Shown: in pieces, positions 1-33,327 of the stretch
Layout of the letters: every line of letters begins with the position of its first letter
Numbering within the stretch: position 1 is the stretch's first letter
Origin: Clostridium sp. CAG:253
GTDB lineage: Bacteria; Bacillota; Clostridia; Lachnospirales; Lachnospiraceae
Assembly: GCA_000436755.1 (NCBI GenBank)
Contig: FR887338.1
Location: forward strand, 17,286-50,612
Direction of reading: 5' to 3'
DNA: 33,327 nucleotides
Translations under genes and position numbers: made by a program
The notes under the pieces: generated by a model
Told to the model about the DNA's origin: nothing
Seen by the model: only the letters and a program-made list of their open reading frames with translations
The model's database searches: none

Positions 1-494
1 CGTACAGTGCAGAGGATGATTATATCTGTTGGGAGATTGTTTCTGGAAAATCTTATGTAAGATTTGAAGATTACGACCGTACAGGCGATGATATGGACTT
101 TATAGCAGTAAAACCAGGTACAGCAATCATACGTTGTTATGTATATGGGAAAAACAAAGAGCGTTATGGAGACACAATTAAAGTGACAGTAACTGCTGCA
201 AAAAAAGATTATTCACTGCAGAAAGTCGGAAAATCCGTTAAATATGAAGAGGTAAATGATGATTTTGATTTAGAAGTCAGAAAAGGGCATTCAATCAAAG
301 AGAGTGAATTAAAATGGAAAATCAGCAATTCAGGTATTGTGGATTTTGCTGAAAGGAAAAAAACCGGTCATGAAGTGGAGTTCTATGCAAAAAAGTGTGG
401 AACAACAAAGGTGACATGCAGCTATACAAACAGTAAAGGGGATAAAAAGTCTGTTGTGTATACGGTAAAAGTAGTTTATGATTATGATGATTGA
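1..494 (+). CDS. Partial secreted/surface protein with bacterial Ig-like repeats (C-terminus only)
   Basis: The frame is open from base 3 to the TGA at 492-494, so the gene begins upstream; the ATG at 93 is internal. The visible 163 residues form two beta-rich units, each ending in a strand like 'GDTIKVTV' and 'VVYTVKVVYDYDD'. Repeated 'V-KPGTAIIRC' and 'KKCGTTKVTCSYT' segments resemble BIG2-type Ig-like modules of cell-surface proteins. No catalytic motif is visible. A strong terminator follows directly. Family assignment is by pattern only; the N-terminal part needed to name the protein is missing. Confidence 0.7.
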   Translation, partial: YSAEDDYICWEIVSGKSYVRFEDYDRTGDDMDFIAVKPGTAIIRCYVYGKNKERYGDTIKVTVTAAKKDYSLQKVGKSVKYEEVNDDFDLEVRKGHSIKESELKWKISNSGIVDFAERKKTGHEVEFYAKKCGTTKVTCSYTNSKGDKKSVVYTVKVVYDYDD

Positions 495-507
495 TAGCGT
501 GGATTTG

Positions 508-554
508 CCCCCAAAGCTGATGGGAAGCTGTTAGCTTTGGGGGTGAAGTTTTTT
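508..554 (+). terminator. Rho-independent terminator
   Basis: A perfect 11-bp stem (CCCCCAAAGCT at 508-518 with AGCTTTGGGGG at 533-543) is followed by a T-rich run at 549-554. It lies 14 bases after the stop of the partial Ig-like gene and just before the end of the convergent DUF5662 gene. Confidence 0.9.
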
Positions 555-565
555 CTATGTTAATT

Positions 566-1126
566 TCAATATTTATTCGATTTCTTCCAGTCAATATTTT
601 CCCTGATATATTTAAAGGTTGTTTCTTCGCCCTCATCAGCAAGCATAGTTAAAAGTTTTTCAAGTAATGCCCGTGTGTCAGGATGCAGTACATAATAATC
701 TTTGTTTTTGTTGTAGTATGCCAGTGGAAAAGAATCATTGTAGGTGTCACGATTATAGTTTTTACTTGCTGAAATTCTGTCGCAGAACATCTCAAGTACA
801 TATCTTGTAGGCATAGGCATACCGACAAGACCGTCTCTCGGATTTATTGCGAAATCTATCCAGTATTCAAAATGATGTTTGTTGCGTCCTTTGTGGTGAA
901 GCCATGCGGAAGAGTATTTTTTGTCTTCTTTTTCGGCAAAGTTCGGGCTTCGTTTGCCGCCCTGATAATATTTTACACCTGCAAAAAATTCTATAGGATT
1001 ATATTTAGACCAGTCGTGCATAATTCCCTGTTTGTAAAGACCGGCTTTAAAGCAGTAGTGCCTTACAAGATTTTTGTGGTGAAGAATTGTGCAAAGGTGA
1101 CCGTAAAAATTTTTTAGGTAGTTCAT
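566..1126 (-). CDS. DUF5662 family protein
   Basis: The product is a 186-residue soluble protein rich in His, Tyr and Asn. Conserved-looking motifs are 'HDWSKYNP' near residue 37 and 'HHKGRNKHHFEYW' near residue 77, followed by 'RDGLVGMPMPTRYVLEMFCDR'-type helices. This His/Asp pattern matches the DUF5662 family common in Firmicutes and suggests a metal-binding helical protein, but no activity is established that I can cite. A GAGGA ribosome site lies upstream of the ATG. The gene is convergent with the upstream Ig-like gene. It is about the family's usual length and appears intact. Confidence 0.85.
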   Translation of the reverse strand: MNYLKNFYGHLCTILHHKNLVRHYCFKAGLYKQGIMHDWSKYNPIEFFAGVKYYQGGKRSPNFAEKEDKKYSSAWLHHKGRNKHHFEYWIDFAINPRDGLVGMPMPTRYVLEMFCDRISASKNYNRDTYNDSFPLAYYNKNKDYYVLHPDTRALLEKLLTMLADEGEETTFKYIRENIDWKKSNKY

Positions 1127-1286
1127 GATATTTTTTGTTCCTCATTTCTAGTATTCTGTATATTGCGTAACCTTTTTGCGTATGTATGATGTTATATAGG
1201 CAAAAAGATATGATTTATTCATTTAAACACCTCATCCTGTTGCCAGGTATAGGTGGGACAACTAACTAGACAAGTATATCATAATG

Positions 1287-1348
1287 TTTCACGATTTTCC
1301 ATATTCCCTCATCCAGACCTTCGGTGTCATTCTTTTTTCAGTTTAAAT
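1287..1348 (-). pseudogene. Orphan 3' tail of an AraC-family regulator gene
   Basis: On the minus strand this stretch reads MTPKVWMREYGKS followed by a stop, the canonical end of an AraC HTH domain. It aligns with 3456-3518, the end of the intact AraC gene: 43 of the first 45 bases match, then it diverges with a 1-base indel. No AraC coding sequence lies upstream of it. It is therefore a remnant or a duplicated tail, and it brackets the regulator gene at 1598-3250. The rest of the 1127-1597 gap holds only a candidate promoter. Confidence 0.85.
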
Positions 1349-1477
1349 TACCCATAAAAAAATTTAAATAGTTTATGATGTGCGTAATTTCTGGTATATA
1401 AATAGATTTTGCGACGGCATAATTTTATATGAGCAAGTAGTGAAGCAGATTGCGAATATCCTTGACCGGAATATAGC

Positions 1478-1506
1478 TTGTTGTTAAAGTAAAAAGCGGT
1501 TATAAT
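1478..1506 (+). promoter_or_regulatory. Candidate sigma-A promoter for the AlbA_2 regulator gene
   Basis: TTGTTG (1478-1483) and TATAAT (1501-1506) are spaced by 17 bp, about 90 bases before the predicted TTG start. An overlapping alternative is TTGACC (1462-1467) with TAAAGT (1485-1490). This is sequence pattern only. Confidence 0.45.
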
Positions 1507-1597
1507 ATTATAATAAAAAGAGTTATTTGCTTGATGTTTGTAGGTGATTATCGGGGGATAATAATAGCAAATAAAAATATATAAAGAGGTGATTTTT

Positions 1598-3250
1598 TTG
1601 AAAACATTACAGGATGCTTTAAAAGTAGGAGAAGCAGTAGATATAGAATTCAAATCTTGGATAAAAACATCAAGTATGAAAGAAAGAATTTCGTTGGCTG
1701 TTGATGAGTTGATTGCATTTGCTAATTGTAAGGGTGGGACAGTATATTTTGGAGTTGAAGATGATGGAGAAGTAACAGGCTGTACAGGAAAGTACGATTT
1801 ACAGTCTATCTGTGAATCAATATATGATAAGACAAGACCACCAATGTTTACTGATATTGAAGAGATTGAATATGATGGTAAAACAGTAATTGCGATTACA
1901 GTGGAAGCGGATGGAAAGACTTATGCAACAACGGATGGAAGATGTCTTAAGCGACTGGGAAAAAATTCTAAGCCTTTTTATTCGGATGAAATGGCACATA
2001 TATATTCAATAGAACATACTAATGATTTCTCTTCACAAATAATAGCAGAGAGTTCCATTGATGATATAAATCTTTTAGTGGTATATGCTTTGAAAGAAAA
2101 ATTAAAATTGCATGATCCGGTATCAACTTTACCAGATTTGGATGATATGGCTTTTCTGAAAGATCTTAAGTTAATAGCGAATAAAGATGGTCAAATAAAA
2201 CTTACAATAGCAGGATTGTTGTTTGTTGGAAAGGATATATCAATTCAAAAACTATTGCCACAGGCGGAAGTCATATATTTACATTATGGTAAAGATAATC
2301 TTGAAGAGTATAATGCACGAATAGATATGAAACAACCGATAATTACTATATTAGACAGGCTTACGGAAAAAATAGAAAATGAAAATAAGATAAGGTTGGT
2401 TCAGATTGGACTGTTTAGACTTGAAGTGGCTGATTTTTCGACTAAGGTATTTCAGGAGGCTTTGTTAAATGCACTTTCTCACAGAGATTATCAGCAACAG
2501 GGGGCAGTGTATGTTAAACATTATTCAGATAAAGTTATAATCGAGAATCCTGGGGGATTTTTAGATGGGATAACAGCGGATAATATTATTACTCATCCAT
2601 CATCACCGAGAAATAAATTAATTGCAGAGACATTGCAAAATTTAAGATATGTGCAGCGAACTGGGCAAGGGGTAGATATAATTTATAAGGAAATGGTAAC
2701 TATGGGAAAGCCATATCCGATTTATAGAATGTTTAATGATGCGGTACAGCTGACAATAGGAAGTGCGATGGAAGAACCAAATTTTGTTGAGTTTATTATA
2801 AAAGAACAGGATACAAAGCAAATAACTTTTTCTTTGGCTCAATTGATGATTTTAAGGTATATTGCTGAAAATAGAAAGATTACATTGTCTGAGGTAAAGA
2901 AAGTGGCGCAGATATCAGATGATGAAGCAAGAAAATGTTGTTCTGATTTGATGCGGCTTGGTTTGATTGAAAATATTGCAAAAGAGTATATGTTGACTGC
3001 GAGAGTATATGAGGCTGTAAAATCAGATGTTGAATATACTAGAGATAAAACGGTGCAGTATATTAAAGCAAAGGACATGATTGTTGAATATATAAAAAAA
3101 CATGGATTTATAAACAGAATGACAGTTCAAGAATTATGTGGATTTAGTAATCAGCAGGCTAGAAGAACTATTGAAAAAATGAGAAAAGAAAATATTATTG
3201 TTATGAGCAGTGGAGGAAAATATGCTAAATATATTATGGTGGAGCCATAA
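1598..3250 (+). CDS. AlbA_2 (Schlafen-like) / RecG-C-like ATP-binding transcriptional regulator
   Basis: The start is taken as TTG at 1598, because AGAGGTG (1584-1590) sits 7 bases before it; GTG at 1589 overlaps that site. The product is about 550 residues. The N-terminal AlbA_2 domain (about 10-125) has 'EFKSW' and 'FANCKGGTVYFGVEDDG'. A central HATPase_c_4-type region (about 280-375) carries 'EALLNALSHRDY', 'IENPGGF' and 'RTGQGVDII'. The C-terminus has two probable winged helices ('ISDDEARKCCSDLMRLGLI', 'FSNQQARRTIEKM'). This is the COG2865 architecture, usually annotated as a putative transcriptional regulator or ATP-dependent helicase C-domain protein. DNA binding is likely, but the target is unknown. 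Repeated motifs lie directly downstream and a duplicated AraC tail flanks the gene, suggesting it arrived as accessory DNA. Confidence 0.85.
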   Translation: MKTLQDALKVGEAVDIEFKSWIKTSSMKERISLAVDELIAFANCKGGTVYFGVEDDGEVTGCTGKYDLQSICESIYDKTRPPMFTDIEEIEYDGKTVIAITVEADGKTYATTDGRCLKRLGKNSKPFYSDEMAHIYSIEHTNDFSSQIIAESSIDDINLLVVYALKEKLKLHDPVSTLPDLDDMAFLKDLKLIANKDGQIKLTIAGLLFVGKDISIQKLLPQAEVIYLHYGKDNLEEYNARIDMKQPIITILDRLTEKIENENKIRLVQIGLFRLEVADFSTKVFQEALLNALSHRDYQQQGAVYVKHYSDKVIIENPGGFLDGITADNIITHPSSPRNKLIAETLQNLRYVQRTGQGVDIIYKEMVTMGKPYPIYRMFNDAVQLTIGSAMEEPNFVEFIIKEQDTKQITFSLAQLMILRYIAENRKITLSEVKKVAQISDDEARKCCSDLMRLGLIENIAKEYMLTARVYEAVKSDVEYTRDKTVQYIKAKDMIVEYIKKHGFINRMTVQELCGFSNQQARRTIEKMRKENIIVMSSGGKYAKYIMVEP

Positions 3251-3259
3251 TGTTGATTT

Positions 3260-3391
3260 AATTTGTTATGACAATTTAAATGACAAATTAGATAACGAGT
3301 TAAAAATAAAAGCATATAAGAAAATATACATGAATAATTGACAAATAACAATTTGTCATAACAAATTAGATGACAAGTTAAAAAATAAATA
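3260..3391 (+). repeat. Imperfect direct and inverted repeats downstream of the AlbA_2 regulator
   Basis: The 18-mer AATTTGTTATGACAATTT (3260-3277) is nearly the reverse complement of AATTTGTCATAACAAATT (3350-3367). The adjoining stretch 3278-3311 is repeated in direct orientation at 3356-3389, sharing 'ACAAATTAGAT' and 'GTTAAAA'. TGACAA words recur five or more times. This could be an operator array for the neighbouring winged-helix protein or a convergent terminator structure; no U-run supports the latter. Confidence 0.6.
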
Positions 3392-3457
3392 AGGATGATA
3401 GAGAATGTTATATGAAAATATAATTTAAAGAGATTAATTTAATACTGTGAAATTCTT

Positions 3458-4495
3458 TCACGATTTTCCATATTCCCTCCTCCAAACCTTCGGTGTCATC
3501 CCTTTCCACTGTTTAAATGAGCGTATTAAATGGCTACAGTCTGAAAAGCCTGTTTCCTGACTTATATAATTTAAATCAAGGTCAGTAAATATAAGTAGAT
3601 CTGCTACACGGTTCAGACGTATAAATTCTATATATTCTTTGCAGGATTGGTTGTAAAGCTGTCTGAATGAGCGTGCAAAGTTTGAGTAACTCATATTGCA
3701 CATTTTGGCGAGTTCCTTTACCTGAAGCTGTTCGTTATAATGCCTGTCAATATATTCTGTAATATTGTCAAAGGGATTGTCGGGGGCGGATGCACAGAGT
3801 ACCTTCTCATCAACAGCAACGCCTTTTGAAATCCATATACGACTCATATATGTAAGAAGTTTTGTTATATTTGAGCCGATAAGTGTGTCGTATCCATATT
3901 GTCTTGTTTTTATTTCTTCTATACATTGTTCAAAAAGTTCGTAAATCTGGTGATTTTTAAAATCTTCTTTTGAAAAAAATATATTTTCGGGATTTTGTTC
4001 GTAAGCAATATTGAGCATATTTGAAAAGCGTGATTTGTAATTGCCTGATATGTGCAGGAAATTTAAATCAAACTTTAGTACCTGATAGCTTATATCACAG
4101 TTTGCAGATAGCATGTTTTTATCGGGTACCGGTTGGATGGAACCATGTTTTTTGTCAATTTTGGGATGAATTTCATCGGATGAAAGCGGACTTAAACAGG
4201 CTTTCTTCGTAAGAGAAAGACCTTTTTTAACAATGGAAACAGCTTCGGCAGGAGTTTCATAAATTGAATGTATATGCTTTGGGCAGAAGATAATAAGGTC
4301 ACCCGGGGAGAGATTATAGATGTTTTCATTGCAGATAACTTCTGTATTGCCATTTAATATATGGATAATCTCAAAAAAGTAGTGCCAGTGAGGGAGAATT
4401 GGAAAATTGTCAGGTGTCGAGGTATGCACAAAGGCTTCTATAGGTGAATTTAATCCGTCGCAGTATTCGTAAAGATTTTTAATGTTTTTTTCCAT
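3458..4495 (-). CDS. AraC-family transcriptional regulator (cupin + HTH)
   Basis: The product is a 345-residue regulator. An N-terminal cupin-like effector domain contains 'LPHWHYFFEIIHILNG' and 'LSPGDLIIFCPKHIHSIY'. The C-terminal 100 residues form a double HTH ('VKELAKMCNMSYSNFARSF', 'LNYISQETGFSDCSHLIRSF', 'KGMTPKVWRREYGKS') typical of AraC/XylS proteins. GGAG lies 8 bases before the ATG. The gene is divergent from the ABC exporter pair across about 450 bp, so it is the obvious candidate regulator of that exporter. The ligand is unknown. Its last 60 bases have a second copy at 1287-1348. Confidence 0.93.
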   Translation of the reverse strand: MEKNIKNLYEYCDGLNSPIEAFVHTSTPDNFPILPHWHYFFEIIHILNGNTEVICNENIYNLSPGDLIIFCPKHIHSIYETPAEAVSIVKKGLSLTKKACLSPLSSDEIHPKIDKKHGSIQPVPDKNMLSANCDISYQVLKFDLNFLHISGNYKSRFSNMLNIAYEQNPENIFFSKEDFKNHQIYELFEQCIEEIKTRQYGYDTLIGSNITKLLTYMSRIWISKGVAVDEKVLCASAPDNPFDNITEYIDRHYNEQLQVKELAKMCNMSYSNFARSFRQLYNQSCKEYIEFIRLNRVADLLIFTDLDLNYISQETGFSDCSHLIRSFKQWKGMTPKVWRREYGKS

Positions 4496-4752
4496 ATTGG
4501 TTCTCCGTTCTTGTTTATTGATAATAATATATCATTTAAAAAGGTGTGAAAAGGTTAGGTGATGCCGTTTTTGTTTGAAAATATTATATAATATATAAAC
4601 GATTTTTTCAATAATATCATTCTTGGGAATAGTAAGCTGAAAATAAAGCAAAATAGTGTTTTTGAGGCTCAAAATAGTATTATAAGCTTTTGATATATGA
4701 TAGATTTATACAATTTTTTTACACGTTTATTATATTATATATATATCTGCTG

Positions 4753-4761
4753 TGATATACT
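4753..4761 (+). promoter_or_regulatory. Candidate extended -10 promoter for the ABC exporter operon
   Basis: TGA-TATACT (4753-4761) fits an extended -10, but the -35 position (4733-4738, TATTAT) is poor, as expected for an activator-dependent promoter. It lies in the 452-bp AT-rich gap between the divergent AraC and exporter genes. Apart from an ATGATG/CATCAT inverted pair near 4785-4830, I see no other element there. Confidence 0.35.
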
Positions 4762-4947
4762 GTAAAAACTTTCGTAAGTTATAAGATGATGCAATGGGCA
4801 AAATACTTTTTAATCCCAACATCATAAGATATGCAGAACAGGAATTGTCTAATGTTTAATAAATAACATTGAGAATAGTTTTGCTGATGACTTATAAGTT
4901 TGAAAAAACATATGAAAAAGAGGAACAGGAAAAGGAGGATTAGAAAA

Positions 4948-6696
4948 ATGACACCGATGAAATGGTTTTATTCATTTTTGAAGAAATACCGCTGGCGTAT
5001 GTTTTGGGGAATAGTGCTGACTACTATTGTTGCAGTTTGTGCTTTAGTCAGTCCATATGTTTCAAAGCTTATCGTTGACAGGGTTATTCAGAATGAACAG
5101 TATGGTATGCTTAGAAATCTAATTATTGTACTTATTGTTACTATTATAATAAGGGGAATATGCAGATTTTTCTCGCAGGTACTTTTTGAGACAAGTTCTC
5201 AGAATGTTCTTTACAGTATGCGTGATACGGTTTACAGAAAACTTCTTCAGGAGGATTTCGCATTTTACAATAAGAACAGAACAGGTGACCTGATGAGCCG
5301 CCAGACAGGTGATATGGATGCTATCAGACATTTTGTGGCATATGTAATATATGTTACATACGAGTATGTTTTATATTTTGTGATAGCACTTATCATGATT
5401 TTTGCAACAAATTTAAAAATGGCGTTATGTATGGTACTGGTATTGCCACTTACGGCACTTACAACATATTTTCAGGCAAAAAGCGTAAAACCGGCTTTTA
5501 GAAACTGCCGTAATGCTTTTTCAAGTCTTAATACTTTTGTTCAGGAAAATGTAAGTGGAAACAGGGTTGTAAAGGCTTTTGCAAAAGAAGATTATGAGAT
5601 GGAGAAATTTGCCGTTGAAAATGACAGATACAGGGATTCAGAGCTTGGTGCGGCAAATGTGTGGAAGAAATATGTACCGCTTTTTGAAGTTTTCTCAAAT
5701 ATTTTGACACTGGTACTTATGCTTGTCGGCGGTATTATGGTTGTTAACGGACAGATGACTATGGGTGACCTTGTTGCCGTAAACGGTTATCTTTGGATGC
5801 TTACAATGCCACTTCGTATGGCGGGATGGCTTATCAATGATATGCAGAGATTTACGACTTCCGTTGAAAAAATTTACAATACATATATTGCCGAGCCGGA
5901 TGTTAAGAAACCTCTTAATCCGGTTCACCGCAAGAAGCTTGATGGAAATGTAAAATTTGAGCATGTTTCATATCAGGCAGATGATGAGGACATTCTTCAT
6001 GATATTAACTTTGAGGTCAAGAAGGGTGAGACAGTCGGAATAATAGGAACTACAGGTGCAGGAAAGTCTACGGTAATGAATCTTTTATGCCGTTTCTTTG
6101 ATGCGACAGAGGGAAGTGTCTATGTTGATGGTGTAAATGTAAAAGACATGGATATGTACGAACTTAGAGAAAATATAGGTATTGCAATGCAGGATGTATT
6201 TCTTTTCTCGGATACGATTGAGGGAAATATAGCTTATGGAAGACCGGATTGCAGTTTTGAGGATGTAAAAAGAGTTGCAAAAATGGCAGATGCCAATTTA
6301 TTTATAAAAAATCTTCCTGACGGATATGACACAATTGTAGGTGAGCGTGGAGTTGGACTTTCCGGTGGACAGAAACAGAGAATTTCGCTTGCAAGAGCAC
6401 TTCTTAAAGACCCGGCAATCCTCATTCTTGATGATACAACGTCAGCTGTTGATATGGAAACGGAGAGTTATATTCAGAGACAGCTTGAAAATATAAATCA
6501 TGCATGCACGACATTTATAATTGCATACAGGATTTCTTCTATTAAAGATGCGGATAAAATACTTGTGCTTGACCAGGGAAGAATTATTGAGCAGGGAACG
6601 CATGATGAACTTGTAGCGAAGAATGGATATTATGCAACAGTTTATTATCATCAGTATCCTATGGCAGCTAAATTGAGAGAACAGGGGGTGAAATAG
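4948..6696 (+). CDS. ABC exporter subunit 1 (degenerate ATP-site half)
   Basis: The start is ATG 4948: AAGGAGG (4932-4938) is 9 bases upstream, so the in-frame TTG at 4900 is not needed. The 582 residues comprise six predicted membrane helices followed by an ATPase domain. The Walker A is GTTGAGKS (367-374), the signature LSGGQ is intact, and the Walker B is 'LILDDTTSAVD' with Asp496 in place of the catalytic Glu. The switch His is replaced by Tyr527 ('FIIAYRISSI'). This combination marks the degenerate-site subunit of heterodimeric multidrug/peptide exporters (BmrCD/LmrCD/TM287-288 type). It is followed directly by its partner at 6697. Substrate is unknown; regulation by the divergent AraC protein is inferred. 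Confidence 0.93.
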   Translation: MTPMKWFYSFLKKYRWRMFWGIVLTTIVAVCALVSPYVSKLIVDRVIQNEQYGMLRNLIIVLIVTIIIRGICRFFSQVLFETSSQNVLYSMRDTVYRKLLQEDFAFYNKNRTGDLMSRQTGDMDAIRHFVAYVIYVTYEYVLYFVIALIMIFATNLKMALCMVLVLPLTALTTYFQAKSVKPAFRNCRNAFSSLNTFVQENVSGNRVVKAFAKEDYEMEKFAVENDRYRDSELGAANVWKKYVPLFEVFSNILTLVLMLVGGIMVVNGQMTMGDLVAVNGYLWMLTMPLRMAGWLINDMQRFTTSVEKIYNTYIAEPDVKKPLNPVHRKKLDGNVKFEHVSYQADDEDILHDINFEVKKGETVGIIGTTGAGKSTVMNLLCRFFDATEGSVYVDGVNVKDMDMYELRENIGIAMQDVFLFSDTIEGNIAYGRPDCSFEDVKRVAKMADANLFIKNLPDGYDTIVGERGVGLSGGQKQRISLARALLKDPAILILDDTTSAVDMETESYIQRQLENINHACTTFIIAYRISSIKDADKILVLDQGRIIEQGTHDELVAKNGYYATVYYHQYPMAAKLREQGVK

Positions 6697-8475
6697 ATGG
6701 CTAGAAACAAATATGATGTTGACGAAGTAGTAGAACAGAAATTTGATATTAAACAGCTTAAAAGACTTGTCGATTATATAAGACCTTATAAGGGGAAAAT
6801 GTTTTTTGTACTCGTGCTTATGCTTTCATCATCAGGACTTGGAATGTTTCTTATAAAGTTTCTGCAGATTGAAATGGATAAGTATATACCTGACAAAGAT
6901 ATAAAGGCTATTGTAATACTTACTGTGCTTGCAGGTATTATTGTTCTTTATTCGGTAATAAGCACAAGAATAAAAATAGATGTTACTACTAAGGTTGGTC
7001 AGGATATAATACATACGATAAGAGAAGATATTTTTAAACATCTTCAGGAACTTCCGTTTAGTTATTATGATGAAAGACCGCATGGAAAGATTCAGGTAAG
7101 GGTGGTAAATTATGTAAATAACCTTAGTGACCTTCTTTCAAATGGTATCATAAATACAATAACAGACCTTTGCAATCTTATTTTTATATTGATATTTATG
7201 TTTGCAATGAGTCCAAAACTTACACTTATATGTCTTTGCGGACTGCCTGTGCTTATAATATATGTTGTATTTTTAAAGAGGAGACAGAGCCATGCATGGC
7301 AGGTTCAGAGTAACAAACAGTCAAATTTAAATGCCTACATAGCAGAGAGTATTAACGGTATCAGAGTTACACAGGCATTTGTAAGAGAAGAAAAAAATAT
7401 GGATATATTTAATGATTTAAGTATGTCATATAAAAATGCGTGGCTTAAAGCTGTGTATTACAACTTTGCGATGGGACCGATGGTTGACCTTATATCAACA
7501 ATAACAACATCATTTATATATGTAGTTGGTGTTTCATGTATTATAAACGGCGGACAGTCGGGCGTCACAATTGGTGTTCTTATTGCATTTACGGCTTATA
7601 TAAGCAGATTCTGGGCACCGATAAATACTATTGCAAGTTTTTATAACAGTCTTCTTACTGCTATTTCATATCTTGAAAGAATATTTGAAACCATAGATGA
7701 GCCTGTAGAGGTTAAGGATGCTCCGGATGCCACTGATATGCCTCCGATAAAAGGAGATGTGTCTTTTAAACATGTAAGATTCAGCTATGAAGATGGAGTG
7801 CCTATTTTAAAAGATGTAAGTTTTGATGTAAAGCAGGGACAGACAATAGCGATAGTAGGTCCTACAGGAGCAGGCAAAACGACAATTGTAAATCTTTTGA
7901 GCCGCTTTTACAATGTTGACAGCGGAGAGGTTCTTATAGATGGAATTGACATATCAAAAGTAAAAATACATTCACTTAGAACACAGATGGGTGTAATGAT
8001 GCAGGACAGCTTTATATTTTCGGGAACTATTATGGATAACATCAGATACGGAAATAAGACTGCAACTGATGAAGAAGTAATAAAAGCGGCAAAGACAGTA
8101 TGTGCTCATGATTTTATTATGGAGATGGAAGACGGTTATAACACTCAGGTAAATGAGAGAGGAAGCAGACTTTCAGTAGGACAGCGACAGCTTATTTCAT
8201 TTGCAAGGGCACTGCTCGCAAATCCGGCAATACTTATACTTGATGAAGCTACTTCAAGTATTGATACAGAAACGGAAATCGTACTTCAGGAAGGTCTTAA
8301 CAATCTTCTTAAAGGAAGAACATCGTTTATTATTGCACATAGACTCTCTACGATTAAAAATGCCGACACTATTATGTATATTGATAAAGGCGGCATTGTG
8401 GAGGCAGGAAGTCATGATGAGCTTCTTGAAAATAAAGGGGCGTATTACGACCTCTATATGTCCCAGTATTTATAG
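6697..8475 (+). CDS. ABC exporter subunit 2 (catalytic ATP-site half)
   Basis: The ATG directly abuts the TAG of subunit 1, with GGGGGTG as ribosome site inside the upstream gene, so translation is coupled. The 592 residues have six predicted membrane helices and an ATPase domain. Walker A is GPTGAGKT (388-395), Walker B is LILDEATSSID with catalytic Glu517, and the switch is His548. Its signature is LSVGQ rather than LSGGQ. That deviant signature would pair with subunit 1's degenerate Walker site, while subunit 1's canonical LSGGQ pairs with this subunit's intact site. This is the expected asymmetry of a heterodimer. The residues show this directly; the transported substrate cannot be read from sequence. 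Confidence 0.94.
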   Translation: MARNKYDVDEVVEQKFDIKQLKRLVDYIRPYKGKMFFVLVLMLSSSGLGMFLIKFLQIEMDKYIPDKDIKAIVILTVLAGIIVLYSVISTRIKIDVTTKVGQDIIHTIREDIFKHLQELPFSYYDERPHGKIQVRVVNYVNNLSDLLSNGIINTITDLCNLIFILIFMFAMSPKLTLICLCGLPVLIIYVVFLKRRQSHAWQVQSNKQSNLNAYIAESINGIRVTQAFVREEKNMDIFNDLSMSYKNAWLKAVYYNFAMGPMVDLISTITTSFIYVVGVSCIINGGQSGVTIGVLIAFTAYISRFWAPINTIASFYNSLLTAISYLERIFETIDEPVEVKDAPDATDMPPIKGDVSFKHVRFSYEDGVPILKDVSFDVKQGQTIAIVGPTGAGKTTIVNLLSRFYNVDSGEVLIDGIDISKVKIHSLRTQMGVMMQDSFIFSGTIMDNIRYGNKTATDEEVIKAAKTVCAHDFIMEMEDGYNTQVNERGSRLSVGQRQLISFARALLANPAILILDEATSSIDTETEIVLQEGLNNLLKGRTSFIIAHRLSTIKNADTIMYIDKGGIVEAGSHDELLENKGAYYDLYMSQYL

Positions 8476-8492
8476 TTTCAAATGAGACTAAC

Positions 8493-8590
8493 ACAGTGCC
8501 ATACATATATCTTGCACGCTCAGTAACGCTTGCGTTCTGAGAGTATGGTTGCAAAATATGTATGGCACTGTTGCCTTTACTTTGTTTTTT
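8493..8590 (+). terminator. Long nested hairpin after the exporter operon, probable terminator
   Basis: A perfect 16-bp stem joins 8493-8508 (starting ACAGTGCC) and 8556-8571 (ending GGCACTGT). Inside the loop is a second hairpin, CTCAG (8519-8523) with CTGAG (8537-8541), enclosing AACGC-TTGCGTT. A T-rich stretch (8581-8590) follows within 20 bases. The size and nesting exceed an ordinary terminator, so it may be an immobile palindromic repeat acting as one. Confidence 0.65.
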
Positions 8591-8708
8591 GGGAATGTTA
8601 TGATAAACATATCTATATGATAAATAATCTATATGATAGCTTTATTTTAAAGAAAATATCAGACACTATGGCTTTGCGTTTAGAGGCAAAGAAGTGCTTA
8701 TAGGATGA
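8575..8708 (+). repeat. 134-bp direct repeat, left copy (contains DUF1703 gene-tail remnant)
   Basis: This segment matches 16456-16589 base for base without indels, with two mismatches near its left end. Its last 60 bases (8649-8708) are identical to the 3' end of the gene at 8779-10473 and encode ENIRHYGFAFRGKEVLIG plus stop. Upstream of that the frame is closed by TAG (8637-8639), so only the tail of a gene is present. It forms the left flank of the DUF1703 gene. The remaining sequence to 8778 shows only that gene's ribosome site. Confidence 0.92.
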
Positions 8709-8778
8709 ATAAAGGTTTTCAGAAGGGTAAAATGTTAGTGATATAGAGAGTGATCCTTGAATTATGGGAGGTAGGCAT

Positions 8779-10473
8779 ATGGCGAGAGTGGTTGGTATAG
8801 GAAAACAGGATTTTGAAAAAATCATACAGGAAAATTGTTTTTATGTGGATAAAACAGCCTTTATAAAAGAGTGGTGGGAGTATAAAGATGATGTAACACT
8901 TATAACCCGCCCACGCCGTTTTGGAAAGACATTGAATATGAGTATGCTCAATTGTTTTTTCTCAAATAAGTATGCAGACAGAGGGGATTTGTTTGAGGGA
9001 CTTGATATATGGAAAGATGAAAAGTATCGAGAGATTCAGGGGACATATCCAGTTATTTTTCTTAGTTTTGCGGGGGTAAAAGGAAAGGATTATGTAACTG
9101 CAAAACAGCAGATATGTGCAAAAATAGTAAAAATATATGAAGAAAACAGATTTTTGCTTGATTCAGATATAATAAGTGATACAGAAAAAGCAAGATATAT
9201 TTCTTTTTTGGAGCATCCAAATGAGCAGGATATTTCATATACATTAAATGATTTAAGTGATTATCTTAGCAGATATTATGGAAAGGATGTAATAATTCTG
9301 CTTGACGAATATGATACACCTATGCAGGAGGCATATGTAAGCGGATATTGGGAAGAACTTGCAGCGTTTACAAGAAGCCTTTTTAATTCAACATTTAAGA
9401 CAAATCCGTATCTTGAGAGAGCCATTATGACAGGGATAACAAGGGTTTCAAAAGAAAGTATATTCTCTGATTTGAATAATCTTAAAGTAGTGACGGTCAC
9501 AAGTGATGAATATTCTGATTGTTTTGGTTTTACGGAGAAAGAAGTTTTTAACGCACTTGATGAGCAGGGACTTTCAGATGAAAAAGAAAAGGTGAAATTA
9601 TGGTATGATGGTTTTACTTTTGGAAACAAAACAGATATTTATAATCCGTGGTCGATTACTAATTTCCTTGATGAAAAGAGATATCGTACCTTTTGGGCGT
9701 CGACAAGTTCAAATAGTCTTGTATCAAAACTTATACAGGCGGGCTCAGTGAATATAAAAAGGATAATGGAAGAACTTTTGGAAGGAAAGCATTTAAAAAC
9801 TGAATTAGATGAACAGATAGTATTTAATCAGCTCGATTCAAGTTCAGAGGCAATATGGAGTCTGCTTTTGGCAAGTGGGTATCTTAAATTAGAACATGTA
9901 GACTTTGAAAATGTGGAAGGTGAAAATATATATGAATTGAGTCTTACAAATTTTGAAGTGAAATTAATGTTTGAAAATATGATAAAAGCGTGGTTTAAGA
10001 CAAGAGACGATTCATCGGACGAATTTGTAAAAGCTATGTTTGGCGGAGATTTAGATGCTATGAATTATTATATGAATGAAATTACATGTAGTACTTTCAG
10101 CTGCTTTGATGTTGCGGGAAAAGATGAATCAAGGATAAGACCTGAGAATTTTTACCATGGATTTGTATTAGGACTTATGGTTAGTCAGAAAAAAGATTAT
10201 ATAGTTACTTCAAATCGCGAAAGTGGTTTCGGAAGATATGATATAATGCTTGAGCCAAAGGACAAGGAGAATATCAAACTGCCTGGAATAGTGATTGAAT
10301 TTAAGGTGATAAATCCTAGAAAAGAGAGTTCTCTTGAAGATACGGTAAATGAGGCGTTAAAGCAGATAGAAGAAAAAAATTATGATGCAGAGCTTATAAA
10401 AAGAGGTGTGAAAAAAGAAAATATCAGACACTATGGCTTTGCGTTTAGAGGCAAAGAAGTGCTTATAGGATGA
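8779..10473 (+). CDS. AAA-ATPase-like / PD-(D/E)XK nuclease superfamily protein (DUF1703 type)
   Basis: The start is ATG 8779, with GGGAGGT (8766-8772) 6 bases upstream. The product is 564 residues, typical for the family. The N-terminal AAA-ATPase_like (PF09820) domain has a P-loop variant RPRRFGKT (Lys50) and a Walker B 'VIILLDEYDTP' (Asp176/Glu177). The C-terminal PDDEXK_9 (DUF1703) domain shows Asp488 ('GRYDIML') and Glu507-x-Lys509 ('VIEFKV'), the expected metal-site residues. These genes are abundant in gut Clostridia and Bacteroidetes and of unproven function; defence or mobile-DNA roles are only suspected. The gene is flanked by perfect 60-bp direct repeats of its own 3' end (8649-8708 and 10414-10473), suggesting insertion or tandem duplication. 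Confidence 0.92.
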   Translation: MARVVGIGKQDFEKIIQENCFYVDKTAFIKEWWEYKDDVTLITRPRRFGKTLNMSMLNCFFSNKYADRGDLFEGLDIWKDEKYREIQGTYPVIFLSFAGVKGKDYVTAKQQICAKIVKIYEENRFLLDSDIISDTEKARYISFLEHPNEQDISYTLNDLSDYLSRYYGKDVIILLDEYDTPMQEAYVSGYWEELAAFTRSLFNSTFKTNPYLERAIMTGITRVSKESIFSDLNNLKVVTVTSDEYSDCFGFTEKEVFNALDEQGLSDEKEKVKLWYDGFTFGNKTDIYNPWSITNFLDEKRYRTFWASTSSNSLVSKLIQAGSVNIKRIMEELLEGKHLKTELDEQIVFNQLDSSSEAIWSLLLASGYLKLEHVDFENVEGENIYELSLTNFEVKLMFENMIKAWFKTRDDSSDEFVKAMFGGDLDAMNYYMNEITCSTFSCFDVAGKDESRIRPENFYHGFVLGLMVSQKKDYIVTSNRESGFGRYDIMLEPKDKENIKLPGIVIEFKVINPRKESSLEDTVNEALKQIEEKNYDAELIKRGVKKENIRHYGFAFRGKEVLIG

Positions 10474-10487
10474 GGCTGATGTTTTTG
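10414..10487 (+). repeat. Right copy of the DUF1703 tail repeat
   Basis: Bases 10414-10473 are identical to 8649-8708, and 10414-10487 are identical to 16530-16603 (74 bp, running 14 bases past the stop codon). The unit spacing from left to right copy is 1765 bp, one gene length. Confidence 0.92.
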
Positions 10488-10502
10488 ATTGGATGTTGTT
10501 GT

Positions 10503-11192
10503 TTATATTCTAAGCATATTTAAAACATATTCATCAAATTTTTGTTTGAGTAAATTGGTGTAACGGCGACTTATCGGAAATGAAATTCCGTTATGTAAGA
10601 TTACTTTTTTTTCTTGAATTTTCTTATAGTGTTTTAAGTTTATGATTATTGAGCGTGAAATAGGACAAAAATTAAATTCTTCAAGTTCTTTTGCCCATTC
10701 TTTCATTGATTTGCGGCTTGAAAAAGAGTTTCCGTTTTTTGTGTGAAAAATACTATATTTTTGTTCTGAACACAGATATAGTATTTCTTCGCAAGGAACA
10801 GCGATGTTGTCGTCTATTTTGACTGGTAAAAAATTATGGCTTAGGTAAGCTGCTTTTTCAATGTTATGTCTTATTGATGTTTCTGAAAATGGTTTGGAAA
10901 TAAATGAAATTACATTTCGTCCAAAAGCATCTTTTATCTGTTCATTGTGAGATGTAATAAATATAATTAAGGTAAAGGGAGAACTCTTTTCTAAGATATT
11001 TTTTACTTCTATACCTGTCATGTCTTTCATTTCAATATCCAAAAAAAGTAATGTAAGTGATAAATATATATTGGAACTAAGGAGTTTCTCGCCTGACTCA
11101 AACTGGGATATATCATTGTAACCAAGCTTTTTACATAAAATTAATAGTTGTGTTCTTATTTGTAAGTCATCATCACAGATTCCGATTTTCAT
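10503..11192 (-). CDS. LytTR-family response regulator (AgrA/ComE-like)
   Basis: The product is 229 residues. The receiver domain shows the acidic pocket 'CDDDL' (residues 6-10), phosphoacceptor Asp52 in 'LFLDIEM', 'FITSHNE' and Lys in 'ISKPF'. The C-terminal 100 residues fit a LytTR DNA-binding domain ('VPCEEILYLCSEQKYSIFHT', 'FCPISRSIIINLKHYKKI', 'FPISRRYTNLLKQKF'). GGGAGG precedes the ATG. It follows the histidine kinase on the same strand after a 209-bp gap holding its own promoter and a paired direct-repeat operator, which implies autoregulation. It probably also activates the peptide/ABC operon at 12996 onward. Confidence 0.94.
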   Translation of the reverse strand: MKIGICDDDLQIRTQLLILCKKLGYNDISQFESGEKLLSSNIYLSLTLLFLDIEMKDMTGIEVKNILEKSSPFTLIIFITSHNEQIKDAFGRNVISFISKPFSETSIRHNIEKAAYLSHNFLPVKIDDNIAVPCEEILYLCSEQKYSIFHTKNGNSFSSRKSMKEWAKELEEFNFCPISRSIIINLKHYKKIQEKKVILHNGISFPISRRYTNLLKQKFDEYVLNMLRI

Positions 11193-11233
11193 TGTTAAAG
11201 TTCCTCCCTGATGTTATAAAGTATATATTTGTT

Positions 11234-11242
11234 ATGTTATCA
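11234..11242 (-). promoter_or_regulatory. Extended -10 of the response-regulator promoter
   Basis: On the minus strand this reads TGA-TAACAT. It lies 26 bp downstream of the 13-bp repeat pair at 11269-11301, exactly the geometry seen at the peptide/ABC promoter (12902 to 12929). No consensus -35 is present, as expected when an activator occupies the adjacent DNA. Confidence 0.65.
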
Positions 11243-11268
11243 AGTTAAAGGATAAAAAACAACATTTA

Positions 11269-11301
11269 TGCGATAAGTGGTCAATTTATGCGATAAGTGG
11301 T
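11269..11301 (-). promoter_or_regulatory. Predicted LytTR operator upstream of the response regulator
   Basis: On the minus strand two identical copies of ACCACTTATCGCA (11301-11289 and 11281-11269) are separated by 7 bp, a 20-bp period. LytTR regulators (ComE, BlpR, PlnC, AgrA) bind paired direct repeats of about 9-11 bp with a period near two helical turns, often beginning ACC-TT. The match to 12870-12902 in word and spacing makes this a credible operator. Confidence 0.8.
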
Positions 11302-11312
11302 AATTTTTTATA

Positions 11313-11400
11313 TTATAGGAACCGCTTCGCGAACCTTATAATCAATTGGCGGCACAAGAACAGTGCCTTTTATCAGAAATTACTTCATAATTTCTGATAA
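11313..11400. other. Cluster of three hairpins between kinase and regulator genes
   Basis: Three dyads lie in tandem: ATTATAGG/CCTTATAAT around a CGC-TTC-GCG core (11313-11343), GGCAC/GTGCC (11351-11355, 11363-11367), and a perfect 13-bp stem TTATCAGAAATTA/TAATTTCTGATAA (11370-11382, 11388-11400). The last abuts the kinase stop codon but has no U-run on the minus strand. They may attenuate read-through from the kinase or protect its mRNA end. Confidence 0.6.
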
Positions 11401-11401
11401 G

Positions 11402-12730
11402 TTATATTATATTATGCAAGAATACATAGGTATAAAAAGTATTTTTTTCTGATTTAAGTTCAAGTTTTCCGTTATATTTTTTAATTGTATTATTTACATT
11501 TTTTAGTCCAAAACCATGATTTATGCTATCGGATTTTAAAGTGAAAAAGTTTGTGCCAGATTGATTTGGAAGTGATGTGCAGGTGTTTTCAATATACATT
11601 GTGATATTATTTTCGTCATTATAGAGCGAAACATATATATGTTTATCAGTTTGTTGTTTATTATTTTTATCTGAAATTTGGTCAGTAGGTGTGATACGGC
11701 ATATAGATTCGTAAGCATTTTTTAGCAAATTTGAAATTATAACACAGAGGTCGTCATTACTTACAAAAGTATTTTCTAAAAATTTTCCGTCGATTTTAAA
11801 TTCAGTATTTTTAGGTAAGTTTTCATAAAAATAGTTTATGATGGCATCTGCAATTACATTGTTGGTAGATATAAAATATACATTTGCTTTTATTTGTGTG
11901 ATTTTTTCTACATAAATTTTTAAATCTTCAAAATTATTATTTTGAGCAAGTGCCTGCATTGCAGTTATATGATAATTGTAGTCATGTTTAAAGGCACGCA
12001 AATCCATATTTTTATTTTGCAGGTCCTTATAGTACTGCTCTTCTAATGAAAGCATTTTTGATTTTAAATTGTCAATTTGTTCAAGCTCAGAATGTATATG
12101 TGAAATACGAAAATACAAAACAAGTATAATAATACTTAGTATTATCATTATGTAAATTGCCAACATTAACAGTCGGCGTCCTATATAGTTTATATTTTGG
12201 TAAAATAGTAAACAAGAAACACCTGACAGAAAAAAATCGACAAATATTACAGGTAGGATTAGAGTCAGATTTTTTGTTTTAATTTTTTTGAAAGTATTAA
12301 TATCAATATTTATTTTGGATTTAAGCATAGCAATAGATGTCAGCATTATTACAAGTGATAATAAAATAATGAGTATATGTAATAATTTATTATTATATGT
12401 GATATGTATTGCAAGACAAAGGGTATAAAAACAGATAGAGTTTATTATATTGATTGCAAGTGTCAATATAGTAACAATAAATATAATAATGAACAGCGAT
12501 TCTTTGAATAATAACAATACAATGGGAAATATAATAAAGGTTTCAGGCAGTGGTGTGTTTGAAAAATATGTATATATTCCCCATGCGAGCATAAAAGCAA
12601 GACTTAAGTATTGCCGTATTTTTGAAGTGCTCATAGTAATGAATAATATATTTTTTAGAATATATAAAATAATTGTAAGTTCTAATATGTAGTTGAGAGT
12701 TTGTCCAATGTTAATGAGTATTAAATTCAT
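11402..12730 (-). CDS. AgrC-like membrane sensor histidine kinase (HPK10 family)
   Basis: The product is 442 residues. The first 205 are almost entirely hydrophobic, with about six to seven membrane helices, followed by a coiled linker. The phosphoacceptor motif 'FKHDYNYH' places His249 in the HDYxxH pattern of AgrC/ComD-type kinases. The GHKL ATPase has an N-box 'VIISNLLKNAYESI' and G-box 'GFGLKNVNNTIKKYNG'. Such kinases usually sense secreted peptides. No agrB-like processing protease lies in the window, so the signal source is unclear. Ribosome site AAAGGAAA precedes the ATG. A strong consensus promoter lies at 12766-12794, so kinase expression is probably constitutive. Confidence 0.93.
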   Translation of the reverse strand: MNLILINIGQTLNYILELTIILYILKNILFITMSTSKIRQYLSLAFMLAWGIYTYFSNTPLPETFIIFPIVLLLFKESLFIIIFIVTILTLAINIINSICFYTLCLAIHITYNNKLLHILIILLSLVIMLTSIAMLKSKINIDINTFKKIKTKNLTLILPVIFVDFFLSGVSCLLFYQNINYIGRRLLMLAIYIMIILSIIILVLYFRISHIHSELEQIDNLKSKMLSLEEQYYKDLQNKNMDLRAFKHDYNYHITAMQALAQNNNFEDLKIYVEKITQIKANVYFISTNNVIADAIINYFYENLPKNTEFKIDGKFLENTFVSNDDLCVIISNLLKNAYESICRITPTDQISDKNNKQQTDKHIYVSLYNDENNITMYIENTCTSLPNQSGTNFFTLKSDSINHGFGLKNVNNTIKKYNGKLELKSEKNTFYTYVFLHNII

Positions 12731-12765
12731 AAAAATTGTTTCCTTTTTTAAATTATATTTATATA

Positions 12766-12794
12766 AGTATAAAATATAACATTATATAAGTCAA
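12766..12794 (-). promoter_or_regulatory. Consensus promoter of the histidine kinase gene
   Basis: On the minus strand TTGACT (12794-12789) and TATACT (12771-12766) are separated by exactly 17 bp. The predicted transcription start is about 30 bases before the kinase ATG. Confidence 0.75.
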
Positions 12795-12869
12795 AATTAT
12801 ATTAGTGTTAATAAACAAGCTATGTTTATACTTAATGTCATTAGGATACGATTGAACAATAAAAAAATT

Positions 12870-12902
12870 ACCGTTTATCGCAAAAAACGACCATTTGTCG
12901 CA
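12870..12902 (+). promoter_or_regulatory. Predicted LytTR operator of the peptide/ABC operon
   Basis: ACCGTTTATCGCA (12870-12882) and ACCATTTGTCGCA (12890-12902) form a direct repeat with a 20-bp period. Each matches the response-regulator operator word ACCACTTATCGCA at 10 or 11 of 13 positions. The pair lies just upstream of the -35 region of the promoter at 12929-12937. Confidence 0.8.
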
Positions 12903-12928
12903 TTGTTCTAGAAAATATTATATATGTC

Positions 12929-12937
12929 TGCTATGAT
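12929..12937 (+). promoter_or_regulatory. Extended -10 of the peptide/ABC operon promoter
   Basis: TGC-TATGAT is an extended -10. The -35 position (12909-12914) is AGAAAA, not a consensus, so activation by the upstream-bound LytTR regulator is expected. The predicted start is near 12944, giving a leader of about 50 bases. Confidence 0.7.
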
Positions 12938-12995
12938 TAAAATAATCGAATATTGCAATGTTTGAAAATTTAATTGTAAAGGAGTGTAATGAATT

Positions 12996-13052
12996 ATGAG
13001 TTTTTTTACAGATGACAATTGGTTAGAATTTTGGAAAAGATTTTTTTGCTAG
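12996..13052 (+). CDS. Short peptide ORF (18 residues), first gene of the LytTR-controlled operon
   Basis: ATG 12996 follows AAAGGAG (12978-12984) by 11 bases and encodes MSFFTDDNWLEFWKRFFC then TAG. The peptide is amphipathic, aromatic-rich and ends in Cys, compatible with a signal peptide or leader but matching no family I recognise. The last codons lie on a run of seven T (13041-13047). One extra T would extend the frame to about 38 residues ending near 13111, so length variation or a frameshift is possible. A competing ATG at 12989 gives only eight codons. It may also be the head of a truncated gene, because a permease-gene remnant begins at 13097. Confidence 0.45.
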   Translation: MSFFTDDNWLEFWKRFFC

Positions 13053-13096
13053 AATTCATATTTTCGTGTATGGATGGAAGTGATAAAAAATTGCAT

Positions 13097-13158
13097 GAAC
13101 AGGGGTTTTGATAAGTACGATTACATTTATATTTAAGGTGAGACAGGATGAATTATAA
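13097..13158 (+). pseudogene. 3' remnant of an ABC permease gene (14677-type)
   Basis: Bases 13097-13180 match 15476-15559 with only a few substitutions. Bases 13097-13158 encode the last residues of the 14677-15537 permease (...TFIFKVRQDEL, stop TAA) with no upstream coding part, overlapping the start of the next gene exactly as in the 15.5-kb copy. It shows that the gene at 13148 originally followed a 14677-type permease. Confidence 0.85.
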
Positions 13159-13843
13159 AAGTGTTATAAGCAGTTATCTGGGGCTGTCGGGGATGTATGC
13201 GGCTTTCTGGTATTGGGAAGAAAAATATCTTATATATACTGAGAAGAAAGAAGATTTATTGGGAGCGATAGTTGGAACACATGGGGGATATGGTCATTAT
13301 ATGAATATCGCAGTTATATATATGGCGGTATTTTTGATGTTTGTTTTTAAGGAGATAGAGCCTTTTTCGATAAAAGCGGTATCAAGGGCAGGAAGGACTA
13401 TATCGTTTAGAAAATGTTTTTTACAGATGCTTGAACTGAGTGCAGGTTATTCGTTTATATATGTGGGGGTGCAGGTTGTAGGAGTGTCTATATTTGTTGA
13501 CAAAGATATACTTATTAAAAATAATTTCTGGGGTATAATGATGTTTTATTATATTGCAGTATTTATTATATTCAGCTTTGGCGGAGTATGTTATCTGCTA
13601 TTGTATGTGATAACAAAATTAAAAATAGTATCATTATTACTGACAATAGCCGTAAATATATTTGTAGTATTTTTTCTTAAGGCAGACAACTGCTACTTTG
13701 GTTTGACGATAATAGATAACATGTCTTTTGGAGGATATATGCAGATAGCTATATGGCTTCTGAAAAGAGTAAAGGATTTTGCCATAACAACAGGGATATA
13801 TATAGTTGCAGGAATTATTTATGAAAAAAAGGATATTGTGTGA
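13148..13843 (+). CDS. ABC transporter permease-like integral membrane protein
   Basis: The product is 231 residues with about six hydrophobic segments (e.g. 'AVIYMAVFLMFVF', 'YSFIYVGVQVVGVSIFV', 'MMFYYIAVFIIFSFGGVCY', 'IVSLLLTIAVNIFVVFF') and short charged loops. No motif names the family. It lies between the peptide ORF and a BcrA-type ATPase, so it is probably one of the membrane subunits of that transporter. The ribosome site is weak, because the ATG overlaps the tail remnant of another permease, implying past translational coupling. A copy with most of its middle deleted lies at 15527-15633. Confidence 0.75.
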   Translation: MNYKSVISSYLGLSGMYAAFWYWEEKYLIYTEKKEDLLGAIVGTHGGYGHYMNIAVIYMAVFLMFVFKEIEPFSIKAVSRAGRTISFRKCFLQMLELSAGYSFIYVGVQVVGVSIFVDKDILIKNNFWGIMMFYYIAVFIIFSFGGVCYLLLYVITKLKIVSLLLTIAVNIFVVFFLKADNCYFGLTIIDNMSFGGYMQIAIWLLKRVKDFAITTGIYIVAGIIYEKKDIV

Positions 13844-13948
13844 GGCTTGATATAGATTTTCATTATTGCATTAAATAATACCGAATATAATTTGATGCAT
13901 AGAAATGGCTGATATATTGAATATTCGTTTTACAGGGAGGAAGAATAG

Positions 13949-14590
13949 ATGGAAGTGGAAGTTAAAAATTATAGCAAAAAACTTAAAGGCAGAAATGTGC
14001 TTGATAATGTATCGTACAAATTTGAAGGTGGAAATATATATGGTTTGTATGGCAGAAATGGTTCGGGAAAGACAATGTTAATGAGAGCTGTTGCTGGTCT
14101 GATTTTTCCAACATCAGGAGAGGTGATTATAGATGGGAAAGTTCTTCATAAGGAAATAAGTTTTCCGAAAGATATGGGCGTTATAATAGAAAATATGGAA
14201 CTTATGCCGCAGTATGATGCATATGACAATTTAAAGATTCTTGGAAAAATCAGAAAGACTGCGACAGATGATGACATAAATAGCACATTGGAAAAAGTTG
14301 GTCTGCATGATGTTAAAGGAAAGAAAGTAAGAACATATTCTCTTGGAATGAAGCAGAAACTTGCAATAGCGCAGGCGATATTTGAGCATCCTAAATTGTT
14401 GCTTTTAGACGAGCCGACTAATGCACTAGACGAAGAAAGCATAAATGATATAAGAAAACTTCTGCTTGAATTAAAAGAAAAAGGTGTATTGATTATAGTG
14501 GCAAGTCACAATAAAGAGGACATTGAGCTTTTATCAGATGTGAAGATAAATATGGCAGATGGAAAGATTAAATCGGAGGTAAGGAAGTGA
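13949..14590 (+). CDS. BcrA/lantibiotic-type ABC transporter ATP-binding protein
   Basis: The product is 213 residues: a single ATPase domain with Walker A GRNGSGKT (Lys41), signature 'YSLGMKQ' (residues 130-136), Walker B 'LLLLDEPTN' (Asp154, Glu155) and switch His187. At the Q-loop position it has 'GVIIENMELMP' (Glu81) instead of Gln. That is usual in the BcrA/NatA-like family that exports or protects against peptides such as bacitracin and lantibiotics. GGGAGGAAG precedes the ATG. It is followed by permease genes at 14677 and 15643. A truncated copy of its first codons lies at 16394. Confidence 0.93.
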   Translation: MEVEVKNYSKKLKGRNVLDNVSYKFEGGNIYGLYGRNGSGKTMLMRAVAGLIFPTSGEVIIDGKVLHKEISFPKDMGVIIENMELMPQYDAYDNLKILGKIRKTATDDDINSTLEKVGLHDVKGKKVRTYSLGMKQKLAIAQAIFEHPKLLLLDEPTNALDEESINDIRKLLLELKEKGVLIIVASHNKEDIELLSDVKINMADGKIKSEVRK

Positions 14591-14657
14591 TTATAGGCTG
14601 AGGCTGGTATTTTTCATTTAAGCATAACAATAGATGCCAGTAGTAATTACATAAACG
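14591..14657 (+). repeat. Mosaic scar: DUF1703-tail flank plus a histidine-kinase gene fragment
   Basis: Bases 14591-14616 resemble 10463-10488 (22 of 26 matching), the end and downstream flank of the DUF1703 gene. Bases 14616-14640 match 12319-12343 inside the histidine kinase gene (23 of 25). Neither piece can be functional. They fill the gap between ATPase and permease and suggest rearrangement; the short lengths limit certainty. Confidence 0.5.
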
Positions 14658-14676
14658 CTTCGGAATGGAGATAAAA

Positions 14677-15537
14677 ATGTTAAAGAAAGAAATACTTAGT
14701 GTATTAAAGAGTAAAAGAGTGTTAATAATTGCATTGATTATTTTTTTGATTCCGATTATGGATATAAATATGGCTGCTAAACAATTGCAAGTTAGTTATA
14801 AAAGGGCACATAAAGAGGAAATACTGGAGGCTGATCGTGAATCAGAAATAGAATGTGAAAAAGAGGGCGGAAGATTTATAAGTGGTTGGCTGGCACATCC
14901 GGCATATGCATCATTTTTGTCACGGAGTACACAAGGGCATACTACACAGATTATGATTTTATGGCTTTTGCCGTTTTTTGTACTTAATCTGGTAAGTGAC
15001 AGATATATATGGGAATCGAAAAAGGGGTATACAAATATAATGCTTTCAAGGGGTTCAAGGAAAAAATATATGTTGAGTAAATATGCTGCATCGTTTTTGA
15101 TACCATTTGTTGTATTTGCATTGAGTCTGCTTTTGAATTTTGTACTTGCCCAGATAATTTTTAGAGATGGGAATAATTTTATGGGTTTGGAGGTTTTATT
15201 TGATGATAAGTACGAAAAATGGTTTAGGATAGAGGGAAGGTATCCAAATCTAATGTATCTTTTATATGTTTTTGTTACGGCATTTCTAGTTGGGATGTGT
15301 GGACTTATAACACAGTCACTGGCATTTATAAGTAAGAGATATACTATTACATATATTGTCGGATTTTTTATATGGATGTGGCTTCAGACGACGCCATACA
15401 ATTTGACATATGCCACACAGCCTTTTATAGAGTATGGTTTTGAAGATTTTATAAAATCGGTTGCTTTATATGTGGGAACAGGGCTTTTGATAAGTACAGT
15501 TACATTTATATTTAAGGTGAGACAGGATGAATTATAA
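14677..15537 (+). CDS. ABC-2-type transporter permease
   Basis: The start is ATG 14677, preceded by TGGAG (14666-14670) at 6 bases; the ATG at 14665 overlaps that site. The product is 286 residues. Its first helix follows 'MLKKEILSVLKSKRVL', then comes a soluble extracytoplasmic loop of about 60 charged residues and five further hydrophobic segments ('MILWLLPFFVLNLV', 'FLIPFVVFALSLLLNFVLA', 'LYVFVTAFLVGMCGL', 'YIVGFFIWMWLQ', 'GTGLLISTVTFIF'). This layout is typical of permeases paired with BcrA-type ATPases. Its stop overlaps the head of a deleted permease gene (15527). Confidence 0.85.
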   Translation: MLKKEILSVLKSKRVLIIALIIFLIPIMDINMAAKQLQVSYKRAHKEEILEADRESEIECEKEGGRFISGWLAHPAYASFLSRSTQGHTTQIMILWLLPFFVLNLVSDRYIWESKKGYTNIMLSRGSRKKYMLSKYAASFLIPFVVFALSLLLNFVLAQIIFRDGNNFMGLEVLFDDKYEKWFRIEGRYPNLMYLLYVFVTAFLVGMCGLITQSLAFISKRYTITYIVGFFIWMWLQTTPYNLTYATQPFIEYGFEDFIKSVALYVGTGLLISTVTFIFKVRQDEL

Positions 15538-15640
15538 AAGTGTTATAAGCAGTTATCTGTGGCATAATGGTGTTTTCAGAAAGCAGACAACTGCTGTTTT
15601 GGTCTGACAATAATAGATGCCATGTCTTTTGGGGGTGAAG
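15527..15640 (+). pseudogene. Internally deleted copy of the 13148 permease gene
   Basis: Bases 15527-15559 match the start of the 13148 gene (MNYKSVISSYL). Bases 15573-15633 match its codons near 13672-13732. The roughly 490 bases between are missing, and the joined frame stops after 26 codons at TGA (15605-15607). The original operon order, 14677-type permease followed by 13148-type permease with overlapping stop/start, is thus preserved as a relic. Confidence 0.88.
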
Positions 15641-15642
15641 TG

Positions 15643-16359
15643 ATGAATATTTTGAGTAATAAAAAATTCTGGTGTATTATGGGAATGTTTCTTTATGTAT
15701 CATATGTATTTAGAATAAATGTGGTATTTAAGTATGAAAATATTTTTGCTGGTGTAAAGTTTGTTGGTGATCCTATTTTTTATGCAGGAATACTGTTTCT
15801 GTTTGGTCTTGTATTGTTTTATATGTTTATGGATACGGAAAAATATGTAAATGGTTATGGGATATTGCATGTAACCAGAAACAGAAAAAGATACATGATA
15901 GTTGGAAAGATTGTTTTTAATCACATAAAAGGTCTTGTACAGATAATATTCTCATTGATTGTTATTTATTTTCTTGAGGCTAAAGTTTTACATATGAAAG
16001 AAACCGAAAGTGACATAAGACAATTTATATATTATATAATGGTATTTTACATGGTGTGTTTAAATCTTGCATTGTGGGAGGCGATATTTGAGATTATATT
16101 TGATGCCAGAATTGCGATTATGATTGAAATGGTGATTTTGGTATTTCATATATTTTTGGGTGATTTGATTTACACATGTGGTAAAAGTAAATATCTTTAT
16201 CTTTTGTGTTACAGCAACCTTGCGATGACAGGCAGGAGTAATAAGATAGCACTGTCCAAAATAGTAGTGCTTGGTGTACTTACAATATATATTCTAGTAA
16301 AAATATTTTTGTTATTTATGATTTATAATAAAAAAGATATTATACAGGGAAATGTCTGA
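15643..16359 (+). CDS. Third ABC-permease-like membrane protein
   Basis: The start is ATG 15643, preceded by GGGGGTGA (15631-15638); the ATG at 15622 lies in a relic of another gene. The product is 238 residues with about six hydrophobic segments ('IFYAGILFLFGLVLFYMFM', 'GLVQIIFSLIVIYFL', 'YYIMVFYMVCLNLALWEAI', 'IAIMIEMVILVFHIFLGDLIYT', 'ILVKIFLLFMIYNKKD'). No family motif is visible. Position suggests a membrane partner of the ATPase at 13949. Note that its start now depends on sequence inherited from a deleted permease. Confidence 0.75.
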   Translation: MNILSNKKFWCIMGMFLYVSYVFRINVVFKYENIFAGVKFVGDPIFYAGILFLFGLVLFYMFMDTEKYVNGYGILHVTRNRKRYMIVGKIVFNHIKGLVQIIFSLIVIYFLEAKVLHMKETESDIRQFIYYIMVFYMVCLNLALWEAIFEIIFDARIAIMIEMVILVFHIFLGDLIYTCGKSKYLYLLCYSNLAMTGRSNKIALSKIVVLGVLTIYILVKIFLLFMIYNKKDIIQGNV

Positions 16360-16374
16360 CATATGAAAGATTTG

Positions 16375-16417
16375 TTTTACTGGGAGATACCAAATGGAAG
16401 TAGAGATCAAAAATTAA
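16375..16417 (+). pseudogene. 5' remnant of a BcrA-type ATPase gene
   Basis: The segment contains GTTTTAC-GGGAG and then an ATG at 16394 encoding MEVEIKN followed by TAA. It parallels GTTTTACAGGGAGG and MEVEVKNYSK at the start of the intact ATPase (13930-13975). It looks like the head of a second ATPase gene cut off after seven codons. Confidence 0.6.
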
Positions 16418-16471
16418 AAAGCAAAGTAAAGCAGGATTGCAAGGTGTTAGTCCTGCTTTACTTTGCTTTTT
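16416..16471 (+). terminator. Strong terminator of the peptide/ABC operon
   Basis: A perfect 21-bp inverted repeat (16416-16436 and 16451-16471; core GCAAAGTAAAGCAGGA) with a 14-base loop ends in TTTTT. With A5 on its left arm it could also work on the minus strand. Confidence 0.92.
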
Positions 16472-16603
16472 GTGAATGTTATGATAAACATATCTATATG
16501 ATAAATAATCTATATGATAGCTTTATTTTAAAGAAAATATCAGACACTATGGCTTTGCGTTTAGAGGCAAAGAAGTGCTTATAGGATGAGGCTGATGTTT
16601 TTG
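16456..16603 (+). repeat. 134-bp direct repeat, right copy, fused to the DUF1703 3' flank
   Basis: The left part (16456-16589) equals 8575-8708 with two mismatches. The right part (16530-16603) equals 10414-10487. It therefore has the upstream flank of the left copy and the downstream flank of the gene copy, which is what recombination across the DUF1703 gene would leave. Confidence 0.92.
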
Positions 16604-16646
16604 GAATCGAATATGCAAAGAATCTGGATAGAGAAGAGGGATAGAG

Positions 16647-17354
16647 ATGTATACTTTTAACAGTAGGGTAAGATATAGTGAGGTGGACAGCAATGCAAGA
16701 CTGACACTCGATGGAATAATAAATTATATGCAGGATTGCACAAATTTTCAGTCAGAAGATTTGGGGGTTGGGCTTGAATTTCATAAAGAAAAAAATTTAG
16801 CATGGATTCTTAATTCATGGCAGATTGTGATTGATGAGTATCCAAAAATGGGAGAAAATATCACTATTGGAACACAATCGTTTGGGTATGAGAAGATGTT
16901 CGGGCACAGAAATTTTCTTATAACTAAAGAAGATGGTAGCAGAGTTGCTATTGCTAATTCATTGTGGGTGCTTATGGACTTAAAGAAAAACAGACCGAGG
17001 ATAGTTACTCCTGAAATCGGGGATGTTTACGGTAAACATAAACCGCTTGAAATGGAGTATGCTCCGAGAAAAATCAAAATGCCTGAAAATGTTGTGAAAG
17101 GCAGAGAGTTTGTGGTGCAGGAGTCACAGCTTGATACAAATCATCATGTAAACAATGGTCAGTATGTAAGAATGGCGATGAATCAGATTGAACTTCCTAA
17201 AGTGTCGGAACTGCGTGTTGAATACAAAAAGCAGGCACTTCTTGGAGATATGATTGTTCCGTTTATCTGCAGGCAGGAGAATAAGACATTTGTTTCGCTT
17301 GATGATGTAGACGGAAAAGCATATGCAGTTGTGCAGTTTAACCACAGCAGGTAG
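16647..17354 (+). CDS. Acyl-ACP thioesterase
   Basis: The product is 235 residues with a double hot-dog layout (PF01643). The first half holds 'RVRYSEVDSNARLTLDGIINYMQDC' elements and 'WILNSWQIVIDEYP'. The second half holds the catalytic-region motif 'DTNHHVNNGQYV', the bacterial equivalent of the plant FatA/FatB D-x-N-x-H site, and 'ELRVEYKKQALLGD'. The enzyme hydrolyses acyl-ACP to release free fatty acids in the cytoplasm. AGAGGG precedes the ATG by 6 bases. It stands just outside the scarred accessory region and marks the return to conserved chromosome. Confidence 0.93.
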   Translation: MYTFNSRVRYSEVDSNARLTLDGIINYMQDCTNFQSEDLGVGLEFHKEKNLAWILNSWQIVIDEYPKMGENITIGTQSFGYEKMFGHRNFLITKEDGSRVAIANSLWVLMDLKKNRPRIVTPEIGDVYGKHKPLEMEYAPRKIKMPENVVKGREFVVQESQLDTNHHVNNGQYVRMAMNQIELPKVSELRVEYKKQALLGDMIVPFICRQENKTFVSLDDVDGKAYAVVQFNHSR

Positions 17355-17408
17355 TTGAGCAAATAATCAAATCGGTATCGACTTACAGCTTAATTTATAG
17401 GGGGGAAT

Positions 17409-18161
17409 ATGTTTTATTCTTTTATTTTATGGATACTAGGCATAGCATCTATATTATATTTTGGAATTTATGCGGTTATTATAGGACTGAATAATACATT
17501 TACATATTTTTGGCTGCTTCTTGGTTTGTTTTTGGTGGCGTTTGGAGTGATTTTAAGACTTTGCTATTTTGGTAAGTTACATTTGCCAAAGGTTATAACG
17601 GGGATATTTATAATATGTGTTATCCTGTTTTTAGTGGTGTTTAGCTTTGCGGAAGTGCTTATCATAAAAAATGCTGTTCAGAAACCAGAGAAAAATGCGG
17701 ATTATATCGTGGTTCTGGGTGCGAGAGTAAATGGAACTCGAGTTACATTAAATTTAAAATATCGTCTTGATGTGGCGATTGATTATCTAAATGAAAATAC
17801 ACGAACAAAGGTTGTTGTATCTGGTGGTCAGGGAAAAGGTGAGGATATAACAGAGGCAAAAGCCATGTCAGATTATCTTATAAAAAACGGAATAAAAAGT
17901 GATAGAATAATCTTTGAGGACAAATCAGAAAACACGAGCGAGAATCTCGAATATTCGGCGGAGATTATTGGCAGCAAAACAAAAAAGATTGTTATTGTCA
18001 GTAATGATTTTCATATTTACAGGGCAAAATGCATAGCAAAGAAAATGGGTTATACAGATGTGAGTGGTGCAAGTGCAAAAACAAAGCCGATTACGATACC
18101 TAACAGTTTTGTCAGAGAAGCATTTGCGGTTGTTAAATATAAGATTTTTAATCAGATCTGA
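17409..18161 (+). CDS. YdcF/SanA-like DUF218 membrane protein
   Basis: The product is 250 residues. Three to four N-terminal hydrophobic segments precede a DUF218 domain: 'NADYIVVLGARVNGTRVTL', 'RLDVAIDYLNENTRTKVVVSGG', 'EDITEAKAMSDYLI', 'SENTSENLEYSAEII' and 'IVIVSNDFHIYRAKCIAKKMG'. Proteins of this family (YdcF, SanA, ElyC) are linked to envelope and cell-wall integrity; the reaction is not settled. A G-run ribosome site precedes the ATG. Confidence 0.9.
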   Translation: MFYSFILWILGIASILYFGIYAVIIGLNNTFTYFWLLLGLFLVAFGVILRLCYFGKLHLPKVITGIFIICVILFLVVFSFAEVLIIKNAVQKPEKNADYIVVLGARVNGTRVTLNLKYRLDVAIDYLNENTRTKVVVSGGQGKGEDITEAKAMSDYLIKNGIKSDRIIFEDKSENTSENLEYSAEIIGSKTKKIVIVSNDFHIYRAKCIAKKMGYTDVSGASAKTKPITIPNSFVREAFAVVKYKIFNQI

Positions 18162-18258
18162 GTGGGAAAAATATATAAAGCAGTAAAAAGGCAAAGTAGT
18201 ACAACTATATGTGAGAAAAAATATTTTGGGAAATATATACATGAATGAGGTTGTAGAA

Positions 18259-18999
18259 ATGAAATACAATAGCTTAGAGAAAAAGAAGGACATAAAAAGA
18301 GGAGTACAGGATGGAATACCGATAGCACTTGGGTATCTGTCGGTTAGTTTTGCTTTTGGAATAATGGCGGTATCGGCGGGACTGAAGGCATGGCAGGCGA
18401 TACTTATCTCGGTTGCCAATGTAACATCAGCGGGACAGTTTGCGGGTGTTGAGATTATGGCAGCATGCGGCGGTCTTGTCGAGATGGCATTGACTCAGCT
18501 TGTAATAAACATAAGGTATGCACTTATGTCATTATCTCTTGCTCAGAAAGTGGACAGTACATTTAAGAAACCGACACGAATGGCAGTGAGTTTTTGCGTC
18601 ACGGATGAAATATTTGCGGTTTCAGTCAGCCGTAACAAGACGATAAGCAAGTATTACATGCTTGGAATAATATCTGTTTCATATGTCGGATGGATAGCCG
18701 GAACAGCGTTTGGAGCAGTACTTGGCGGTGTTCTTCCGGCAGTTATAAGTGATGCACTCGGTATAGCGATATACGGAATGTTTTTAGCAATAATTCTCCC
18801 GGCGGCAAGGGATGACAGCCGCTATCTCAAGGTAATAATAATTGCAGTGATTTTAAGCTGTATGTTTAAGTGGCTTCCTGTTTTGAACAAGGTATCATCA
18901 GGTTTTGTGATAATAATATGTGCCGTTATAGCATCGGCAGCCGGAGCATTGCTTTATCCGATTGATGATGATGCAGAGGAAATGGAGGGGAATAAATGA
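18259..18999 (+). CDS. azlC: AzlC branched-chain amino acid exporter subunit
   Basis: The start is ATG 18259, with GAGG (18247-18250) 8 bases upstream; earlier in-frame starts have no ribosome site. The 246 residues fit AzlC: 'GIPIALGYLSVSFAFGIMA', 'SAGQFAGVEIMAACG', 'QLVINIRYALMSLSLA', 'FCVTDEIFAVS', and further C-terminal helices. AzlC and AzlD together form an inner-membrane exporter of branched-chain amino acids. The ATG of azlD overlaps its stop. Confidence 0.95.
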   Translation: MKYNSLEKKKDIKRGVQDGIPIALGYLSVSFAFGIMAVSAGLKAWQAILISVANVTSAGQFAGVEIMAACGGLVEMALTQLVINIRYALMSLSLAQKVDSTFKKPTRMAVSFCVTDEIFAVSVSRNKTISKYYMLGIISVSYVGWIAGTAFGAVLGGVLPAVISDALGIAIYGMFLAIILPAARDDSRYLKVIIIAVILSCMFKWLPVLNKVSSGFVIIICAVIASAAGALLYPIDDDAEEMEGNK

Positions 19000-19310
19000 A
19001 TACAAAGACATTTTTTATATATCTTATAGTGATGGCAGGAGTTACATATCTTATCAGAGCAATACCTCTGACGGCGTTTAGCGGGAAAATAGAAAACAGA
19101 TTTATCAAATCGTTTTTGGCGTATGTTCCATATGCTGTGCTCGGTGCAATGACATTTCCGGCAATAATTTATTCGACGGCGAATTTGATTTCGGGAATAG
19201 CAGGAACTATAGTCGGTGTGTTCTTTGCGTATAGAAGAAAGAGCTTGCTTACTGTTGCCGTAGCAGCCTGTGTTGCAGTGCTTTTGGTTTCAATGGTCGA
19301 ATTGGTGTAG
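18996..19310 (+). CDS. azlD: AzlD branched-chain amino acid exporter small subunit
   Basis: The product is 104 residues with four hydrophobic segments and the typical 'MAGVTYLIRAIPLTAFSGKIENRFIKSFLAYVPYAVLGAMTFPA' layout (given in part). Its ATG overlaps the TAA of azlC (ATAAATGA), and GAGGGG is its ribosome site, so the two are translationally coupled. Confidence 0.95.
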   Translation: MNTKTFFIYLIVMAGVTYLIRAIPLTAFSGKIENRFIKSFLAYVPYAVLGAMTFPAIIYSTANLISGIAGTIVGVFFAYRRKSLLTVAVAACVAVLLVSMVELV

Positions 19311-19381
19311 GGAAAATACACCTTTTCAAAATTCATTGCAGGCGAAAATAGTAACAGGACACAAAAAGTTCACAAAATTTA

Positions 19382-19408
19382 TTAGCACTCACTCTTGACG
19401 AGTGCTAA
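19382..19408 (+). promoter_or_regulatory. CIRCE operator (HrcA-binding site)
   Basis: TTAGCACTC (19382-19390), a 9-base spacer and GAGTGCTAA (19400-19408) form the perfect CIRCE consensus. It overlaps the -35 box of the hsp20 promoter, so HrcA binding should block transcription until heat shock. Confidence 0.96.
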
Positions 19409-19423
19409 TAAAAGTGATATAAC
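19395..19423 (+). promoter_or_regulatory. Sigma-A promoter of hsp20
   Basis: TTGACG (19395-19400) lies inside the CIRCE element, followed by a 17-bp spacer and TATAAC (19418-19423). The leader to the ATG at 19582 is about 150 bases. Confidence 0.85.
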
Positions 19424-19581
19424 ATAATCAGAACAAAGGAAGGGAACAAAAAGAAGAAAAGAATTTCAATCATACAATTGAATTTGAAGATTGAAATAAA
19501 AAAGAAATCTTCTGAGTTACTGAAACATCCCGGTTCCATGAAACAAGGTAATAAAGCATATATGAAAAGGAGAGATGACTT

Positions 19582-20049
19582 ATGTTAATGCCTAGTATTT
19601 TTGGAGAAAATTTGTTTGATGATTGGTTTGATGAATTTCCATTTTATGATTTTGACAAGAGCATGAAAAATACCGAGAAGAAGTTATATGGTAAAAAAGC
19701 AGGAAGAATCATGAAAACTGATATTAAAGAGAAAAAAGACGGTTATGAGCTTGAAATTGATTTGCCCGGCTTTACTAAAGATGAAATAAATGCTTCTATT
19801 GAGGACGGTTATTTAACTATCAGTGCAGCTAAGGGTCTTGATAAGGACGAAAAAGAGAAAGAAAGCGGAAGATATATTCGCAAAGAGCGTTATGCGGGAG
19901 CATGCCAGAGAAGTTTCTATGTTGGTGAGGCTGTTAAACAGGAAGATGTTAAAGCTGAATTTAAACACGGTATTTTGAAACTTTTTGTTCCGAAAAAAGA
20001 GCCTGAGAAGAAAGTAGATGAACATAAATATATTGCAATTGAAGGATAA
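19582..20049 (+). CDS. hsp20: Hsp20/alpha-crystallin small heat-shock protein
   Basis: The product is 155 residues. The alpha-crystallin domain (about 50-145) shows 'DIKEKKDGYELEIDLPGF', 'IEDGYLTISA', 'GRYIRKERYAGACQRSFYV' and 'AEFKHGILKLFVPK' (the conserved GxLxLxxPK end). It is an ATP-independent holdase binding unfolding proteins. AAAGGAGAG precedes the ATG by 8 bases. A CIRCE-overlapped promoter upstream and a strong terminator downstream make it a single-gene HrcA-controlled unit. Confidence 0.96.
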   Translation: MLMPSIFGENLFDDWFDEFPFYDFDKSMKNTEKKLYGKKAGRIMKTDIKEKKDGYELEIDLPGFTKDEINASIEDGYLTISAAKGLDKDEKEKESGRYIRKERYAGACQRSFYVGEAVKQEDVKAEFKHGILKLFVPKKEPEKKVDEHKYIAIEG

Positions 20050-20078
20050 CAACTTCAAACATTATTAAAAAAAATAAT

Positions 20079-20125
20079 AGCCACAGAAAATCACGATTTT
20101 ATCGTGTTTTCTGTGGCTGTTTTTT
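20079..20125 (+). terminator. Terminator after hsp20
   Basis: The stem AGCCACAGAAAA plus CACGAT pairs with ATCGTG plus TTTTCTGTGGCT (one bulged base), followed by a run of T at 20120-20125. Confidence 0.93.
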
Positions 20126-20212
20126 GTATAATTACAAAAAAACAAGAAAAATATTCTTTATCAATCTTTGCGTTAAAAAGCCACAGCGAGAATAATTCAA
20201 GCAGAAACATTG

Positions 20213-20241
20213 TTGACAAAAATAAATGGAGATATTATCTT
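20213..20241 (+). promoter_or_regulatory. Candidate promoter for the secreted FG-GAP-like gene
   Basis: TTGACA (20213-20218), a 17-bp spacer and TATCTT (20236-20241) lie about 75 bases before the start at 20315. Confidence 0.6.
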
Positions 20242-20314
20242 ACAAATAGGGTAGAGAAATATAGGATAGAGAGAAAACATGTCTATTTATTGTTATTGAG
20301 AGGTGATTAAAAGT

Positions 20315-21064
20315 ATGAAAAGATTATTTGTTTCTATGATAGCGACGATAGTGTTTATAACGGTAATTGGAGCGTTATCAAGGCAATTTGTAAATCGGGA
20401 TTTTGCAAAAGAGACATCTGTATGTGATACAACAAATACGCCATCTGGTTTAGCAACAAAATATGAAAGCATATGTGAGAAAGCAATAAATATTGGCAAT
20501 AGCAGCCAAAAATTGATTATTAGCCAAAATGAAAATGATGTAACAGATACAAATATTACTTTAAACGGAAAAAAGGTTATGTTAAAAAGAGTTGCTATAG
20601 GAGCCGGGTATGCGCATCCTGATATAAAATTAGCAGATGTTACGGGGGATGGCAGAAAAGAAATTGTAATGTTTTTAGAAGGTGGTGCGTCTGGAGTATC
20701 GTGCGATATTCAAATATTTGGAAAGACAAATGGAGAATGGTCGGAAATATCTACGCCTGACTCGCTATGGGAAGATAACGATGTTTCAATATCTGCTGAT
20801 AGAGAAAAAAATTTAGTCGTGGAAGTTTCGGCAGTAGATTTTCGACAACAAGTTTGTAGTAAACAAGATGTGCCCGGAAAAAAATTAGAAGGTATAGTAG
20901 GAATACGAAAATGTAAAATAGAAAATGGGAAAATACAAATAGGTGATGATATTTCGATTGGAACAGTAGGAAATAAGATAGGTGAGGTTGTTCAGACATT
21001 GAAATACGATAAAAAAAATAATCAATTCATATACGATAAAATTAAGTATAAAAGTACTAACTAA
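20315..21064 (+). CDS. Membrane-anchored or secreted protein with FG-GAP/VCBS-like motif
   Basis: The start is ATG 20315, with GAGAGGTG 9 bases upstream. The product is 249 residues. An N-terminal hydrophobic segment ('LFVSMIATIVFITVIGAL') is a signal anchor or uncleaved signal; no lipobox is seen. The core contains 'DIKLADVTGDGRKEIVMFL', the D-x-x-G-D-G-x-x-E calcium-loop signature of FG-GAP/VCBS-like beta-propeller blades. No catalytic site is seen and the function is unknown. A weak hairpin follows at 21098-21121. Confidence 0.8.
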   Translation: MKRLFVSMIATIVFITVIGALSRQFVNRDFAKETSVCDTTNTPSGLATKYESICEKAINIGNSSQKLIISQNENDVTDTNITLNGKKVMLKRVAIGAGYAHPDIKLADVTGDGRKEIVMFLEGGASGVSCDIQIFGKTNGEWSEISTPDSLWEDNDVSISADREKNLVVEVSAVDFRQQVCSKQDVPGKKLEGIVGIRKCKIENGKIQIGDDISIGTVGNKIGEVVQTLKYDKKNNQFIYDKIKYKSTN

Positions 21065-21097
21065 TACCTAAATCGGTGAAGCTCCTAATTTGTGAAT

Positions 21098-21129
21098 TCA
21101 GCATTTTCTTATAAATGCTGAGGTTTTGA
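21098..21129 (+). terminator. Weak terminator-like hairpin
   Basis: The stem TCAGCATTT/AAATGCTGA (21098-21106, 21113-21121) has a 6-base loop and is followed by GGTTTTGATTTT. Confidence 0.55.
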
Positions 21130-21261
21130 TTTTGGTTTCAGTGATGGGGTTCTAAAGTTCACCTCTATAGCATACCTTGAATAAGATACAAATGTACAGG
21201 TACATGTATTGTACCGCATGGATGTGTCTGTTAGTCAGGTATGTTATGGAGGTGTTTTTTT

Positions 21262-22263
21262 ATGGGAATGGATGAGAAAGTTGATGAAGTGCTTAAACAA
21301 TATGAGCTTGATATAAGAACAAGAAGGCGTGTCAGAGGTTCGGTGGTTATCGAGAGTGGAGACAGGTTTTATGTTGTAAAACCATATCTTGGAGATGAGA
21401 CAAAAATATTTTTCGAGGAAAACGTAAAAGAACGGTTAGTCGAAAATGGATATGAATATGTAGACATTGCTTTGAAAAATAATTCTGAAAAATATATAAG
21501 TGATGACCCATGTGGCGGAAAATGGGTAGTGAGAAGATGGTTTAAATCACAGGAATGTGACATAAAAGATGAAAAACAGGTTTGCATGGCAGCATCACAT
21601 CTAGCGTATTTACATAAATATATGAGACTTTCTACGGATTTGGCTATCAAATTAAACACATCTAAAATTGATATTATTTCTATGTTTGAAAAACACAACA
21701 ATGAAATGAAGCGTGTAAATAGTTATATTAAAGCAAAAAAGAAGAAAAACCGCATGGAAATAAGTATTTTGAACTCGTTTAAGGAATTTTACAATCAGGG
21801 ATTAGAAGCACTTGAGTATATTAAAAAATGCAATGCGGATAAATTATGTGAAAAGACAATCAGTGAAAACAGAATAATTCATGGAAGTTATAATTATCAT
21901 AATATTTCATTTGCAGGAGAAAATATAATTACATCTAATTTTGAAAAAGCGGCAGTGGGGCTTCAGGTTACTGATCTTTATGACTGGATTAGAAAAACCA
22001 TGGAAAAAAACAGCTGGAACAGTGACATGGGTATATCAATTGTTAAGGCATATATTAACAGCAGGGAAATGGAAACGGGTGAACTGGAAATGTTATATGC
22101 ACTTTTGGTGTATCCGGAGAAATACTGGAAACTGGTTAATTTTTATTATAATGGCAAAAAGACGTGGATTTCGGAAAAAAATTATGAAAAACTTGAAAAA
22201 ATAAGGAATCAGGAAAGTGACAGACAAAAATTTATCGCTAAGATAAAAGATTTGACAGTTTGA
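21262..22263 (+). CDS. CotS-like (APH-fold) pseudokinase, putative spore-coat-associated protein
   Basis: The start is ATG 21262, with GGAGGTG (21248-21254) 7 bases upstream. The product is 333 residues with the order of an aminoglycoside-phosphotransferase-fold kinase: an N-lobe with 'RFYVVKPY', 'VRRWFKSQE', 'AASHLAYLHKYMR', and the catalytic-loop region 'IIHGSYNYHNI' (His207). The Asp expected after HG is Ser209, and the metal-binding Asp of the DFD-like motif is Asn226 ('TSNFEKA'). It is therefore probably catalytically inactive. CotS/YutH-type proteins act in the spore coat of Bacilli and Clostridia; that role here is inference from fold only. Confidence 0.7.
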   Translation: MGMDEKVDEVLKQYELDIRTRRRVRGSVVIESGDRFYVVKPYLGDETKIFFEENVKERLVENGYEYVDIALKNNSEKYISDDPCGGKWVVRRWFKSQECDIKDEKQVCMAASHLAYLHKYMRLSTDLAIKLNTSKIDIISMFEKHNNEMKRVNSYIKAKKKKNRMEISILNSFKEFYNQGLEALEYIKKCNADKLCEKTISENRIIHGSYNYHNISFAGENIITSNFEKAAVGLQVTDLYDWIRKTMEKNSWNSDMGISIVKAYINSREMETGELEMLYALLVYPEKYWKLVNFYYNGKKTWISEKNYEKLEKIRNQESDRQKFIAKIKDLTV

Positions 22264-22287
22264 CTTTTTTTTTAAGCAGTTTTGAGG

Positions 22288-22293
22288 TATAAT
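22288..22293 (+). promoter_or_regulatory. Candidate -10 box for the PEGA lipoprotein gene
   Basis: A perfect TATAAT lies about 70 bases before the start. The best TTGACT (22260-22265) is 22 bp away, too far for a normal -35. A GTCAG/CTGAC hairpin followed by TTTTT (about 22311-22342) lies in the leader and could attenuate. Confidence 0.4.
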
Positions 22294-22361
22294 CAAAAGG
22301 TACAGTGTAGGTCAGAAAAAGCAGGCTGTGCACTGACTTTTTGATTTGGGGGGATATATTG

Positions 22362-23687
22362 ATGTACAAAAGTATAAGGTTCAGGCTGATATGCCTAATG
22401 CTTATAATTATGGCTTTTGCGGGGGTCTTGATGGGATGTGGAAAGTCCTCAAATTACCAAAAAGGTCAGCAGCAGACAGCTGAACCTATAGAAACACAGA
22501 GCTTCACAGGAATTATTACACGCATAGATAAAAAACTCAGGCAGATTTCAGTCAGAGAAATTGATACGGATGTTGACACTATCATGAACTATGATGCATC
22601 TTCTGAGATTACTGATAAGTATAAAGAAGAGATTGATGGGGATGAGCTTGAGCTGGGTCAGATAATGGAAACCACATACAGAACGGATGACGCAAGAGTT
22701 GTCTCCATGAAAGTGCCGGATGATGCGTGGGAATACAGTGATGTAGATAAGTTTACTTTTGATACTGAGGAGTGTTCAATGGAAGTTGCAGGAGAGCTTT
22801 ATCAGTATTCCGAACAGACATATTTTGGCTCTATTGATGATAAAAAGATAGATATGCTGGAACTCAGTGATAAGGACAAACTTACGGTACGCGGAGTAGG
22901 ATACAAAGTGTACTCTGTTGTGAGAACGGAGGGACACGGTTATATACATTTGTTAAATTACAGTGATTTTTTGGGCGGTATGATAAATATTGATGATGAT
23001 ATAATATTGCCTGTTACAAAAAATATGCTTATAACAGTCAGCTGTGGAACATATCGTATCACGATAAGCAAGGGTGCGGCAAAAGCAAGTAAGACTGTCA
23101 CGGTGAAAGAGGACAAGGAGAGTACGCTTGATTTTAGTGATTACAGAAAAAGCGTGAAGAATGTCGGAAGTGTACGTTTCAATGTTGACCCGCAGGGTGC
23201 AGACTTGTTTATAAACGGAACAAGAATTGATTACAGCAAACCAATTTCTTTAAATTATGGAACATATTCTGTTACGGCAAGTTTAAATGGCTATAATACT
23301 TATACCGGACGGCTTACTGTTGCAGAGGCGGACAAGACCATAAATATAAGTCTTGAGCCGAAAGAAGATACTGCATCGGCAGCTACACAGTCTCCTGAGA
23401 GTACAGCGGCAGCCACGGCAGCACCGACGGCAACAGCAAAAAGCCAGACAAGAAAAATTGATAGTAAACATACCATATCAGTAACTGCACCGGAGGGCGC
23501 AGAGGTTTATCTGGACAATGTTTATAAGGGAATTGTTCCCTGCAAGTTTACAAAAGTTATAGGCTCACAGACGATTACTTTGAGCAAGACAGGTTATGAG
23601 ACAAAAAGCTACTCAATTGATATTCTGGATGATGATAAGAATGCAAAACTTTCATTTTCGGATTTGATTGAGGATGCTGATAAATAA
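22362..23687 (+). CDS. Lipoprotein with two PEGA domains
   Basis: The start is ATG 22362, with GGGGGG 8 bases upstream. The product is 441 residues. A lipoprotein signal 'IIMAFAGVLMGC' places the lipidated Cys at 26. A beta-rich middle region of unknown fold precedes PEGA domain 1 (from about 269: 'GSVRFNVDPQGADLFINGT'), an Ala/Thr/Pro linker (about 340-365), and PEGA domain 2 (from about 370: 'ISVTAPEGAEVYLDNVYKG'). PEGA domains are surface beta modules often attached to sensors or wall proteins. It is expected on the outer face of the membrane. Confidence 0.88.
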   Translation: MYKSIRFRLICLMLIIMAFAGVLMGCGKSSNYQKGQQQTAEPIETQSFTGIITRIDKKLRQISVREIDTDVDTIMNYDASSEITDKYKEEIDGDELELGQIMETTYRTDDARVVSMKVPDDAWEYSDVDKFTFDTEECSMEVAGELYQYSEQTYFGSIDDKKIDMLELSDKDKLTVRGVGYKVYSVVRTEGHGYIHLLNYSDFLGGMINIDDDIILPVTKNMLITVSCGTYRITISKGAAKASKTVTVKEDKESTLDFSDYRKSVKNVGSVRFNVDPQGADLFINGTRIDYSKPISLNYGTYSVTASLNGYNTYTGRLTVAEADKTINISLEPKEDTASAATQSPESTAAATAAPTATAKSQTRKIDSKHTISVTAPEGAEVYLDNVYKGIVPCKFTKVIGSQTITLSKTGYETKSYSIDILDDDKNAKLSFSDLIEDADK

Positions 23688-23721
23688 ATATAAAATGAGC
23701 AGAAAGAGGAGGATATACAAG

Positions 23722-25443
23722 ATGGATTACAAAGAGATTTATGAGTCATGGCTTTCAAACCCTTACTTTGATGAGGAGACAAAAGCTGAACTTAAAGCTA
23801 TAGCAGATGATGACAACGAAATTAAGGAACGTTTTTATCAGGATCTTGAGTTTGGTACAGCCGGACTTAGAGGTGTTATCGGTGCCGGTACAAACCGTAT
23901 GAATATCTATACAGTACGCAAGGCTACACAGGGACTTGCAAATTATATTATAAAAGCGGGCAAGCAGTCGCAGGGAGTTGCTATAGCATATGACTCACGT
24001 CATATGTCACCTGAATTTGCAGATGAAGCTGCACTTTGTCTTGCAGCAAATGGAATCAAGGCATATGTATTTGAATCACTCAGACCTACACCGGAACTTT
24101 CATATGCGGTAAGAGAGCTTAAATGTGTTGCAGGAATAAATGTTACAGCAAGTCACAATCCGCCTGAGTATAATGGTTATAAAGTGTACTGGGAAGATGG
24201 TGCTCAGATTACACCGCCTCATGATACAGGTATTATGGATGAAGTTAAAGCTGTTACGGATTACAACACAGTTAAGACAATGGCTAAGGAAGATGCTGTT
24301 AAACAGGGATTATATCAGCAGATTGGCAAGGATATAGATGATAAATATATCGAAGAACTTAAAAAACAGGTTATCCATTGGGACAGCATCAAAGAGATGG
24401 GAGACAAGCTTAAAATTGTTTATACACCTCTTCACGGTACAGGAAACATTCCGGCAAGACGTGTTCTTGAAGAACTTGGATTTAAAAATGTTTATGTTGT
24501 GCCTGAACAGGAACTTCCGGACGGAGATTTCCCAACTGTAAGTTATCCGAATCCTGAGGCAGCAGAAGCATTTGAACTTGCACTTAAACTCGCAAAAGAA
24601 AAAGATGCAGACCTTGTTCTTGCAACTGACCCGGATGCAGACAGACTTGGTGTTTATGTAAAAGATACAAAGTCAGGTGAGTACATTACACTTACCGGAA
24701 ATATGTCAGGCTGCCTTCTTGCTGATTATGAGATTTCTCAGATTAAGGAAACAAAGGGACTTCCTGATGACGGAAAACTTATCAAGACAATTGTTACATC
24801 AAATCTTGCAGATGAGATTGCTAAATATTATGGAGTAGAGCTTATAGAAGTTCTTACAGGATTTAAATATATAGGACAGCAGATACTTAATTTTGAGACA
24901 ACAGGTAAAGGTACATATCTGTTTGGATTTGAGGAGAGTTACGGATGCCTTATCGGTACTCATGCAAGAGATAAGGATGCTATCGTTGCAACTATGGCTC
25001 TTTGTGAGGCAGCAGCTTACTATAAGACAAAGAATATGACACTCTGGGATGCAATGATTGCAATGTATGAGAGATACGGATATTGCAAGGATGGCGTAAA
25101 AGCAGTTACCATGAAAGGCATTGAAGGACTTGCAAAGATACAGGAAATCATGTCAGACCTTCGCAAGAATCCGCCTAAGGAAATTGATGGACACAAGGTA
25201 CTCTCATTTAGAGATTATCAGGCAGATACTATTACTGACCTTGCAACAGGTGAAGTTAAGCCTACAGGCCTTCCAAAGTCAAATGTACTTTATTTTGATA
25301 TGGAAGATAATGTATGGATGTGTGTAAGACCTTCAGGAACAGAGCCAAAGATTAAATTCTACTATGGTGTTGTCGGAACATCTCTTGAAGATGCAGATAA
25401 AAAATCTGAGCAGATGGCAAAAGCTGTTGACGATTTGATTTAA
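23722..25443 (+). CDS. pgcA: Alpha-phosphoglucomutase (phospho-sugar mutase)
   Basis: The start is ATG 23722, with AGAGGAGG upstream; the upstream in-frame codons overlap the preceding gene's end. The product is 573 residues, the usual length of the PgcA-type enzymes. The four phosphohexomutase motifs are in order: phosphoserine loop 'TASHNPPEYNGYK' (Ser144), metal loop 'DPDADRLGV' (Asp303, 305, 307), sugar loop 'GFEESYGCL', and phosphate loop 'RPSGTEPKIKFY'. It interconverts glucose-1-phosphate and glucose-6-phosphate in the cytoplasm. It lies just upstream of glgB, consistent with supply of glycogen precursors. Confidence 0.95.
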   Translation: MDYKEIYESWLSNPYFDEETKAELKAIADDDNEIKERFYQDLEFGTAGLRGVIGAGTNRMNIYTVRKATQGLANYIIKAGKQSQGVAIAYDSRHMSPEFADEAALCLAANGIKAYVFESLRPTPELSYAVRELKCVAGINVTASHNPPEYNGYKVYWEDGAQITPPHDTGIMDEVKAVTDYNTVKTMAKEDAVKQGLYQQIGKDIDDKYIEELKKQVIHWDSIKEMGDKLKIVYTPLHGTGNIPARRVLEELGFKNVYVVPEQELPDGDFPTVSYPNPEAAEAFELALKLAKEKDADLVLATDPDADRLGVYVKDTKSGEYITLTGNMSGCLLADYEISQIKETKGLPDDGKLIKTIVTSNLADEIAKYYGVELIEVLTGFKYIGQQILNFETTGKGTYLFGFEESYGCLIGTHARDKDAIVATMALCEAAAYYKTKNMTLWDAMIAMYERYGYCKDGVKAVTMKGIEGLAKIQEIMSDLRKNPPKEIDGHKVLSFRDYQADTITDLATGEVKPTGLPKSNVLYFDMEDNVWMCVRPSGTEPKIKFYYGVVGTSLEDADKKSEQMAKAVDDLI

Positions 25444-25471
25444 GCACATTTTAATTATCAATCAAAATTAT

Positions 25472-25549
25472 GATGCAGGGGTCAAAGGAATTTTGACCTT
25501 GGCATCAAATTATTAAGGGAAGAGCGGGTACAAAATGTCCGCTTTTCCT
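25472..25549 (+). other. Two leader hairpins between phosphoglucomutase and glgB
   Basis: Hairpin 1 has GATGC/GATGC-complement arms (25472-25476, 25502-25506) around GGTCAAA/TTTGACC (25480-25486, 25492-25498). Hairpin 2 pairs 25517-25527 with 25539-25549 (11 bp including two G-U). Neither is followed by a U-run, so they are not classical terminators. Confidence 0.5.
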
Positions 25550-25572
25550 AAAAAAGATTTGGGGGAAAGCGT

Positions 25573-27798
25573 ATGCAGGAAAAGATGGACCAGTGGATAA
25601 ACTGGGTTGAATATGATGAACTGCTTGAGGGCAGACATAATGCACCGCATAATTTACTGGGATTGCACAGCTTTGGCAGAGGTCAGGTTTTTACTATATA
25701 CAGACCTGAAGCTGAGAGAGTTTTTATAACTGATATGTCGGGAAAAAATGAACTTGAATTAGAAGAAATAGGTGAGAGTTCAGGATTTTTTGGAAAATAT
25801 ATTCCAAGAAAGAATTACAGAGCTCCATACAAAGTGAAAGTTCAGTATTCTGAAAATGATATTATTGAATATGTAGATCCATATTGTTTTGAACCGCAGA
25901 TTGGTGATGAGGATTTATATTATTTTGCAGAGGGCAAACATTACGAAATATATAAAAAATTAGGTGCGCATCCTATGACTATAAATGGCGTAAAAGGCAC
26001 ATATTTTGCAGTATGGGCACCTCATGCAAGAGCAGTAAGTGTGGCAGGAAGTTTCAATATGTGGGATGGAAGGATTCATCTTATGAGAACACTTCAGGTT
26101 TCGGGTGTTTATGAATTGTTTATTCCAGGGGTTGAGCCCGGGGCAATTTATAAATATCAGATACTTACAAGAACAGGTGAAGTTCTTATGAAATCAGACC
26201 CGTATGCGAATTGTTCAGAACTTCGTCCTGCAAATGCATCTGTTGTTGCGGATATAAGTGGCTTCAAATGGAATGATACAAAGTGGATGCGTGAGCGTGA
26301 AAAGAAAGACAGGGACGAGCTTCGCAGAGAGCCTATGGCAATATATGAAGTTCATATCGGTTCATGGCGCAAAAAGGATGACGGAACGGAAGATGGATTT
26401 TATACTTATCGTGAAATGGCACCTATGCTTGCGGAGTATGTTAAAAAGATGGGATATACCCATGTTGAGCTTATGGGTATAGCAGAGCATCCGTTTGACG
26501 GTTCATGGGGATATCAGGTGACCGGATATTATGCACCTACAAGAAGATACGGAACACCTAAAGATTTTATGTATTTTGTTGATTATATGCATGAAAAAGG
26601 CATCCATGTAATTCTTGACTGGGTACCGGCGCATTTCCCTAAAGATGAACATGGTCTTGGAAGATTTGACGGACAGCCTCTTTATGAACATCCTGATCCG
26701 AGAAGGGGCGAGCACCCTCATTGGGGCACTTACATCTTCAATTATGGTAAGAGAGAGGTTGAAAATTTCCTTATTGCAAATGGACTTTTCTGGCTCAAGG
26801 AGTTTCATGTTGACGGACTTAGAGTTGATGCGGTTGCATCGATGTTATATCTTGATTATGGAAAAGATGATGGAGAGTGGCTTCCAAATGAAAAAGGCGG
26901 CAATGAAAATTATGATGCCATAAATCTTTTCAGACATATGAATGAACAGTTTGAGAAACAATGTCCGGGAACCGAGATAATAGCTGAGGAGTCAACTGCG
27001 TGGGCAGGTGTTACATCACCGGTTTCAATGAACGGTCTTGGATTTTTATTTAAATGGAATATGGGATGGATGAATGATTTTCTTGAGTATATGAAGCTTG
27101 ACCCTTATTTCAGAGCAAATAATCACGGCAAATTGACTTTCAGCATGCAATATGCATATAGTGAGAACTTTATTCAGGTACTTTCTCATGACGAGGTTGT
27201 TCATGGAAAATGTTCAATGATAGAGAAAATGCCCGGTGAATACGAGGAGAAATTTGCCAATCTTCGTACAGCGTATGGATTTATGTACGGTCATCCTGGA
27301 AAGAAGCTTCTTTTTATGGGACAGGAATTTGCACAGTTTAGAGAGTGGAGTGAAAAACGCAGTCTTGACTGGGAACTTCTTGATTATGACATGCACCAGA
27401 AGATGCAGGCGTATGTCAGAGAGCTCAATAAACTTTATGAAAAATATGATGCAATGTATGTGAATGACTGTGAGCCTATTGGTTTTGAGTGGATGAGCTG
27501 CGACAATGCCGACATGAGTACAGTGAGCTTTGTGCGGCGTGGAAGTTCTGCAAAAAATCAGTTATTATTTGTGTGTAACTTTACACCGGTATCATATGAG
27601 AAATATCGTACAGGAGTGCCGTGTGCAGGAGATTATGTGAAAGTTTTATCGTCTGATGATGAAAAGTTCGGAGGAACAGGAGCAAACATTAAAAAGACAA
27701 TAAAAGCGGAAAAAATTAAATGCGAAGGAAAAGATTATTCTATAGAATTTAATCTTCCGCCAATGTCCGTTACAGTATTTAAGTTTGATTATAAATAA
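25573..27798 (+). CDS. glgB: 1,4-alpha-glucan (glycogen) branching enzyme
   Basis: The product is 741 residues, the length of two-N-domain GlgB proteins. Two N-terminal CBM48/E-set regions ('HNAPHNLLGLHSFGRG' and 'GTYFAVWAPHARAVSVAGSF') precede the GH13 barrel ('MAIYEVHIGSWR', 'GYTHVELMGIAEHPFDGSWGYQ'). The catalytic triad is nucleophile Asp419 ('DGLRVDAV'), acid/base Glu472 ('AEEST') and Asp540 ('LSHDEV'), with the same spacing as E. coli GlgB. It makes alpha-1,6 branches in glycogen. GGGGGAAA is the ribosome site. It may be co-transcribed with the phosphoglucomutase. Confidence 0.97.
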   Translation: MQEKMDQWINWVEYDELLEGRHNAPHNLLGLHSFGRGQVFTIYRPEAERVFITDMSGKNELELEEIGESSGFFGKYIPRKNYRAPYKVKVQYSENDIIEYVDPYCFEPQIGDEDLYYFAEGKHYEIYKKLGAHPMTINGVKGTYFAVWAPHARAVSVAGSFNMWDGRIHLMRTLQVSGVYELFIPGVEPGAIYKYQILTRTGEVLMKSDPYANCSELRPANASVVADISGFKWNDTKWMREREKKDRDELRREPMAIYEVHIGSWRKKDDGTEDGFYTYREMAPMLAEYVKKMGYTHVELMGIAEHPFDGSWGYQVTGYYAPTRRYGTPKDFMYFVDYMHEKGIHVILDWVPAHFPKDEHGLGRFDGQPLYEHPDPRRGEHPHWGTYIFNYGKREVENFLIANGLFWLKEFHVDGLRVDAVASMLYLDYGKDDGEWLPNEKGGNENYDAINLFRHMNEQFEKQCPGTEIIAEESTAWAGVTSPVSMNGLGFLFKWNMGWMNDFLEYMKLDPYFRANNHGKLTFSMQYAYSENFIQVLSHDEVVHGKCSMIEKMPGEYEEKFANLRTAYGFMYGHPGKKLLFMGQEFAQFREWSEKRSLDWELLDYDMHQKMQAYVRELNKLYEKYDAMYVNDCEPIGFEWMSCDNADMSTVSFVRRGSSAKNQLLFVCNFTPVSYEKYRTGVPCAGDYVKVLSSDDEKFGGTGANIKKTIKAEKIKCEGKDYSIEFNLPPMSVTVFKFDYK

Positions 27799-27812
27799 TA
27801 AAGTTTAATGTG

Positions 27813-27860
27813 AAAAGCAGTAGAAAACAGATTGTTAATAATGTTTTCTACTGCTTTTTT
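27813..27860. terminator. Bidirectional terminator between glgB and the lysozyme gene
   Basis: A perfect 17-bp stem (27813-27829 with 27842-27858; core AGCAGTAGAAAACA) has A4 on the left and T6 on the right, so it serves both convergent genes. Confidence 0.93.
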
Positions 27861-27869
27861 GTATCAAAA

Positions 27870-29531
27870 TTATTGTAAAACTATATGTTTGGCAGTTACA
27901 TATCCGACATATGATTTACGTGAGTCGGAATATCTTACTTTATAAAAACTGAGCAATCCGACTTTTTTGGTGCTGAGAACAGCCATGTATGAGCCTGACG
28001 GAACATTAACTATTGCATTTGTAATAGATTTTGCTTCTTTAAGCAGTTTAGTTGAAGTTTTAGCTGTTCCACCTTTATAATATTTTAACTTTGAATCAGC
28101 CGGCAGCCAGCAATTGTATTTTTTGTTTTTTGTATAATAGTACATATGTAAAAATGTCGTATTATTTTTATAAGTGGTTTTGCCCGTATATTCAAGTATG
28201 AATTTTTGGGGAAGTGTTTTAAGTGTATCTGCCTGAGCAGAAGGCTTCTTTAAAAGTTTCAAAGAAGATGTTGTTATGGCTGCTTTGTGCTGCATGGCAG
28301 AAACCGTAAGTGAAAGATAACTGCTGTACAGTTTTTTTGCTGACTTTGAATTTACACTTCTTATTTTATAATAATATTCGTGGTAACTTTCGACGTTGCT
28401 ATCAACGTATTTTTGCGTTTTTACATTGTTTATTGTTTTGACTTTCTTGTATTTTCCATCATAAAAATCTTTTCTGTATATTTCAAATCCGGTTGCATTT
28501 TTCGGAGCAGTCCATTTGAGCGTAATTGATTTTGATGTTGAAACAGCCTTAAATGGTTTTGGAGCACTTATTGTTGTGGTCTGGGCAGGAGTGGCAGTCG
28601 GTTTAGCGGTAGGTTTAACTGTCGGCTTTACGGTCGGTTTAGCGGTCGGCTTAGCAGTCGGTTTAGCAGTAGGCTTTGGTGTATTAGTTGGGGTTATGAC
28701 AGGTGATGAGGTAGCTTCTGCTGTATCTATACTTTTTTTGGTATACCAAAAGTTGCAATCGACTTTTCCTGTTATGCCGTTCACTTTTCCGCTGCTTGTA
28801 TACTGCCAGTATTCATAGCTGTTTGCGTATGTTGTCTTTGTGGTATAGTTTGCAAGCCATACTTTATAAGTGTTTCCGATTGTTTTGCCGTTTATTAGAC
28901 TTGATAAATCACTTTTGTTTGCATATACAAGAGGGGTATATCCGGCTTTTTTTACGGCAGCACAAAAAGCCTTTACATTTGCCGTTGCTTCTGCTTTGGT
29001 TAATTTAGCATTATACATTCTTCCGATAGGATTTTTGCCGTCAGTTGGGTATTCATAATCGATAGCAACAGGAAGTGTTATATTATAATCCTTTATTTTA
29101 CTTATGCAAAATTCGGCTTCTTCGCGTGCTTCATCGGTTGTAAGAGCTTCGGTGAAATAATAAACACCGACTTTAATTCCGGCAGCCAGAGCACCTTCGA
29201 TGTTAGCTTTATAATTAGGATCGGTACATAAAGTACCGGATTTTCCGTATCCTCTGTAACCGACACGGACAATTACAAAATCGACACCGTCCTTTTTTGC
29301 TTTATCCCAATTTATGTCGCCATTATATTTTGAAACATCTATTCCATTGTAGATATTATAGTTTTTAAAAATGTCGTTGTGGGTGTAGGTTGAACTTGTA
29401 AATGGGCTTTTGCCTGTAATAGCGGCAGAAACGTGTGTGTTGTTTAAAAAATATGTTGTATCTGAAAATAAAAAGACTGATTGTATAATCAATGAACATA
29501 TAAGTAATCTTGATAAAAATTTCTTTTTCAT
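27870..29531 (-). CDS. Secreted GH25 lysozyme with FN3 and SH3-like C-terminal domains
   Basis: The product is 553 residues. A signal peptide is present (cleavage likely near 'HVSA'). The GH25 domain (about 58-265) begins 'NGIDVSKYNGDINW' (Asp65) and has the catalytic 'VAIDYEYP' (Asp158, Glu160), 'VWLANYTT' and 'YEYWQYTSSG'. A linker of eight KPTx-type repeats follows (about 280-312), then a fibronectin type III domain (about 325-410: 'LKWTAPKNATGFEIYR', 'YYYKIRSVNS'). The last 130 residues hold two SH3-like segments, probably for wall binding. It cleaves the MurNAc-GlcNAc bond of peptidoglycan. GGAGG precedes the ATG by 6 bases. Confidence 0.94.
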   Translation of the reverse strand: MKKKFLSRLLICSLIIQSVFLFSDTTYFLNNTHVSAAITGKSPFTSSTYTHNDIFKNYNIYNGIDVSKYNGDINWDKAKKDGVDFVIVRVGYRGYGKSGTLCTDPNYKANIEGALAAGIKVGVYYFTEALTTDEAREEAEFCISKIKDYNITLPVAIDYEYPTDGKNPIGRMYNAKLTKAEATANVKAFCAAVKKAGYTPLVYANKSDLSSLINGKTIGNTYKVWLANYTTKTTYANSYEYWQYTSSGKVNGITGKVDCNFWYTKKSIDTAEATSSPVITPTNTPKPTAKPTAKPTAKPTVKPTVKPTAKPTATPAQTTTISAPKPFKAVSTSKSITLKWTAPKNATGFEIYRKDFYDGKYKKVKTINNVKTQKYVDSNVESYHEYYYKIRSVNSKSAKKLYSSYLSLTVSAMQHKAAITTSSLKLLKKPSAQADTLKTLPQKFILEYTGKTTYKNNTTFLHMYYYTKNKKYNCWLPADSKLKYYKGGTAKTSTKLLKEAKSITNAIVNVPSGSYMAVLSTKKVGLLSFYKVRYSDSRKSYVGYVTAKHIVLQ

Positions 29532-29553
29532 GTGTGTCCTCCGTAATTTGAAT

Positions 29554-29581
29554 TTTATATTATCGTTATAACAAAAATCAA
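29554..29581 (-). promoter_or_regulatory. Promoter of the GH25 lysozyme gene
   Basis: On the minus strand TTGATT (29581-29576) and TATAAA (29559-29554) are separated by 16 bp, 23 bases before the start. Its first 12 bases, TTGATTTTTGTT, and its (A)TATAAAAT end recur in the promoter at 32291. Confidence 0.6.
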
Positions 29582-29672
29582 TTATTAATTATTCGCTGTC
29601 AGTATAAACATTAACGATTATATACTACAGTATATTTGTATGCTGTGTCAAAAAGATGTAAAGAATTAGATG

Positions 29673-29701
29673 TTGACTTTGAAAAAATAAGATGTTAGAA
29701 T
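29673..29701 (+). promoter_or_regulatory. Strong promoter of the radical-SAM/DUF4130 pair
   Basis: TTGACT (29673-29678), a 17-bp spacer and TAGAAT (29696-29701) preceded by TGT make an extended -10 promoter. The predicted start is near 29708. Confidence 0.8.
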
Positions 29702-29715
29702 AAAACAAACGTTTG

Positions 29716-29727
29716 GAACAAGAGTTC
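29716..29727 (+). promoter_or_regulatory. SOS-box-like (LexA) palindrome
   Basis: GAAC-AAGA-GTTC matches the GAAC-N4-GTTC core of the Gram-positive LexA/DinR box. It lies just downstream of the predicted transcription start, a position where a repressor would block elongation. The spacer's last base departs from the CGAACRNRYGTTYC consensus. Confidence 0.5.
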
Positions 29728-29744
29728 GGAAGGGAGGTGGAGCA

Positions 29745-31301
29745 ATGGTACTGGAAAATGATATGAGTCTTATGAAAAAATTACAGATTTTATCAGATGC
29801 GGCTAAATATGATGTGGCGTGTACATCAAGCGGAGTACATCGTGACGGAGTAAAAGGCGAGCTGGGAAATGCTGTATCATGTGGAATTTGTCACAGTTTT
29901 GCAGCTGACGGAAGATGCATATCTTTACTCAAGATACTTTTTACGAATGAATGTATCTACAATTGCAAATACTGTATAAACCGTGTATCAAATGATGTAC
30001 CGAGAACTTCATTTACACCGGAGGAAGTCTGCCATCTCACCATGGAGTTTTATCGCAGAAATTATATAGAAGGTTTATTTTTGAGTTCAGGTATTTTATA
30101 TTCACCTGATTATACTATGGAACTGATATGTAAGACTTTGCATGATTTAAGAGTGGTTCATAGATTTAACGGTTATATACATTGCAAAGCTATTCCGGGT
30201 GCTTCGCAGGAACTTGTAGAACTTGCGGGGTGGTATGCTGACAGGATGAGTGTAAATCTTGAACTTCCGACAGAGGCGGGATTAAAAGAACTGGCTCCAA
30301 ATAAATCAAGAAAAAATATATTGACACCTATGAGACAGATTCAGCTCGGAATGGCAGAGAGTATGGAAAAACTTGGCATGAAAGGCGGAAACAGGAGCGC
30401 ATATTGGCATACATCGAAGAGGCTGGGACGCCATATGGATGATGCTCTGACGAAAAAGGATGATAGTCTACTGAAAAAGGATAGGAGACAGTTAGAGTTT
30501 GGTGGAGGAGAATATGAGAAAGCAGATAGAATGCAGGTATCCATATTGCCAAAGCAGAAAACAGATTTTCGGAAAAATACCAATATTCTGCCTGAAGTAC
30601 CGGACAGAGACGGTGCACTGACTATGAGGAATAAAGCCGAAACAAACAGGGGGTTTGTTCCGGCGGGTCAGAGCACACAGATGATTATAGGAGCTACAGG
30701 TGAGAGTGATTTTGAAATTATATCTGTATCTGAGGCTTTGTACAAGAAATTTGATTTAAAAAGAGTATTTTATTCTGCATTCATAAATGTAAATAATGAC
30801 AGTACACTTCCGGCATTGGAGAAAGACCCGCCGCTTCGCAGAGAGCATAGGTTATATCAGGCGGATTGGCTTCTCAGGTATTATGGATTTGAAGCTAATG
30901 AACTGCTGTCTGAAAAAAGACCGTTTTTTAACACATATCTTGACCCGAAATGTGATTGGGCACTTGGACATTTAGAAGATTTTCCTGTCGAGATAAATAC
31001 GGCAGATTATGATACGCTTCTTAGAGTTCCGGGGATTGGTGTTAAATCAGCAGGGCGCATAGTCAGAGCCAGAAAAACGGGACAGCTTGATTTTGATACT
31101 TTAAAGAAGATAGGAGTTGTCTTAAAGCGTGCAGTGTTTTTTATAACATGCAATGGAAAGATGATGTACAACTTTTTGAAAGTAGATGAGGATTATATTA
31201 CGAGAAATCTCGTGGCAAATGAAGGCAATATTATGAAAGGTTTCGGACAGGATATAACATATAAGCAGCTTACGTTGTTTGATGATTTTTCGCTTGGCTA
31301 G
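29745..31301 (+). CDS. Putative DNA modification/repair radical SAM protein (UDG-linked family)
   Basis: The product is 518 residues. A radical SAM cluster motif 'CIYNCKYC' (Cys70, Cys74, Cys77) follows an N-terminal 'SCGICHSF' Cys pair. The C-terminus has a helix-hairpin-helix DNA-binding motif ('LLRVPGIGVKSAGRIVRARKTG', given in part) and ends in 'LTLFDDF'. This is the family annotated as radical SAM protein linked to uracil-DNA glycosylase (TIGR03916). Its partner at 31463 is the matching TIGR03915/DUF4130 protein. Residues about 213-303 form a charged, low-complexity insert between conserved blocks, unusual for the family as I know it. AGGGAGGTGG is the ribosome site. The DNA substrate is unproven. 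Confidence 0.9.
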   Translation: MVLENDMSLMKKLQILSDAAKYDVACTSSGVHRDGVKGELGNAVSCGICHSFAADGRCISLLKILFTNECIYNCKYCINRVSNDVPRTSFTPEEVCHLTMEFYRRNYIEGLFLSSGILYSPDYTMELICKTLHDLRVVHRFNGYIHCKAIPGASQELVELAGWYADRMSVNLELPTEAGLKELAPNKSRKNILTPMRQIQLGMAESMEKLGMKGGNRSAYWHTSKRLGRHMDDALTKKDDSLLKKDRRQLEFGGGEYEKADRMQVSILPKQKTDFRKNTNILPEVPDRDGALTMRNKAETNRGFVPAGQSTQMIIGATGESDFEIISVSEALYKKFDLKRVFYSAFINVNNDSTLPALEKDPPLRREHRLYQADWLLRYYGFEANELLSEKRPFFNTYLDPKCDWALGHLEDFPVEINTADYDTLLRVPGIGVKSAGRIVRARKTGQLDFDTLKKIGVVLKRAVFFITCNGKMMYNFLKVDEDYITRNLVANEGNIMKGFGQDITYKQLTLFDDFSLG

Positions 31302-31373
31302 AGTGTTGTATCAATGACTTTCGTTGAAAATTAACTTTTTGATATATTTGTCAAAAATGCGATTATGAGAGTG

Positions 31374-31423
31374 CATGTCAAAAAACGCAGGCGTAACGGG
31401 CTACGGCGAGGATTTTTGACATG
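31374..31423. repeat. Palindromic hairpin between the radical SAM and DUF4130 genes
   Basis: CATGTCAAAAA (31374-31384) pairs perfectly with TTTTTGACATG (31413-31423) around a GC-rich 28-base core containing GGCG-TAACG-GGC-TACGGCG. Its base composition stands out from the AT-rich surroundings. The T-run on the right arm could give partial termination, lowering expression of the second gene. Confidence 0.65.
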
Positions 31424-31462
31424 TGTTATTGAAATTGCAAAAAGGGAGGGAAAAAACAGGAT

Positions 31463-32251
31463 ATGGAAGAAAAGAATATTCGCATATACAGATGCTCGGA
31501 TGATGAGGTGGGGGTATTCAGTGCTATATATGAAGCGGGAATATCCGGTTATGGACATAAATATATACGCATCCAGCCACAGTCAGACAGATATATGTAT
31601 AGTATGGAACTGTTTGCAGAGTATGTAGATGTAGAAAGTTCTGAAAAAAAGATGAATGCAGTTCTCAGCGCGGTAAAGGAAAAAATATCAAATGAAGTAT
31701 ATGAGTATGTTATGAAAGCTATTGTAAGCGATGATTCACGCAGGGGAGATATTATATATCAATTTATAACATATGGATTTACAATAGGTGAAAAAGTCAT
31801 TATGGCAGTTCAGTTTCAGGAAGTTTCGGATATGTTTACTCTTGTGAGAAGTGTTCAAAATGAGGCACATAGATATATAGAGATACTTCGGTTTAAAGAA
31901 GTTGTTCACAAACCGCCGCTTTTGCTTGCTGTGATAGAACCAAAGAATGACATAGCAGCACATATTGCAAATCATTTTGCTGACAGGTTTAATAATGAAT
32001 GGTTTATAATATATGATGCAAGGCACCATAAAGCGGTATTTCATGATGTTTCAGGAAGATGGGAAGTACGTTTGCTGACAAGAGATGAAGAGGAAAAGAT
32101 ATGTGAGCTTCATGAAACGAAGGAAGAATATTCCGAGTTATGGAGAGTTTTTTTCGATAGCATTGCAATAAAAGAAAGAGAAAATAAGAAACTTCAGATG
32201 GAGAATCTTCCTATTGAGTATAGGAAAAATATGACAGAATTTATAGTTTAA
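31463..32251 (+). CDS. DUF4130 (TIGR03915) DNA-metabolism protein, partner of the radical SAM protein
   Basis: The product is 262 residues. The C-terminal half carries the family's conserved stretch 'FADRFNNEWFIIYDARHHKA', 'LWRVFFDSIAIKERENKKLQ' and 'NLPIEYRKNMTEF'. In many genomes this protein is encoded next to the radical SAM protein and is sometimes fused to a uracil-DNA glycosylase. No such domain is present here. GGGAGGG lies 12 bases before the ATG. The 161-bp gap from its partner contains a palindrome. Biochemical role unknown. Confidence 0.9.
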   Translation: MEEKNIRIYRCSDDEVGVFSAIYEAGISGYGHKYIRIQPQSDRYMYSMELFAEYVDVESSEKKMNAVLSAVKEKISNEVYEYVMKAIVSDDSRRGDIIYQFITYGFTIGEKVIMAVQFQEVSDMFTLVRSVQNEAHRYIEILRFKEVVHKPPLLLAVIEPKNDIAAHIANHFADRFNNEWFIIYDARHHKAVFHDVSGRWEVRLLTRDEEEKICELHETKEEYSELWRVFFDSIAIKERENKKLQMENLPIEYRKNMTEFIV

Positions 32252-32290
32252 GGCAATTATGTGTCAAAATTCGGTTTTATAAAAATAAAA

Positions 32291-32318
32291 TTGATTTTTG
32301 TTTAGAATGATATAAAAT
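32291..32318 (+). promoter_or_regulatory. Candidate promoter of the lysine-rich secreted protein gene
   Basis: TTGATT (32291-32296) and TAAAAT (32313-32318) have a 16-bp spacer. The leader would be about 220 bases, holding no other gene. Confidence 0.45.
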
Positions 32319-32515
32319 AAAGCTTATTCTCTGGAAATCTTGTGAAAATGGTTGTATAGGATACGAAATGCATATAAAAAAAGAGAAAAACGGTGAAATA
32401 TTATGCAGATTAACGATACCATTAGCGTTTCTGTTCTGTTAATATGTAATTTGTTATAGGAAATTATAGCTGAGTTTTAGTAAAAACTAAACTATTTTTC
32501 CTTATAAAAAATATC

Positions 32516-32529
32516 CCCTATATATAGGG
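32516..32529 (+). promoter_or_regulatory. Perfect palindrome next to the ribosome site
   Basis: CCCTATATATAGGG is a 14-base palindrome directly before the ribosome site GAGGAGG (32531-32537). It could be an operator, or an mRNA hairpin near the initiation region. Confidence 0.5.
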
Positions 32530-32545
32530 AGAGGAGGATAAGTTA

Positions 32546-33298
32546 ATGAGATTAACACAGGGAACAAAAAAAGCACTTTCATTAGCTCTTTCAGCAGCAT
32601 TGGTTATTACAGGTGCAAGTTTTGAGGGAACAAAAAGTGCAGCAGCAGACACTACAACAAACACAACAGTAGCCAGCGGTTCGGCAGTAACAAGCGCACC
32701 GGCTATTACAAGCGCACCAGCAATAACAAGTGCACCGGCAGTTACAGAGACACCGGAAGTGACAAGTGCACCAGCAGTTACAGAGACACCGGCACCAACA
32801 AACACACCAGCAGTAAAAGTAACAGTTGCAAAAAAAGCTGTTTCAGTTGCACCTGGAAAAACAACAACAGTTAAGTACACATCAAATGCGACAGTTAAAG
32901 TTTCAAGCAGCAACAAGGCTGTAACAGTTAAGGTTAACAAGACTAAAAAGACAGTTACAATTTCTGCTAAATCTACAGCAACTATGGGTTCTACAGCTAC
33001 AGTAACTCTTAAAGCAGGTACTAAGAAAGCTACAATAAAAGTAACAGTTGCAAAGAGTGCAAATGTTAAAAAGAATAAGACAGTTAAATATTCAGTAAAA
33101 TTTGCAAAAGTAACTAAGAAAGTTAAGACAAATAAGATTAAGGTTACTGTAAAGAATAAGAAGATTGCAAAAGTAACAGTTAAGAAAAATGCTAAGGGTC
33201 AGATTACATATAGTGTAAAAGGACTTAAAAAAGGAAAGACAACTGCTACAATCAAATATGGTAAGAAATCTGTAAAAGTTAGTGTGGTTGTAAAATAA
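32546..33298 (+). CDS. Secreted lysine-rich protein with Thr/Pro linker and Ig-like C-terminal region
   Basis: The product is 250 residues. A signal peptide ('KKALSLALSAALVITGASF') precedes a linker of TSAP/TETP repeats (about 50-90). Next comes a beta-rich region with alternating K/V/T ('KVTVAKKAVSVAPGKTTTVKY', given in part) like BIG2 Ig-like modules, and a very basic C-terminus ('KKGKTTATIKYGKKSVKVS'). Lysine is strikingly abundant and acidic residues nearly absent after residue 90, suggesting binding to anionic wall polymers. No enzymatic motif is seen. The gene is complete; no terminator is visible in the last 29 bases of the window. Confidence 0.85.
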   Translation: MRLTQGTKKALSLALSAALVITGASFEGTKSAAADTTTNTTVASGSAVTSAPAITSAPAITSAPAVTETPEVTSAPAVTETPAPTNTPAVKVTVAKKAVSVAPGKTTTVKYTSNATVKVSSSNKAVTVKVNKTKKTVTISAKSTATMGSTATVTLKAGTKKATIKVTVAKSANVKKNKTVKYSVKFAKVTKKVKTNKIKVTVKNKKIAKVTVKKNAKGQITYSVKGLKKGKTTATIKYGKKSVKVSVVVK

Positions 33299-33327
33299 TT
33301 GACCGGGTTAAAGTAAATTAAAGCTGA

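Follow-up and report, generated by a model that had tools for sequence, protein, structure and literature searches.

Matched LytTR repeat pairs, a candidate leaderless Trp-rich peptide and an ABC operon in Clostridium sp. CAG:253

Two pairs of direct repeats, one on each strand, lie on either side of a sensor kinase gene in a stretch of DNA from Clostridium sp. CAG:253 (33,327 nucleotides, hereafter the window), and they raise the question of which genes they serve and what the system as a whole may do for the bacterium. An earlier note on this DNA had read them as LytTR operator-promoter pairs that define a self-contained regulon. The elements on which this reading depends are the following:

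10503..11192, minus strand: response regulator of 229 aa with a receiver (PF00072, 56.6 bits) and a LytTR DNA-binding domain (PF04397, 65.1 bits)
11234..11262, minus strand: predicted core of the regulator promoter, TTGTTT at 11262-11257, then the extended -10 TGA-TAACAT at 11242-11234
11269..11301, minus strand: putative operator pair of the response-regulator promoter, ACCACTTATCGCA-N7-ACCACTTATCGCA
11402..12730, minus strand: GHKL sensor histidine kinase of 442 aa (PF14501, 57.4 bits; PF02518), with the H-box AFKHDYNYH from residue 246
12766..12794 (read 12794-12766), minus strand: promoter-like TTGACT-17-TATACT of the kinase, 10/12 match
12870..12902, plus strand: putative operator pair of the peptide/ABC promoter, ACCGTTTATCGCA-N7-ACCATTTGTCGCA
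12909..12937, plus strand: predicted core of the peptide/ABC promoter, TAGAAA-14-TGC-TATGAT, with an extended -10

Both pairs are 13-bp direct repeats with a 20-bp period and 0 mismatches to the pattern ACC(A/G)(C/T)TT(A/G)TCGCA; word, strands and period are exactly those of the earlier note, and TGA-TAACAT and TGC-TATGAT begin 26 bp past the end of each pair, as it had claimed. They are the only pairs in the window (periods 18-23, up to 4 mismatches in all) and contain its only four 0-mismatch copies of the 13-mer, and for single 13-mers with up to 3 mismatches the excess over chance is slight (45 against 34.1 ± 5.5 expected, with 4/100 shuffles reaching 45). A regulator with receiver and LytTR domains, an adjoining GHKL kinase and repeats about two turns apart upstream of the -35 place the locus among the LytTR two-component systems, and the phospho-acceptor Asp of the regulator (D52) is invariant in 9 aligned regulators.

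A regulator-based scan of genome contigs yielded 44 loci (L numbers denote loci and G numbers genomes), the nearest named relative by regulator being Butyribacter intestini (G001, 74% identity), whose operator, promoter and leader are alignable with those of the window (blastn, 78% over 116 bp). At all five loci found by the regulator alone, at 46-74% identity, pairs with up to 4 mismatches per pair are present (L001, L002, L003, L004 and L006). They are also present at L097 (regulator 47%), a locus first found via its pair and with a regulator match in the profile search, and in a second system of L104 (49%), while L123 (47%) and L125 (51%) were found through the pair itself and therefore add targets, not conservation. 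Including the window, 10 systems at 9 loci are referred to below as close systems. The 13-mer word is absent from six deeper loci with regulators of 37-44% identity (L005, L007, L011, L094, L095 and L096); L011 may have another word with a 20-bp period. The same core with other tails occurs in L139 and L142 (ACCRTTCGTCC), in L154 (ACCRTTCGTGCA) and in L157 (ACCATTCGTACAT), which may mean that the CGCA tail belongs to this regulator group alone; L103 and L126, where a CGCA-type word accompanies regulators only 27-30% identical, speak against this.

The pairs are also rare genome-wide, as counted in overlapping sets of relatives' genomes. With up to 3 mismatches they were found in 6/13 genomes of the studied loci (reversed-pattern control, 0), in 7/145 relatives of G001 (control, 1 genome), in 2/397 of the family of G001, the second being a 3-mismatch pair without a promoter (control, 1), in 4/195 relatives of G002 (control, 0) and in 5/196 of G012, two of them 3-mismatch single matches (control, 0). 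The shorter core was present in 3/397 genomes with 0 mismatches (control, 0) and, with 1 mismatch, in 7/61 genomes of each of three overlapping neighbour sets (controls, 0, 2 and 2 of 61). B. intestini has 14 regulator-profile matches among 20 scored candidates, yet only 2 pairs, both at the locus, and G003, G004 and G006 have 2, 1 and 1 pairs, again all at the locus; G024 and G032 carry pairs, and their regulators in the profile search are less close than those of the others. Conservation at orthologous loci and rarity elsewhere make the operator-promoter reading right in kind, but its self-contained regulon with one dedicated operon fits some relatives only: G002 has five pairs on three contigs, and in B. 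intestini one of the two pairs serves an operon starting with a BspA-type LRR protein and none is placed for the regulator. The regulon is small and not always self-contained.

Three further pairs with ACCGTTCGTCG-type words lie on one contig at L124, at 5971(+), 12514(-) and 17559(-), before an ABC gene, a lipoprotein-like gene (judged by eye) and another gene; the stretch read around them contains no close LytTR regulator.

As for the promoters, the assertion that neither has a -35 is apt for the window in so far as the candidates 17 bp before the -10, TTGTTT (3/6) and TAGAAA (4/6), are degenerate, but not for the class, in which a TTG-type -35 is conserved across 33 aligned members. The geometry was taken from 40 distinct core pairs of all loci, with up to 2 mismatches in 20 positions and chosen blind to promoters, which are not independent by descent because the genomes are related. 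Between 15 and 59 bp after the 9-bp core of these pairs, TGnTAnnnT occurs 26 times, 24 of them at 31-34 bp and 14 at 33 bp, and TAnnnT is found at 31-34 bp in 33/40. Positions 10-12 after the core are T in 31, T in 24 and G in 27 of the 33 aligned members, and the conserved TTG, 10 bp after the 9-bp core, is the predicted start of the -35, a property of the class that is degenerate in the window. Judged from sequence, both window promoters are very probably LytTR-activated. The core word, a period of 20 bp, a TTG placed 10 bp beyond the core and a TGn -10 at 33 bp together give a predictive rule for LytTR targets, which can be used in uncultured Lachnospiraceae.

The operator word, which the earlier note had not recognised as known, is not new, because Table 3 of PMC6193735 already gives both word and geometry for LytTR promoters. 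In that table the promoters of the LytTR Regulatory System (LRS) have a 9-bp word similar to ACC(A/G)CTTAT with 11-13 bp between repeats, and the paper places the repeats mostly 10 bp before the -35, with a TGn-extended -10 in several; Treponema bryantii, for instance, has ACCACTTAT-11 bp-GCCACTTAT, then 10 bp and the -35, and close words are given for Clostridium botulinum, Staphylococcus carnosus and Roseburia. According to the same paper, an LRS consists of a LytTR regulator and then a membrane inhibitor, is positively autoregulated and is set apart from two-component systems, two LRS types being linked with ABC transporters (PMC6193735). Compared with the LRS, the window has in common the word, the repeat gap, the 10 bp to the -35, the TGn-extended -10, the ABC genes and, as a prediction, positive autoregulation, but its regulator has a receiver domain and an adjoining GHKL kinase, which places it outside the LRS, and it also differs in its longer half-site (the CGCA tail), its 20-bp period and the Trp-rich peptide that follows. 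The excerpt of PMC8895600 contains nothing on repeats, and RR_1586 of C. difficile is OmpR-type in the excerpt of PMC6222199 and was discarded as irrelevant.

Positive autoregulation, also predicted by the earlier note, is supported in part, since a pair between kinase and regulator, placed for the regulator, exists in 3/10 close systems (the window, the first L104 system and L003), whereas the remaining close systems have pairs at target promoters only; outside the close group, L103 and L126 have a pair before the regulator-kinase operon. The second L104 system (11086-13218) is a complete kinase-regulator copy with its own pair and a regulator 49% identical to that of the window; its pair points away from the kinase, and the region beyond has no Trp peptide. 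A constitutive promoter had been claimed for the kinase, and TTGACT-17-TATACT is indeed present with a 10/12 match, but its status as a consensus promoter is no better than plausible, because this AT-rich region has no more promoter-like matches than chance would give (18 against 17.9 ± 4.3). When the kinase served as query in a protein search, 17 of the 7,996 candidates scored were relatives at E 1e-40 or better, all as sequences without gene context. The N-terminal half was less conserved than the C-terminal half in 10/10 comparisons with the window kinase, and weaker conservation of the sensor half is usual for sensor kinases.

On the plus strand, the second promoter is followed by these features:

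12996..13052, plus strand: candidate leaderless Trp-rich peptide of 18 aa, MSFFTDDNWLEFWKRFFC, first ORF after the ABC-operon promoter, with AGGAG at 12980-12984
13148..13843, plus strand: WxPxxD-family membrane protein of 231 aa (NCBIfam NF035952, 73.7 bits, cut-off 70)
13949..14590, plus strand: ABC transporter ATPase of 213 aa (PF00005; best NCBIfam model TIGR03740, lantibiotic protection, below its cut-off)
14665..15537, plus strand: DUF2705-like protein of 290 aa, presumed permease (22.2 bits, just below the cut-off of 22.4)
15527..15636, plus strand: apparent leftover of a duplicated WxPxxD gene, of which only the start and a late piece persist and which continues into the following gene
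15622..16359, plus strand: DUF2705 protein of 245 aa, presumed permease (26.5 bits, cut-off 22.4)

The role of the 290-aa protein is presumed because the ATPase is its neighbour. Against 195 NCBIfam models, the best match of the ATPase was TIGR03740 and the third-best a model of phenol-soluble modulin export, both far below the curated cut-offs (172 against 309.75 bits for TIGR03740 and 128.5 against 375 bits for PmtC), which leaves it outside the lantibiotic-protection transporters even though that model was the best of all. Pieces of the WxPxxD gene are duplicated (13097-13184 and 15476-15563, 95%; 13672-13734 and 15573-15635, 84%), and what lies between the two DUF2705 genes appears to be a second copy that suffered an internal deletion and continues into the downstream DUF2705 gene. 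An AAA-ATPase/PDDEXK gene, the two-component system and the ABC operon are together enclosed by a 134-bp direct repeat (8575-8708 and 16456-16589, 99% identity); since a third copy (10340-10473, 64%) coincides with the 3' end of that AAA-ATPase gene, the flanking repeats look like 3' remnants of a gene of this type, and they may mark an exchangeable island. An Rfam scan of the window at the gathering threshold gave no matches.

While the earlier note had spoken of a peptide/ABC operon, it missed the peptide as a recurring element, and the recurring leaderless Trp-rich peptide ORF is the new part. Counterparts of 15-23 aa were found at 12 other LytTR loci. The likeness of the first ORF after the target pair was first noticed in five loci, and the family was then extended by L123 and L125 and after that by L011, L095, L005, L139, L142 and L144. 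The 13 peptides have 2-4 Trp in 15-23 residues, spaced by 0-4 residues, a net charge of -1 to +2, F-G near the end in 7/13 and a TTG start in 4/13 (L001, L011, L139 and L005). The L005 peptide, with its TTG start and weak Shine-Dalgarno, is the least sure member, L139 was first detected by the peptide scan (as L082), and the L144 peptide, located behind the kinase and between short repeats, with no pair, was counted on motif only. At L144 (6560-6860) a 15-codon Trp-rich ORF is flanked by two similar ACCGAATAATC(G/A)GTTTCACCG stretches, and no LytTR pair was found there. In the window, AGGAG lies 11 nt from the ATG and an overlapping 8-codon ORF at 12989 is better spaced; the start at 12996 is a candidate, not a proven one. 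Little is kept between the window and B. intestini peptides beyond W..W...FF, and the latter has no intact gene downstream.

Among close systems, 7/10 have the peptide after the pair; those without it are L006 and L097, both also without the kinase, and the second L104 system, in which the kinase is present. The deeper locus L094 has neither kinase nor peptide, and regulator and target-like genes remain in L006, L097 and L094; the joint loss in L006 and L097 may be one event because these are close relatives. A kinase without such a peptide is found in L007, L096 and the second L104 system. Where a pair lies beside a LytTR regulator, the peptide is present at the later-found loci L123, L125, L139 and L142, and absent from L103, L126, L128, L154, L157, L167 and the second L104 system. 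None of five peptides tried had an NCBIfam match, and peptides of this size can slip past usual gene calling. No description of Trp-rich leaderless LytTR peptides was found among CC-licensed PMC papers, as far as excerpts go, and that of PMC13289728 contains nothing on them.

From the sites, their geometry, conservation and rarity, the gene content and the recurrence of the peptide ORF, we infer how binding, activation, translation, export and sensing might be connected. The GHKL histidine kinase and the LytTR response regulator would form an auto-amplifying switch, in which the regulator, presumably phosphorylated, would bind two head-to-tail half-sites ACCRYTYRTCGCA that lie 20 bp, i.e., two helical turns, apart. 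The bound sites would end just before the -35 region, and the regulator would recruit RNA polymerase to promoters whose TTG-type -35 is poor and whose -10 is TGn-extended. From one site the regulator itself would be driven, from the other a transcript that starts with the leaderless Trp-rich peptide and continues with the WxPxxD membrane protein, the ABC ATPase and the two DUF2705-type proteins. The peptide would then leave the cell, acting either as ligand of the kinase (autoinduction) or as an effector of modulin or bacteriocin type, with the ABC operon serving for its export or for protection from it. We consider this model of a GHKL/LytTR system with positive feedback on a Trp-rich peptide and ABC operon somewhat more probable than its negation, while the peptide ORF is probably a real product.

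That the Trp-rich ORFs are chance features, and the locus no more than a common LytTR two-component system and its ABC target operon, appears very improbable. Tiny ORFs preceded by a Shine-Dalgarno are frequent (3.6% of 59,740 random 120-bp start windows) and the motif was noticed post hoc, but when at least 2 Trp are also required, a rule set after the first five peptides had been seen, the background falls to 0.5%, family members included, against 7/10 close systems. A loose Trp-pattern filter on 210 sources returned 51 ORFs, of which 13, judged by eye, belong to the family and 38 do not; 32/38 of the others lie inside ORFs of at least 100 aa, against 0/13 of the family. The 13 family members, all near LytTR regulators, thus make up 13/19 filter ORFs outside long ORFs, the other six being ORFs set aside. 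It is also unlikely that the ORF is a regulatory leader (attenuator or translational coupling), with the switch sensing, e.g., a foreign antimicrobial peptide and the operon serving in detoxification. The ORF does occupy a position in the 5' leader, attenuators are known to include Trp-rich leader ORFs, and the ATPase resembles lantibiotic-protection ATPases. The aromatic pattern, however, recurs across differing lengths and residues, and L001, L095 and L144 have no same-strand ORF of at least 60 aa close behind the peptide; attenuation was set aside for the window leader RNA (12944-13150), which folds no better than shuffles (z 0.24).

If the ORF is a product, its role has to be weighed between signal and effector. 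That the peptide is the kinase signal, alone or also as an effector, is a possibility to which we give somewhat less than even chances, lowered because the second kinase-bearing L104 system lacks a peptide of its own; a signal fits a promoter with the regulator's sites, the absence of the peptide together with the kinase in a few cases and the less conserved sensor half. The ABC genes are just as compatible with a modulin- or bacteriocin-like effector, and one peptide may combine both roles. A purely effector role, as leaderless bacteriocin or modulin-like peptide, with the ABC operon exporting or immunising and the kinase sensing an unrelated cue, is rather unlikely, given that kinase and peptide are jointly missing from L006, L097 and L094 while regulator and target-like genes persist. 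The peptides are nevertheless short and aromatic, 10/13 are net positive or neutral, and their pooled hydrophobic moment is above that of shuffles (Fisher p 2.7e-4), mainly from 3/13 peptides (the window, L123 and L125), whereas 10/13 are individually no more amphipathic than shuffles at p 0.05. A precedent is offered by AgrA, also a LytTR regulator, which drives the phenol-soluble modulins exported by the Pmt ABC transporter, and behind the peptide of L123 and L125 come a small and a larger protein with export-signal-like and lipoprotein-like starts (by eye; no Pfam match) and then further genes, in L123 with an ABC ATPase.

Comparison with known peptide systems sets the locus apart from each of them. 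Agr systems share the GHKL kinase (AgrC), the LytTR regulator (AgrA) and its paired direct repeats, and the operator core is tied to an agr-type locus through L157 (6534-7236), where an AgrB gene directly follows a 21-bp-period pair, ACCATTCGTACAT twice, with the same core. Within the window, however, AgrB (PF04647) is absent from the 26 ORFs scanned (25/29 ORFs of at least 120 aa plus one of 73 aa), which places the system outside Agr, and no AgrD-like precursor was noticed on inspection by eye. The ComCDE, BlpRHC and Pln regulons combine a LytTR regulator, direct repeats, a small peptide with ABC genes and autoregulation, all of which the window appears to share, but its peptide is too short for the double-glycine leader of ComC and BlpC and shows no GG. 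No C39-peptidase domain was found among the same 26 ORFs, and the window is not assigned to the double-glycine pheromone systems; the ABC exporters at 4900-6696 and 6697-8475 have membrane and ATPase domains. Staphylococcal phenol-soluble modulins are leaderless, about 20 aa long, under a LytTR regulator and exported by the dedicated Pmt transporter, a combination like that predicted for the window, from which they are set apart by the low PmtC score of the ATPase and the Trp-rich peptides.

We tentatively suggest, as a reading that may well not hold, an undescribed peptide-signalling class of Lachnospiraceae and neighbours in which the unmodified peptide would be a pheromone and probably a membrane-active effector. 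Its members would be leaderless peptides of 15-23 residues that carry at least 2 Trp and have an aromatic-F-(G) C-terminus; LytTR-driven promoters would produce them and the adjacent GHKL kinase would detect them, and neither AgrB nor a double-glycine leader nor a peptidase would be involved. Should it indeed be produced, the peptide would represent a novel type of short, unprocessed signal or antimicrobial among common gut bacteria. In L139 and L142 regulator, kinase and peptide lie beside groES-groEL-like genes (by eye) with differing Trp-rich peptides, which makes these loci a good pair for the study of peptide divergence at a fixed site.
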